DNA of 50,834 nucleotides, taken from an uncultured Clostridia bacterium. Lineage in GTDB: Bacteria; Bacillota; Clostridia; Christensenellales; CAG-314. The stretch lies in contig CANQPI010000012.1 in the NCBI GenBank assembly GCA_947625725.1, positions 1 to 50,834 of the forward strand, read 5' to 3'. Below, piece after piece: positions 1 to 50,834 of this stretch (the first letter of the stretch is position 1; every line of letters starts with the position of its first letter). A model generated the notes under the pieces. It was not told the DNA's origin, did no database searches, and worked only from the letters and a program-made list of their open reading frames with translations. A program made the position numbers and the translations under genes.

Positions 1-42
1 CCAGCTTGGAAGGCTGGTATTCTACCATTGAACTACACCCGC
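1..42 (-). tRNA. tRNA-Gly (TCC anticodon), 5' part only
   Basis: Read on the minus strand the segment begins with the acceptor arm GCGGGTG, followed by a D-arm containing TAGTTCAATGG and an anticodon arm CCAGC-CTTCCAA-GCTGG. The loop carries TCC, which reads GGA glycine codons. The variable loop, T arm and 3' acceptor strand lie outside the window, so the gene is cut by the edge and not necessarily broken. Confidence 0.9.
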
Positions 43-131
43 ACTTCAACAGCCTCTTTATTATATCCTACACAGCCCAAACTGTCAACAATTTAAAGTC
101 AATTTTTGCAACAAATTATCACAAAACCGAT

Positions 132-1346
132 TTAGCCGTTGACGGAATTTGCAATATATCCTTGCTTGTACAGTTTTATCAACAGGTTTTGCATATCGCC
201 AAAGCGAATGATCTGCTTTATCGGGCGATCGTCGCTGTCCTTGTCGCCCGTATCGACAATATCTCCCGGTTTGTAATAACTATTAGTGCCGCCCTCCTGC
301 TTTTGCAATTTGAGGTACAGGTCGTTGAAAAATTCTCCGATTTTGTCCAACGTGTCGTACTTTGCCCACTTGGAGTTGTCGCGACTTAATTCGGAGATGG
401 CTCGATTGTCTATCATGCCGTTGAGTCGAGTGACAGTATCCTGCGTGTCGGGGTAGAGAGAAACCATGTCGATCGCTCGGTAAACAAATTGCACCGTGAT
501 ACCGTAGCGCAAATACGGATCGTCGCTTGTCATCAACACGTAGGCGGCGACAAGATCCGCCTCGTACTCGCGCATTACGCCCTTGCCGTGCGCCAACTCG
601 TGTCCGAGAGTAAAGGGCAAAGTCAGACCCGTTTCGATACCGTTGACGTTCGCCTCGCCAAACGGGGCAAAAAACACGCCCGAAATGCCAAGTTCGCTCA
701 TTATCGTTTTGTTGAGTATTCGTTTGCCGCGCGGAGTATATGAGGAAAAATACCCGCTATCCAAACGTTTGTACTCCTCGGCAAGTCGTTGGGACAATTG
801 CGCAAAATCGTAGGGGTAAACTATGTTGCCGTCAGAGTCGTGTTTTGTTTGGTCGTACAACGAACTGCTCTCGGCAATGATGTATTCGGCAATTTGCACC
901 GCTTCGTCAACGGAAAGGTCCTCGCCCGAATATTCCTCGTAAACGCTTGTCGGGAGCGGATCGCGATTGTAGGCAAAACTCGCCGACGTTGTGTAAACGT
1001 CGAGAAAAGCAAATAACGTTATCGCAACGATCAGTACTGCCGTGACGCTCTTTTGCCATTTATGTTTGCACAATAGCACTATTTCTATAACGACAAACGC
1101 AATGATACCAAGTATCGCCACTATCAAAAACAACTCGTACAAACTGAACGGTATCCAACCCAACAACGTGCCGAACACCTTGATCCATACGCGAGAAACA
1201 GTAGTCGCAAACCACTCGCATACTTTTGTGTTGAGCGTAAGCAAGTAAAGGACAACAAATACCGCCGCCAAAACGCCGACTACTATCAATCGGCGAATGG
1301 ACGCGCGCTTGAAATTTTTTTGTTTGGTATGAGATTTGTTTTTCAT
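132..1346 (-). CDS. DUF3810 family membrane-anchored zinc metallopeptidase-like protein
   Basis: A 404-residue protein. A basic N-terminus precedes hydrophobic segments at about residues 18-38, 58-94 and 101-117, so the N-terminal third sits in the membrane. The rest appears to be one soluble domain with a metallopeptidase motif HELAH at 249-253 and a downstream REYEAD at 259-264 that can supply the third zinc ligand. This arrangement matches the DUF3810 family, whose substrate is not established. It starts 4 nt after the hemZ stop codon, so it is probably the last gene of the recJ-rel-hemZ transcript. Metal binding is seen as a motif; protease activity is inference. Confidence 0.8.
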   Translation of the reverse strand: MKNKSHTKQKNFKRASIRRLIVVGVLAAVFVVLYLLTLNTKVCEWFATTVSRVWIKVFGTLLGWIPFSLYELFLIVAILGIIAFVVIEIVLLCKHKWQKSVTAVLIVAITLFAFLDVYTTSASFAYNRDPLPTSVYEEYSGEDLSVDEAVQIAEYIIAESSSLYDQTKHDSDGNIVYPYDFAQLSQRLAEEYKRLDSGYFSSYTPRGKRILNKTIMSELGISGVFFAPFGEANVNGIETGLTLPFTLGHELAHGKGVMREYEADLVAAYVLMTSDDPYLRYGITVQFVYRAIDMVSLYPDTQDTVTRLNGMIDNRAISELSRDNSKWAKYDTLDKIGEFFNDLYLKLQKQEGGTNSYYKPGDIVDTGDKDSDDRPIKQIIRFGDMQNLLIKLYKQGYIANSVNG

Positions 1347-1350
1347 TTCG

Positions 1351-2751
1351 TCAAATGTCGAACAGTTTGAATTTGCGTTCCATATAGTCGGAATTGCGTT
1401 CTATGTATGTAATTACATCCTTGGCGTTTGCCGAACGTTCGATACGGTTGTCGTCGGATATTATTTTTTTGGAAATTGCGTTTGTGCCGCAAGCAAGTAT
1501 GTCCGAAACTTCTTCCATTATGCCTATGTTGTACAAACAGGGTTTGTCGGGCTTGCAATATCCAACGTTTTCGAGATTTTGCGCCATGTATTTTTGTCTG
1601 TACATATAGTATGGCACGTAGCCCGATTCGTACAACCGCGCCCGCGAGTAGTCCACCATTTTGCTCACGTCCGCGTCGGCAGAGTAATTTTGCTCTTTGA
1701 GCGCACTGCCGTGTTTGAGCGCGAGAGTATGCACCGTGATGTTGTCGGGGTTCAATTGTATCGCGCGATCCACGCTGTTACAAAACATTTCCAAAGTTTC
1801 GGTGGGCAGACCCGCGATAAGATCCATATTTACGGTAAAGCCGAAACTTTTTGCCAAATCGTACTTTTCGTAAATATCCGTAACGGTATGCTTGCGCCCG
1901 ATTGCGTCCAATACCGATTGATTGAAGGTCTGCGGATTGATGGATATGCGTTGCACGCCGTGTTTTTGAAAAACATTCAATTTGTCCCTGTCGATCGTGT
2001 CGGGACGTCCCGCCTCTACCGTGTATTCCTGCGGAACAAAATCGATACAAGACAGTATCTCGTCCAATTGCGTTGCGCCAAGCGAAGTGGGCGTTCCTCC
2101 CCCGAAGTAGACGTTTTTGAGCGATATTCCGCGTTGCTTGGCGAACTCGATTGTTTGCGTTATATCCCGCTTCAACGCCTCTACGTAGGGCGATACGTAC
2201 TTTTTGAGGCGGTCGATTTCGCCGCTCGTAAAGGAACAGTAACTGCACCTGCTTACGCAAAACGGCACGCCCACGTACAGATCGGCGCAACCCGAACGGT
2301 GAGTACGCAAATCTCCCTGCGTGCGCAAAATATCAGCCACCAAATTTGTTTTGTCCTCGGAAACTCCCAACAATTGCACAAAAGCCTTTTGCCAATCCAT
2401 TCCCTCGCGCTGCAACTGCTCCGCGAGTTTGGTCGGGCGTATTCCTGTAAGACTGCCCCACGGCATTGTTTTGCCCGTTACCGCCGTCATCAGATTGTAA
2501 ACGGCGATCTTGGCGTAACGCTTGCGAAGCCGTGCGGTTTGCAACTTGTCGCAACCGCTTGCGTTGACAAATTCCGTGTGCGATATGCCGTATGCGGTCG
2601 CCACATAGCGGAAAGAACTATCCGAGCGTTCTTCCGTAACGCAAATATCTGCACCGTCGGGTTCGGAACAGAGTTCCGCGTCGTCAAAAAACAGTTTGAC
2701 AACGTCGTGTATCTCCGTAGGATAGCAAAAATCGGTGTACAAATATCTCAT
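1351..2751 (-). CDS. hemZ: Oxygen-independent coproporphyrinogen III dehydrogenase-like radical SAM protein HemZ
   Basis: A 466-residue radical SAM enzyme of the HemN/HemZ type. The iron-sulfur ligands are C165, C169 and C172 in VPFCVSRCSYCSF, followed by the GGGTPT motif of the SAM site. A long N-terminal extension of about 155 residues and a C-terminal HemN-like domain fit HemZ and not HemW. HemZ is linked to anaerobic oxidative decarboxylation of coproporphyrinogen III, although many Clostridia carry it without a full haem pathway. The start lies 1 nt beyond the rel stop codon, with AGGG as a weak ribosome site, so translational coupling with rel is likely. Confidence 0.9.
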   Translation of the reverse strand: MRYLYTDFCYPTEIHDVVKLFFDDAELCSEPDGADICVTEERSDSSFRYVATAYGISHTEFVNASGCDKLQTARLRKRYAKIAVYNLMTAVTGKTMPWGSLTGIRPTKLAEQLQREGMDWQKAFVQLLGVSEDKTNLVADILRTQGDLRTHRSGCADLYVGVPFCVSRCSYCSFTSGEIDRLKKYVSPYVEALKRDITQTIEFAKQRGISLKNVYFGGGTPTSLGATQLDEILSCIDFVPQEYTVEAGRPDTIDRDKLNVFQKHGVQRISINPQTFNQSVLDAIGRKHTVTDIYEKYDLAKSFGFTVNMDLIAGLPTETLEMFCNSVDRAIQLNPDNITVHTLALKHGSALKEQNYSADADVSKMVDYSRARLYESGYVPYYMYRQKYMAQNLENVGYCKPDKPCLYNIGIMEEVSDILACGTNAISKKIISDDNRIERSANAKDVITYIERNSDYMERKFKLFDI

Positions 2752-2752
2752 T

Positions 2753-4942
2753 TCAGCCCTGCGTGCGGTAGACGTTGATAACCGCGGGGATCGCCAACAG
2801 TCTGTTCATCAGTTGATTGGTTTGGTCGTGATTGGAAATTTCTACGGTAATCGTCGCTATCGCGTTGCCCTTGCGGTCCTTGCGCGCGTTGATGGCGACA
2901 AAGGATAAACCCTCGTTGGTAATAACTTTGGTTATTTCGGCAAAGACGCCGCCTTTGTCCTCGGCAATAATTTCGATAGTAACGGGGAAAGTCGCTTTGC
3001 CGTTTGTGTTTGCCCACTCGGCGTGCACGATACGCTCCGACTCCATATTTTTGATCATGGGACAGTCGGATCTGTGAATACAAACGCCTCTGCCGCGCGA
3101 AATGTATCCGACGATCTCGTCGCCTGGTACGGGCGAACAACAGCGGGAAAATCTGACCAAAAGGTCCTCCTCGCCCTTTACTATCACCGAGGTTTCTCTG
3201 GTTTCGCCCTGCTGACGTTTGCGGACGTTTTGTTGAGTTTTGATCTTGTCCGCAACCGCCTTGTTGGAAACTATCAACTTGATCACTACTTGATTGAGTG
3301 ACAAACTTCCGTAACCGACGGCGGCGTACATTTCGTCAACGCTCGCAAGCATGTAGCGATCGCAAACGCTCTGTATCGCCTCGGAAGTCAGCAAGTCCGA
3401 CGGCACAATCCCGCGGTGCTTGATCTCCCTTTCGATCATGGACTTGCCCGTCCGAATGAACTCGTCTTTTAACTCGCGTTTGAAGAATTGACGTATTTTG
3501 GATTTTGCGGAGGGCGTTTTGACTATTTTGAGCCAATCGCGAGATGGTCCCTTGGCGTTGGGATTGGTCATTACCTCAACGGTGTCGCCCGTTGTGAGGA
3601 CGGTATCCAATGGAACGATCTTGTTGTTTATTTTGATGCCCACGCACTTGTTGCCCACTTGACTGTGAATGAGATAGGCAAAGTCCAGCCCCGTTGCGTC
3701 CGCGGGCAAAATTTTGACGTCGCCGTTGGGCGTAAACACGTACACCTCGTTTGTGTTGGAAATATCCTTGCGAATGAGGTCCAAAAACTCCGAACTGTCG
3801 CGAAAATCGTCGTTGTAGGACAGAACTTCCTTTACCCAGCCGAGTTTGTCGTCCATAGCCGTTGCGCCGCTGACGCCCTCTTTGTATTTCCAATGGGCGG
3901 CGATACCATACTCCGCTATCTTGTGCATTTCGTGAGTGCGGATCTGCACTTCTATCGGGTATGAGTGCGTTTTGTAATCCAAAATGACGGTGGTATGCAA
4001 CGATTGATACATGTTGGGCTTGGGGACGGCTATGTAGTCCTTGAAACGCCCCGGCATTGGCTTCCAGCGGGCGTGAATTGCCCCCAAAACGGCGTAACAA
4101 TCCTTGATGGTGTCAACGATAACGCGCACGGCAGTCAAGTCGTACACCTGATCGAGGGTTTTGTTTTGCCGTATCATCTTTTTGTAAATGGAGTAAAAAT
4201 GTTTTGTCCTGCCGTAAATATCGAAATCTTCGATTTTGGCATTGTTGAGTTCTGCTTTTACCTGTTCGATAAAGGCGTCTACGATCTCCTCTCGCTCCTG
4301 TTTTTTGAGGGCGATACCGTTGGAAATTTCCGTATAGGCGGCATTGTCCAGATATTTCAGGCAAAGGTCCTCCAACTCGATCTTGATGGGCGAAATACCC
4401 AACCTGCCCGCAATGGGAGCAAAAATATCCAACGTTTCCTTGGCTATGACCTGCTGTTTTTCGGGGGAGAGGTACATCAAACTGCGCATGTTGTGCAATC
4501 TGTCGGCAAGTTTGATAAGCATTACGCGAATATCCTTTGCCATGGCAAAAAACATCTTGCGCATGTTTTCCGCTTGTTCTTCTTCCTTGTTGTGGAACTG
4601 AATTTTGTCCAATTTGGTTACGCCCGCGACAAGATTTGCGATTTCGTCGCCGAATTGTTTGCGCAAATCCTCGTCGGTGATATACGTATCCTCCACCGTG
4701 TCGTGAAGAAGCGCGGCACAGACGGTAGCGACGTCCATACCCATATCGATCAAGATGTCCGCCACTATTACCGGATGAGTGATGTAGGGTCTGCCGCTTG
4801 CTCTGAATTGTCCTTGATGCGCCTTGTACGCCACATTGTAAGCGTCCTCGATTTGGCTCACCTCGTGCGGATGATAGTAATGTTTTACTTTGGACAGAAA
4901 ATTGTTCAAAGTAACTTCTGTTTTTTCCTGTTCTGTATTCAT
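2753..4942 (-). CDS. rel: Bifunctional (p)ppGpp synthetase/hydrolase Rel
   Basis: A 729-residue long RelA/SpoT homologue with every expected domain. The hydrolase HD domain has THP at 55-57 and the HDTVEDT motif at 80-86, intact and so probably active. The synthetase domain carries KDYIAVPKPNMYQSLHTTV near residue 300. The TGS domain lies at about 390-455, a helical/zinc-finger region contains SRCCSPVPGDEI, and an ACT domain closes the protein. It makes and degrades the stringent-response alarmone from GTP/GDP and ATP. It lies 10 nt after recJ with GGGGA as ribosome site, in a recJ-rel-hemZ order usual for Clostridia. Confidence 0.96.
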   Translation of the reverse strand: MNTEQEKTEVTLNNFLSKVKHYYHPHEVSQIEDAYNVAYKAHQGQFRASGRPYITHPVIVADILIDMGMDVATVCAALLHDTVEDTYITDEDLRKQFGDEIANLVAGVTKLDKIQFHNKEEEQAENMRKMFFAMAKDIRVMLIKLADRLHNMRSLMYLSPEKQQVIAKETLDIFAPIAGRLGISPIKIELEDLCLKYLDNAAYTEISNGIALKKQEREEIVDAFIEQVKAELNNAKIEDFDIYGRTKHFYSIYKKMIRQNKTLDQVYDLTAVRVIVDTIKDCYAVLGAIHARWKPMPGRFKDYIAVPKPNMYQSLHTTVILDYKTHSYPIEVQIRTHEMHKIAEYGIAAHWKYKEGVSGATAMDDKLGWVKEVLSYNDDFRDSSEFLDLIRKDISNTNEVYVFTPNGDVKILPADATGLDFAYLIHSQVGNKCVGIKINNKIVPLDTVLTTGDTVEVMTNPNAKGPSRDWLKIVKTPSAKSKIRQFFKRELKDEFIRTGKSMIEREIKHRGIVPSDLLTSEAIQSVCDRYMLASVDEMYAAVGYGSLSLNQVVIKLIVSNKAVADKIKTQQNVRKRQQGETRETSVIVKGEEDLLVRFSRCCSPVPGDEIVGYISRGRGVCIHRSDCPMIKNMESERIVHAEWANTNGKATFPVTIEIIAEDKGGVFAEITKVITNEGLSFVAINARKDRKGNAIATITVEISNHDQTNQLMNRLLAIPAVINVYRTQG

Positions 4943-4952
4943 ATTATCCCCG

Positions 4953-7193
4953 TTACCGAAAACTTCTGAAAATATACGAATCGTTTAGATCCCTTTTGAC
5001 GGAAGTGTCAAATTGCACGGTGTATTTGTCCGCAACCGTTATCAAACGGAGTTCTTCGAAAACACGTATCGCGACAATATACTGCGCATAACTTAGTTTT
5101 GACGCCAAATATTTGTCATAGACGCTTTTGATGCTGTCGAAATTGCTTTTTTTGCGCAACGCCGAGTAGACGGCGGCGCAAATATCGCGAGTCATTTCCA
5201 GCGCGTACAAGTCTTTGTTGGCACAGTTTGCCGCCACTCGCGTGACGTTAGGCGCAAGAAAACGCGCAAACTTTGGATTTGCAAAATAAACGACGTGTTC
5301 GTACCTGTCAAAACAATAATCCCGAACAGGCGACACAACAACGGTACGAGCCGCCGAACCGCCGTCGAAAAATATGTCCACATTGCAATTTTGCAAGTCG
5401 TACTCGGAACAATATGCAAGATACGTTTCGTAGTCGTCAAATACGATCGCGGTATTGTCGCCCTTTATCAACGTGGCGACGGTTGCCTCCTCGGCAAAAT
5501 CCAATTGCCTGTCGGCAAAATTTTTGAGGAGATTCAGTCGGTAAAATTCGTCAAAACACACGGAATTGCACAGGGTAAGATCGTCCAAAATTCCGCAGAC
5601 GTTTTTGGTGTAGTTGTCCGTTTCCAACGAACACAACAACTGAACGCTCGCGCCGTTGCGTATAAAGGGCGCATACTGTCCGTATTTGAAAAAGCCCTTT
5701 ACTTCCAAACCGCAAGCAAGCGTCGCCGAAAGGTGCGCGTCCTCTTTGCCAAAGGAATTTGCGGATATGACCGTATCGTGAACATAACATACGATTTTGT
5801 CTTGGGGCAACATCGGTTGAAGTTTTTTGCTTAGTTCCAAAACAGTCGGCGCGTCGCAATCTTTGCCCAATTCCACATCATAGTAAGTTGTGCCGTCAAA
5901 TAACTCCGCGTCCATCTCGCCCAAAATTTTTACCAAAGAGCGTCTTAGTTCCTCGACGCGATCCTTCGCCACGCTAAAACCAACAGAAGCCTTGTGCCCG
6001 CCGAATTTTTCCAAACAGTCGCACTTGCAAAAAACGTCGTAGAGGTTGAGCGTGTCGATACCGCGCGCAGAACCGACGTAACTGTCGCCGTCCAACGTCA
6101 TTACCACTGCGGGAAGTTTGTATTTTTCTTTGTAGCGGGAGGCGACGATACCCAACAATCCGTGTTGCCAATTGTCGTCGTACAAAAACACCATGCGCTC
6201 GCGGCAAATAGTTTGCGCCCGACACATTGCGTCCGATTGCGCGACGATTTCGTCCAACATCTGTTTGCGCTGTTCGTTCAATTCCAACAACTTGGATATC
6301 TTGGCGTTGTCCGCTTTGTCACGACTCAACAGCACGTCCAGCGCGGCGCGAGGATACCCCACTCTCCCCGCGGCGTTTATTTTGGGAGCAATGCGCATGG
6401 ATATGTCGCTACATGTAATTTCGGCGCCGCAATTAGACAGTTCGGCAAGCCTAAGCAAACTTTTGTGCCGCATATTTGCCAAACCCAATTTTACCAACGC
6501 CCTGTTTTCATCCTGCAAAGGCATGATGTCGCCTATTGTGCCGACGCAAGCCAAATCGCTGTACTTTGCGGCGACTTCCATGCCCGACAATGCCTGAACA
6601 AGTTTCCACGCCACGCCCGCTCCCGCAAGATACGGAAACGGATAGCCGAGTTTGGGATTTACGCAAATACAGTCGGGCAAAACGGCGGGCAGTTCGTGAT
6701 GATCGGTAACGATCACTTCTACCCCCAATTCCGATTGAATTTTTTCAACTTCTTCGGCATTGGATATTCCGCAGTCCACCGTTATCACCAAATCGTAATA
6801 GTCGCGTTCAAACGCGCGAAAGACGTTTTCGGCATGCAAACCGTAGCCCTCGTCGCGAGTGGGAATGATCACGTCGTTTTCTACGCCGTTGTCGCTGAAA
6901 TAGAGGGACAAGATACTGCTTGCAGTCAGTCCGTCGGCGTCGTAATCTCCGTAGATAAGAATTTTTCCGCCACATTCGACGGCGTAATTTATCGTTTCCA
7001 CGGCGGCAGACATGTTTGCCATTTCCAACGGGGAGTGAAAACTCGCGGTATCGTTGACAAAATCTTCGTAATTGCTTTCGTTTATCCCGCGCGCAACAAG
7101 TATTTCGGCAATACTGCGCGAAAGCCCTTTGGAAAGCAGGTAGTTGACGCTATCCTCGTCCGATACATGTCGTTTTGTATATTTCTGTTTCAT
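4953..7193 (-). CDS. recJ: Single-stranded-DNA-specific exonuclease RecJ
   Basis: A 746-residue DHH-superfamily 5'-3' exonuclease for single-stranded DNA, used in recombination and base-excision repair. The manganese ligands are visible as DYDAD at 83-87, the VDCGIS block at 139-144 and DHHELP at 164-169. A DHHA1 domain with GGHKASVGFS follows near residue 395. The C-terminal third (residues about 560-746) is low in recognisable motifs and matches the extended clostridial RecJ form. The start codon has only AGAG upstream, and an intrinsic terminator ends 6 nt before it, so expression needs either read-through or a promoter not seen here. Confidence 0.93.
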   Translation of the reverse strand: MKQKYTKRHVSDEDSVNYLLSKGLSRSIAEILVARGINESNYEDFVNDTASFHSPLEMANMSAAVETINYAVECGGKILIYGDYDADGLTASSILSLYFSDNGVENDVIIPTRDEGYGLHAENVFRAFERDYYDLVITVDCGISNAEEVEKIQSELGVEVIVTDHHELPAVLPDCICVNPKLGYPFPYLAGAGVAWKLVQALSGMEVAAKYSDLACVGTIGDIMPLQDENRALVKLGLANMRHKSLLRLAELSNCGAEITCSDISMRIAPKINAAGRVGYPRAALDVLLSRDKADNAKISKLLELNEQRKQMLDEIVAQSDAMCRAQTICRERMVFLYDDNWQHGLLGIVASRYKEKYKLPAVVMTLDGDSYVGSARGIDTLNLYDVFCKCDCLEKFGGHKASVGFSVAKDRVEELRRSLVKILGEMDAELFDGTTYYDVELGKDCDAPTVLELSKKLQPMLPQDKIVCYVHDTVISANSFGKEDAHLSATLACGLEVKGFFKYGQYAPFIRNGASVQLLCSLETDNYTKNVCGILDDLTLCNSVCFDEFYRLNLLKNFADRQLDFAEEATVATLIKGDNTAIVFDDYETYLAYCSEYDLQNCNVDIFFDGGSAARTVVVSPVRDYCFDRYEHVVYFANPKFARFLAPNVTRVAANCANKDLYALEMTRDICAAVYSALRKKSNFDSIKSVYDKYLASKLSYAQYIVAIRVFEELRLITVADKYTVQFDTSVKRDLNDSYIFRSFR

Positions 7194-7199
7194 ACTCTG

Positions 7200-7234
7200 A
7201 AAAACACAACAGCCTTCTGAACTAGAAGGCTGTT
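7200..7234 (-). terminator. Intrinsic terminator between secD-like and recJ
   Basis: Perfect 11-bp stem AACAGCCTTCT/AGAAGGCTGTT with a 5-nt loop. On the minus strand it is followed by GTG and five T residues. It separates the secD-like gene from recJ. Confidence 0.85.
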
Positions 7235-7254
7235 TGCAAAATTTTTGTTTGTGA

Positions 7255-8565
7255 TTATTTAGCGGCTTTGTTCTTGCCTTTTCCCTTCTCCGCGTCGAAG
7301 AAAGGGGACACCATCAACGCAAACAGTCTGTTCAGACCGAATGTCATCACGAAGGATAACACCGCGCCGTACACAAAGACATTTCCGAGAGGCGCAGTAA
7401 CAAGCGTCGGGATCGCCCACAGGATAATACCCAAAACAAGGAATACCGCGTGCGCGATCAAACTGATGATGTTGGTATCTTTGAAACTTGTGTATCTTGC
7501 CCAAGAATAACTCTTTTCTTTGATACGGGTACAAATTTTTTCAAAGGTGAACGCCGTAAAGAACGTCATGAACGCATAGGCAATTATTGCGCCGACCGCC
7601 ATTGCAACGTTGAATATTTCCAGATGCACAAGCGCGCCGAAAAACATAAATATGCATATCGCCAATGCTTGCGTCAAGATGGGAATAATGCTCAGTCCTT
7701 TGTAACGTACCGCAAAATACACAAAACTTGCCAACACTATTGCGCCGAATATCGCAAGGAATATCCAGCCGAGTTTGTTCTCGGTGACTTGCGTGCTGCC
7801 TTCCTGAGTCAGCGTTGCGCCGAGCGCGCCGCTGCCGATATAAGCCGCCATTGCCTTTGCGTGTTCGCTACTGGTAACTTCGTTGGTGTAGGCGTAGGTG
7901 ATCTGCAACTCGTTGCCCGTCCAATATACCCAAGTTTCGACCGTTTCGTCCAAGGCGCAGGTATAGGGCGTTCCGGTAAGCAATTGTTCGTTTGCGATTT
8001 CCTTGCCTTCTTTGTTCAGACGCACTCTGCAAAGGTAAAGCGTCGTGTCCTCATTGAGGTAACTGCGCACGGTGGCTCTCCTGAAATGCTCCTGCGTCAA
8101 AACAACGCTGTCCGCCGAATAACTCGGACTGGAAGAATAGTCAACGCTGAGTATCTCCACCTTGCCGTTGACGATCACGTTGTTGAGGATCGTCTGAGCG
8201 GTAGGCTTGACCTGAGTATTGGTGTTGTTGGATTGCGGTATCTCTACGGTAAGCGTTTCGCTTGCCTTGTCGTACTCCACTCCCGCTCCGTAATAACCGT
8301 AAGTTTTGGAAAGGCGGGATTTGATGGATTTGACAACGTTCTCGGCTTCGATATCATCTGCGTCAAACTTTACGCTGTAAGTGGCCTTGACCGAATCTGT
8401 AAAAGATTTGCTTTTCTGTATTACGGTAAGCGGCGATTGGTAATAGTCGCCGAAATTGTTTACGTTGAAGTTGGGAATAAAACCGAAAACCCCCAATGTT
8501 ACCGTGATTGCCAATACTAAGCAAAGAAAAATGGCAACTAAACATTTTTTTGTTTTTACAGTCAT
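7255..8565 (-). CDS. secD: Divergent SecD-like protein translocase membrane protein
   Basis: A 436-residue protein with one N-terminal membrane helix (about 8-30), a roughly 210-residue extracytoplasmic domain and a C-terminal block of about five helices (268-420). Topology, length and position (yajC, TIGR04086 gene, then recJ) fit SecD, which helps late steps of Sec export using the proton gradient. The sequence is very divergent. Where SecD normally has a VDANVLIFERI-like block with a conserved aspartate, this protein has AYAFMTFFTAFTFEKI and no aspartate. No secF follows; a terminator and recJ do. It has its own promoter at 8604-8632. The SecD assignment is strong from context and moderate from sequence; transport activity is uncertain. 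Confidence 0.72.
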   Translation of the reverse strand: MTVKTKKCLVAIFLCLVLAITVTLGVFGFIPNFNVNNFGDYYQSPLTVIQKSKSFTDSVKATYSVKFDADDIEAENVVKSIKSRLSKTYGYYGAGVEYDKASETLTVEIPQSNNTNTQVKPTAQTILNNVIVNGKVEILSVDYSSSPSYSADSVVLTQEHFRRATVRSYLNEDTTLYLCRVRLNKEGKEIANEQLLTGTPYTCALDETVETWVYWTGNELQITYAYTNEVTSSEHAKAMAAYIGSGALGATLTQEGSTQVTENKLGWIFLAIFGAIVLASFVYFAVRYKGLSIIPILTQALAICIFMFFGALVHLEIFNVAMAVGAIIAYAFMTFFTAFTFEKICTRIKEKSYSWARYTSFKDTNIISLIAHAVFLVLGIILWAIPTLVTAPLGNVFVYGAVLSFVMTFGLNRLFALMVSPFFDAEKGKGKNKAAK

Positions 8566-8603
8566 AATGACTCTCCTTGACTTTTGCCTGACTTAACTAT
8601 TCA

Positions 8604-8632
8604 ATTATAATCGCAGTTGACAAAATAGTCAA
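8604..8632 (-). promoter_or_regulatory. Sigma-A type promoter for the secD-like gene
   Basis: TTGACT, 17-nt spacer, TATAAT on the minus strand, about 38 nt upstream of the start codon. It makes the secD-like gene independent of the yajC transcript. Confidence 0.85.
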
Positions 8633-8795
8633 TTGTTTTTTGTTTTTTTTCACCGATATTGGCTCTTTTATTTATATAAATATATATTTCGACGGCGAAA
8701 CGCGGTGCAAAAAGGAAAGACGGGCAAGCGCAAAAGCCTGTCCGCCTTGATATAGGTATAAAATTTTAGCCGAACACCGCCGCCAAATGCCGCCG

Positions 8796-9170
8796 CTAAG
8801 CGGAACGGCGACTCTTGATGAGCGCGACTACGATCGCCGCCACAAGGGACAATCCGAGGTCGAGCGCAAGTTGTCCGAAATGAATTTGTCCGCCCATGAT
8901 GGCAAACAACGCCAACGACAACGCCCAAAACAACACCGCGCCGATAGACGCTTTGAGCAAATATTTTTCGTTTTTGACGGATATCAAAGTGCCCAATACC
9001 ACGGCGATAACTTTGAGTACCTGATTGATGATGGGCAACGCCTTGTCCCCTATGTTGCATAACTTGGCGATCAATGCCAACAGCAATATCCCGATACAGG
9101 AAAATACGAGAGAAAGCAAACCTGCCTTGATAGATTGAAGAATTGTGGATTTTCTGACGCTAGTTTCCAT
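8796..9170 (-). CDS. TIGR04086 family membrane protein
   Basis: A 124-residue protein with four predicted membrane helices (about 14-33, 45-62, 72-92 and 98-117) and a basic C-terminus ending KSRRSA. Small four-helix proteins of this kind next to yajC are classed as TIGR04086 (YrzE-like) in Clostridia. The function is unknown; conserved linkage to yajC and secD suggests a role near the Sec membrane machinery, which is inference. Its ribosome site GGAGG lies 7 nt before the ATG, inside the 3' arm of a terminator-like hairpin. No convincing terminator follows, only a weak imperfect hairpin near 8715-8755. Confidence 0.82.
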   Translation of the reverse strand: METSVRKSTILQSIKAGLLSLVFSCIGILLLALIAKLCNIGDKALPIINQVLKVIAVVLGTLISVKNEKYLLKASIGAVLFWALSLALFAIMGGQIHFGQLALDLGLSLVAAIVVALIKSRRSA

Positions 9171-9210
9171 AAAAAAACCTCCGAATAACTACTAAATTTT
9201 ATTCGGAGGT
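9171..9210 (-). terminator. Terminator-like hairpin that also contains the next gene's ribosome site
   Basis: Arms ACCTCCGAATA (9177-9187) and TATTCGGAGGT (9200-9210) form an 11-bp stem followed on the minus strand by seven T residues. The GGAGG of the 3' arm is spaced correctly for the ATG of the TIGR04086 gene. Confidence 0.8.
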
Positions 9211-9227
9211 AGTTGTCGTTATTCCAA

Positions 9228-9638
9228 CTATTTGATTTCGTCCACTTCGTCTTCTTTGGCTTTTTCTTCCTTTGCCTGTTGCTCTGCTTCGGGAGAACCG
9301 GGAGCGGGGGCAATGGAGTAAATGGCTTGACGAATAAACTGCATTGTCGTTTTGTTGTCGTCCACGCCCGTCAAAAGCCAAATATGAGTTTCGTCCAACT
9401 GCACGACCTCGCCCACAATACCGCCGATCGTCGTGACGATACTGCCGATACCGAGCTTGGACATCATTTCTTGCTGACGCTTTTTTTGTTTTCTTTGCGG
9501 AAGAACCATCAACAAGATCATGCCGACAAGCAACACGCCGAATACAACGTAAATACCCCATTGACTGAACCAATTCGAAGAAGTTCCGCTATCTGCGGCG
9601 GCGCCCTCCTCGGCAAAGAAATTAAGTAATTCTAACAT
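9228..9638 (-). CDS. yajC: Preprotein translocase accessory subunit YajC
   Basis: A 136-residue YajC protein. One membrane helix at about residues 25-46 is followed by the conserved cytoplasmic block LPQRKQKKR and then SKLGIGSIVTTIGGIVGEV, the family signature. The tail is acidic and lysine-rich. YajC associates with SecDF and stabilises the holotranslocon. The start MLELLNFF was chosen because AAGGAG lies 6 nt upstream; an in-frame GTG at 9656 has no such site. It follows tgt, as in many Firmicutes, but a promoter at 9714-9742 suggests separate expression. Confidence 0.93.
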   Translation of the reverse strand: MLELLNFFAEEGAAADSGTSSNWFSQWGIYVVFGVLLVGMILLMVLPQRKQKKRQQEMMSKLGIGSIVTTIGGIVGEVVQLDETHIWLLTGVDDNKTTMQFIRQAIYSIAPAPGSPEAEQQAKEEKAKEDEVDEIK

Positions 9639-9713
9639 GAAAATCTCCTTAGGCACAAAGCCGTTTTTATTTTACAACCGAACAAAGATAATTTCGTGCG
9701 AATTGTATTATTT

Positions 9714-9742
9714 ATTATACAGCACTATTGCAAAAATTGCAA
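9714..9742 (-). promoter_or_regulatory. Possible promoter for yajC
   Basis: TTGCAA, 17-nt spacer, TATAAT on the minus strand. The -35 overlaps a short perfect hairpin (TATTGCAA-AAA-TTGCAATA, 9726-9744) that follows tgt. The -35 match is modest (4 of 6). Confidence 0.5.
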
Positions 9743-9773
9743 TACCTTTCTTTTAGTTGAATGTAAGCGACGT

Positions 9774-11908
<2,135 letters not shown>

Positions 11909-11925
<17 letters not shown>

Positions 11926-12961
11926 TTGCTCCGTCGGCGAAAATGGCAAGTCTTTCCATATTTTCTTTTGTCAATTTGCGCCCCAAATGCGCATAGGCGT
12001 TGGGCATGCACACGCGACCGCGCGGCGTACGCGCCACAAATCCGAGTTGCAACAAATAGGGCTCGTACACGTCCTCTATCGTTGCGGTATCCTCGCCCGT
12101 GGCGGAGGCAAGAGTATCCAAACCGACGGGACCGCCGCTGAATTTGTCGATGATCGTCGTCAAAATGTTGGTGTCAACGGCGTCCAGACCCAATTCGTCC
12201 ACTTCCATTACCTGCATTGCGTGCAAAGTGACGTCGCGGGTCACTTTGCCGTCGCCCAACACTTCGGCAAAGTCGCGCACGCGCTTCAACAGCCTGTTTG
12301 CGACGCGAGGCGTGCCGCGACTGCGGCGAGCAATTTCAAATGCCGCTTCGGTTTGTATTTCCGTACCCAACTTGCGAGCGGATTTGAGAACGATTCCTTG
12401 AAGTTGTTCGGGTGTGTACGGTACAAGTCGCATCTGCACGCCGAACCTGTCACGCAAAGGCGCAGCCAAGTTGCCCGCTTTTGTCGTTGCGCCGATAAGG
12501 GTAAACTTTTCCAACTTGATGTTTACGCTGGTCGCGCTTGGTCCCTTGCCTACGACAAAATCCAAACGGTAGTCCTCCATTGCGGGGTACAAAATTTCTT
12601 CCAGACTGCTGTTGAGTCGGTGAATTTCGTCGATAAACAACACCTCGTTTGGTTTGAGTTTGGACAAAATCGCAGACAGATCGAATTTGCCGGGGATAGC
12701 CGATCCGCTTGTGACGGTGATAGGCACGCCCATTTCGTTGGCAATGATGTGCGCAAGGGTCGTTTTGCCCAGCCCGGGAGGACCGTACAAAAGCACGTGA
12801 TCCAAACTTTCTCCGCGCGAAAGCGCAGCCTTGATGTAGACGGACATTGTTTGTTTCACTTTTTCCTGCCCTACGTAGTCTTCAAACGTTTTGGGGCGCA
12901 GAATATTTTCCGTATCGCGTTCTTTCTCCGTCAGTGTACTTGTAAAAAACTGTTGTTCCAT
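11909..12961 (-). CDS. ruvB: Holliday junction branch migration ATPase RuvB
   Basis: A 350-residue AAA+ motor that drives branch migration with RuvA. The Walker A motif GPPGLGKTT is at 60-68, the Walker B motif LFIDEIHR near 107-114, and sensor 1 lies in LIGATT. The C-terminal winged helix includes [15 protein letters not shown], the RuvB signature. It follows ruvA by 13 nt and has no detectable truncation. Confidence 0.97.
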
Positions 12962-12974
12962 TGCTTGTCCTTTG

Positions 12975-13571
12975 TCAGTTTATTCTAAAAGCCATGTTGA
13001 CCAATTCTTCCGCTGTGGTCGCGCCGAGTTTTGCCGCCGCTTCTACGAGATTTTGCGCGTCGCCCTGCGTTTTGCCGAGAGAGCAAAGTACGGCAACGGC
13101 GTTTTGCATTTCTTTGTTGAGAGGCATATCGGGATTTTGCGTTAGGGGAAGCGCGATCTTGTCCACCGCGTCCACCGTAACCTTTTCTTTGAGTTCCAGC
13201 ACAATGCGCTCGGCAGTCTTTTTGCCAAGACCTTTGATTTTGGTCAGCAACTTGGTATCTTCGTTGAAAATTGCAAGCGCAAGCGCGTCGGTATCCATGC
13301 CCGAAAGTATCGACTGCGCCACTTTGCACCCCACGCCCGACACCGAAATAAGCATCAAAAACATGTTTTTTTCTTCGACGGTGGAAAAGCCGAACAGACC
13401 GATACCGTCCTCTTTGACCTGCATGTATGTGTACAAACGTTGCCGTTGTCCCAATCGACAATCGGCTTGCGTGTAGGCGGAAACCGCCAATTCGAAACCG
13501 ACTCCGTTGACGTCTACCGTTACCGTGCCGTCGCCGTAATCGGTCACTTCTCCGTTGATGTAACTAAACAT
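12975..13571 (-). CDS. ruvA: Holliday junction DNA-binding subunit RuvA
   Basis: A 198-residue protein of normal RuvA length. The N-terminal OB fold begins [13 protein letters not shown]. Two helix-hairpin-helix motifs follow ([13 protein letters not shown] and [13 protein letters not shown]), then an acidic linker and the small C-terminal domain III that contacts RuvB. RuvA holds the four-way junction open and loads RuvB rings. It sits between ruvC (14 nt away) and ruvB (13 nt away). Confidence 0.96.
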
Positions 13572-13585
13572 AACAAAACCTCAAA

Positions 13586-14086
13586 TTACTGAATATAAAA
13601 TTTGTCCGTAAGTCCGCCCGTTTGAATGTGCGTCAAAGCGACAGCCAACGCGTCGGCGGCGTCGTCGGGTCGAGGTACTTTGGAAAGCCCCAAATAGACT
13701 TTGACCATTTCCTGAATTTGTTTCTTTTCCGCCCTGCCGTAGCCCGTCATTGCCTGCTTGATTTGCAGCGGCGTGTACTCGTAGAGCCTACCGCAATGAT
13801 GTACCGCCGCAAGCAACAGCACGCCTCTTGCATGCGCAACGTTTATGCCCGTGGTGATATTGGTGTTGAAAAACAACTCCTCGGCGGCAATTTCGTCGGG
13901 TTTGAACTTTTCGATAAGATCCGTCACCGCCTTGTAGATAATTGCAAGGCGCACGGGAAAACTTTCCTCTTTGGGCGTGGTGATAACGCCGTAGTCCACC
14001 ACCGATTTGCGGTTGAAATCTTCAAAATCCAACACACCGTAGCCCACTATCGCCAGCCCGGGGTCGAAACCGATAACTCTTTTCAT
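13586..14086 (-). CDS. ruvC: Crossover junction endodeoxyribonuclease RuvC
   Basis: A 166-residue resolvase with an RNase H fold. The catalytic acidic residues are D8 (GFDPG), E69/E70 (AAEELFF) and D141/D142 with D145 (DDAADA). The start MKRVIGFDPG was chosen from the family N-terminus; the upstream in-frame extension to 14167 runs through the promoter. The ribosome site is weak (TAGG). This is the first gene of a ruvC-ruvA-ruvB-queA-tgt operon, driven by the promoter at 14112-14140. Confidence 0.95.
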   Translation of the reverse strand: MKRVIGFDPGLAIVGYGVLDFEDFNRKSVVDYGVITTPKEESFPVRLAIIYKAVTDLIEKFKPDEIAAEELFFNTNITTGINVAHARGVLLLAAVHHCGRLYEYTPLQIKQAMTGYGRAEKKQIQEMVKVYLGLSKVPRPDDAADALAVALTHIQTGGLTDKFYIQ

Positions 14087-14111
14087 AAGCGTGCCTATTA
14101 ACCTAGAATAT

Positions 14112-14140
14112 AATATATAACAACCAAACGCAAAAGTCAA
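14112..14140 (-). promoter_or_regulatory. Sigma-A type promoter for the ruvC operon
   Basis: TTGACT, 17-nt spacer, TATATT on the minus strand, giving a leader of about 20 nt before the ruvC ATG. Confidence 0.8.
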
Positions 14141-14159
14141 GTGAAACGCGAAAAGGAGC

Positions 14160-14190
14160 GTCGGCACACTTGCGCCCCGTAGGGGTCGGT
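14160..14190. repeat. Dispersed 31-nt repeat, copy 1
   Basis: This segment is the reverse complement of 49772-49802 with one mismatch. Its core is a short palindrome built around CCCCGTAGGGG next to GCGC/GTGC-type pairing. It lies just beyond the ruvC promoter, at the edge of the first hairpin-rich gene-free region. Confidence 0.85.
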
Positions 14191-14263
14191 TGCGCGGAGC
14201 AATTCTTCCGCTCGTGAAAAAGTCGATTTTCTATTTTCGGCATTGCTGTGGTACAAGTTGTTC

Positions 14264-14326
14264 TAATCAGAGTTCCGACCTTGTTCACACAGGCGCGAGT
14301 GTATCCCTCGCAAAATAATCTGCAAC
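14264..14326 (+). repeat. Triplicated motif, copy a
   Basis: Begins TAATCAGAGTTCCGACC and ends TAATCTGCAAC. The block CCTTGTTCACACA followed by a CACGAGTG/CGCGAGTG segment recurs at 14817 and 15216. Copies a and c also share a TATCCCTCGCAAAATAATC tail. In copy a the partner arm of the nested hairpin is missing. Confidence 0.8.
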
Positions 14327-14345
14327 ACACTTGCCATTGTAAAAG

Positions 14346-14406
14346 GGGCACTGAGGGTGTTGCATAACAGAATAATATGCAACAAGCATTATCCTTGTTT
14401 CTGGGG
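14346..14406. repeat. Small hairpin element between repeats
   Basis: GTTGCAT and ATGCAAC form a 7-bp stem around 12 nt (about 14359-14384). An outer GGCACT at about 14347 can pair with AGTGCC at 14407-14412, which is also the first arm of the next element. The segment GAGGGTGTTGC here recurs at 14413-14423. Confidence 0.6.
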
Positions 14407-14529
14407 AGTGCCGAGGGTGTTGCTCGAAAAATAATCTGCAACGAAAACGCCACACAAGTGGGTTTTGTTCCCCTACTAAATGTGTGGCGTTTGAAGCGAA
14501 GCCTTTTTTCGAGCAATGCCCGAGGCACT
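14407..14529. repeat. Nested structured hairpin element H1
   Basis: Outer arms 14407-14431 and 14505-14529 pair as AGTGCC, a GA/GA mismatch, GGG, a TG/TG double wobble, then 12 perfect pairs ending in CGAAAAA. Inside is a second perfect 12-bp stem AAACGCCACACA (14445-14456) with TGTGTGGCGTTT (14481-14492). The internal-loop strands TAATCTGCAA and GAAGCC and the hairpin-loop CTACTAAAT recur in element H2. No protein-coding potential is seen. It may be a structured RNA or a mobile-element end. Confidence 0.75.
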
Positions 14530-14530
14530 T

Positions 14531-14784
14531 AAATAGGGATTTGAGTGAGCGCAGGACGTGTGGACACAACGCACAAGCGGACAAAACTCAAATCCCGTCT
14601 GCATAAAAGTGTTTTTTCAAATAAACCCAAGAGGCAATAATTGTAATATCTAGACGGCTTTGACAGTCGAAACTCATCCACCGTCTGACGACGGTCCCCT
14701 TCCCTTGCGTCCCCAAGGGAAGGCTTTTAATGCAGTCGCCGACGTTGTTTCCCATTATAATGGAAAGCATTGTTTTGTTGTAAC
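14531..14784. repeat. Duplicated 254-nt unit, copy 1
   Basis: Contains an 11-bp inverted repeat GGGATTTGAGT (14536-14546) and ACTCAAATCCC (14586-14596), a CCGTC/GACGG hairpin near 14681-14694, a perfect 10-bp stem CCTTCCCTTG/CAAGGGAAGG (14698-14723) and the palindrome CCATTATAATGG. Copy 2 lies 357 nt further on, in the same orientation, at an estimated 85-90 percent identity by eye. Confidence 0.85.
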
Positions 14785-14816
14785 AGTGGCAATCTTTATC
14801 TCTAAACAAACAATTC

Positions 14817-14855
14817 TAATCAGAGTTCCAACCTTGTTCACACAGGCACGAGTGT
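14817..14855 (+). repeat. Triplicated motif, copy b
   Basis: Begins TAATCAGAGTTCCAACC and runs through CCTTGTTCACACAGG to GAGTG. It lies between the two copies of the 254-nt unit and lacks the TATCCCTCGC tail of copies a and c. Confidence 0.75.
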
Positions 14856-14887
14856 GTTGCCCGAGTGACAATTGTATTTGGTCAAAA

Positions 14888-15142
14888 AAATAGGGATTTG
14901 AGTGAGCGCAGGGCGTGTGGACACAACGCACAAGCGGGCAAAACTCAAATCCCGCCTGTAAAAAAATTGTTTTCCAAATAGACGCAAGAGGCAATGATCG
15001 TAATATTTAGTCGGCTTTGAAAGTCGAAACTCATCCACCGTCTGACGACGGTCCCCCTTCTCTTGCGTCCCCAAGAGAAGGCTTTTAGTGCAGTTGTCAA
15101 CGTTGTTTCCCATTATAATGGAAAGCAATATTTTGCTATAAC
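14888..15142. repeat. Duplicated 254-nt unit, copy 2
   Basis: Same order of inverted repeats as copy 1: GGGATTTGAGT (14893-14903) with ACTCAAATCCC (14943-14953), the CCGTC/GACGG hairpin, a perfect stem CCTTCTCTTG/CAAGAGAAGG (15056-15081) and CCATTATAATGG. The stem differs from copy 1 by one paired change, C-G to T-A, so base pairing is preserved. Confidence 0.85.
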
Positions 15143-15215
15143 GCAAGTACAACTTCGCCTCTCGAATGGAAAACTTTCTCCACAGCAACCAACTTTGTTA
15201 CGGTGCAAGTTGTCC

Positions 15216-15278
15216 CAATCAAAGTTACAGCCTTGTTCACACAAGCGCGAGTGTATCCCTCGCAAAATAATCTGCAAT
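15216..15278 (+). repeat. Triplicated motif, copy c
   Basis: Starts CAATCAAAGTTACAGCC and contains CCTTGTTCACACA, then GCGCGAGTG and the TATCCCTCGCAAAATAATC tail. Its 3' half is the left arm of hairpin element H2. Confidence 0.75.
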
Positions 15279-15362
15279 GAGTGCCGCACACAAGTAAAAA
15301 AATTGCTCTACTAAATCGTGTGCGGCGCGAATGAAGCCTTTTTGCGAGGGATATGCGAGCGC
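15245..15362. repeat. Nested structured hairpin element H2
   Basis: Outer arms 15245-15267 and 15340-15362 pair as GCGC, a GA/GA mismatch, one G-C pair, a TG/TG double wobble and 14 perfect pairs. The inner stem GCCGCACAC (15283-15291) with GTGTGCGGC (15318-15326) is perfect. Internal-loop strands TAATCTGCAA and GAAGCC and the loop CTACTAAAT match H1, while most paired bases of the arms differ. Confidence 0.78.
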
Positions 15363-15391
15363 AAAACTTGCGCTTGGTCGGAAAAAGGAGA

Positions 15392-15421
15392 GGGGCTGTG
15401 CAGTTAAAATTGCACAGCCCC
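15392..15421. terminator. Intrinsic terminator after the lipoprotein gene
   Basis: Perfect 11-bp stem GGGGCTGTGCA/TGCACAGCCCC with an 8-nt loop. On the minus strand it is followed by TCTCCTTTTT, on the plus strand by GTTTT, so it may act in both directions. Confidence 0.75.
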
Positions 15422-15504
15422 GTTTTCACGAGTTTTTCCCAACCTCATGCGCGCAGTCGGAGAAAAAACACAATGAAAAACTAATTGGTAGGTAGAGAAA
15501 AAGT

Positions 15505-17712
15505 TTACCACTCAAATGTAACGCCAACTATAACAAAGTTATTTTTCTGTTTCCAAGGCATTTGAATTTCGAGAATATTTGACGCTTCCGTCAATTCCAC
15601 TTCCGCATTAAACGCACTACTGAGTTTTCCGTTGTAAGTAGCATCTTCTTTATCTTTTTTGAACGATACTCCGTTTACGGTAAACTCTGTCGTAGTTGCG
15701 TCGGCAAACGGGACTATTCTGAAAGTAATTTTCTTAATTTGATGCATTGTAGTAAATGTCGCCGTAGCCGAGTTGTCTATTGCAGGCAAAGCAAAGTATC
15801 CGAAACCTTGACCGTTCTTGGAAACGGAAAGATTTGATGCCGAAAAAGCAGTTATTTCTTGTTGCTCAGGCGACCAAGTATTCAATTTAGTAAACATGTC
15901 CGATACGGAATCGTAAGTGTAAATATTATCTACAATGCTATTCTCTGTCAGGTTGCCCGACCAATCATATATTATGGTATCTGACTGTCCGTCGCTTACC
16001 GTAAGCGTAATTTCGTTTGAAGTAATATTGGCACATCTAACGGAAATTTTCACTTCGCCTGCGGCAACAGCAGTAATTGTGGCTTTGCTCTCGTCGCCCG
16101 TTACGGTTGCCTTGGTTTCGTCGGAAGTCAGCCATTCGACATTTTCGAATACCGCATTGGCGGGAGTTATGCTCTTGACCGTTATTTCAACGGAATACGG
16201 AACAGTCACTTCCGTTTGCTCCGCCTCGATCTCTATCGCAGTAAGTACGGGAAGTTGCAAAGATTTTATTGTGTTCATTGAAGTTAGCACACTTGCGGAG
16301 TAGACACCGTTGTCATTATGCATACTTGCCGCATAAAAAATGATTTGACTGCCGTCCAAACCGCCGTCTGCTTTGAGAGGTATCGTGATACCGTCTTTTT
16401 CCAATTGATCGTCTTTTACGGAGCAGACAAGCGTTTTGTCGTCGCTACCGAGCAGAGAAAACTCCCAACCGCCGCTGACTCTCTTAGACCCTGCGGCGAC
16501 CGTACCTGTGATATAAAATCCATGAGTTTCGTTTGAATCGTCCCCTTTAACATATTGATCGGTGCTCGCGATCAACGCGATCGCTTCGTCAACGGTGATG
16601 GGGTCATCTTGCTTTGTACCCTCTCGGTCTTGAATAACTATGGTGACGGAAGCGGACTTGTCGGTGTCCTTAGCCGTTGCGGTGAGCGTGATTGTGCCTG
16701 TTTGACCTTTGTAAGTCACACGCCCAAATTTAACCCCAACATAAGAACCCGATGAAAAAGTCACCATGTCTTCTTTGTCAACCGTCCAAACAATGTCCTG
16801 CGGAGCATTGGCGGGTTGAACTGTTGCGGTAAGTTCAATAAAATTCTTTTCCACAGGTAACAAGTAAAGAGTATCCCTTTTGGTGTTAAAAGATACTGAC
16901 TCTACTTCAACGGGAGGAGCGGGAACATATTTTTCGTAATGAATTACAACGGGATTGTTCTCAAAGTAATATTCTTTGGCAAGAGTGACCGCATTGTCAT
17001 ATAAATCGTCAACCTGTCCGTTGTAGTAGTTACCGCCAAGGTAACGTGTTTCGTCGGAATATGTCGCACAGAAAGTATTATATTCTTCACTCCATTTCCA
17101 TTCGATTGCGTCGTTGCTCGGAGTGTTGACAAGACGCATATTTTTGTATGTACCGTTGAGATATGCTTCGAGGTATTTCTCGCCTATCTTCAAGGTGTAT
17201 TTGCCATTTTCATAGAGAACGGTAAGTACCGCCACTTTTGCGTTGGAGTGATTGACAATAAGACCACCCTTACTGCCTATATCTCCCGTCACATACCAGA
17301 CAAGATTGTTGGTTTCGTCCCTCAACACAATGTTATAGTCGCCTGCTTCCAAACCTGCTTGTTCGTGTCCCTCGCACTTGTCTGCGCAGACGGGGTCGGT
17401 GCAGGTTTCGTCAAGACATTTGCCGCAAGTTTCGCAAACGTGCTTGCAGACGTGAGGAGTCAGTTTGGGGATCTCTACGGGCTTGCTTATCTCATTCTTG
17501 CCCTCGCTATCCGAAAACATCTTGCCGCACACACTGCACTTCCAATATGCCTCGTAGCCTGCTTCTTCCAACGTGGCGTCCTTTTTGCCCACTGCGGTCA
17601 ACTTGTGACCGTTGGTTGCACAATCGTCTTTGTCGCAGGCGGCTATTACCGATACGAACGTAAACAGCATTGCCAAGACGAGCAACAAAGCAACTAATCT
17701 TTTTTGTTTCAT
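15505..17712 (-). CDS. Large secreted lipoprotein with Ig-like (Big_2-type) domains
   Basis: A 735-residue protein. A lipoprotein signal peptide ends in VIAAC, with C26 as the lipid-modified residue. A cysteine-rich segment follows (KCSVCGKMF near 60 and a C-x2-C cluster around 88-115), typical of clostridial surface proteins. Two Ig-like bacterial domains are recognisable at about 265-360 and 480-570, each ending in a beta-strand alternation and a TLTV-type segment. A region near 365-470 resembles an OB-like module, and the C-terminus is rich in beta structure. It is probably displayed on the cell surface; ligand or enzyme activity is not visible. AGGAGG lies 6 nt before the ATG. Its promoter carries an operator-like inverted repeat facing an XRE regulator gene. 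Confidence 0.82.
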   Translation of the reverse strand: MKQKRLVALLLVLAMLFTFVSVIAACDKDDCATNGHKLTAVGKKDATLEEAGYEAYWKCSVCGKMFSDSEGKNEISKPVEIPKLTPHVCKHVCETCGKCLDETCTDPVCADKCEGHEQAGLEAGDYNIVLRDETNNLVWYVTGDIGSKGGLIVNHSNAKVAVLTVLYENGKYTLKIGEKYLEAYLNGTYKNMRLVNTPSNDAIEWKWSEEYNTFCATYSDETRYLGGNYYNGQVDDLYDNAVTLAKEYYFENNPVVIHYEKYVPAPPVEVESVSFNTKRDTLYLLPVEKNFIELTATVQPANAPQDIVWTVDKEDMVTFSSGSYVGVKFGRVTYKGQTGTITLTATAKDTDKSASVTIVIQDREGTKQDDPITVDEAIALIASTDQYVKGDDSNETHGFYITGTVAAGSKRVSGGWEFSLLGSDDKTLVCSVKDDQLEKDGITIPLKADGGLDGSQIIFYAASMHNDNGVYSASVLTSMNTIKSLQLPVLTAIEIEAEQTEVTVPYSVEITVKSITPANAVFENVEWLTSDETKATVTGDESKATITAVAAGEVKISVRCANITSNEITLTVSDGQSDTIIYDWSGNLTENSIVDNIYTYDSVSDMFTKLNTWSPEQQEITAFSASNLSVSKNGQGFGYFALPAIDNSATATFTTMHQIKKITFRIVPFADATTTEFTVNGVSFKKDKEDATYNGKLSSAFNAEVELTEASNILEIQMPWKQKNNFVIVGVTFEW

Positions 17713-17815
17713 ATTTCCTCCTGTAAAAAATATTCAAAGCAAATAGCAAAAAAAGTTGCTTTTACTTTGTAAAATCGTTATAAAGTTACACTTTTACGAG
17801 TAAATTTATTGAAAT

Positions 17816-17840
17816 TTACCACTCTATATGACAGTGGTAA
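17816..17840. promoter_or_regulatory. Operator-like inverted repeat in the lipoprotein leader
   Basis: TTACCACT and AGTGGTAA form a perfect 8-bp inverted repeat with a 9-nt spacer. It sits just downstream of the -10 box of the lipoprotein promoter. The divergent XRE regulator is the obvious candidate ligand, by position only. Confidence 0.55.
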
Positions 17841-17854
17841 CTCTTTGTAACAGT

Positions 17855-17883
17855 ATTGTACTGCTATTTTGAACAGTTGTCAA
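17855..17883 (-). promoter_or_regulatory. Sigma-A type promoter for the lipoprotein gene
   Basis: TTGACA, 17-nt spacer, TACAAT on the minus strand. The leader to the ATG would be about 136 nt, unusually long, and holds the inverted repeat at 17816-17840. Confidence 0.85.
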
Positions 17884-17930
17884 GTGGCAAATTGAAAATC
17901 AAACTATAATTAGGAAACGAGGTAACGGAA

Positions 17931-18254
17931 ATGTTTACAAAACGGTTTGAAGAATTGCTGAAAGAAACAAATACAACCAAATCGAGAGTGGCGACAAGCA
18001 CAGGTATTCCGTTGGAAACTATTTGCAATTGGTTCAATCGCGGCAGTCAGCCGACGGCGGATAAACTGCTGAAAATTGCCGATTTTTTTGAAGTAAGCGT
18101 TGACTACTTGTTGGGCAGAACGTCCGACATAGGGATAATCGAAGTAAACCGCGAACTCACGTCCGAACAGGAAGATTTGCTCAAATTGTACAACAAAATG
18201 TCCTCTAACGAAAAAAGCATGTTGCTGGGCTTTGCCAAAGGATTGTTGGCGTAA
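17931..18254 (+). CDS. XRE-family helix-turn-helix transcriptional regulator
   Basis: A 107-residue protein. The HTH domain covers residues about 5-62, with the recognition-helix region in STGIPLETICNWFNRG and the common PTADKLLKIADFFEVSVDYLLGR segment. The C-terminal part (LTSEQEDLLKLYNKM) is a short helical dimerisation region. GAGG precedes the ATG by 8 nt. It is transcribed divergently from the lipoprotein gene and may control it; an upstream TATAAT at about 17915-17920 could be its -10, but no -35 is clear. It is a small repressor-like protein of unknown signal. Confidence 0.88.
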   Translation: MFTKRFEELLKETNTTKSRVATSTGIPLETICNWFNRGSQPTADKLLKIADFFEVSVDYLLGRTSDIGIIEVNRELTSEQEDLLKLYNKMSSNEKSMLLGFAKGLLA

Positions 18255-18265
18255 AACTCAAAATG

Positions 18266-18298
18266 AAGGGAGTCAACCGAAAACAGGTTGACTCCCTT
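18266..18298. terminator. Bidirectional terminator-like hairpin
   Basis: Perfect 13-bp stem AAGGGAGTCAACC/GGTTGACTCCCTT with a 7-nt loop, between the convergent XRE gene and yebC. There is no long T-run on either strand, so termination strength is uncertain. Confidence 0.65.
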
Positions 18299-18330
18299 GC
18301 GATAATATGTCTGTTTGTATGCAAAAAGAC

Positions 18331-19071
18331 TTACTCGTCTTCCTCGTCGGGTAACACCACGTTGTGGTACACTTCCTGAACGTCGTCGTTGTCCTCCAAC
18401 GTTTCCAACATCTTTTGGAAGCGAGCCAGGTTGTCGCCATCGAGCGTAATCATATTTTGCGGTATCCACTCCATTTCGGCGGAAACAAGGTTCAGTCCGC
18501 GCGCCACTACCGCGTCGCGTACCGAGCCCAAAGCGGAAACGTCGCATGTCATCTCCACCATGCCGTCATCCAACGAAACGTCGTCCGCACCCGACTCTAT
18601 TGCCAACTCGAACGCGCTGTCGTCGTCCAAACCGACAGTATTTTCCGCAACGACAATGCCCTTGCGATCGAACATATAACTGACGCTGTTGGTCGCCCCA
18701 AGGTTGCCGCCGTTTCTGTCAAAGGCGTGACGCACGTCGCCCGCAGTGCGATTTTTGTTGTCGGTGAGGCACTCGACTATCACCGCGCTGCCGCCCACGC
18801 CGTAGCCCTCGTACGTTATTTCCACGTATTCGACGGCGGACAGTTCGCCGCTGGCTTTTTTGATACTGCGCTGAATGTTTTCGTTGGGCATATTGTTGGC
18901 TTTTGCCTTTTGAATGACGTCGTAAAGTTTGCTGTTTGACGACGGATCGGGTCCGCCCGCTTTGACCGCCACGGCGATCTCACGACCGATTTTGGTAAAA
19001 ATCTGAGAACGCGCCGCGTCGCCCTTTGCCTTTTTGTTCTTTATATTGTTCCATTTGCTATGTCCGGACAT
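18331..19071 (-). CDS. yebC: YebC/PmpR family translation and transcription regulator
   Basis: A 246-residue protein of normal family length. The N-terminus MSGHSKWNNIKNKKAK is the family hallmark, followed by FTKIGREI, GPDPSSN and YEGYG-GG-AVIVECLTDN. YebC proteins act as ribosome-associated factors that help translation through proline-rich stretches, and some bind DNA as PmpR. The start was set at this hallmark methionine, with GGAGG 7 nt upstream, and not at the far longer upstream open frame. It starts 3 nt after the trmH-like stop codon, and the stop codon of that gene lies within the ribosome site, which suggests coupling. Confidence 0.95.
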   Translation of the reverse strand: MSGHSKWNNIKNKKAKGDAARSQIFTKIGREIAVAVKAGGPDPSSNSKLYDVIQKAKANNMPNENIQRSIKKASGELSAVEYVEITYEGYGVGGSAVIVECLTDNKNRTAGDVRHAFDRNGGNLGATNSVSYMFDRKGIVVAENTVGLDDDSAFELAIESGADDVSLDDGMVEMTCDVSALGSVRDAVVARGLNLVSAEMEWIPQNMITLDGDNLARFQKMLETLEDNDDVQEVYHNVVLPDEEDE

Positions 19072-19073
19072 AT

Positions 19074-19820
19074 TTACCTCCGTTTGGTTGTTTGTAAAAA
19101 TATTTGGTACATAATCACGCTTCCCGCAACCGCCGCGTTGAGCGATTCGAAACCGTTTGACATTGGGAGCGAAACGATCTTGTCCGCACGGCAACGCGTA
19201 CAATCGGACAGTCCGTTGCCCTCGTTGCCGACGACAAGCGCGATTTTGCCGCAAAACGTCGTTTCGAATACGTCGTCGCCTTGCATATCCGCAGCCGTTA
19301 CCGTTACGTCGCGCAACAAGTCGAACGCTTGCTCGATATTTTCGCACTCGTGCAGACCCACGCAAAAATGCGCCGACATTGCGCTGCGCAGTACTTTGGG
19401 CGAATACAGATCCGCCGAATTTGCCGCATATACGTCGCTGAAACCGCATGCCGCCGCCGTTCGAATGAGCGTTCCCACGTTGCCCGGATCTTGCAAGCCG
19501 TCCAAAACAAGGCTGTTGCCCGTAGGCGAAGTCGGTTTGTCGGTTTGTTTGCGAACGACCGCAAGCACGCCTTGACCGTTCACGGTGTCGCCGAGTTTGT
19601 CGAAAACCCTGTCCGCCACCACCATCCGGTCGGCAAACGAATACTGCTCGGCAACGCTTTGTCTGACGTACACCGCCGCTATATCCGCGCCGTATTTTTG
19701 CGCGTCGGTCACAAGGCGGTATCCTTCTATGACGTACAATCCGCTACGCTTGCGATACTTTTTGTCCGCAAGTTTGGCAATTTCGACTATTTTGGGGTTG
19801 TCGAATGAAGTGATGATCAT
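19074..19820 (-). CDS. TrmH/SpoU family RNA 2'-O-methyltransferase
   Basis: A 248-residue protein. The N-terminal substrate-binding domain (residues about 1-95) is L30e-like. The SPOUT catalytic domain shows the three family motifs: GLQDPGNVGTLIRTA, ALVVGNEGNGLS and VSLPMSNGFESLNAAVAGSV, which form the SAM-binding knot. The target is probably a ribose in rRNA or tRNA, but cannot be named. The start MIITSFDNPK is the family N-terminus. It lies just beyond the rplT terminator and runs into yebC. A similar gene near the rplT/pheS region is common in Firmicutes. Confidence 0.9.
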   Translation of the reverse strand: MIITSFDNPKIVEIAKLADKKYRKRSGLYVIEGYRLVTDAQKYGADIAAVYVRQSVAEQYSFADRMVVADRVFDKLGDTVNGQGVLAVVRKQTDKPTSPTGNSLVLDGLQDPGNVGTLIRTAAACGFSDVYAANSADLYSPKVLRSAMSAHFCVGLHECENIEQAFDLLRDVTVTAADMQGDDVFETTFCGKIALVVGNEGNGLSDCTRCRADKIVSLPMSNGFESLNAAVAGSVIMYQIFLQTTKRR

Positions 19821-19835
19821 TGTACAACAAAACAG

Positions 19836-19859
19836 CAAAAAGAGCCTGTGAAGGCTCTT
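19836..19859 (-). terminator. Terminator of the infC-rpmI-rplT operon
   Basis: Stem AAGAGCC/GGCTCTT with a 6-nt loop, followed on the minus strand by TTTTTG. It lies 7 nt after the rplT stop codon. Confidence 0.85.
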
Positions 19860-19865
19860 GACGCG

Positions 19866-20219
19866 TCAGTTCAAATGCGCTTTTGCAGTTTCGGCAAGTT
19901 GCGCAAAGGTATGAGCGTCGCTCACCGCGATTTCTGCAAGAGATTTTCTGTTGAGGTCGATATTGGCAAGTTTCAAACCGTGCATAAATCTGCTGTAAGA
20001 CAAACCGTTGGCATGCGCCGCCGCGTTGATACGCGCGATCCAAAGGGTGCGCATATCGCGTTTTTTGAGGCGTCTGCCCACGTAAGCGTAGTTGCCGCTC
20101 TTCATTACGGCTTGACGAGCAAGACGGTAGTTGGTCGATTTGAGCCCAAAGTAACCTTTGGCGGCTCTCAAAATTTTTCTGCGTTTTTTTACTGCGTTTA
20201 CTCCGCGTTTAATTCTCAT
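19866..20219 (-). CDS. rplT: Large ribosomal subunit protein bL20
   Basis: A 117-residue bL20 with the typical basic N-terminal extension ([15 protein letters not shown]) and the conserved [19 protein letters not shown] and WIARINAA blocks. It binds 23S rRNA early in 50S assembly. In Bacillus, L20 represses its own operon by binding the infC leader; an attenuator at 21013-21045 makes similar control possible here. AGGAGG lies 10 nt before the ATG. Confidence 0.97.
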
Positions 20220-20236
20220 GACCTAGTACCCTCCTC

Positions 20237-20431
20237 TTAGTACGGCAACATGCTCTTGACCGTACCGGCTTGCGTCTTGTTGACGTAGGCGGTGCTGCGC
20301 AAGTTGCGTGTTCTCTTGGTTGTCTTTTTGCCAAGTTTGTGATTTTTGTTGCATTGTGCGCGCTTTACTTTGCCGCTTTTCAAAACGACAAATCTTTTTT
20401 TGGACGCGCTATGAGATTTTTGTTTAGGCAT
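20237..20431 (-). CDS. rpmI: Large ribosomal subunit protein bL35
   Basis: A 64-residue bL35, beginning MPKQKSHSASKKRF and containing the basic KNHKLGKKTTKRTRNLR block. It is the second gene of the infC-rpmI-rplT operon, with GGAGG 9 nt before the ATG. Confidence 0.96.
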   Translation of the reverse strand: MPKQKSHSASKKRFVVLKSGKVKRAQCNKNHKLGKKTTKRTRNLRSTAYVNKTQAGTVKSMLPY

Positions 20432-20455
20432 ATATTTGTCCTCCGATTGAATTGT

Positions 20456-20968
20456 TTACTTGTTGTTGAGAGGAGTCAAAAACATTGTGATGTTTCTGCC
20501 CTCGGTTACAGGCGCTTTGTCTATCTTGGAAACGTCGGATAGTATATCGGCAAATTTTTTCATTACTTCCACGCCCTGCGCCGCATAAGCCTGCTGTCTT
20601 CCGCGCATGCGGATCGTCGCTTTGACCTTGTCGCCGTCTTTGAGGAATTTGCGCGCAATGTTTGCCTTGGTGTTGAGGTCGCCCACATCTATCGTCATGG
20701 AAAGCCAAACTTCCTTGATCTCGATGATTTTTTGGTTGCGCTTCATTTCCTTTTCCTTTTTGCTCTGCTCGTACTTGTACTTGCTGTAATCCATCAACTT
20801 GCATACGGGCGGAACGGACGTCGGGGCGATTTTGACCAGATCCAAACCTTGTTCGTCGGCGATCTTTTGCGCTTCATAAGCGGAAAGAATTCCGTATTGC
20901 TGTCCGTCGTTACCGATTAGTCTAATCTCTTTATCTCGGATTTGACCGTTGATTTGAAGCTCTTTTAT
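20456..20968 (-). CDS. infC: Translation initiation factor IF-3, AUA start codon
   Basis: A 170-residue IF-3. The N-domain begins KELQINGQIRDKEIRLI, followed by GNDGQQYGILS, a linker rich in lysine and the C-domain with RMRGRQQAYAAQGVEVM. IF-3 monitors start-codon and initiator-tRNA pairing on the 30S subunit. No ATG, GTG or TTG lies between the ribosome site AGGAGG and the conserved N-terminus. The only suitably placed codon is ATA at 20966-20968, 8 nt after AGGAGG; an in-frame TAG just upstream of that site rules out an earlier start. The next TTG, at 20845, would remove the whole N-domain start. Non-canonical infC starts are known to permit autoregulation. Confidence 0.93.
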   Translation of the reverse strand: MKELQINGQIRDKEIRLIGNDGQQYGILSAYEAQKIADEQGLDLVKIAPTSVPPVCKLMDYSKYKYEQSKKEKEMKRNQKIIEIKEVWLSMTIDVGDLNTKANIARKFLKDGDKVKATIRMRGRQQAYAAQGVEVMKKFADILSDVSKIDKAPVTEGRNITMFLTPLNNK

Positions 20969-21012
20969 AACCGTGTCCTCCTAAAACTACTGTTTTGTTT
21001 GATAAATGAGCC

Positions 21013-21045
21013 AAAAAAAGTGCGGTAACAAACAAAATACCGCAC
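21013..21045 (-). terminator. Leader attenuator of the infC operon
   Basis: Stem GTGCGGTA (21020-21027)/TACCGCAC (21038-21045) with a 10-nt loop, followed on the minus strand by seven T residues. It lies between the promoter and infC, about 45 nt before the ATA start, so it can stop transcription before the operon. Confidence 0.88.
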
Positions 21046-21144
21046 GTCCGCAACACGCAAAAATTGCGCAAAAATCTTTTCGGATAACCGACAAACGCAA
21101 TTGTCTGTTCGGTGAGAACGGTAGTTCTGCTTGATTACACGACT

Positions 21145-21173
21145 ATTTTAGCAAATATGTATGATTATGTCAA
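21145..21173 (-). promoter_or_regulatory. Sigma-A type promoter of the infC operon
   Basis: TTGACA, 17-nt spacer, TAAAAT on the minus strand. Transcription from about 21138 gives a leader of about 170 nt that contains the attenuator and a possible GACAA/TTTGTC hairpin upstream of it. Confidence 0.92.
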
Positions 21174-21195
21174 CCGATTTTAACCGATTTACGCG

Positions 21196-21226
21196 CAAAA
21201 ATACGGCTGCGCCGTCGGGCGCAGCC
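21196..21226 (-). terminator. Terminator of thrS
   Basis: Perfect 9-bp GC-rich stem GGCTGCGCC/GGCGCAGCC with a 4-nt loop, followed on the minus strand by GTATTTTTG, just after the thrS stop codon. Confidence 0.88.
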
Positions 21227-21235
21227 GCACATACG

Positions 21236-23152
21236 TTACATATCGTCGGATTTGCTTTCCACTTCGGAAACCAACTTGTTTGCAAGTTCGTCAAAACTCA
21301 TTACGCCCAAGTCGCCTTTCTTTCTGTTGCGAACGGCAACGGTGCCGCTTTCTCTTTCCTTTTCGCCAAGCACCAACATATAGGGGATCTTTTGCAATTG
21401 AGCCTCGCGTATGCGGTAGTTCATTTTTTCGTTGCGATCGTCCACTTCGGCGCGGATTCCGAGCGCGACCAACTTGTCGCACACGAGATGCGCGTAGTCC
21501 GATTGATTTTCCGAAATGGGCACGAGTTTGACTTGCACGGGAGCAAGCCACAACGGAAACGCGCCCGCGTAGTGCTCGGTAAGAATTGCGATAAAACGCT
21601 CGATACTGCCGAATACGACGCGGTGGATCATGACTGGACGGTGCTTTTCGCCGTCTTGTCCGACATAGGTGAGGTCAAATCTCTCGGGCATTTGGAAATC
21701 CAATTGGATCGTTCCGCATTGCCAAGTACGTCCCAGACTGTCCTCCAAATGGAAGTCGATTTTCGGTCCGTAAAACGCGCCGTCGCCCTCGTTGATCTCG
21801 TAGGACTTGCCCAATTTTTCAAGAGCGTTTTTGAGCGCGTTGGTAGCCGTTTCCCACTGCTCGTCTGTTCCCATGCTATCCTCGGGACGAGTGGACAACT
21901 CCAAATTATACTTGAAACCGAACACTTTGTAGAATTTGTCAATCAAACGCACCACGCCCTCGATTTCATCTTCGATTTGATCGGGAGTCATGAATATGTG
22001 CGCGTCGTCCTGCGTAAAACATCTCACGCGCATAAGTCCGTGCAACGCGCCCGACAACTCGTGGCGGTGAACAAGTCCCAACTCCGCCATGCGCTCGGGC
22101 AAATCGCGGTAACTGTGCGGTTTGCGCTTGTACACCAACATTCCGCCGGGGCAGTTCATGGGCTTGATGGCGTAGTCCTCGTCGTCGATCTTGACAACGT
22201 ACATGTTGTCTTTGTAGTGATCCCAATGACCGCTGCGGTGCCACAGTTCTTGGTTGAGGATCATCGGAGTTTTGATTTCCTCATAGCCGGCTTTGGCGTG
22301 TTCCTTGCGCCAAAAATCTTCCAAAAGGTTGCGCAAGATCATGCCCTTGGGGAAAAAGAACGGAAAACCCGGACCTTCGTCAAAGATGTCGAACAAATCC
22401 AATTCTCTGCCCAATCTGCGGTGATCGCGACGTTTTGCCTCCTCCAAACGAACAAGGTACTCGTCCAACTCCTGCTTCTTCTCAAATGCAGTGCCGTAAA
22501 TACGCGTCAACATCTTGTTTTTTGTGTCGCCGCGCCAATATGCGCCCGCAATGCTTGTAAGTTTGAACACTTTGAGTTTGCCCGTGCTGCTCATGTGCGG
22601 TCCGCGGCAAAGGTCAACGTATTCGCCCTGACGGTAGATGGATACCGTTTCGACGTCAAGTTCGCTAAGTATCTCCACCTTGTAATTGTCGCCGCGCTCG
22701 CGGAAAAATTCTATCGCTTGGAGGCGCGGCATTTCCTCGCGCGTAATGGGAAGATCCTCTTGCACTATCTTTGCCATTTCCTTTTCGATACGCTCCAAGT
22801 CCTCGGGAGCAATCACTTCGCCCTCGAAGTCTATATCGTAGTAAAAGCCGTTCTTTATCGCGGGTCCGATAGCGAATTTGGCGTTTTTCCATATACGCGA
22901 AACGGCTTGCGCCATCAGGTGCGCCGTGGAGTGACGCAACACTTCCAAACCCTCGTCGTTTTTGAGCGTGAACACTTTGAAGTCGCAATCGCCGTTTATT
23001 ACGCGCGACAAATCGCACATTGCGCCGTTGACTTGCGCGCACACGGCGTTGCGGGCAAGACCCGCCGATATGGATTGAGCGACTTCCAGACAAGTCGGAT
23101 CATGATCGAATTGTTTGATACTGCCGTCGGGCAGTTTGACGTTTACAGACAT
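21236..23152 (-). CDS. thrS: Threonyl-tRNA synthetase
   Basis: A 638-residue class II synthetase with the full-length bacterial plan. An N-terminal TGS domain begins MSVNVKLPDGS. The editing domain carries HSTAH, which clears mischarged seryl-tRNA. The catalytic core has the zinc ligand block MNCPGGM, HRHELSGALHGLMRVR and TQDDAHIF. The anticodon-binding domain is C-terminal (VKLVPISE to GVMSFDEL). The start at 23152 follows AGGAGG by 6 nt; the longer in-frame form runs into the T-box terminator. Expression is controlled by the T-box leader. Confidence 0.97.
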   Translation of the reverse strand: MSVNVKLPDGSIKQFDHDPTCLEVAQSISAGLARNAVCAQVNGAMCDLSRVINGDCDFKVFTLKNDEGLEVLRHSTAHLMAQAVSRIWKNAKFAIGPAIKNGFYYDIDFEGEVIAPEDLERIEKEMAKIVQEDLPITREEMPRLQAIEFFRERGDNYKVEILSELDVETVSIYRQGEYVDLCRGPHMSSTGKLKVFKLTSIAGAYWRGDTKNKMLTRIYGTAFEKKQELDEYLVRLEEAKRRDHRRLGRELDLFDIFDEGPGFPFFFPKGMILRNLLEDFWRKEHAKAGYEEIKTPMILNQELWHRSGHWDHYKDNMYVVKIDDEDYAIKPMNCPGGMLVYKRKPHSYRDLPERMAELGLVHRHELSGALHGLMRVRCFTQDDAHIFMTPDQIEDEIEGVVRLIDKFYKVFGFKYNLELSTRPEDSMGTDEQWETATNALKNALEKLGKSYEINEGDGAFYGPKIDFHLEDSLGRTWQCGTIQLDFQMPERFDLTYVGQDGEKHRPVMIHRVVFGSIERFIAILTEHYAGAFPLWLAPVQVKLVPISENQSDYAHLVCDKLVALGIRAEVDDRNEKMNYRIREAQLQKIPYMLVLGEKERESGTVAVRNRKKGDLGVMSFDELANKLVSEVESKSDDM

Positions 23153-23175
23153 ATTAGCCTCCTGTTTTGTAAAAT

Positions 23176-23396
23176 AAAAAAACCTTACAAGTTGACAACA
23201 ACTCATAAGGACGAAAAAATTTCCGCGGTTCCACCTTATTTTACGGCAATGCCGTACGCTCGTTTGCCTTGTTACGCCAAGGTCGCGCGCCAGATCGAGT
23301 GGTATTTTGCAATTTCGTTTGCGACAATCGCAGCATCTGTCACTCTCTGTAAAACTACCTTTGCAAAACGTATCTCGAAATACAGCGTATTTTGAT
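23176..23396 (-). promoter_or_regulatory. T-box leader controlling thrS
   Basis: The conserved T-box AAGGTGGAACCGCGG lies at 23223-23237 on the minus strand. A terminator stem (23183-23194 with 23199-23210) ends in seven T residues 24 nt before the ATG. In Stem I, GAGTG pairs with CACTC, and AATACCACTC places ACC (threonine) at 23301-23303 as the likely specifier. Uncharged tRNA-Thr should favour the antiterminator. Confidence 0.93.
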
Positions 23397-23402
23397 AGTC
23401 AA

Positions 23403-23431
23403 ATTGTAGTCCCGAGAAAAAAATATGTCAA
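23403..23431 (-). promoter_or_regulatory. Sigma-A type promoter for thrS
   Basis: TTGACA, 17-nt spacer, TACAAT on the minus strand. Transcription would begin near 23396, at the 5' end of the T-box. Confidence 0.9.
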
Positions 23432-23469
23432 CTGTTTTGCGAACTTTGCAAACAATTTTTTTTTGCGTT

Positions 23470-24222
23470 TTAATGCACGGAAACATACTCCGTATCGAAC
23501 AGCGCGTCCAACATTTCGCAAAATTCTTTACAGGGCGGAACTGTGTGGTACACCTTTACTTTTTGCGGTTTCAGATACAAAACGTTGAGCATAACTTCTT
23601 CTTCGACGTCGAAATTTTTTGCCAAGGACGCGACGGGTTCCAACACCTTGTCGGACGAACCGTACAGCACAAAAGAATTGCCGTCGATACTTACCGAAAG
23701 TTTCTTGACTTTGCAGGGAGTCGATTCCAACAAATACTGCAAAAATTCCACTATCAATTCGCTATCCGACAAAACGTAAAAATTATCGGATACCAACTTG
23801 GTTACTTCCTGCCACTTCTTTTTGACGGAACTCAGCCGAAAATTGTAATAGCCGTCCAAACAAAGCGTTCTGTCCACGTCCAGAATACGCGATACCGCCT
23901 GTCTGTCGTAGTCGTTGTCGAAAATGCAAATCGTGTTTACCAATACGTCTTGAAAAAAATTGCTTTTGCGTACGCCCAAAAGTTTGCGTACAAAAATATT
24001 TTTGTAACCCAACGTGAGTGCTTGCGATACCGCGTCGTTTAACTTTCGTCTTATCTGAAAGCGGTATGTGTCGGCGCAAGCCAAACTGAAATAATTCCTC
24101 GTATCTTCGTTCAATTCCGATACAAGTCCGTCCACTTCGTTGATTGCGGGTTCGAGTTGGTCTTTGACGTAATTTAACAAATGCGCGTTTTCTTTGACTA
24201 TGCTGACTGTTGCTTCGTACAT
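23470..24222 (-). CDS. ytxC: YtxC-like protein
   Basis: A 250-residue mostly helical protein with no catalytic motif I can recognise. Length, the C-terminal LYLKPQKVKVYH-type strand and the position directly upstream of thrS fit YtxC, a poorly understood sporulation-associated family that is next to thrS in Bacillus subtilis. No Shine-Dalgarno sequence precedes the ATG. A TTGAAA lies about 19 nt before a CATAAA box which is only 8 nt from the ATG, so this gene could also be leaderless, but that promoter is weak. The assignment rests about equally on sequence character and on neighbourhood. Confidence 0.6.
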   Translation of the reverse strand: MYEATVSIVKENAHLLNYVKDQLEPAINEVDGLVSELNEDTRNYFSLACADTYRFQIRRKLNDAVSQALTLGYKNIFVRKLLGVRKSNFFQDVLVNTICIFDNDYDRQAVSRILDVDRTLCLDGYYNFRLSSVKKKWQEVTKLVSDNFYVLSDSELIVEFLQYLLESTPCKVKKLSVSIDGNSFVLYGSSDKVLEPVASLAKNFDVEEEVMLNVLYLKPQKVKVYHTVPPCKEFCEMLDALFDTEYVSVH

Positions 24223-24328
24223 AGTTGTAGTTTATGCAACTTTATTTTTTATTATTTTCAAGCGACAAATATTGCAAATTTGCTCACGACAAACAGCCTT
24301 GACGGGACAAACGTTGCAATATGCTTCG

Positions 24329-25006
24329 TCAAATTTTTAGACTTCGCGTCCACTCCTTGTCCTCGTCGCTCACGCGAAAGGAATCGCGCATCTTTTGCAA
24401 AGCCTTGTTGTAGGTAAATTTGTCGAGTACCTTTCGCCCGTCGTTTTCCATAAAGGCGATCGTTTTATCTCGGCACTTGACAATTGCCGTTGCGACAAGC
24501 CATGCCGCGCCCATATCCACATAGTAATGTCCCCACTGCGTGACAACGGACAACTTGTCGAATATTTGCCCGATATGATCGTCGTCGAGATAAGCGATCA
24601 AATTTATCATTCCGTAACGACAAACGAAAGGCGTCGAACAGGAGAACATATCGCAGAAAAATCGGAAATAGCGTTCTCTCTCGGCTGACGAAACTTTGAC
24701 TGTGGACGAATCGCAAACCGCCCAATTCTCTATCGTTTGCGCGAATGCCGACAGTTTGGGGGCTTTGTCGCAAAATGGCAATTTGCATGACGAAATCACT
24801 ATGCCTTTGAGCAGATCCGTTTCGTAATATTCGTGCGTGGGAAAGGACTCCGCGTCCTGCACGGAGCAATTTTTTGCCAAACGCCGAACAAAAGGCAACG
24901 TGCAACCGATTGCGGGAACACTGCTATTGATTATTTTGTTGTTGAATCCGGCAAGTTTGCTATCGCTGTTTTGCCGCAATAATTCCAACGCCTGTTGATA
25001 AGTCAT
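24329..25006 (-). CDS. AlkD-like DNA alkylation repair protein
   Basis: A 225-residue all-helical protein of the DNA alkylation repair (AlkD/HEAT-like) family. Supporting segments are GCTLPFVRRLAKNC near the N-terminus, YYETDLLKGIV, ENWAVCDS and HYYVDMGAAWLVATAIVKC, which match the family's helical repeats. Such proteins excise or bind alkylated bases such as N7-methylguanine. The start MTYQQALELL gives the usual length; the longer in-frame form crosses the acpP terminator. The ribosome site is weak (GAGAG). It lies downstream of acpP. Confidence 0.82.
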   Translation of the reverse strand: MTYQQALELLRQNSDSKLAGFNNKIINSSVPAIGCTLPFVRRLAKNCSVQDAESFPTHEYYETDLLKGIVISSCKLPFCDKAPKLSAFAQTIENWAVCDSSTVKVSSAERERYFRFFCDMFSCSTPFVCRYGMINLIAYLDDDHIGQIFDKLSVVTQWGHYYVDMGAAWLVATAIVKCRDKTIAFMENDGRKVLDKFTYNKALQKMRDSFRVSDEDKEWTRSLKI

Positions 25007-25012
25007 AACTCT

Positions 25013-25048
25013 CAAAAAAAATTCCGAACGCAAAACAATGCGCTCGGA
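25013..25048 (-). terminator. Terminator of acpP
   Basis: Stem TCCGAGCGC/GCGTTCGGA (one G-T pair) with an 8-nt loop, followed on the minus strand by AATTTTTTTT. It ends 7 nt before the AlkD-like start codon. Confidence 0.85.
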
Positions 25049-25067
25049 AAAATATCTCAAAAAAAAA

Positions 25068-25301
25068 CTATTTTTGCTGTTCTTCGATATACTTGACGAT
25101 CGCGCCGACGGTAACAAGTTCATTAGCCGCTTCGTCGGGTACTGTAATGCCAAAGTTGTCTTCGAGGGACATCAGCAATTCTACCATATCCAAACTGTCT
25201 GCGCTCAAGTCCTGCACTATGTTCGACTCCGGCGTGATTTTGCTCAAATCGTCGATATTAAGAGATTCCGCAAGAAGTTTTTGCACCTTTTCAAAAATCA
25301 T
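25068..25301 (-). CDS. acpP: Acyl carrier protein
   Basis: A 77-residue acidic four-helix protein. The phosphopantetheine attachment serine is S36 in DSLDMVELLM, and the pattern VQDLSADSLD matches fatty-acid ACPs. AGGAGG lies 7 nt before the ATG. It stands alone, not in a fab cluster, with its own promoter (25326-25354) and terminator, so it could serve fatty-acid synthesis or another acyl transfer system. Confidence 0.95.
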   Translation of the reverse strand: MIFEKVQKLLAESLNIDDLSKITPESNIVQDLSADSLDMVELLMSLEDNFGITVPDEAANELVTVGAIVKYIEEQQK

Positions 25302-25325
25302 TGTTATTTCCTCCTATGTGGATAT

Positions 25326-25354
25326 ATTATAATACACAATCGTCAATCTTTCAA
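25326..25354 (-). promoter_or_regulatory. Sigma-A type promoter for acpP
   Basis: TTGAAA, 17-nt spacer, TATAAT on the minus strand. Its -35 lies only 5 nt from the -35 of the divergent promoter at 25360-25389. Confidence 0.88.
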
Positions 25355-25359
25355 GCATT

Positions 25360-25389
25360 TTGACAAATTTTGTGTGCGACTCATACAAT
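25360..25389 (+). promoter_or_regulatory. Promoter of the 78-residue cysteine-rich gene, likely leaderless
   Basis: TTGACA, 18-nt spacer, TACAAT on the plus strand. The ATG of the gene begins 5 nt after the -10 box, so transcription should start at or next to the start codon. Confidence 0.8.
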
Positions 25390-25394
25390 TTAGT

Positions 25395-25631
25395 ATGAAA
25401 TGCTGTAACAACAACGGAAGATATCTCAACGAACAGACTTATCTGGATACTGTTTGCAATTTGAAACGCTACGGTTGCGGATGCGCGCCGCCCGCCCGTC
25501 CCTGCAAAAAATACGGACATTGTTTTGAATACACTTACCGTTCCGAACGGGGCAAACTTACGTTGCGCTGCGACGAAAGATCAGCCGGAATAAACGTGGA
25601 AGTCAACTTTCCCAAACCGCCCTGCAACTAA
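25395..25631 (+). CDS. Small cysteine-rich hypothetical protein
   Basis: A 78-residue protein I do not recognise. Eight or so cysteines are arranged as MKCC, then C21, the GCGC pair, a C in RPCKKYGHC and others near the C-terminus, which ends PKPPCN. The middle (FEYTYRSERGKLTLRCDE) looks like beta strands. No signal peptide or membrane helix is evident. It lacks any Shine-Dalgarno sequence, but a good promoter ends 5 nt before its ATG, so the mRNA is probably leaderless. It converges on the next small gene, with a shared terminator between. The dense cysteines suggest metal binding or disulfides. Confidence 0.7.
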   Translation: MKCCNNNGRYLNEQTYLDTVCNLKRYGCGCAPPARPCKKYGHCFEYTYRSERGKLTLRCDERSAGINVEVNFPKPPCN

Positions 25632-25659
25632 AAAAAGACTGCAAAACGCAGTCTTTTTT
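25631..25659. terminator. Bidirectional terminator
   Basis: Perfect 12-bp stem AAAAAAGACTGC/GCAGTCTTTTTT with a 5-nt loop, between two convergent small genes. The T-runs on both strands are part of the stem. Confidence 0.9.
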
Positions 25660-25880
25660 TACAAATCGTCGGCGTCCTGTACAGGATCCGCGTATTTGCC
25701 CCATCCTATGGGGTTGCCCGTGTAACTCCCCTGTGGGTCGCCTTCTTCCTCTTGCTCAGAGGACTTTCTGTTGCGTTTGTTTCCGCCGCAGCAGTTGGAC
25801 GTTTTGCTCTTGCTGTTGCTGCAACCGCTTGTTTTTGCGTTGCTTGCGGACTTGCCGGTTGTGTTCTTTGTAGATTTCAT
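25659..25880 (-). CDS. Small serine/lysine/asparagine-rich hypothetical protein
   Basis: A 73-residue protein. The N-terminal half is low complexity (MKSTKNTTGKSASNAK..., with SNCCGGNKRN in the middle). The C-terminal part is acidic and ends in a GSYTGNP-type segment and PVQDADDL. AGGAGG lies 8 nt before the ATG, which makes the frame credible in spite of its composition. No domain is visible. The function is unknown; the C-terminal half looks more constrained than the N-terminal half, so a small adaptor is possible. Confidence 0.72.
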   Translation of the reverse strand: MKSTKNTTGKSASNAKTSGCSNSKSKTSNCCGGNKRNRKSSEQEEEGDPQGSYTGNPIGWGKYADPVQDADDL

Positions 25881-26073
25881 TTTTTCTACCTCCTAGTACA
25901 ATTGTGTCCAAACGCGCGGAAACTATACGCTGCGACCAACTTTTGAAATTTTTCCGTGCGTTATATGCTCTTTATTGCTTTATTTGCGGAGTTTTGTGCG
26001 ACGAGAAAAAAGATTTTTCGCCCAAATATTACAAAATACTAATTACAAAACGCATATTTTCTTTTGCAAATAA

Positions 26074-26102
26074 TTGCAATAATTTTCGAAAAAATATAAA
26101 AT
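26074..26102 (+). promoter_or_regulatory. Promoter of the GT4 gene, likely leaderless
   Basis: TTGCAA, 17-nt spacer, TAAAAT on the plus strand. Six nucleotides separate the -10 box from the ATG, which puts the expected start site exactly on the A of the start codon. No Shine-Dalgarno sequence is present. Confidence 0.7.
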
Positions 26103-26108
26103 ATAGCC

Positions 26109-27365
26109 ATGAGTGAAGAATTGAACAATACGGAAGTCGGAGTACGCTCCAAGGAATACAAAAATTATTTGAACGCCGTGATAAACGAATACAACTCAAA
26201 CGGCAGGAAAACCGTTTTGATAACCTGCGACACGTTTTTCCCAACGGTAGACGGAGTCGTAATGGTTATGGACAACTATGCCAAACGTCTTTCTCGGCAC
26301 ATGAACGTAATGATGTTGGTTCCGGATTTTAAGGGTAAAGTGTGTCTGAAAGGATACCCCGTCATAGGCGTAAACTCGGGTTATTCCGAAAAATTGCACA
26401 ATCAAGTCCCTCTGCCGTTGTTCGACGTGCGTACCCGTCGATACCTCAAAAAATTGCGTATCGACATAATTCACTGCCACTCTCCTTTCACCGTAAGTCG
26501 AGTTGCAATGAGTCTGCATCGCAAGCGTAAAATTCCTTTGGTAAACACCTTCCACAGTCAATACAAGCAGGACTTCGAAAAACAAGCCAAGGCGTTCGTT
26601 CCGCTGCTTATGCGTTATATTATGCGTTGCTACAATTGCAGCAACGAAGTTTGGACAATGCATTCCGCCAGCCGAAACACTTTGATAGACTACGGTTACA
26701 AGGGCAACATTTTGCTGTTTCCCAACGGAACAAGTCTTATGCCGCCCGTTGACTACGAATCCGAGCGCAAAAACGCCCGTAAAAAATACGGCGTTGACGA
26801 CGATACGGTTTTGTTTGTATTTGTCGGAAGATTGGTTACGCAAAAAAATATTTTGTTTGTCGCCGACGTGCTGTCCGAACTCAAAGCAAAAGGATTGAAA
26901 TATTCCATGCTTTTTGCAGGCGACGGACCGGACAGGGAAAAACTCGAAAAGAGGCTGGCGGAAAACGGATTGGAAAAAGTTGCAAAACTTTTGGGTCAAT
27001 TAAGTCAGTCGGAATTGGCAGAGTTGTATGCCGCGGCGGATATGTTTCTGTTTCCTAGTTTATACGACGTATCTTCTCTTGTTCAGGTCGAGGCGGCGTC
27101 ACGCTACACTCCGACTGCTTTCGCAGAGGGAAGCGTCACTTCCTGTACGGTCACAGACAATGTAAACGGATATATTTTCCCTGCCGACGTTCAAAAATTT
27201 GCCGACGCCGTTTTCCAAGCGGTGAACGACAAACAAAAACTTGCCGAGATCGGCAAAAATGCGTACCGAGATTTGTACATAACATGGGACGAAATTGTGG
27301 AAAAAGTTTATCAACGGTATATGCAACTGATAGAAGAAAACGAACGACTAAACAAAAAAAATTGA
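26109..27365 (+). CDS. Family 4 glycosyltransferase, diacylglycerol glucosyltransferase-like
   Basis: A 418-residue GT-B enzyme. The N-terminal Rossmann domain begins near residue 35 with a TVLITCDTFFPTVDGV segment, typical of GT4 enzymes that act on lipids. The donor-binding domain contains FVGRLVTQKN and, near the C-terminus, PSLYDVSSLVQVEAAS, where the usual first glutamate of the E-x7-E motif is aspartate. There is no membrane helix, so the enzyme is probably peripheral on the inner face. Related Firmicute enzymes add glucose to diacylglycerol to make glycolipids. It faces a flippase-like gene; a joint envelope-glycolipid role is inference. Donor and acceptor cannot be named. Confidence 0.85.
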   Translation: MSEELNNTEVGVRSKEYKNYLNAVINEYNSNGRKTVLITCDTFFPTVDGVVMVMDNYAKRLSRHMNVMMLVPDFKGKVCLKGYPVIGVNSGYSEKLHNQVPLPLFDVRTRRYLKKLRIDIIHCHSPFTVSRVAMSLHRKRKIPLVNTFHSQYKQDFEKQAKAFVPLLMRYIMRCYNCSNEVWTMHSASRNTLIDYGYKGNILLFPNGTSLMPPVDYESERKNARKKYGVDDDTVLFVFVGRLVTQKNILFVADVLSELKAKGLKYSMLFAGDGPDREKLEKRLAENGLEKVAKLLGQLSQSELAELYAAADMFLFPSLYDVSSLVQVEAASRYTPTAFAEGSVTSCTVTDNVNGYIFPADVQKFADAVFQAVNDKQKLAEIGKNAYRDLYITWDEIVEKVYQRYMQLIEENERLNKKN

Positions 27366-27373
27366 CGGTTCAA

Positions 27374-27404
27374 CAATTCCCCGAGCAAAACTCTCGGGGA
27401 ATTG
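27374..27404. terminator. Terminator-like hairpin between convergent genes
   Basis: Perfect 12-bp stem CAATTCCCCGAG/CTCGGGGAATTG with a 7-nt loop between the GT4 and flippase-like genes. T-runs are short on both sides. Confidence 0.65.
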
Positions 27405-27406
27405 TG

Positions 27407-28639
27407 TTACATCCCTACGATATTCATTTGTTTTTTTGCACGCAGTCTGCCTGCGATTTTTATTATCATAGTTACTATCAAGCCCAAAATCAAATACAAA
27501 TAATAACTGTAAATACGCCACACCATCATGCAGGTAAAACTTGCGCCCGCAACCGTCACCAAAACCTGTCGGAACAAGCCGTAAAAAGTTCCGTCTGCCG
27601 CGCCCGAATTGCCCGGGGTAGGGATAAATGTGATCGCGCAATAGATAAAGAACGTTATGCGCGTGACTTCAAACCACAACTCCCACGAGGGAGTCCAACC
27701 GTATTTTACCAAAGCGTCGGGAAACAGCAACAAAGCGAAATACGGCAACGAACATTGAGCGATATTGTAGAGCAATGCAAACAAAGTTCCAACGATCAAA
27801 ACACGCTTGGACTTGAAAATGATCGCCATGTTCTTTTTGTTATTGTCTATTGCGGCGTTGCCTTTTGCGATCCAACCTTGCGGATTCTTGCAAATTTTCA
27901 TTTTGGCAAGCACTTTGACGCCCCATTCTATAACGCGATGTCCCGCTTTGGGGAAAAAAGAGAATATCACCAAAAACAACGGCACGGCGATATAGAATAC
28001 CGCTCCGACATAAGCGACGATCTGTATTGACAAAGGCACGATTTCGACGGGAACGCCCACGCAAAAGCACACTATTGCGCACAACACAAACGTAAACTGC
28101 GTCAAAAACAGCGAGCCTATGGGTATTGCGCCTGCCGGTCCGCCAGGAACACCGTGCTTTGCGAGGTAATAAATTTGAAACGGTTGTCCGCCCGAACCGA
28201 GCGGCGTCACATAATCATAGAATTTGCCCAATACGGCGCAGTTGAACGCAGTGCCGAATTTATATTTGCCCGTTGTTTTGCGGATCATGAAAAAAAGTTT
28301 GAGCGTTTCCAAAAATATCGTTGCAAAAAACAAGCCCAACAGTACCAGCAAGTAGTACCATCTGCTGCCGATAAGTTGAAACACCCTGCCTACGTCTACG
28401 TCCTCGCCGGAAAAATCCTTGACTGCGGTGTATATGATTATCGCTGCGATAATCGCTACAAATGCGACCGTCGCAACCGTTTTCCAAATACGTTTGCGCG
28501 CGGGATCTCCCTGCGATTCCGTCGGAGATACCGTTTGCGAATCGGATGGATTTTGAGCGTCGCAATCGTTTTGCGATTGTTGTTCCGCGGTAGTTCCCGT
28601 TTGCGCAACGTCAACTGTTTTTTGTTCCGAATTGTTCAT
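27407..28639 (-). CDS. Flippase-like membrane protein (UPF0104 / lysylphosphatidylglycerol synthase TM family)
   Basis: A 410-residue integral membrane protein. A hydrophilic, glutamine- and serine-rich N-terminus of about 50 residues precedes about eight membrane helices. The conserved segments TPLGSGGQPFQIYYL and TFIPTPGNSGAADG are the signature of the UPF0104/AglD-like membrane domain found N-terminally in MprF and in stand-alone form. Stand-alone members are thought to move lipid-linked substrates; the substrate is unknown. The start at 28639 is 7 nt from a strong -10 box, so the AGGA in front of it would barely be transcribed and the mRNA is probably leaderless. It converges on the GT4 gene. 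Confidence 0.85.
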   Translation of the reverse strand: MNNSEQKTVDVAQTGTTAEQQSQNDCDAQNPSDSQTVSPTESQGDPARKRIWKTVATVAFVAIIAAIIIYTAVKDFSGEDVDVGRVFQLIGSRWYYLLVLLGLFFATIFLETLKLFFMIRKTTGKYKFGTAFNCAVLGKFYDYVTPLGSGGQPFQIYYLAKHGVPGGPAGAIPIGSLFLTQFTFVLCAIVCFCVGVPVEIVPLSIQIVAYVGAVFYIAVPLFLVIFSFFPKAGHRVIEWGVKVLAKMKICKNPQGWIAKGNAAIDNNKKNMAIIFKSKRVLIVGTLFALLYNIAQCSLPYFALLLFPDALVKYGWTPSWELWFEVTRITFFIYCAITFIPTPGNSGAADGTFYGLFRQVLVTVAGASFTCMMVWRIYSYYLYLILGLIVTMIIKIAGRLRAKKQMNIVGM

Positions 28640-28646
28640 TGATCCT

Positions 28647-28675
28647 ATTGTAAAACATTGTGTTCCGTTTGTCAA
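28647..28675 (-). promoter_or_regulatory. Promoter of the flippase-like gene, likely leaderless
   Basis: TTGACA, 17-nt spacer, TACAAT on the minus strand. The ATG begins 7 nt after the -10 box. Confidence 0.85.
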
Positions 28676-28813
28676 ATAACGCCGAACACGTTGTTTGATT
28701 GTTGTTGCAAATACGATATTTCGACATTTTTCTTATATTATATTATTCAAAATACACTCCTAAAATACATTATATTAAATTCAAACGTAAGCACAAAATA
28801 AATAAGCGCAATC

Positions 28814-28853
28814 AAAAAGTACCTTTGATGTTTCGAACTTCGAAGGTACTTTT
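28814..28853 (-). terminator. Terminator of the ftsQ-ftsA-ftsZ-asnS operon
   Basis: Stem AAAAGTACCTT/AAGGTACTTTT with an inner CGAA/TTCG hairpin, followed on the minus strand by TTTTTG-like sequence, 27 nt after the asnS stop codon. Confidence 0.85.
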
Positions 28854-28879
28854 GCAAAATACGGATACTTTGTCTACTA

Positions 28880-30274
28880 CTAAAACTGCGCATTGCCTAC
28901 CGTCCTTGGGAAAGGCAGTACGTCGCGTATGTTGGACACTCCCGTGAGATACATAACCAAACGTTCGAAACCCAAACCGAAACCTGCGTGCTTGGTGCCG
29001 CCGAACTTGCGTAGTTCCAAATACCACCAATAATCTTCTTCTTTGAGTCCCAACTCGCGCATACGTTGCGTAAGAACGTCCAAACGTTCCTCTCTTTGAC
29101 TTGCGCCGATAAGTTCTCCTACGCCCGGCACCAACATATCCGTTGCGGCGACGGTTTTTCCGTCGTCGTTAAGACGCATGTAGAATGCTTTGATGTCCTT
29201 GGGGTAATCGGTAACAAACACGGGACCGCCGACGATCTTCTCCGTGAGATAACGCTCGTGTTCGGTCGCTATGTCGCACCCCCATGACACGGGGAATTCA
29301 AATTCGTCATTGTGCGGAGCAAGCAATTCTATCGCCTTGGTGTAACTCATGCGTTCGAAACGGGAGTCAACGAGTTTTGTCAACCGCTCTTTGAGTCCCG
29401 TATCCACAAAAGCGTTAAAGAACTCTATTTCGTCGGGGCAACTGTTCAAAACGTAATTTATTACGTACTTGATCATATCTTCGGCAAGTTGCATGTCGTC
29501 GTTGAGATCGGCAAACGCAATTTCCGGTTCGATCATCCAAAACTCCGCGGCATGTCGCTGAGTGTTGGATTTTTCCGCGCGGAAAGTAGGTCCGAAGGTG
29601 TACACCTTTCCAAACGCCATAGCGTAAGTTTCCACATTGAGTTGTCCCGAAACCGTCAAATTTGCCGGTTTGCCGAAAAAATCTTTGGAATAGTCCGTTT
29701 TGCCGTCGGCGTCTTTGGGCAGGTTGTCCAAATCCAACGTCGTCACCTTGAACATCTCGCCTGCGCCCTCGCAATCGCTTGCGGTAATGATGGGCGTATG
29801 AACGTACACGAAACCGCGACTGTGGAAAAAACTATGCAAAGCAAAAGCCGCTTCGCTACGCACTCTCATAGTTGCCGATATGAGGTTTGTGCGCGGACGT
29901 AAGTGGGCTATCTCACGCAAAAACTCCACCGAATGACGCTTTTTTTGCAGCGGATAGTCGGGGGTAGATCTGCCCTCGACCGTAATTTTTGTCGCTTTTA
30001 CCTCCAACGGTTGTTTGTTTTGCGGCGTGAGCACGACCTTGCCCTCCACTACCAATGCGGAGCCGACATTGAGGTGGGCAATTTCCTCAAAATTGTCTAT
30101 TTGACCTTGTTCAAAGACGATTTGCAAACTCTTGAAACAACTGCCGTCGTTCAGTTCGATAAAACCGAAAACCTTGGAGTCGCGCACCGTTTTCGCCCAA
30201 CCGCAAACGGTGACATGCTTGTCGGCGTATTCCTCGGCGCATGCAAAAAGCGTTTTTATTTGCAATCTTTCCAT
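28880..30274 (-). CDS. asnS: Asparaginyl-tRNA synthetase
   Basis: A 464-residue class IIb synthetase. The N-terminal OB-fold anticodon domain has [14 protein letters not shown] and FIELNDGS. Class II motif 2 is [21 protein letters not shown]-like, and motif 3 is [15 protein letters not shown]. The asparagine enzyme is favoured over aspartyl-tRNA synthetase by the length, lacking the GAD insertion. It starts 3 nt after the ftsZ stop codon with GAGAGG as ribosome site, so it seems to share the division operon's promoter. No T-box is present. Confidence 0.95.
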
Positions 30275-30277
30275 ATA

Positions 30278-31471
30278 TCAGCCTCTCATTTTGCGCAAAA
30301 ACGGCGGGATAGACGGGTCTTCTTCGACGGTGACGTTGCCCGATATAGTCGGTTGCTCGCGAGTTTGTTGCGGTTGCGCATAGCCGACAGAGGGTCTTGG
30401 CGCTTCCTGCACGGGATCGCGATTGGCAAGCGGCGACTGAGCGTTAGGTTGATTGACCGCATTGGAACGTTGTATGTTGGTTGCCGCAACGTTAGTTGCC
30501 GCCTCGCTGCTGAAAAATGCCGCCCGATCGTCGCCTTTGCCCGAAAAGCCCGTCGCAATCAAAGTGACCTGAACTTCGTCTTTCATATCCTCGTCAAATC
30601 CGACTCCGAACAACACGTTGGCGTCGGGCGAGATCACCTGTCGGACAAGATCCAAACCCGTAGTTACTTCATCCAACGACAGATCTTCACCGCCGCGGAA
30701 ATTGACGATCAAACTAGACGCGCCCTGGATGGTCGTTTCCAACAACGGTGAGTACACCGCTTTGCGTATTGCGTCGATAGTTTTGTTTTTGCCTTTTCCT
30801 TCGCCGACGCCCATGTGCGCCATGCCGCTGTTGCGCATAACGCATTTGATGTCCGCCAGATCCAAATTGATACGACCTTCCTGCACGACTATATCCGTTA
30901 TGCCGCGAATGCCCTGCAACAAAATTTCGTCCGCTTTGGCAAATGCGTCCATGATGGAAAAGTTTTTGTCGCGATTGAGTTTTTCGTTTTGAACGATCAC
31001 CAACGCGTCTACGTTTCCTTTGAGGTTTTCGATACCCATCTCCGCATTTTTCATACGGCGAACGCCCTCGAAGTTGAAAGGTTTGGTAACGACCGCTATG
31101 GTCAATATTTCCAATTCCTTGGCGATTTGCGCAACAACGGGGGCTGCGCCCGTACCCGTGCCGCCGCCCATTCCCGCGGCGATAAACAACAGATCCACGC
31201 CTTGCAACGCGGCTTGAATGGTTTCCTTGCTTTCCAATGCCGCCGCCTTGCCGACTTCGGGATTTGCGCCCGCGCCCAAACCTTTGGTAAGTTTTTCGCC
31301 TATGTTTATTTTCCTTGCCGAAATTTTGTTAAGCGCCTGTTTGTCGGTGTTGAGTACAAGATACTCGACGTTTTTTATGCCCGCCTTGATCATGCTGTTG
31401 ACGGCGTTGCCACCGCCGCCGCCGACGCCTACTATCAAAATTTTTGCCAAACCGTTATCGTTGAAATCCAT
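30278..31471 (-). CDS. ftsZ: Cell division protein FtsZ
   Basis: A 397-residue tubulin homologue that assembles the Z ring. The GTP-binding tubulin signature GGGTGTG is at 102-108, and the T7 synergy region includes NLDLADIKCVM. A variable linker rich in glutamine, asparagine and proline (about 325-380) leads to the conserved C-terminal peptide IPPFLRKMRG, which binds FtsA. The start codon overlaps the ftsA stop codon in TAATG, so the two are translationally coupled. Confidence 0.97.
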   Translation of the reverse strand: MDFNDNGLAKILIVGVGGGGGNAVNSMIKAGIKNVEYLVLNTDKQALNKISARKINIGEKLTKGLGAGANPEVGKAAALESKETIQAALQGVDLLFIAAGMGGGTGTGAAPVVAQIAKELEILTIAVVTKPFNFEGVRRMKNAEMGIENLKGNVDALVIVQNEKLNRDKNFSIMDAFAKADEILLQGIRGITDIVVQEGRINLDLADIKCVMRNSGMAHMGVGEGKGKNKTIDAIRKAVYSPLLETTIQGASSLIVNFRGGEDLSLDEVTTGLDLVRQVISPDANVLFGVGFDEDMKDEVQVTLIATGFSGKGDDRAAFFSSEAATNVAATNIQRSNAVNQPNAQSPLANRDPVQEAPRPSVGYAQPQQTREQPTISGNVTVEEDPSIPPFLRKMRG

Positions 31472-32634
31472 TAGTTATCTCCTTTGGTTAATTTTTTGAA
31501 AAAAGAAAGTATTACGCTTTTGTTTTTGCCTGCGCGAATCGCCTCGTAAATCAAGCCGTAACCTGACGTGTATTCGTTTCGGTTGGTTTGCGGATTAAGA
31601 CTGCGATACAGTCTTACGGGTTTTTGCAACGTATGAGCCAAACTGTCCACGCCACCGCGCAAATACGCCAAACCGCCGCCCGTCAAAATGATAGGCGTGT
31701 TGGAGGGGATCTCCTTGTCGCACATGTCGAAACTGCGCATAACATACTGCCCGATTTGAGCGATACGGGCCTTTATCACTGCATTTGTTTGATTGGCGTC
31801 TATCATTCTGCCGCCCACCGCGTAAGCGTCGCTCGGTTTGACTTCCAAATTCAAATTGACCTTTTCCAATGCGGACAGAGCAAAATTGAAGTCGCACCCG
31901 AGAACTTGACACAAATCGCTTGCCAGATAACCCGAGCCAAGCGCAAACGTCTTTTGAAACAGCAAACCGTTGCCGCCGCACAGCGAAACGTTTGTTGTGA
32001 TGTATCCGATATCGATAATTATGGAATACCCCTCTTTGAGCATGGAGTTTGCAATAAAACAGGATTGGGCTTCGCAACCGTTTACGTAATGCACTTTGGT
32101 TATACCCTTTTCCAACAAAATGGGGGCTACCGTGTTGCGAAAATACTTTTTCATATAAGAAAACGAAATCAACCCGGTCAATTTGTTACCGATACTGCCC
32201 ACCGCGTCTGTCGTTTTGATCGCGCCGTCGATAATGAAATACACCGGTCTGCCCGTGAGCGGAATGTAGTCGTCCCCCGCCTTGTAAATATCGGCTTTTT
32301 TGACGACGTCCTCTACGTCGTCCGCGTCGATTTTCTTTTTGGAGTGAAAAGTCAGCGAAGCCTCGTTTGCCACAAGCGCGCAAAACGCGCCCGGAACGCC
32401 CACGTAAATTTCCTTGACGCTCGCTTTCATTTTGTTTTCCACTTGTGAGATGGCTTGCGTTATCGCCCCCTCCAACAAGTTGGGTTCGTACCACTCCTTG
32501 TCGTCAAATCCGCTATAAGCGGACTGCCCCGTTGCTTTGATTACAAATTCGCCCTCGTCCGACACCTTGGTCGCAGCCATACAGGTAATTTTGCCCGAGC
32601 CGAAATCCAAAATCGTCACAAAATTGTTTTTCAT
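31471..32634 (-). CDS. ftsA: Cell division protein FtsA
   Basis: A 387-residue actin-fold protein that tethers FtsZ to the membrane. Phosphate loop 1 is LDFGSGKI, the second phosphate region is IIDIGYITTNVSL, and the adenosine site is ILTGGGLAYLRGG. The SHS2-type subdomain lies at about 80-165. The C-terminus (KSVILSFFKKLTKG) can form the amphipathic membrane-targeting helix. The protein is shorter than Bacillus FtsA (about 440), mainly in the C-terminal linker. It follows ftsQ and overlaps ftsZ by 1 nt. Confidence 0.92.
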   Translation of the reverse strand: MKNNFVTILDFGSGKITCMAATKVSDEGEFVIKATGQSAYSGFDDKEWYEPNLLEGAITQAISQVENKMKASVKEIYVGVPGAFCALVANEASLTFHSKKKIDADDVEDVVKKADIYKAGDDYIPLTGRPVYFIIDGAIKTTDAVGSIGNKLTGLISFSYMKKYFRNTVAPILLEKGITKVHYVNGCEAQSCFIANSMLKEGYSIIIDIGYITTNVSLCGGNGLLFQKTFALGSGYLASDLCQVLGCDFNFALSALEKVNLNLEVKPSDAYAVGGRMIDANQTNAVIKARIAQIGQYVMRSFDMCDKEIPSNTPIILTGGGLAYLRGGVDSLAHTLQKPVRLYRSLNPQTNRNEYTSGYGLIYEAIRAGKNKSVILSFFKKLTKGDN

Positions 32635-32658
32635 AAGTTCCTCTCGACTGACTTTGTC

Positions 32659-33447
32659 CTATTTGGTGGTTGTGGTTATGTTGCCGTTTTTCTGAATTAC
32701 GACCGTGTAGTTGTCGTCATGCAAATTTTGCTTGTCGTTGTAGTAAACGCTGAAACCCTTGATCAATCTTTCCGTAAGATTTACATCCGGACTTTGCACT
32801 TTGATCGTTCCGCCCATTTTGGGAGTGATCAGCATGTTGTCGTCGCCGTCAAAGCCAAACACGTTCGATTCGCCCAAAACCGCAGTCATGTCCTCAATGT
32901 CTACATTGCACTGCCATATAGCAAGCGTCGCCTCTATCACCCGATCCAAACGGTCGTTGTTTTTGCCGTCTGCAAACACCAATTCTTTGCCCACTTCGTT
33001 TTGCGAAAAAGTCGTAGACGTGGAAAACGCAGACGTTATGTCTATCACGGAATTTTCGGTGGGATTGGCTCTGCGCCCGAACGAATCGACGTAAATATCT
33101 CCGTCAACGGATTTGATCTTGGCAATTGCTTCGCGACGCACGATATGCACCACCAACATGCTGGGCATTTCTTTGACTACGGCAAACGCGTGCCACTCTC
33201 CGAAATTGTCGTTGAGTTTCTCCATCAAATTTGTTTTGTTCAAAAAAACAATGCTCTTGCCTTTGGCAAAGTTCAGCACGTCGCTCGGCGCAATGCCGCC
33301 GTCCTGCGGCGCCTGGATCTGCTTGCCGGAAAAATCATGGTAGACCAACTTGACCTGTTTTACCGTCAGTACGGAAGCCAAAATCACCACGACCACGATA
33401 AACACCGCTACTATCGCCAAAGAGATGAGAAGTTTTTTACTTTTCAC
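32659..33447 (-). CDS. ftsQ: Cell division protein FtsQ/DivIB
   Basis: A 262-residue bitopic protein with a short basic cytoplasmic end, one membrane helix at about 6-30 and an extracytoplasmic domain. The POTRA-like segment follows the helix (VKQVKLVYH to a region with NFAKGKSIVFLN), and the beta domain contains VVHIVRREAIAKI. The start is GTG at 33447, 6 nt after AAGGGAG; a TTG 18 nt upstream was rejected because it precedes the ribosome site. DivIB/FtsQ stabilises the FtsL-DivIC complex at the septum. Sequence is poorly conserved, so the call depends partly on position before ftsA. Confidence 0.86.
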   Translation of the reverse strand: MKSKKLLISLAIVAVFIVVVVILASVLTVKQVKLVYHDFSGKQIQAPQDGGIAPSDVLNFAKGKSIVFLNKTNLMEKLNDNFGEWHAFAVVKEMPSMLVVHIVRREAIAKIKSVDGDIYVDSFGRRANPTENSVIDITSAFSTSTTFSQNEVGKELVFADGKNNDRLDRVIEATLAIWQCNVDIEDMTAVLGESNVFGFDGDDNMLITPKMGGTIKVQSPDVNLTERLIKGFSVYYNDKQNLHDDNYTVVIQKNGNITTTTK

Positions 33448-33529
33448 GTGTAACTCCCTTGACAACTACGACTGCTTACAGCCCTTACGACTGAATATCA
33501 GCCATATTACGCCAATTATAATTAACTAA

Positions 33530-33558
33530 ATTATAACTCTAAAACGCGCGGCAGTCAA
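33530..33558 (-). promoter_or_regulatory. Sigma-A type promoter for ftsQ-ftsA-ftsZ-asnS
   Basis: TTGACT, 17-nt spacer, TATAAT on the minus strand, between murA and ftsQ. A second TATAAT-like box follows 14 nt later. It separates the division genes from the mur operon. Confidence 0.88.
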
Positions 33559-33613
33559 TAAATTAGTATAATAAAAAAATAATAAGTCGCGATTTTTTGT
33601 TTGCCTTTGAGCG

Positions 33614-33639
33614 AAAAAGGAGCGCAAGTTCGCCCCTTT
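33614..33639 (-). terminator. Terminator of the mur operon
   Basis: Stem AAAGGGGCG/CGCTCCTTT (one G-T pair) with a 6-nt loop, followed on the minus strand by TTTTT-CGC, 5 nt after the murA stop codon. Confidence 0.85.
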
Positions 33640-33643
33640 GTTA

Positions 33644-34885
33644 TCAATTTTGCAAGTAAATGTTTCCGCCGAGGGAACTCAGGTTGCCCGCCAAATCGAC
33701 ATACCCTCTGTTTATGTGTTCTATCCCGCCGACCCTGCTTTGTCCGCTTGCCGCCAATGCCGCGATAACCAAACCCGCGCCTCCGCGAAGATCTTTCGCC
33801 GCCAAATTTGCTCCGTGCAAATCGCCTCCGCGCACCGTTGCGACGTTGCCGTTGACGGTTATATGCGCGCCCATTTTGTTGAGTTGCTCGGCATTGTGCG
33901 TCAATCGGTTTTCGAAAAGTTGCTCGCAAATAATCGTTTCGCCGCTACAACAGGCCGCCAGACTCATAACAAGCGACTGCATATCGGTGGGGAACAACGG
34001 ATAGGGCGCAGTTACGATCGTACCGTAATCGGACGGGTGTTTGTCGGATCTCAGGTACACTTTGTTTTCATAAACTTTAACGTCAAACCGCTCCTGCAAA
34101 AGTTGCAAAAACGCACGCAAGTGATCGGGATTGCAATTGGAAACGACCCCTTCTCCAAGAGTTGCCGCTATCGCCGAAAGGTAGGTTGCGGCGACTATCC
34201 GATCGGGAATGACGTCAAACTCGGCGCCGTGAAGCGAACGCACGCCGTTAACAACGATACGATCTGTACCGACGCCGTCTAGTTGCGCGCCCATTTTTAT
34301 CAACAATTGTTCCAACGCCGCCACTTCCGGTTCGATCGCGCAATTGCGAATCACGCTTTGACCGTCCGCCAAAACGCAAGCGCAAAGCAAATTTTCCGTT
34401 GCGCCGACGCTTGCAAACCGCAAGGTATGATCCGCTCCGTGCGGCTTGCCCAAGCAACTGACCATGTCGCCCGCGTCCAAAACCTTTACGCCGAGCGCTT
34501 CGAGCCCACGAAAATGTATGTCCATTGGACGAGAGCCAATGGCGCATCCTCCCGGCAAAGGAAGCGCGATTTGATTGTATTTTGCCACCGTTCCGCCCAA
34601 AATCAACGCCGAACCGCGCAAAAGCGTTGCAATCGACCTCGGAGCGCAAGTGGAAACCAACTCGCCTTTGATACAGACCGTGTTTCCATCTCGCGACACG
34701 GTTTTGCCCATTGCAGAAAGTAGTTTGAGCATGTTTGCCACATCCGCAATGTCGGGACAGTTGTGAAGTATTATTTCGTCGGGAGTAAGCGTCGTTGCTC
34801 CCAAAAGCGCCAACGCGCAATTTTTTGCCCCGTAAACGGCAATTTCGCCGCGCAATTTGTTACCGCCGTTAATTATGTATTCCAC
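33644..34885 (-). CDS. murA: UDP-N-acetylglucosamine 1-carboxyvinyltransferase MurA
   Basis: A 413-residue EPSP-synthase-fold enzyme that transfers enolpyruvate from PEP to UDP-GlcNAc, the first committed peptidoglycan step. K22-N23 bind substrate, and the catalytic cysteine is C114 in GGCAIGSRPMD, the residue attacked by fosfomycin. The C-terminal region includes DLRGGAGLVIAALAA. It overlaps the end of ftsW by 13 nt and closes the mur operon. This form ends the operon instead of beginning it. Confidence 0.96.
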   Translation of the reverse strand: MEYIINGGNKLRGEIAVYGAKNCALALLGATTLTPDEIILHNCPDIADVANMLKLLSAMGKTVSRDGNTVCIKGELVSTCAPRSIATLLRGSALILGGTVAKYNQIALPLPGGCAIGSRPMDIHFRGLEALGVKVLDAGDMVSCLGKPHGADHTLRFASVGATENLLCACVLADGQSVIRNCAIEPEVAALEQLLIKMGAQLDGVGTDRIVVNGVRSLHGAEFDVIPDRIVAATYLSAIAATLGEGVVSNCNPDHLRAFLQLLQERFDVKVYENKVYLRSDKHPSDYGTIVTAPYPLFPTDMQSLVMSLAACCSGETIICEQLFENRLTHNAEQLNKMGAHITVNGNVATVRGGDLHGANLAAKDLRGGAGLVIAALAASGQSRVGGIEHINRGYVDLAGNLSSLGGNIYLQN

Positions 34886-35988
34886 AATTTGCCTCCCGAC
34901 CCGTTGTCAAACGCTTGACTTGACAAATTCAACAGTATGCCCATCGCCGTCATAAAAACCACCAAAGAAGTGCCGCCGTAACTGATAAACGGCAAGGGCA
35001 AACCCGTCGGAGGAATACTGCCCGTTACTACGGCAAAATTCAACAACGATTGTACTGCCACGACAGCCGAAATTCCTCCCGCCAGATAACAGCGAAATTT
35101 ATCTTTGGAGTTGACCGCTATACGCACGCCGCGCACGATAATGACGGCGTACAAGGCAAAAACTATCAAACAGCCGAATATCCCCGTTTCCTCTCCTATG
35201 ACGGAAAAAATAAAGTCGCTCTCCGCAAAGGGAAGAAAACGGTATTTTTGTCTGCTGTTGAACAGACCTACGCCAAACCAACCGCCGCTGCCCAACGCAT
35301 AAAGCGACTGAATAAGTTGATAGCCGTCGTCCTTGGGAGAAGCCCACGGATCGATAAATGCCAACAGCCTTTGCATACGGTAAGGCTCTGAAATTATCAA
35401 CAGCGGAACGATCAACGCTATGGGTATCAGCATCAACAAAAAATGTTTCCACTCCATACCGCCCAAAAACAACATGATGATCATCAGCAACGCCATACAC
35501 ATTGTGATGGACATGTTGGGTTCGGCGATAATAAGTCCGCAAAAAATCACCCCAACGCCCATGGGAAGCAAACACCAACGGAATTTGGTCATATCAAAGC
35601 GCGACATACACACAGCGCAAAAGAGTACGTATGCAAACTTGGCTATTTCCGACGGTTGCATGGAAAAACTTCCGACGCCTATCCAACGTCGCGCGCCGTA
35701 ATTTTCTATCCCCAAGCCAGGAACGAAAACCAACGCCAACAGCACGACGGATAGCGCAACGCCCGCGATCCATAGTTTTTTGATAAAATCGACGTTTATT
35801 TTGGCCGCAACGAACATTGCCGTGATACCGACTGCCGCCCCTATCGCCTGTTTCATCAAAAAGAAATATTTGTTGCCGTAAGTCAGTTCCGCGGAATAAC
35901 AACTCGCGCTATATACGAACAAAAGTCCGATCCCCACCAACAAAAGCACGGCAGAGAGCAATATGTAATCAATTTTTTTGATATTCAC
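34873..35988 (-). CDS. ftsW: Lipid II polymerase FtsW (SEDS family)
   Basis: A 371-residue SEDS protein with about ten membrane helices. The family signatures are YGARRWI, QPSEIAKFAYVLF, the catalytic-loop segment NSRQKYRFLPFAESDFIFSVIGEE and LPFISYGGTSLV near the C-terminus. It polymerises lipid II into glycan strands with a class B PBP partner, here probably the PBP encoded upstream. The start overlaps the end of murD and the end overlaps murA, so it is embedded in a coupled operon. SpoVE or RodA paralogues look similar; the location favours FtsW. Confidence 0.93.
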   Translation of the reverse strand: MNIKKIDYILLSAVLLLVGIGLLFVYSASCYSAELTYGNKYFFLMKQAIGAAVGITAMFVAAKINVDFIKKLWIAGVALSVVLLALVFVPGLGIENYGARRWIGVGSFSMQPSEIAKFAYVLFCAVCMSRFDMTKFRWCLLPMGVGVIFCGLIIAEPNMSITMCMALLMIIMLFLGGMEWKHFLLMLIPIALIVPLLIISEPYRMQRLLAFIDPWASPKDDGYQLIQSLYALGSGGWFGVGLFNSRQKYRFLPFAESDFIFSVIGEETGIFGCLIVFALYAVIIVRGVRIAVNSKDKFRCYLAGGISAVVAVQSLLNFAVVTGSIPPTGLPLPFISYGGTSLVVFMTAMGILLNLSSQAFDNGSGGKLWNT

Positions 35989-37261
35989 TTTGAATTTCTT
36001 GCACCGCCTTTACAAAGTAATCGCCCCGCTCGCCAAAGTCGTGAAATCGGTCAAAACTAGCGCAGGCATTGGACATCAACACCACTCCGCCGACAGAACG
36101 CAATTTTTCAAAACAGTAGCGCACAGCCGTCGCAATATCGTCCGACAAGATTACGTGAACTCCGAATTTTTTGCCGCAAGTTGCAATAGCCGACGCCGTT
36201 TGTCCCACCGCAACGACTATCGCGTCTTTACCTTGAATAGATTGAAATATCGGGTCATAACTCTCTCCCTTGTCCGAACCGCCCATTATCAATGCCAACT
36301 TGCGAGAAAAACATTTTATTGCGCTGACGGTAGCATGTACATTGGTCGCTTTGCTGTCGTTTACAAACTCCACGCCGCATATCGAAGCGACTTTTTGCAA
36401 ACGGTGCGGCGGAAAACGGAAATCCGCAAGCGCATTTGTCGCCGCAGTCAAGTCAACGCCCGCGCAATGGCACGCAAGAATCGCCGCCAAAGCGTTTGAC
36501 AGGTTGTGACGAAGAAATCCCGCTATCGGAGCGGAGTTTGCGCGCAGCGTTTTGTTTGCCGTTCGCAATATCAACATTTCGCCGTCAATATAACAATTTG
36601 CACTACGGTCAAATACCGAATAGAAAAGTTTTGCACATTTGCAATGCTCCGACTCTTTGACGGAAAGCGGATCGTCCAAATTGAACAGCGCAAATCCGTT
36701 TGTTTGGTGAAGAAAATTGTTACGCTTGGCAAGTATGTAATCATCAAGATCCCGATGGTAGTTGAGATGATCGGGAGCGAGATTTGTAAGCACGCTGACA
36801 AAAGGGGCAAACTGCCGACAATCTTTCAACTGAAAACTCGAACTTTCGAGCACGACCGTTTCGTCTTGCGCAACGTCCAACACTTGCGACGAAAAAGGGA
36901 CTCCGCCGTTTCCCAAAAGTCTGGATTTGACATTACATTTTTGCAGTATGTGATATATCATTTCGCATACTGTGGTTTTGCCGTTGGTGCCCGTTACGGA
37001 AATACATTTTCCTTTGCACAGCCCAAAACAGTATTCCAATTCTCCCACTATTTCGCAACCGTTTTTTTCGGCTGTCAACAGCCCTTTTGCAAAAGGCGGA
37101 ACGCCGGGAGATACGATTACAAGGCTGTTCTCGGAGAAAATTCCTTTTGCGTCTTTGTCAACAGCGTCGTCGTAAATTGTTGCATTTTTACCTAGTCTTT
37201 GTAGCATTTTTGCTACACTTTGTCCCGTTTTACCGTTTCCGTAGACTATTATGTCTGTCAT
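35969..37261 (-). CDS. murD: UDP-N-acetylmuramoyl-L-alanine:D-glutamate ligase MurD
   Basis: A 430-residue Mur ligase that adds D-glutamate. A short N-terminal Rossmann-like domain (DIIVYGNGKTGQSVAK) precedes the P-loop GTNGKTTVCEM, the LESSSFQLKD block typical of MurD, and the C-terminal domain with NDSKATNVHA and IMGGSDKG. The start at 37261 follows GGAG by 6 nt and the mraY stop codon by 1 nt; an ATG 12 nt earlier lies inside mraY. It overlaps ftsW by 20 nt. Confidence 0.95.
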   Translation of the reverse strand: MTDIIVYGNGKTGQSVAKMLQRLGKNATIYDDAVDKDAKGIFSENSLVIVSPGVPPFAKGLLTAEKNGCEIVGELEYCFGLCKGKCISVTGTNGKTTVCEMIYHILQKCNVKSRLLGNGGVPFSSQVLDVAQDETVVLESSSFQLKDCRQFAPFVSVLTNLAPDHLNYHRDLDDYILAKRNNFLHQTNGFALFNLDDPLSVKESEHCKCAKLFYSVFDRSANCYIDGEMLILRTANKTLRANSAPIAGFLRHNLSNALAAILACHCAGVDLTAATNALADFRFPPHRLQKVASICGVEFVNDSKATNVHATVSAIKCFSRKLALIMGGSDKGESYDPIFQSIQGKDAIVVAVGQTASAIATCGKKFGVHVILSDDIATAVRYCFEKLRSVGGVVLMSNACASFDRFHDFGERGDYFVKAVQEIQSEYQKN

Positions 37262-37262
37262 A

Positions 37263-38255
37263 TTATTCTCCAAAACACAGCAAAATAAAAGTACTCAGCA
37301 TTGTAAGCGCGCTGTACAACACGCAAATCCTCGTTTCGCTCCACCGACGTTTTTGCAAATGATGATGGAACGGAGCCATAAGAAAAACTCGCTTGCCTTT
37401 GGTCAACTTGAAGTACACGACCTGAATTATTACGGAAACGCTGGACCACACAAACATCAAGCCCACAATGGGAATGAACAGACTCATCCGTGTGAAGATC
37501 GCCACGCAAGCCACCATTGCGCCCAACGCCAACGAACCGGTATCCCCCATAAACATCTTGGCGTCGTTGCAGTTGAAAAGCAAAAACGCGGCGAGCGCGC
37601 CGACGCATATATAGCACAGCGTTACTATATCCTGCGTTTGGTTATAGGCATAGGTGTCGCCCAATGCCATCAAGGAAACGAGTTCTCGTTGCAAAAGCAA
37701 TATCATTCCGACAAGAAAACAAATTGTCGTGCTTGTTGCCAGACCGTCTATTCCGTCCGTCAGATTTACGCTGTTGGTGCAAGCAAGGTAAATGAATATT
37801 ACAAGAGGAATTATCCAAAATCCCACTGAAACCTGCTTGTCCGTAAAAGGAATTCGAAGTTTGTCCCCAACGGATATTTCTCCGTAGACAAATACCGCCA
37901 CCAATACCGCTATCGCAAGTTGAACGATTATCTTTTGATAAGCGTGAAGTCCCATATTGTGTTTGTATCGGATCTTGATGTAGTCGTCCAAAAACCCCAC
38001 CACGCCGTAGGCAAAAAACACTGCCACAGCCACCGCGGTAGCGCGTAAATTCCAATTGCAAAAGATCGCCGAAACAAGCGCGACGCAAAGAATAAAGGCG
38101 ATTCCGCCCATTGTGGGCGTTCCCTGCTTGCCGTTGTGTTCGGTAACGTATTGCAAAATTTCCTGTCCCGCCTTGAAGCGACGAAGCAACGGCAGCAACA
38201 TTCCGCATAGCAACAAACAAACGGCAAACGACGTCAAAAAAGATACTGCCTGCAT
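37263..38255 (-). CDS. mraY: Phospho-N-acetylmuramoyl-pentapeptide transferase MraY
   Basis: A 330-residue protein with about ten membrane helices. It transfers phospho-MurNAc-pentapeptide to undecaprenyl phosphate to make lipid I. Visible active-site blocks are GTPTMGG near the N-terminus, LDDYIKIRYKHN, NSVNLTDGIDGLA and the C-terminal HHHLQKRRWSE. It follows murE directly; no murF lies between them, which is unusual. Confidence 0.97.
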   Translation of the reverse strand: MQAVSFLTSFAVCLLLCGMLLPLLRRFKAGQEILQYVTEHNGKQGTPTMGGIAFILCVALVSAIFCNWNLRATAVAVAVFFAYGVVGFLDDYIKIRYKHNMGLHAYQKIIVQLAIAVLVAVFVYGEISVGDKLRIPFTDKQVSVGFWIIPLVIFIYLACTNSVNLTDGIDGLATSTTICFLVGMILLLQRELVSLMALGDTYAYNQTQDIVTLCYICVGALAAFLLFNCNDAKMFMGDTGSLALGAMVACVAIFTRMSLFIPIVGLMFVWSSVSVIIQVVYFKLTKGKRVFLMAPFHHHLQKRRWSETRICVLYSALTMLSTFILLCFGE

Positions 38256-38280
38256 AGTTCCCCCCGAAATAATATGTACT

Positions 38281-39708
38281 CTACTCCACTCTCAAAAGAT
38301 TTCGCACCACTTCGATATCGGAATAGGGAAACTTTCGTCCGCGTATTTCCTGGTATTCTTCCGCTCCTTTGCCGAGTATTGCGACGGTATCCTCGCCCGT
38401 AGCGACGGAAAGGGCGTATTCTGTCGCCTGAGAGCGATTGAGAATTATTTTGTATTTGCACGTCAACGCCTCCGAAACGTCGCGCGCTATCAATTTGGGG
38501 TCTTCGAAACGCGGATTGTCGTTTGTAAGAACGGCAAAGTCGGCATAACGAGAAACGATTTGCGCCATCAAAGGTCGCTTGAATTTGTCGCGATTACCGC
38601 CGCAACCGAATACCACGACAAGTTTTCCCTCGGTAGTACGCCGCAAAAACTCCAAAATGTTTCCTACGCCGTCGGGAGTATGAGCAAAATCTACGACTAT
38701 ACGCGCGCCGTCCGATCGAATGACGGTTTCGTTGCGTCCGCTGACGCTCTGCACATCGGCGATCGCCGAAGCGATCGTATCCACGTCCACTCCCAACACG
38801 GAGGCGCAAGTTGCCGCAGCCAAGGTATTGTAAACGTTGAACAGCCCCGCCAAACGGGTAACTATCAACGCCTGTTGCCCGAACAGTTGCACGCGATAAT
38901 CGGTCTGCTCTTTGCCAATCCTGACGTTTGTCGCCTGTACATCCGCTTTGTTGTTGATACCGTAGGTGGCGGACGGCAAAAGCGAGGCGATCTCGACGCC
39001 CAACTCGTCGTCGGCGTTTGTAACTACATTTTTGACATATTTTGCGTCAAAAAAACTCTTTTTTGTGGCGGCATAGTTTTCCATAGTGTGAAAAAAGTCC
39101 AAATGATCTTGCGAAAAATTGGTAAAAATCGCCACCTCGAACTTGATCCCTTCCATCTTGCGCAAGGCAATAGCGTGTGCGGAAACCTCCATCACCGCAA
39201 TGTCCACTTTGTTCAGATACATTTGACGAAACCACGAATGCAACTCGATAGGGTCGGGCGTCGTCAACTGACAGGGATATTTTTGTCCGTTTATAAAAAC
39301 TCCGTTGGTGCCAATGACGGCGGTTTTGTAACCCGCTTTGGACAAAATAGAGTCCAAAACATAGGAAGTGGACGTTTTGCCGTTGGTACCCACTATGGAA
39401 ATCACTTTCAGTCGATCTACGCAACAATCGAAAAAATTTTTGGCGGCGATACTCATTACGGCGCGCACATCTTCTACCACAATCTGCAATATCTGCGTTT
39501 CCACAGGGTGATCGCACACCAATGCCACGGCGCCGTCGCCCACCGCTTTACGGAAAAAATCATGACCGTCGTGCTTTTGTCCCTTGATACAAAAAAACAA
39601 ACAGCCCTGTTTGACGTTCGAGGTGTCGCACGCAAGAGAGGTAACGTCGGGATTGCCTTCGCCCACCGCAACGTAACTTACTCCGTTGAGAATTTGTTGC
39701 AAATACAT
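38281..39708 (-). CDS. murE: UDP-N-acetylmuramoyl-tripeptide synthetase MurE (meso-DAP type)
   Basis: A 475-residue Mur ligase. The P-loop is GTNGKTSTSY, the TTPDP substrate segment follows, and the C-terminal domain has GCGGNRDKFKRP. The DNPR motif (LTNDNPRFED) is that of enzymes adding meso-diaminopimelate at position 3, so the peptidoglycan stem probably carries mDAP and not lysine. A terminator-like hairpin precedes the gene. Its ribosome site is GGAGAG. Confidence 0.95.
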   Translation of the reverse strand: MYLQQILNGVSYVAVGEGNPDVTSLACDTSNVKQGCLFFCIKGQKHDGHDFFRKAVGDGAVALVCDHPVETQILQIVVEDVRAVMSIAAKNFFDCCVDRLKVISIVGTNGKTSTSYVLDSILSKAGYKTAVIGTNGVFINGQKYPCQLTTPDPIELHSWFRQMYLNKVDIAVMEVSAHAIALRKMEGIKFEVAIFTNFSQDHLDFFHTMENYAATKKSFFDAKYVKNVVTNADDELGVEIASLLPSATYGINNKADVQATNVRIGKEQTDYRVQLFGQQALIVTRLAGLFNVYNTLAAATCASVLGVDVDTIASAIADVQSVSGRNETVIRSDGARIVVDFAHTPDGVGNILEFLRRTTEGKLVVVFGCGGNRDKFKRPLMAQIVSRYADFAVLTNDNPRFEDPKLIARDVSEALTCKYKIILNRSQATEYALSVATGEDTVAILGKGAEEYQEIRGRKFPYSDIEVVRNLLRVE

Positions 39709-39720
39709 CGATTGCTCTCC

Positions 39721-39758
39721 AAAAAAAATAATCCGTACTGTCGGGTACAGATTATTTT
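39721..39758 (-). terminator. Terminator or attenuator between pbp and murE
   Basis: Imperfect 14-bp stem with arms at 39745-39758 and 39725-39738 (AAAATAATC-TGTAC against GTAC-GGATTATTTT), followed on the minus strand by eight T residues. It interrupts an otherwise continuous mraZ-to-murA operon. Confidence 0.75.
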
Positions 39759-39806
39759 ATTGAAAACTATTTACAATTATGTGTACAGAGATACGTTTGC
39801 AAACAT

Positions 39807-41543
39807 TTACTCCAACGGAGCGATATTTTTGAGATTGATTATCTCTCTGAAAACAAGTCCCGCATAAGGCGCAGCAACGATAGAACCGTAACTTTGCCCT
39901 TCCGGTTCATCCACGATCATCAACACCAAGTACTTTGGACTGCTCGCGGGGAAAAATCCCACAAAAGAGGAAACATACTTTCCTCTTGCCAACGCGCCGT
40001 CAACAAATTTTTGCGCCGTTCCCGTTTTCCCGCCCACTTGATAGCCCTCGATCTTGGCGTTTTTGCCGCCGCCTTCATCCACTACGCGCCTGAGCATCGC
40101 GGCGATCTGCTTGCTTGTTTCTTCGCTGATCGCTCTGTTGACCACTGTCGGCGAAAAACGTTTTACGACCTTGCCGGTAGTCGGATCGGAAATTTCTTTT
40201 ACGAGATAAGGTTGCATCAGCAACCCGCCGTTAACGGCGGCTGCCGTCGCCATACATAATTGTAACGGCGTTACGGCTATCGTCTGACCGAAACCGATAC
40301 GCGCCAAATCTCCGTTCGTCACCGCGCTTTCGGGCACGAGAATACCCGCTTGCTCGCCCGCAAAATCTATACCCGTTAAACTTCCGTAGCCGAATTTTTC
40401 CAAATACTCGTACATTGTGTCTTTGCCGAGCGATAATGCTATATCCGTAAATATCGGGTTGCAACTGTTGTTAAGCGCGTCGGAAAGCGTTTGGTTGGAA
40501 TGTTTTCCGTTGATGTGCTTGGTCCAACAACTTATTTTTGACCCGTCTATAATGCGCGTTCCTGATGAGTTGGCAAAAACATGATCCGCGGAAAAACCTC
40601 TCGGATTGCCCTTTTTGTATTCTTCCAAACAAGCCGAAGCGGTAAGCACCTTGAACGTTGAGCCGGGTTCGTAAACGTCGGTAAGCAATGTATTTTTGGA
40701 ATACTTCATAAGATACTCCAAATCGTCGCGCGGAAGATTGTTCAGATCCACCCCCGGTTTGGACGCCATAGCCAAAATCTCTCCCGTTGTGACGTCCAAA
40801 ACAATGGCACGGGCGGCTTGGGGTTTTTGTTGATACATTGCCAATTCCAAAACGTTTTCGACGACAATTTGTATTGCGACGTCAATCGTAAGCGTTACGG
40901 TAAGCCCGTTGACCGCAGGAACGTAAACGGTCGATCCGTTGTCCAACTCATCTCCGACAAGATCCGTTTCGGTAAGCAACGTGCCGTTTATACCCTGCAA
41001 ATACTTGTCGTAATACGCTTCCAAGCCTGTTTGACCGACGCCGTCCGAAGAAACAAATCCCAACACTTGCGAAAGCAATTCTCCGTAGACATAACTGCGT
41101 AGCCCTTCTGACGCAAGATATACGCCTCTCAAATCGAAACTGCGAATTTCCTCTGCCTGCTGAGCCGTAAGTTGCCTTTTGAGGGTAACTTCCGAAACGC
41201 CCCTTTTGGTCAACTTTTGATATAGCGTGGCGTAATCCGTTTGCAAAACCGCAGACAACCGTTCGGCTGCCAACTCGGGTTGATCCACGCTTTGCGGGCG
41301 CGCATAGAGGCTGTAACCCGTTTCCGTTGTGGCGAGCAAATTGCCGTTTGCGTCCACTATATCTCCGCGATATGCTCTTATCGGCAAATCGCGTTGCCAC
41401 TGTTCGCCTGCACGGGCTTGAAGATTTTTACCCCAAATTACTTGTATATACGCCAAACGCAAAAATATGACTAAAAACAAAAAAATTGCCGCCACGACAA
41501 GTGACAGCAATCTCTTTTTTGTTATGTAATAATTATCTTGCAA
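39807..41543 (-). CDS. Class B penicillin-binding protein (FtsI/SpoVD type)
   Basis: About 578 residues. One membrane helix (about 12-34) follows a short cytoplasmic end; then a pedestal domain with IRAYRGDIVDANG, and a transpeptidase domain. Active-site motifs are S295-TFK (GSTFK), SCN in NNSCNP and KTG in GGKTGTAQ. It crosslinks peptidoglycan at the septum with FtsW. There is no C-terminal PASTA domain, unlike SpoVD proper. The start is probably TTG at 41543, just 1 nt beyond the ftsL stop codon with a G-rich ribosome site; an ATG at 41603 inside ftsL would add 20 residues. Confidence 0.92.
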   Translation of the reverse strand: MQDNYYITKKRLLSLVVAAIFLFLVIFLRLAYIQVIWGKNLQARAGEQWQRDLPIRAYRGDIVDANGNLLATTETGYSLYARPQSVDQPELAAERLSAVLQTDYATLYQKLTKRGVSEVTLKRQLTAQQAEEIRSFDLRGVYLASEGLRSYVYGELLSQVLGFVSSDGVGQTGLEAYYDKYLQGINGTLLTETDLVGDELDNGSTVYVPAVNGLTVTLTIDVAIQIVVENVLELAMYQQKPQAARAIVLDVTTGEILAMASKPGVDLNNLPRDDLEYLMKYSKNTLLTDVYEPGSTFKVLTASACLEEYKKGNPRGFSADHVFANSSGTRIIDGSKISCWTKHINGKHSNQTLSDALNNSCNPIFTDIALSLGKDTMYEYLEKFGYGSLTGIDFAGEQAGILVPESAVTNGDLARIGFGQTIAVTPLQLCMATAAAVNGGLLMQPYLVKEISDPTTGKVVKRFSPTVVNRAISEETSKQIAAMLRRVVDEGGGKNAKIEGYQVGGKTGTAQKFVDGALARGKYVSSFVGFFPASSPKYLVLMIVDEPEGQSYGSIVAAPYAGLVFREIINLKNIAPLE

Positions 41544-41544
41544 A

Positions 41545-42171
41545 TTAGCCCCCGAAAGCGTTGCACAACCAATCGCACAATGAATCGAACCAATTTGATT
41601 CAACGCTGAAATTTTGTGCGGGTCTTGTTTCCAACTCTGTGTACGTCATTGTGTTAGCGCGGGATGCGTCAACGTAGCCCAATTCCGTTGCGCGTCTGTT
41701 CAACTCTTCAAAGTCTTCTTCCGCCAATTGAGCCGTCAGATCTTCTATTTGAGAAGCCTGTTCGCTGTATTGCGCGTTGTCCGCGAGCGCCACGCCGAAA
41801 GTATTCGTTACGGATACGGAACAAAGAGTAACTGCTACTATCAATGCAAGCACCACTATGACATAACTTGCCACAAGCACCTTTTGCTTGGTGGAAAGTT
41901 TGCTTGCCACGCGCGTCTTTTCGGCGGAATAGTCGCGTTGGTAAGACATGTTGAGAGTTTGCGTCGAAGGCATTGCGTCCGGCGAAACGGACGCAGCGTC
42001 GTTTTCCTCTACGGAACTGAGCGCGCCAAGCCTTTGTTGAATGCTGGCAAGCGAAAATTCCTGAGTATCCGCGCCGTCCTGTGTAAACGGGTTTGCCGAA
42101 TAGGACGCGCTCGCGTTTGCGTAAACGTCCTGTTGCGGTTGTTGATATCCTATGTCATTGTTCCATTGCAT
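41545..42171 (-). CDS. ftsL: FtsL-like bitopic septum protein
   Basis: A 208-residue protein with one membrane helix at about 98-120. The long cytoplasmic part is glutamine-, serine- and alanine-rich. The extracytoplasmic part contains a short coiled coil (SEQASQIEDLTAQLAEEDFEE region) and then a less regular tail. FtsL proteins have little sequence identity; the position between rsmH and the class B PBP and the topology make FtsL the best call. The cytoplasmic extension is longer than in most FtsL proteins. GGTGA lies 6 nt before the ATG. Confidence 0.75.
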   Translation of the reverse strand: MQWNNDIGYQQPQQDVYANASASYSANPFTQDGADTQEFSLASIQQRLGALSSVEENDAASVSPDAMPSTQTLNMSYQRDYSAEKTRVASKLSTKQKVLVASYVIVVLALIVAVTLCSVSVTNTFGVALADNAQYSEQASQIEDLTAQLAEEDFEELNRRATELGYVDASRANTMTYTELETRPAQNFSVESNWFDSLCDWLCNAFGG

Positions 42172-42195
42172 TATATTCACCGCCTTGCGATACAA

Positions 42196-43128
42196 TTACT
42201 TTTTTACAAATACTCTCAACTTTGCGCTTTGAGATCGTGGGTTTTCGTTTTGTTCTATTGCAGAGGGTTCTATCGGCTTTTTGTAAAGCACTGCTCCCTG
42301 TGACCTGTGATTGCAAACACATTTGGGAAAACTCGGCGGGCATATACAGTTTGTCGCCAGATCCGCAAAAGTTTGTTTTACTATCCTGTCCTCCAAACTG
42401 TGGAAAGTTATTACCGCGAGCCGTCCGTTTGAATTAAGACGCTCAACCGCTTTTCGGATAAAATCGTCTATGCCGTCGAGTTCTCTGTTTACCTCGATAC
42501 GCAACGCCTGAAAAGTTCTTTTTGCAGGGTGACTGCCCTTTTTGCGTGAACTGTGCGGAACGGATCTTTCGATGATGTCTACAAGTTGTCCGCAGGTGGA
42601 GATGGGGTTCTTTTGCCGTTCAGCCACAATGTTACGGGCAATGGATTTGGCAAATTTTTCTTCTCCGTAGTCGCGGATGATCTTGCACAACTCTCCCTCC
42701 GAATAGGTATTGACCAATTCTGCCGCCGTCAACGACTGCGTTGTGTCCATGCGCATATCCAGCGGAGCGTTGTCGATCATATACGAAAAACCTCTGTCGG
42801 GGTTGTCTATCTGATATGAACTCACGCCGAGATCAGCCAAAATTCCGTCCACTTTGTCTATTCCGAGTTCATTCAAAACCGTATCGATCCGCTTGAAATC
42901 GCTATGAAACAATTTTACGTTTCCGCTTGCAAGTCGCTCAGCGCACGCTTGGAGCGCGTCGGGATCTTTGTCTATTGCTATCAAAAGTCCGGTACCGTCG
43001 AGTTTGTCCAAAATTTTGGAAGAATGACCTCCGCCTCCTGCGGTAGCGTCAACGTAAATTCCGCCCGAATGTACTTCGAGCGCGTTTACCGACTCATCCA
43101 AAAGTACCGATTTGTGTTCGAAAATCAT
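42196..43128 (-). CDS. rsmH: 16S rRNA (cytosine-1402-N4)-methyltransferase RsmH
   Basis: A 310-residue methyltransferase (MraW). The SAM site is DATAGGGGHSSKIL and the conserved block LADLGVSSYQIDNPDRGFSY follows. The region FQALRIEVNRELDGID and SLEDRIVKQTF are family hallmarks. It methylates C1402 of 16S rRNA in the decoding centre. The start overlaps the mraZ stop codon (ATGA). Confidence 0.96.
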   Translation of the reverse strand: MIFEHKSVLLDESVNALEVHSGGIYVDATAGGGGHSSKILDKLDGTGLLIAIDKDPDALQACAERLASGNVKLFHSDFKRIDTVLNELGIDKVDGILADLGVSSYQIDNPDRGFSYMIDNAPLDMRMDTTQSLTAAELVNTYSEGELCKIIRDYGEEKFAKSIARNIVAERQKNPISTCGQLVDIIERSVPHSSRKKGSHPAKRTFQALRIEVNRELDGIDDFIRKAVERLNSNGRLAVITFHSLEDRIVKQTFADLATNCICPPSFPKCVCNHRSQGAVLYKKPIEPSAIEQNENPRSQSAKLRVFVKK

Positions 43129-43577
43129 TGTTGTTTGTGCATTGCATTGTGGAGTTTCATGTTGAGCGCATTAAGGGCGTCTGCCGTCCTTTCGGATCCG
43201 TTACGCCACTCGACGTATTTTTCTTCGCTCCAAATTTCCACTCTATCAATAACGCCGATAATACGCACGTCTTTGTCTATTTTAGCAAACTTTATCAACT
43301 CGTTGGGCAGCATAAATCTGCCTTGGGAATCTGCCTCTACTGTGGCTGCCATATCCGTAATAATACGCAATGTTTCGGCATTTTCGGCGCTGAACTCGCC
43401 CAATTCGTTTACCACGCGAATAAACTTTTCTTCGGCAGAGGCAGGGTACAAAGAAATGCAGCCGTTGTTGCCGGGCAACATTATGTATTCGTTGCCAAGT
43501 TTTTCGCGGTACTTCGCTGGAAGTCTTATTCTGTTTTTGTCGTCCAATGTATGTTGGAAATTACCGAGCAAAAGCAC
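43125..43577 (-). CDS. mraZ: Transcriptional regulator MraZ
   Basis: A 150-residue protein built of two AbrB-like halves, each with a D-x3-R motif (DDKNR near 13-17 and DSQGR in the second half). MraZ forms rings and binds repeats upstream of its own operon. The start is GTG at 43577, 7 nt after AGAGGTG; the ORF extends further upstream, but that part lies within the promoter. It is the first gene of the division and cell-wall operon. Confidence 0.95.
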   Translation of the reverse strand: MLLLGNFQHTLDDKNRIRLPAKYREKLGNEYIMLPGNNGCISLYPASAEEKFIRVVNELGEFSAENAETLRIITDMAATVEADSQGRFMLPNELIKFAKIDKDVRIIGVIDRVEIWSEEKYVEWRNGSERTADALNALNMKLHNAMHKQQ

Positions 43578-43602
43578 GAAACTGCACCTCTTGTTGTAGT
43601 AC

Positions 43603-43648
43603 AACCATTCTAGCACAATCTCTAACCATTTTCAACCCTTTTTAACCA
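43603..43648 (-). promoter_or_regulatory. MraZ-box-like direct repeats
   Basis: On the minus strand TGGTTA (43643-43648), GGGTTG (43633-43638) and TGGTTA (43623-43628) recur every 10 nt, and TGGTTG (43603-43608) sits two steps further in the same register. They overlap the -35 and -10 of the mraZ promoter. MraZ binds such phased repeats in other bacteria. Confidence 0.72.
43607..43635 (-). promoter_or_regulatory. Extended -10 promoter of the mraZ operon
   Basis: TTGAAA, 17-nt spacer, TAGAAT with an upstream TG on the minus strand; leader of about 23 nt. The phased repeats overlap it. Confidence 0.85.
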
Positions 43649-43662
43649 TTTTTTCGAAAAAA

Positions 43663-43703
43663 TTTTTTGAGCCGACCCAAAATCGCATTTTGTACAGGCT
43701 CAA
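43663..43703 (-). terminator. Terminator-like hairpin upstream of the mraZ promoter
   Basis: Outer stem TTGAGCC/GGCTCAA encloses CAAAAT-CGC-ATTTTG; on the minus strand it is followed by AAAATTTTTT. It insulates the mraZ promoter from upstream transcription. Confidence 0.65.
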
Positions 43704-43780
43704 ATGAAACAAATGAAGAAATATTTCATTTTTGTACGGTATTTGTCGATAATCAACAAATCCTGTCAAAATAAACAAAT

Positions 43781-43871
43781 AAAAACAAATCGCCGAACGG
43801 ATATTGCGATTTTGTCAGACGCACTACCCGCATTGCATTTGTATTGTAACATACCGCGCAAAAAAATTCAA
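43781..43871 (-). other. Possible short transcription unit in the metallophosphoesterase-mraZ gap
   Basis: On the minus strand TTGAAT (43866-43871), 17-nt spacer and TACAAT (43843-43848) are followed about 45 nt later by a stem AAATCGC/GCGATTT (43787-43812) with a T-rich tail. The predicted transcript is only 50-60 nt. It could be a small RNA, or the hairpin could simply terminate the metallophosphoesterase gene. Confidence 0.35.
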
Positions 43872-43911
43872 GACTTTGGCGCAAGTTTTGTTACAAAAAT
43901 GATGAAAAGAA

Positions 43912-44607
43912 TTATATAATGCGCGTAAGTTTGTTGCCGACGAGATCGCAACTTGTCAAGTAGAAGTCAATGCCGAATTTGTTCATGTACAGGTTGGCGC
44001 GACAATCCTTGCCGTGCAAGTGTCCGTACACCACCGTCGGAACTTCCGCCACGATCAATTGTTTGATAAAATCGCTGTCGTCATACCTGCCGTTAAAGGG
44101 CGGATAATGCATGATGGCGACGACCTTGTCGGACGGAGTACGCATTTTTTGCATGGCGGCAAGCGAAAGTTTGAGCCGTTCATTCTCGCGAAGATATATC
44201 TTGGCGTCCTCTGCGGACAAATTGTCGCCGTCGGGACACACCCATCCGCGAGTTCCGCAAATCAAAACGTCGCCGAAACGCAGACAGTCGTTTTGCAAAG
44301 CGAAAAAGCCTTGCGGTATGGAGGAACGAACCTGCGCAAGCGTGTTCCACCAATAATCGTGATTACCTCTCAAAATAACCTTTTGCCCTGGCAGTTTTGC
44401 CACCAACTCGAAATCGGGCAAAGCCTCCTCGATATGCATCGCCCACGAAAAGTCGCCGGGCAAAAGCACCAAATCGTCCTCGGAAACTTTTTGTTCCCAA
44501 TCGGCGCGGATTTCGTCAAAGTAATTTTCCCACGACTTACCGAAGATGTCCATAGGCTTTGGCGCTACGGTGGAAAGATGCAAATCGCTTATCGCAAAAA
44601 CTTTCAT
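43912..44607 (-). CDS. Calcineurin-like metallophosphoesterase
   Basis: A 231-residue protein with all five metal-binding motifs of the family: SDLHLS at 7-12, LPGDFSW, LRGNHDYWW, the histidine in IMHYPPFNG and YGHLHGKD. It hydrolyses phosphoester bonds with two metal ions; the substrate is unknown. No Shine-Dalgarno sequence lies before the ATG. A promoter -10 box ends 6 nt before it, so a leaderless mRNA is likely. Stop is followed by an AT-rich gap. Confidence 0.9.
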   Translation of the reverse strand: MKVFAISDLHLSTVAPKPMDIFGKSWENYFDEIRADWEQKVSEDDLVLLPGDFSWAMHIEEALPDFELVAKLPGQKVILRGNHDYWWNTLAQVRSSIPQGFFALQNDCLRFGDVLICGTRGWVCPDGDNLSAEDAKIYLRENERLKLSLAAMQKMRTPSDKVVAIMHYPPFNGRYDDSDFIKQLIVAEVPTVVYGHLHGKDCRANLYMNKFGIDFYLTSCDLVGNKLTRII

Positions 44608-44613
44608 ATTTGC

Positions 44614-44642
44614 ATTGTAACACAGTTTGCCTGTTTTGTCTA
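44614..44642 (-). promoter_or_regulatory. Promoter of the metallophosphoesterase gene, likely leaderless
   Basis: TAGACA, 17-nt spacer, TACAAT on the minus strand. Six nucleotides separate the -10 box from the ATG. The -35 overlaps the stop codon of the zinc-ribbon gene. Confidence 0.75.
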
Positions 44643-44864
44643 GGCGTTACCGCCCTTTTTGACGCGTTTTGCTCTGCACTCGGCGCACATTACATCATCT
44701 ATCCCGATAGGATTTTTTTCGCAATACGGGCAAAGCAGTTGCGAAAAACTTTCGTCGTCGAATATGCTTTTGCGCCCTTCCAATTCGTCTTTGCAAACGC
44801 GACACAATTGTTCGTTTTGCAAAATATAGTTCAGTCCGCATCTCGGACACCTTTTGTATTTCAT
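44640..44864 (-). CDS. Small zinc-ribbon protein
   Basis: A 74-residue protein with four C-x2-C knuckles: CPRC (6-9), CRVC (21-24), CPYC (near 45-48) and CAEC (near 60-63). They would make two zinc ribbons separated by an acidic linker. The C-terminus is basic (RAKRVKKGGN). No enzyme motif is seen. It may bind nucleic acid or another protein; function unknown. GGGAG lies 8 nt before the ATG. Confidence 0.8.
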   Translation of the reverse strand: MKYKRCPRCGLNYILQNEQLCRVCKDELEGRKSIFDDESFSQLLCPYCEKNPIGIDDVMCAECRAKRVKKGGNA

Positions 44865-44964
44865 TTGTCAAACTCCCAATCCTCTTTCAAACTATGTAAC
44901 AGTCGCAACAAGTGTTACTCGCTCAAATCGTTGAGGAGAGATCCGACAAAGTAGGTTTGCATGC

Positions 44965-44994
44965 AAAAGGGAGATTGACAGACTTCAATCTCCC
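44965..44994 (-). terminator. Terminator downstream of the 215-residue gene
   Basis: Perfect 10-bp stem GGGAGATTGA/TCAATCTCCC with a 6-nt loop, followed on the minus strand by TTTTGC. Confidence 0.8.
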
Positions 44995-45014
44995 TCGAAA
45001 ATCGACGTCGAACG

Positions 45015-45662
45015 CTATGTGTTGTTGCCGCCGCCCGTTGTGCGACCGCCGGGGAAAAGGGGCAGTTCGAAGTAGCCCGAACAAACTTCCTCGGTGTATT
45101 CCTGACAGGGCGGTATTACCGCATAGCCGTAACTCGGAATGATCAATTCCACGTCCATAGTAACTTTGAGAATTGCCGTTACGCAACAGTTTATCACAAA
45201 GATATAGTATGTTACGCCGTCGATAACCTGCGTTTGACTGTACTGTCCCTCGGGACTTACCGCCGAAACGCTCGCCTCGATAGTATAAGGAATAATGGAA
45301 GGTTCGGGCAAGAACATCACCACGTCCACAGGTACCGTTACCGTACCCGTGCCGCTGCCCTCCTCATTGTTGCCGTCTATGTAAGTTACTTCTACGGGGA
45401 CGACTATGTCCGCCTGAACTCTCCCGTACTTGGGGCGTTCCGTCAAACGCTCTACGACGAGATTTTCGATAACGCCGCGCGTTGTCGTACTCTTGGCGCT
45501 CACAAATCTGAGCGGGACGGCGGGATCTGTCGGGTTGACGTCCGAAACGCTCACCGTAATTTGTTGCAAAGTGGTTTGTTTGACGCATGCGTCAAATACC
45601 TTTTTGCCTTGGATACATATTTTTTCACTGCAATTGTTGCCATCTAAATTGTTTACCGGCAT
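45015..45662 (-). CDS. Unrecognised beta-rich protein, possible envelope or spore-coat component
   Basis: A 215-residue protein. It begins MPVNNLDGNNC with cysteines at about 11, 16 and 26, then a beta-rich body of alternating valines and threonines (for example VEVTYIDGNNEEGSG and VTVPVDVVMFLP), a VINCCVTAILKV cysteine pair and an end rich in proline and glycine (FELPLFPGGRTTGGG). No signal peptide is visible. Small cysteine-containing beta proteins of this type are common among clostridial coat-like proteins, but I cannot name a family. AGGAGG lies 6 nt before the ATG. Its upstream region has a sigma-K-like sequence. Confidence 0.7.
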   Translation of the reverse strand: MPVNNLDGNNCSEKICIQGKKVFDACVKQTTLQQITVSVSDVNPTDPAVPLRFVSAKSTTTRGVIENLVVERLTERPKYGRVQADIVVPVEVTYIDGNNEEGSGTGTVTVPVDVVMFLPEPSIIPYTIEASVSAVSPEGQYSQTQVIDGVTYYIFVINCCVTAILKVTMDVELIIPSYGYAVIPPCQEYTEEVCSGYFELPLFPGGRTTGGGNNT

Positions 45663-45725
45663 TGATTACCTCCTATGATAGTCAATGTATTGTATGCCGC
45701 TCTTTTGCAAAATGTGTTGACAACA

Positions 45726-45752
45726 AAAAAGGCACGTATTTTCTACGTGCCG
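45726..45752 (-). terminator. Terminator of the TetR-family gene
   Basis: Perfect 8-bp stem GGCACGTA/TACGTGCC with a 5-nt loop, followed on the minus strand by six T residues, 8 nt after the stop codon. Confidence 0.88.
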
Positions 45753-45759
45753 TCGCAAG

Positions 45760-46350
45760 TTACTCGTCTGTGTCGAAATGACGAAAACGATCTTTCATGT
45801 GACCGAAATAGAATGTTATTATCTCGCGCGCTTTGGTTTCCTGTATTTCTTTGGAGTCACCGTTGTCCAATATGCGGAAGAAACTTGTCAAAAACCCATC
45901 TGCTATCGCCGTATAAAAATCGGGGTTTCGGATCTTGGAGTCAATTTCGGGAAAACCGCTTTGAACAAGTTCCCGAACTTTCCTTGCAATGGCGTCAATG
46001 ATGTAATTTACAAATGCGCCGTAGTAGACCGTGTTCCCTTTGCGAATAATCAGCAACTCGTCGTTATACTGCATTATGAACGAAATAAGCAATTCGGATA
46101 TTTCCTTCATGCTTTTGTTTGCAAATGCCAATTCGTTGTCGACAAACTGCCGAACGCTATCCATAAAAGGATTGATGACCGCAAAGTACAACGCTTCTTT
46201 GTTTGTGTAGTATCTGTAAATATTTCCGAGAGAGATTTCCGCGTTGTTGGCTATGTTTCGTATAGATGCGTCGGCATAACCCTGTTCCTTAAACTCCTCC
46301 ACTGCGGCCGCCAATATCCTGTCGCGGATCTCTTTCTTTAAGTACTGCAT
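45760..46350 (-). CDS. TetR-family transcriptional regulator
   Basis: A 196-residue protein. The N-terminal HTH domain (RDRILAAAVEEFKEQGY and the recognition-helix segment ISLGNIYRYYTNKEALY) is typical of TetR. The C-terminal ligand-binding domain is helical (about 60-190) with no recognisable ligand signature. The start at 46350 follows GGAG by about 11 nt, a long spacing; an upstream in-frame start would place residues within the leader. No target gene is divergent from it, so autoregulation or a distant regulon is possible. Confidence 0.88.
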   Translation of the reverse strand: MQYLKKEIRDRILAAAVEEFKEQGYADASIRNIANNAEISLGNIYRYYTNKEALYFAVINPFMDSVRQFVDNELAFANKSMKEISELLISFIMQYNDELLIIRKGNTVYYGAFVNYIIDAIARKVRELVQSGFPEIDSKIRNPDFYTAIADGFLTSFFRILDNGDSKEIQETKAREIITFYFGHMKDRFRHFDTDE

Positions 46351-46428
46351 AACTACATATTCTCCGTTACGTTGTCGTTTCAAAATGCGTGATCTCAAAC
46401 ACTGCTGCCCGAAATCAAACGTAAAACG

Positions 46429-46457
46429 ATTATAACATAACTCGCGGAGAATAGCAA
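46429..46457 (-). promoter_or_regulatory. Extended -10 promoter for the TetR-family gene
   Basis: TTGCTA, 17-nt spacer, TATAAT with a TG one base upstream, on the minus strand; leader of about 70 nt. Confidence 0.75.
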
Positions 46458-46496
46458 CCCCATTTCGCTAAAAATACGCGTGAATTTTCATTTTTG

Positions 46497-47225
46497 TCAA
46501 TATGCGCATTCCAACAGCATTTTGTCTGCCAACAAGGCGATAAATTCTCCGTTTGTCGGCTTGTCGGACGAATTGTAAACTTTTACTCCGAATATGCTGT
46601 TGAGGTTTTCGATCTTACCTCTGCTCCAAGCCACTTCGATCGCGTGTCGGATCGCCCTCTCCACTTTGCTCGACGTTGTGTTGAAACGGCGAGCGATACT
46701 CGGGTACAGACTTTTGGTAATGGCGTTGATTATCGGCGGGTTGTCTACTGCCAACTTGATGCCCTCTCGCAAAAATTGATAGCCCTTGATATGGGCTGGG
46801 ATACCAACGCTCACGAAAATACTGCTGATACGTTCGTCCAGAGTCTTTTCGGATATGCTTTTCTTGCGAACGGTTTTGCCGCTGAGTTTTTCGCCCTCGT
46901 AAACGTCTACGATCCTTTGTTCAAGCACGCTGTATTCTACCGGTTTGACCAAGTAGTATTTCGCTCCGAGATCCAGCGATTTGATAATGAAAACTTCGCT
47001 TTTCAGTTCCGACGCGACAATAAACTTGGCGTCATGATATTTTTCCAACAGAGCAAAGCCGTCCTCTCCGCTCATAACAAGTTCCGTTATCACGACGTCG
47101 GGTATGCTTTCGTCAAGATGTTTGCGAGCCTCCCTGCCGTCAACGTCAAACACGACGCAAAAATCATTGTTTCCCTGCAATTTTTCTTTGAGGTCGGGTT
47201 GACCGATCAATCCAATAGTAATCAC
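46497..47225 (-). CDS. spo0A: Spo0A with degenerate receiver domain
   Basis: A 242-residue Spo0A. The DNA-binding domain is intact and very well conserved: GIPAHIKGYQFLREGI, SLYPSIARRFNTT, SKVERAIRHAIEVAWSRG and KPTNGEFIALLADK. The N-terminal receiver (1-105) has lost the acidic pair near residues 8-9 (G-Q here), and the phosphoacceptor position has glutamate E48 in VITELVM in place of aspartate, though K94 is kept in YLVKPVE. The start is GTG at 47225, 7 nt after AAGGAG. It is normally the phosphorelay-controlled master regulator of sporulation entry; phosphorylation of this protein at the usual site is not possible. It stands alone, not beside spoIVB. Confidence 0.93.
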   Translation of the reverse strand: MITIGLIGQPDLKEKLQGNNDFCVVFDVDGREARKHLDESIPDVVITELVMSGEDGFALLEKYHDAKFIVASELKSEVFIIKSLDLGAKYYLVKPVEYSVLEQRIVDVYEGEKLSGKTVRKKSISEKTLDERISSIFVSVGIPAHIKGYQFLREGIKLAVDNPPIINAITKSLYPSIARRFNTTSSKVERAIRHAIEVAWSRGKIENLNSIFGVKVYNSSDKPTNGEFIALLADKMLLECAY

Positions 47226-47315
47226 AACTTATCTCCTTTTTGTGGTTTGTGCATATATTGTAACACGTATCAAAATGCCGTAGACAGTCTAAAAAAGTCG
47301 TAAATTACTATTTTT

Positions 47316-47322
47316 TGTCGAA
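47316..47322 (+). promoter_or_regulatory. Candidate 0A box upstream of spo0A
   Basis: TGTCGAA, in the context TTTTTGTCGAAAAAT, matches the Spo0A-binding consensus and lies about 90 nt upstream of the spo0A start codon. One site of 7 bases could occur by chance; the extended flanks strengthen it. Confidence 0.5.
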
Positions 47323-47359
47323 AAATCTCATTTTTTACATTTAGTTTTCCCCAAACGGC

Positions 47360-47408
47360 AAAAAAATGCAAAACGCGCCCGAAAATGTCTTGCGTTCGAA
47401 GCGCGTTT
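47360..47408 (-). terminator. Possible terminator of the membrane-protein gene
   Basis: Arms AAACGCGC and GCGCGTTT with a long 22-nt loop, followed on the minus strand by TGCA and seven T residues. Confidence 0.5.
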
Positions 47409-47445
47409 CAATGCCGTTCGACTAAAACATTTGTCGATTAAATAT

Positions 47446-47856
47446 TTATTGTTTGTCCAAGTCGTCCTCTTTGTCCGTAGCCGCGTCTATCGGCTCGTCG
47501 GTCGTATGAGCGTCGGACGCAAACAATTCTTCCGTCGCCGAATCTTCGTTCGTCGAGTCAACCGACTGCTTGTTGTGAGCAAGTCTGTATGCACGGAGAT
47601 CGGGTAAAATATTTATGTAAAACAAAGATCCGAAAACCGTTATCAACGCCTTGCACAAAACGGTCATCACCACGCTCAAAAACGGGATCCAACTGAATAG
47701 CATATTGATAAACGTCAAAATCATTTCCACCGCAAAGCAAACGGCATAAACGGGAACGCCGACGATCAAACACAACGTTTTGCCCAAACAATACCAAAAA
47801 TTTTTGCTTCTGTAACAAAATATCCAATGCAGTCTGTCAAGATAGTATTCTTTCAT
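47446..47856 (-). CDS. Small hypothetical membrane protein
   Basis: A 136-residue protein. Two to three hydrophobic segments lie at about 23-45, 47-65 and 68-82. The N-terminal part contains several aromatic residues (YYLDRLHWIFCYRSKNFWY). The C-terminal 45 residues are hydrophilic and acidic, ending DKEDDLDKQ. No family is recognised. A good promoter precedes it, but the ribosome site is weak (GGTTGA). It may be a clostridial lineage-specific protein; function unknown. Confidence 0.72.
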   Translation of the reverse strand: MKEYYLDRLHWIFCYRSKNFWYCLGKTLCLIVGVPVYAVCFAVEMILTFINMLFSWIPFLSVVMTVLCKALITVFGSLFYINILPDLRAYRLAHNKQSVDSTNEDSATEELFASDAHTTDEPIDAATDKEDDLDKQ

Positions 47857-47881
47857 ATTTTCAACCGTTAGTTTTTATAAA

Positions 47882-47910
47882 ATTTTACAATAACGGCTGA
47901 AATTTGTCAA
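47882..47910 (-). promoter_or_regulatory. Promoter for the small membrane-protein gene
   Basis: TTGACA, 17-nt spacer, TAAAAT on the minus strand; leader of about 20 nt. Confidence 0.85.
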
Positions 47911-47989
47911 CTCGCGCAAGGTGACGACGTTTTGCATATTTGCGTAAAATAAAAATGAAATTTACTGCCGAAAAATTGTATTCAATATG

Positions 47990-48018
47990 TTGACATTGTA
48001 TAAAAATAAAACTACAAT
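47990..48018 (+). promoter_or_regulatory. Promoter of the M-box-mgtE unit
   Basis: TTGACA, 17-nt spacer, TACAAT on the plus strand; transcription would begin near 48025, at the 5' edge of the M-box. Confidence 0.9.
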
Positions 48019-48029
48019 GTAGATACAAT

Positions 48030-48241
48030 ATAAATCCGGTAGGTGAGGCTACCATGGGGATACGGGTTGCTACCGACACAGCGTGGAGACACGCGACGTC
48101 AGGGCAGCAGGATTTGTCGAAAACAAGGCTTATCCTAATGCAATTACACAGCCCCATGATGCTAAAACTTGTAATGGTTGGACGTCGTTTCCGTCAGTGA
48201 GAAACATTGCGGTCTGTGCTGTTACAAGCACGGGCTTTTTT
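48030..48241 (+). promoter_or_regulatory. M-box (ykoK) magnesium riboswitch
   Basis: The conserved core GGTAGGTGAGGCTACCATGGGGATACGG-type segment at about 48038-48068 and the following GCTACCGAC match the M-box. The expression platform is a terminator: GTCTGTGCT (48212-48220) pairs with AGCACGGGC (48227-48235) and six T residues follow. High magnesium should favour termination and lower mgtE expression. Confidence 0.92.
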
Positions 48242-48262
48242 CACTTATCAAAGGGGGTACAA

Positions 48263-49648
48263 ATGGAATACGAAGAATTGACGGAAATTACCGACAAAGT
48301 GTTGAAACTGCTTACGGAAAAAAACTTTCGCGAAATCAAAGTATTGATAAACGATTTGCAACCGCAAGACAGCGCGTTGCTTTTGGACGCGATGAATGAA
48401 AAAGATATCTTGCCTATCTTTCGATTGTTAAGCAAGGAAAACGCAGCCGAAACATTTGTGGAAATGTCCTACGACGGGCAAGAACTTTTGCTCAACAGTT
48501 TTACCGACGCCGAACTGAAAGCGGTACTCGACGAGATGTTTTTGGACGATACGGTAGATATTATCGAGGAAATGCCTGCCAACGTAGTAAAACGTATCAT
48601 CAAACAGTCGGATGCCGAAACGCGAAAACAAATAAATGAAATATTGAAGTACCCCAAAGACAGCGCGGGCACGATCATGACCGTAGAATACGTCAGCCTG
48701 CGCGAACATTGGACGGTAAAGGAATGTTTTGACCGTATTCGCAAAATTGCGCTGGACAAAGAAACTATTTACAACTGCTACGTTACCGATACAAAACGTA
48801 AACTTATCGGGACGGTAACGGTAAAGGATCTTTTGCTGCACGACTACGATACGGAAATTACGGAATTTATGGAGAGGGAAGTGATCTCCGCCGAAGCAAC
48901 GGACGACAAGGAAACGGTCGCCCAGCAAATCGACAAATACGACCTGTCCGCGCTGCCCATCGTTGACAGCGAAAACCGTATGGTGGGTATCGTTACGGTA
49001 GACGACGTAATCGACGTTATCAAACAGGAAACGACGGAAGACATCTCCAAAATGGCAGCCGTTACTCCTTCTACGGACACCTACCTGGAACAAAGCGTTT
49101 GGCAAATTTGGAAAAACCGTATTCCGTGGCTGTTGATCTTGATGATATCCGCCACCTTTACGGGGTTGATAATCAATCATTTCGAGGGAGAGTTAAACAA
49201 ACTAAGCCCGTTGCTGTTTGCTTGCATACCCATGCTTATGGATACGGGCGGAAACGCGGGCAGTCAAGCGTCCGTGACAGTCATACGCGGATTGGCTTTG
49301 GACGAAATTCGACCGCGAAACACACTGAAAGTACTTTGGAAAGAATTGCGCGTATCCGTTTTGCTCGCGGCTTGCCTTGCGGTAGTTTGCTTTGGCAAAC
49401 TGTATCTTTTGGACGGTTTGGCTTTCGGATACAATTACACTTGGTTTATTTGTCTGGCAGTGTCGCTTTCGATGTTTGCAACCGTTGTAATCGCAAAGGT
49501 AGTCGGTTGTATGATGCCGATGCTTGCAAAAGTTTGCAAATTAGACCCCGCCGTCGTCGCGAGTCCTTTCATCACCACCATTGTGGACGCGCTGTCACTG
49601 ATCATCTTCTGTCTTATTTCAATGGGATTGTTACCCGCCTTGTCGTAA
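48263..49648 (+). CDS. mgtE: Magnesium transporter MgtE
   Basis: A 461-residue channel. The cytoplasmic N domain (about 1-125) is followed by a CBS pair (about 130-255), the plug helix and five membrane helices. The TM domain has the MgtE signature MDTGGNAGSQAS. The start at 48263 follows AAGGGGG by about 6 nt; the longer open frame runs back through the riboswitch. MgtE closes at high magnesium by CBS-domain binding, and the M-box adds transcriptional feedback. Confidence 0.96.
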   Translation: MEYEELTEITDKVLKLLTEKNFREIKVLINDLQPQDSALLLDAMNEKDILPIFRLLSKENAAETFVEMSYDGQELLLNSFTDAELKAVLDEMFLDDTVDIIEEMPANVVKRIIKQSDAETRKQINEILKYPKDSAGTIMTVEYVSLREHWTVKECFDRIRKIALDKETIYNCYVTDTKRKLIGTVTVKDLLLHDYDTEITEFMEREVISAEATDDKETVAQQIDKYDLSALPIVDSENRMVGIVTVDDVIDVIKQETTEDISKMAAVTPSTDTYLEQSVWQIWKNRIPWLLILMISATFTGLIINHFEGELNKLSPLLFACIPMLMDTGGNAGSQASVTVIRGLALDEIRPRNTLKVLWKELRVSVLLAACLAVVCFGKLYLLDGLAFGYNYTWFICLAVSLSMFATVVIAKVVGCMMPMLAKVCKLDPAVVASPFITTIVDALSLIIFCLISMGLLPALS

Positions 49649-49729
49649 AATTCGGCTCTATGTCAAATGTTGGGACGAATAAAAAACAGAAAAAAATATA
49701 AAATGTTTCGCCCCCAACGTTTGCCATAA

Positions 49730-50035
49730 GAGCCTACCGACCAAACGCAAGTCGGTTCGTTCGACTATGCGACCGACCCCTACGGGGCGCAAGTGCGCCG
49801 ACTTGGTCGGACTACTAAGGAAGTCGCTACACGCGCCTTCATTTTTGGGTTCCCACGCAATGCGAGTGTCATTGCGTGGGAGAAGGCGCAACCGATTGTT
49901 AGCGGTACCGACTGCACAACAGTGTAGTTGGTGCTAACCAAAGCCGAGTTGCGCCGTTGGCGGGGAGTCGCAACCCCACCAACCCCCGCAAGGGCTGCAA
50001 TCTCGGTACACGCCCGTGATTGCAGAGTGAGTTAG
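49730..50035. repeat. Second hairpin-rich gene-free region
   Basis: No credible gene lies between mgtE and the collagen-like gene. From left to right: CCGACCAA (about 49738) pairs with TTGGTCGG (about 49803) around two smaller hairpins including GGCGC-AAGT-GCGCC; GCGCCTTC (49833-49840) pairs with GAAGGCGC (49882-49889) around a perfect 11-bp CCCACGCAATG/CATTGCGTGGG hairpin; GGCGCAAC (49885-49892) pairs with GTTGCGCC (49948-49955) around a longer imperfect TTAGC/GCTAA stem; and CTGCAATC/GATTGCAG closes a stem near 49996-50024. Confidence 0.7.
49772..49802. repeat. Dispersed 31-nt repeat, copy 2
   Basis: The reverse complement of 14160-14190 with one mismatch, including CCCCTACGGGG. It forms part of the multi-branched structure at 49738-49810. 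Confidence 0.85.
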
Positions 50036-50126
50036 AAACAATATGTTTCTCTGTGTTTGTTTACTCCCACATAGCAATATCTATTATAAACCCTATAATT
50101 TCCTGACCGAATTTCTATTTTATTGC

Positions 50127-50158
50127 AAAAAACAACCGAAGCAAAAGCGCTTCGGCTG
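50127..50158 (-). terminator. Terminator of the collagen-like gene
   Basis: Stem CCGAAGC/GCTTCGG extended by ACA/TGT on the outside, 6-nt loop, followed on the minus strand by six T residues. Confidence 0.85.
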
Positions 50159-50174
50159 TTTTGTTTGCGCAACG

Positions 50175-50720
50175 TTACACCACGTTGCCTGTGTTGAGTT
50201 TTTTGACCGTAAGATAACTGTTTACGTTGTCGGTAGGCGTAAACGTAGTTGCCGCGCTACCCGTAGTTTGAAGCGTTACAACGTTGCCTGCGGTCAGGCT
50301 GACGATCGTGCTGCCGACAAGTTCGTTTTCCGTTGCGGCGGTAAATTCGCGCAAGACCGTACCCGACGGGGGCAGAACTCCGTCCACCGCCACGCTCAAC
50401 GTAAGCGTAGAAGGCGTATCTACTTGTCCGACGAGTTTGTAGTTGATTTCATAGTCGCCGTCCTGCGTGACTGTTATACCGTTATCCGCTGTCGTTGCAT
50501 TGAGCAGCGGCATTGCGGTAGCCAACGGTATCGTGACCACGGTGGGCGTTTGCGGTATGGCGATCGTTGCGGGCGACGTACTGTACAAACCGCCATAGAC
50601 AGCAAGACCGTCTGTTGCGGGTCCTGCAGGACCTTGCGGACCGACATCGCCTTGCACGCCCTGCGGGCCTTGAATTCCCGTTGCGCCTGTCGCGCCGACG
50701 GGACCGGTAGGGCCGATCAA
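50175..50720 (-). CDS. Collagen-like protein, 5' end broken or lost
   Basis: At least 181 residues. The N-terminal part is Gly-X-Y repeats ([13 protein letters not shown]..., GPQGVQG), continuing upstream in frame through five more triplets to 50759. After about 35 residues the repeats stop and a C-terminal domain of about 145 residues follows, rich in threonine, serine and valine, similar in style to the trimerising C-domains of BclA-like exosporium proteins. An in-frame TAA at 50775-50777 and no ATG or GTG after it mean the true start is missing, unless TTG at 50720 is used. Either the gene is truncated by the window or assembly edge, or it is a pseudogene. Confidence 0.75.
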
Positions 50721-50774
50721 ACCTTGAATACCCTGTAAACCTTGCGGACCCGTTGCACCTGTGGGGCAAGTAAC

Positions 50775-50834
50775 TTATGGGACAATGTTTAATCTTTTTT
50801 GCTTAAAGTCCGCCAAACTTTCATTACTAAGAAA
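50775..50834 (-). other. Partial open frame at the window edge
   Basis: Reading in from the edge, a frame encodes about 19 residues ending NIVP and a TAA stop. It is in the same frame as the collagen-like gene. It could be the end of a different gene, or a product of assembly at a repeat. Too short to identify. Confidence 0.3.

What the first reader, a model, noticed from the sequence alone, without database searches (positions are those of the whole stretch)
14407..15362. Two nested hairpins keep identical non-Watson-Crick motifs while their arms differ
Seen: H1 (14407-14529) and H2 (15245-15362) share one layout. Each outer stem has a symmetric GA/GA tandem mismatch, then G-C pairing (three pairs in H1, one in H2), then a TG/TG double wobble, then a long perfect stem with a different sequence in each. 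Each has internal-loop strands TAATCTGCAA and GAAGCC, an inner perfect stem of different sequence, and CTACTAAAT in the terminal loop. Known: sheared tandem G-A pairs are typical of structured RNAs. Inference: this is a family of structured RNA, or the end of a mobile element kept for RNA or DNA folding. I do not recognise a described class.
Basis: partly seen in the sequence, partly recalled or inferred. Interest (0 to 1): 0.8.

Follow-up and report, generated by a model that had tools for sequence, protein, structure and literature searches.

The report
Nested hairpin repeats in uncultured Clostridia
The two hairpins belong to a family of short repeated hairpin sequences scattered between genes in one genus of uncultured Clostridia, kept in shape by matching changes in their arms; how they spread and what they do is not known.

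Summary
Observation confirmed. H1 and H2 are copies of a dispersed intergenic repeat. A covariance model from 14 copies gives 399 match rows in 18 of 25 genomes of the window's genus. This is an upper bound on units, since some hairpins match on both strands. In an order-wide sample 9 of 200 genomes match, all genus members. No Rfam family reaches its threshold. Stems change with pairing kept; loop letters TCTGCA and GAAGCC are 92-100% conserved; GA/GA is mostly kept. The TG/TG wobble alternates with Watson-Crick pairs. The + strand folds: G.T 36 versus A.C 8. Units nest up to three levels. The copy beside ruvC is private to this genome. No gene-bearing copy was found, and none of three enzyme families searched is linked to the units. 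Small inner hairpins favour C(GNA)G triloops, 23 of 39 against 10 of 315 controls, a loop noted for stability in DNA. Best reading: a MITE-like non-autonomous repeat recognised as a folded + strand, more likely single-stranded DNA than RNA; mobilising enzyme unknown.

The parts
14407..14529 (+). H1: complete unit (outer stem 14407-14412/14524-14529, GA/GA 14413-14414/14522-14523, stem 14415-14431/14505-14521, loop strands 14432-14444 and 14493-14503, inner stem 14445-14456/14481-14492)
   Evidence: sequence, inverted repeats I2 and I13, RNA fold z -10.2, R1 139.5 bits
15245..15362 (+). H2: complete unit, different arms, same loops
   Evidence: inverted repeat I5, fold z -8.2, R1 122.9 bits
14293..14326 (+). 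5' arm only, same type as H2 (GCGCGAGTGTATCCCTCGCAAAATAATCTGCAAC); the H2 3' arm at 15340-15362 could pair with it
   Evidence: repeat D2 and inverted pair I4; arm scan; weak R1 hit, 16.0 bits, E 0.09, in L120 2205-2270
14347..14382 (+). 5' arm only of another unit type (GGCACT-GA-GGG-TG...TGCAA); looks like an outer level of a nested set around H1 whose 3' arm is missing here
   Evidence: arm scan; nested version in L044
14275..14292 (+). leader CCGACCTTGTTCACACAG that precedes the outer stem; similar leaders precede many copies
   Evidence: read by eye in the flank listing of 63 copies in 18 genomes
15227..15244 (+). leader of H2 (ACAGCCTTGTTCACACAA)
14846..14869 (+). possible collapsed remnant of a unit: outer 5' end joined directly to outer 3' end
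   Evidence: third copy of repeat D2; read by eye against flanks printed; inference

Best explanation
H1 and H2 are two copies of a short, non-autonomous, dispersed intergenic repeat of one genus of uncultured Clostridia, of the MITE/ERIC kind. Shown: it is multi-copy; its placement at the locus tested is lineage-specific; its 3' end more often faces gene stops than starts; units nest in one another; the stems drift with pairing kept while the loop core stays nearly fixed; and the + strand is the strand that folds. Inferred: a protein supplied in trans recognises the folded + strand through the GA/GA steps and the AATCTGCAAC/GAAGCC internal loop rather than through the stem sequence. It copies or inserts the unit into intergenic DNA and into the loop of older copies, which would build the Russian-doll arrays. 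The folded form is more likely single-stranded DNA (exposed during replication or as a cruciform) than a transcript.
For: 399 match rows in 18 of 25 genus genomes, an upper bound on units; 48 sense-strand matches in the own-genome stretches searched (71 rows less 23 opposite-strand ones). Own copies of 92-97% identity over 113-150 bases on several contigs, so recent spread. Beside ruvC the unit is present in 1 of 24 genomes; own Big_2-to-ruvC spacing is about 1.4 kb, against roughly 0.2-0.3 kb in three relatives with a similar neighbour. Mean pairwise identity is 42% in the variable stem and 89% in the loop strand over 69 copies; without any pattern filter, TCTGCA letters are kept in 60-65 and GAAGCC letters in 63-65 of 65 distinct copies of relatives. 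Own arms pair in 81% of variable positions, arms of different genomes in 52%. G.T 36 versus A.C 8 outside the TG/TG positions. R1 scores H1 139.5 on + and 47.4 on -. C(GNA)G in 23 of 39 triloop inner hairpins (12 of 28 as distinct stem-plus-loop), against 10 of 315 control triloops counted on either strand; 0 GNRA and 0 TTCG among 11 tetraloops. Stable d(GNA) triloops with a C-G closing pair: PMC5815330 (passages seen). The 3' end faces a gene's stop in 82 and its start in 35 of 138 cases, so read-through from that gene would carry the minus strand, which folds less well. Nesting.
Against: No mobilising protein is linked to the units: the RVT_1, Y1_Tnp and Xer-like loci examined carry a unit nearby in only a few cases, and other transposase families were not searched. 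No target-site duplication or terminal TA could be shown, because flanks are too diverged between species. C(GNA)G loops may also be tolerated in RNA; copies within a genome are not independent; the control hairpins had longer stems (6 or more, against 3 or more). Pairing of arms can be restored by DNA-level palindrome correction without selection. No expression data exist.
Confidence: 0.55

Rival explanations
1. A family of structured RNAs (free or in untranslated regions) that happens to be multi-copy; the loop core binds a protein, and the TG/TG and GA/GA steps are RNA motifs.
For: Strand-specific folding with many G.T pairs, pair-preserving change, near-invariant loop, tandem GA steps typical of structured RNA (recalled). 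In single cases the unit lies directly before a start codon, for example L056, where its 3' end runs into an AAGGAG (read).
Against: The unit's 3' end faces gene stops on the opposite strand more often than starts (82 to 35 of 138), so read-through would give the minus strand. Inner loops are mostly triloops, often C(GNA)G, with no GNRA or TTCG among 11 tetraloops. No conserved site among 24 ruvC loci. No Rfam family at its threshold.
Confidence: 0.25
2. A folded single-stranded DNA recombination site worked by a tyrosine recombinase, in the manner of integron attC sites.
For: Structure kept while stem sequence drifts, one strand folds, arrays of sites. A Xer-like recombinase (299 aa in the own genome) is found in 12 of 18 unit-bearing and 0 of 7 unit-free genomes (in G013 only a 117-aa fragment; Fisher p 0.005 ignoring phylogeny).
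Against: No protein over the integron-integrase cut-off in 25 genomes; 24 have weaker, general tyrosine-recombinase matches. The Xer-like gene shares a neighbour in 8 of 13 loci and has a unit within its flanks in 1 of 12 genomes. Six unit-bearing genomes lack it, among them G011 with 52 match rows. The conserved AAC/GTT ends of attC (recalled) are not seen in the outer stems.
Confidence: 0.1
3. Passive palindromes: repeats amplified by replication slippage and template switching, arms kept equal by intrastrand correction, no recognition at all.
For: Nested, collapsed and chimaeric forms; palindromic repeats of other kinds in the same array.
Against: Correction would remove the outer GA/GA mismatch, yet it is kept (GA found on the 5' side in 69 and the 3' side in 70 of 75 copies by a permissive pattern). 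Loop strands are far more conserved than stems. Dispersal over contigs needs more than local slippage.
Confidence: 0.1

Closest known systems
Bacterial MITE-like repeats (ERIC/RU-1, RUP, Correia/NEMIS, YPAL/RU-2; review PMC2229807, part 1 and passages seen)
   Same: Small, multi-copy, intergenic, no gene, long imperfect stem-loop, mobilising enzyme mostly unknown
   Different: No TA termini or target-site duplication shown; variable stem at 42% mean identity while the loop stays fixed; units nest inside one another; arms of different types are combined
Rfam Gut-1 (RF01706; PMC2864571, passages seen)
   Same: Hairpins with variable stems and fixed linkers, from gut samples; sub-threshold Gut-1 matches lie about 20 and 230 bases from a unit in L074
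   Different: Gut-1 is a row of small hairpins with GUGAAAU linkers; it is not among the matches to the H1/H2 stretch
Integron attC sites (PMC2727003, listing with start of abstract seen)
   Same: Single-strand folding, structure conserved without stem sequence
   Different: No integron integrase over cut-off, no conserved AAC/GTT ends, no gene cassettes seen
IS200/IS605 ends and REP sequences
   Same: Hairpins with mispairs (recalled); Y1 transposases in 12 of 25 genomes
   Different: The IS200-like copies printed have other, short hairpins (by eye); the model finds no unit at the ends of the 12 loci checked

Membership tests
Bacterial MITE (criteria of PMC2229807, part 1 of 3 and passages read) | small (<200 bp), multi-copy, mainly intergenic, no protein | tested here: met
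   match rows and spans; gene context by crude ORF calls; no gene-bearing copy found
Bacterial MITE | transcript or strand forms a long stem-loop | tested here: met
Bacterial MITE | 5'-TA-3' at the termini and target-site duplication | tested here: inconclusive
   3' ends often abut a stop codon, but the 5' boundary is not defined and no close empty site was found
Bacterial MITE | terminal inverted repeats shared with an IS of the same genome | tested here: inconclusive
   only 12 IS200-like (Y1) loci checked, no unit at their ends; other IS families not searched
Rfam RNA families | match at or above a gathering score | tested here: not met
   best sub-threshold overlap with H2 is sau-5971, 24.6 bits against a cut-off of 90
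Integron attC | integron integrase in the genome | tested here: not met
   0 of 25 over the TIGR02249 cut-off
Integron attC | conserved AAC and GTT triplets at the stem ends (recalled) | tested here: not met
   outer stems vary: GAGC, GCGC, AGGC, TGCC and others (read)
Gut-1 RNA | covariance-model match to the unit | tested here: not met
   Gut-1 not among the 4 matches up to E 5 in 14200-15450

The most novel reading that the evidence does not exclude
A new kind of mobile unit that is recognised as a folded strand (GA/GA steps plus a fixed asymmetric internal loop, stems free to drift) and that inserts into the loops of its own copies, growing as nested hairpins; a chromosomal enzyme, possibly a Xer-like recombinase, drives it.
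Probability: 0.25. Interest if true: 0.85.

Novelty: new variant of a known kind. Interest (0 to 1): 0.58.

Why it matters
It is a large, strongly covarying family, unlisted in Rfam, with a fixed loop core and clear strand polarity, so it gives a good test case for whether bacterial MITE-like repeats are recognised by shape rather than by sequence. It also warns that pair-preserving change alone does not prove an RNA: the loop statistics here point to DNA. The repeat probably also breaks assemblies, since several copies lie at contig ends.

Tried and rejected
Rfam: nothing at threshold in 14-15.4 kb. At permissive E-values there were four weak matches in 14200-15450; one, sau-5971 (24.6 bits, cut-off 90), overlaps the 3' end of H2 and was taken as chance. 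Reverse transcriptase as driver: RVT_1 in 4 of 25 genomes, rejected as general driver. IS200/IS605: Y1_Tnp in 12 of 25 (11 of 18 with units, 1 of 7 without, Fisher p 0.07); in 12 of the 26 Y1 loci examined no unit lies at the ends, though L271 has one about 850 bases from a degenerate Y1 fragment. Integron integrase: 0 of 25 over cut-off. Xer-like recombinase: co-occurrence 12 of 18 against 0 of 7, but rarely beside units and perhaps only following phylogeny; kept as a lead. Autonomous copy: of 385 five-prime-arm matches (overlapping loci repeated), 225 found a matching 3' arm within 7 kb, 5 of them 700 bases or more away. Three of these five are the window's own array, and one (L208) was read and is a neighbouring gene. 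L060 was not read further, and 160 arms had no match, so a gene-bearing copy is not excluded. Viral contigs: exact pattern found in 0; plasmids and phages: no match. Target-site analysis at ruvC and clpB: flanks too diverged. The stop-codon bias is a general one (82 stop, 35 start); flush cases alone (26 stop, 5 start within 15 bases) are not significantly more biased (p 0.067). Vienna DNA parameters gave equal energies to all triloops, so the stability argument rests on the literature. On checking, I found that the 399 rows probably hold opposite-strand duplicates (23 of 71 rows in own stretches; 10 of 92 in relatives), so I call them rows and an upper bound. The loop conservation had been counted after a pattern filter on the same letters, so I recounted it without one. 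Papers: eight searches (lists capped, two with up to three papers, one empty) showed no description of this repeat; the library lacks most subscription journals and all bioRxiv preprints.

Full report
Check of the observation. As RNA both fold far better than shuffles: z -10.2 and -8.2. For H1 the opposite strand also folds strongly but less well, -58.7 against -65.3 kcal/mol; there GA/GA becomes TC/TC and TG/TG becomes CA/CA. The window's stretch 14102-15504 lies between ruvC (13586-14101, -) and a Big_2-domain gene (15505-17712, -).

The family. BLASTN with H1 and flanks finds 49 matches in the own genome and matches in 14 of 41 genomes; all 14 belong to the 25 genomes of the genus, and none of the 16 genomes of other families match. 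I aligned 14 own copies with a structure written by hand. In 13 distinct rows 96.7% of 429 cells pair, with 52 double changes against 18.5 in shuffles. The covariance model R1 matches 18 of 25 genus genomes at E 0.01 or better, with 399 rows by sum of the table; own genome 68 rows, others 2 to 52. The listing was cut, and a check on own-genome stretches shows 23 of 71 rows to be the same hairpin on the opposite strand, leaving 48 sense matches. So the rows overstate the units. In seven low-copy genomes all 32 rows (E up to 0.1) are separate places. Seven genus genomes have no match. In a sample of 200 genomes of the order, with stricter filters, 9 match; all are of this genus, and the other 101 genera give none. 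The titles are uncultured Clostridia from 'Lapin' samples (French for rabbit; the host is my inference), Clostridiales HAN102-105, one uncultured Clostridia bin SRR13573575, a 'Corallococcus' record whose contig lengths equal those of G001, and one Clostridium thermobutyricum bin in which R1 finds nothing. Viral, plasmid and phage collections gave none.

Anatomy. A unit reads: leader (often like ACCTTGTnnnACnnGG), outer stem, GA/GA, GGG/CCC (or GTG/TGC and others), a TG/TG or TA/TA step, a variable stem ending in AAAA/TTTT, then an internal loop whose 5' strand is [T/C]AATCTGCAAC and whose 3' strand ends in GAAGCC, then an optional inner stem that often starts with another GA/GA. In the model-fitted alignment of relatives (92 rows from 64 fetched loci; 10 opposite-strand rows dropped, 65 distinct copies) the letters of TCTGCA are kept in 60-65 and those of GAAGCC in 63-65 of 65. 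Such copies were found by the model, so they lean to it. By a permissive pattern the outer GA is found on the 5' side in 69 and on the 3' side in 70 of 75 copies. The smallest forms have no inner stem (L112, L117, L119). The variable stem has 42% mean pairwise identity and the loop strand 89% over 69 copies. Own arms pair in 81% of variable positions, arms of different genomes in 52%, over 63 copies in a fixed register that does not allow for bulges.

Which strand, RNA or DNA. Of 84 distinct rows 63 could be parsed (the rest include opposite-strand rows). Outside the TG/TG positions they show 868 Watson-Crick, 36 G.T, 8 A.C and 32 other cells and 95 gaps on the + strand, so the + strand is the one that folds. 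I then looked at the loops of the small inner hairpins. Of 63 distinct inner segments 39 close with three bases, 23 of them C(GNA)G (GTA, GCA or GAA); of 11 tetraloops none is GNRA or TTCG. Counted as distinct stem-plus-loop, 12 of 28 are C(GNA)G, found in 8 labelled genomes. Control hairpins more than 400 bases from a unit core have C(GNA)G or its complement in 10 of 315 triloops; the control demanded longer stems. PMC5815330 speaks of stable DNA triloops of the d(GNA) family with a preferred C-G closing pair, resembling the GNRA tetraloop of RNA (passages seen). This favours single-stranded DNA but does not exclude RNA.

Nesting and mosaic. In L044 three levels lie inside one another, 5' arms in order and 3' arms in reverse order, and the whole folds with z -7.5. 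A conservative parser over the fetched DNA finds 136 simple matched hairpins and 10 that enclose another, in loci of G007, G012, G019 and G004; it missed the L044 case. In the window the H1 array has two further 5' arms (14293-14326, 14347-14382) whose 3' arms are not where nesting would put them; the H2 3' arm could pair with the first (I4). Chimaeric units, with outer and inner stems of different types, occur (for example L047).

Placement. Beside ruvC the unit occurs in 1 of 24 genomes. Three relatives have a Big_2-like gene next to ruvC (34-49% identity) with a short spacer. At clpB (name recalled from its sequence) R1 finds a unit in 2 of 25 loci: G002 flush with the stop, and G000 about 100 bases on. 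A third hit, in G004, is weak (17.1 bits, E 0.055). One contig (G007) ends 11 bases past the stop within letters that look like a unit's end (23 of the 25 loci printed). Over 138 outermost 3' ends, with crude gene calls (ORFs of 100 aa or more), 82 face a stop, 35 a start and 21 have no gene call.

What moves it. No enzyme is tied to it. RVT_1 is in 4 of 25 genomes, Y1_Tnp in 12, and an integron integrase over cut-off in 0. A Xer-like recombinase (299 aa in G000; XerC model 213 bits, cut-off 335) is in 12 of 18 genomes with units and 0 of 7 without (G013 only a fragment, G024 at 50% identity). It is beside a unit in 1 of 12, shares a neighbour across 8 loci, and is missing from six unit-bearing genomes. 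Phylogeny may explain the co-occurrence.

Comparison. The unit works like a bacterial MITE (criteria in PMC2229807: part 1 and passages read): size, copy number, intergenic place, stem-loop. TA ends, target-site duplication and shared IS ends could not be tested well, so I call it MITE-like and not a MITE. Gut-1 (RF01706; PMC2864571, passages seen) is a neighbour in one genome but a different structure.

Verdict. The most likely reading is a non-autonomous repeat recognised as a folded + strand, with DNA favoured over RNA; mechanism and enzyme are inferred. Interest 0.58.

Noticed in passing
14531-14800 and 14888-15142: A second composite repeat (a GGGATTTGAGT...ACTCAAATCCC hairpin, then a GTCGAAACTCATCC...CAAGGGAAGG part and a TTTCCCATTATAATGGAAA palindrome); 54 BLASTN matches in the own genome. 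A similar GTCGAAACTCATC part sits inside the inner hairpin of a unit in L098 (G012).
   Followed up: partly
L074 1174-1268 and 1392-1481: Rows of small hairpins with GTGAGAT/GTGTTAT linkers next to a unit score below threshold as Rfam Gut-1 (36.5 and 42.2 bits, cut-off 50).
   Followed up: partly
48028-48189: M-box magnesium riboswitch (RF00380, 102.9 bits).
   Followed up: no
1-42: tRNA fragment cut by the window's edge, minus strand (Rfam).
   Followed up: no
L305 1468-2364 (-), and loci L307-L317: Xer-like tyrosine recombinase found only in genomes that carry the hairpin units (12 of 18 against 0 of 7).
   Followed up: partly
L056 1497-1617 (-): The 3' end of one unit runs into a likely Shine-Dalgarno AAGGAG just before an ATG on the folding strand, so this copy could affect translation.
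   Followed up: no
L164, L225, L237 (JAMPAB01): Public record named Corallococcus sp. NALB_7811_3 has contig lengths equal to those of the genus member G001; probably a mislabelled bin.
   Followed up: no
own contigs C19, C25, C26, C31, C36: Units lie within about 200 bases of contig ends, so the repeat probably broke the assembly and copies may be missing.
   Followed up: no
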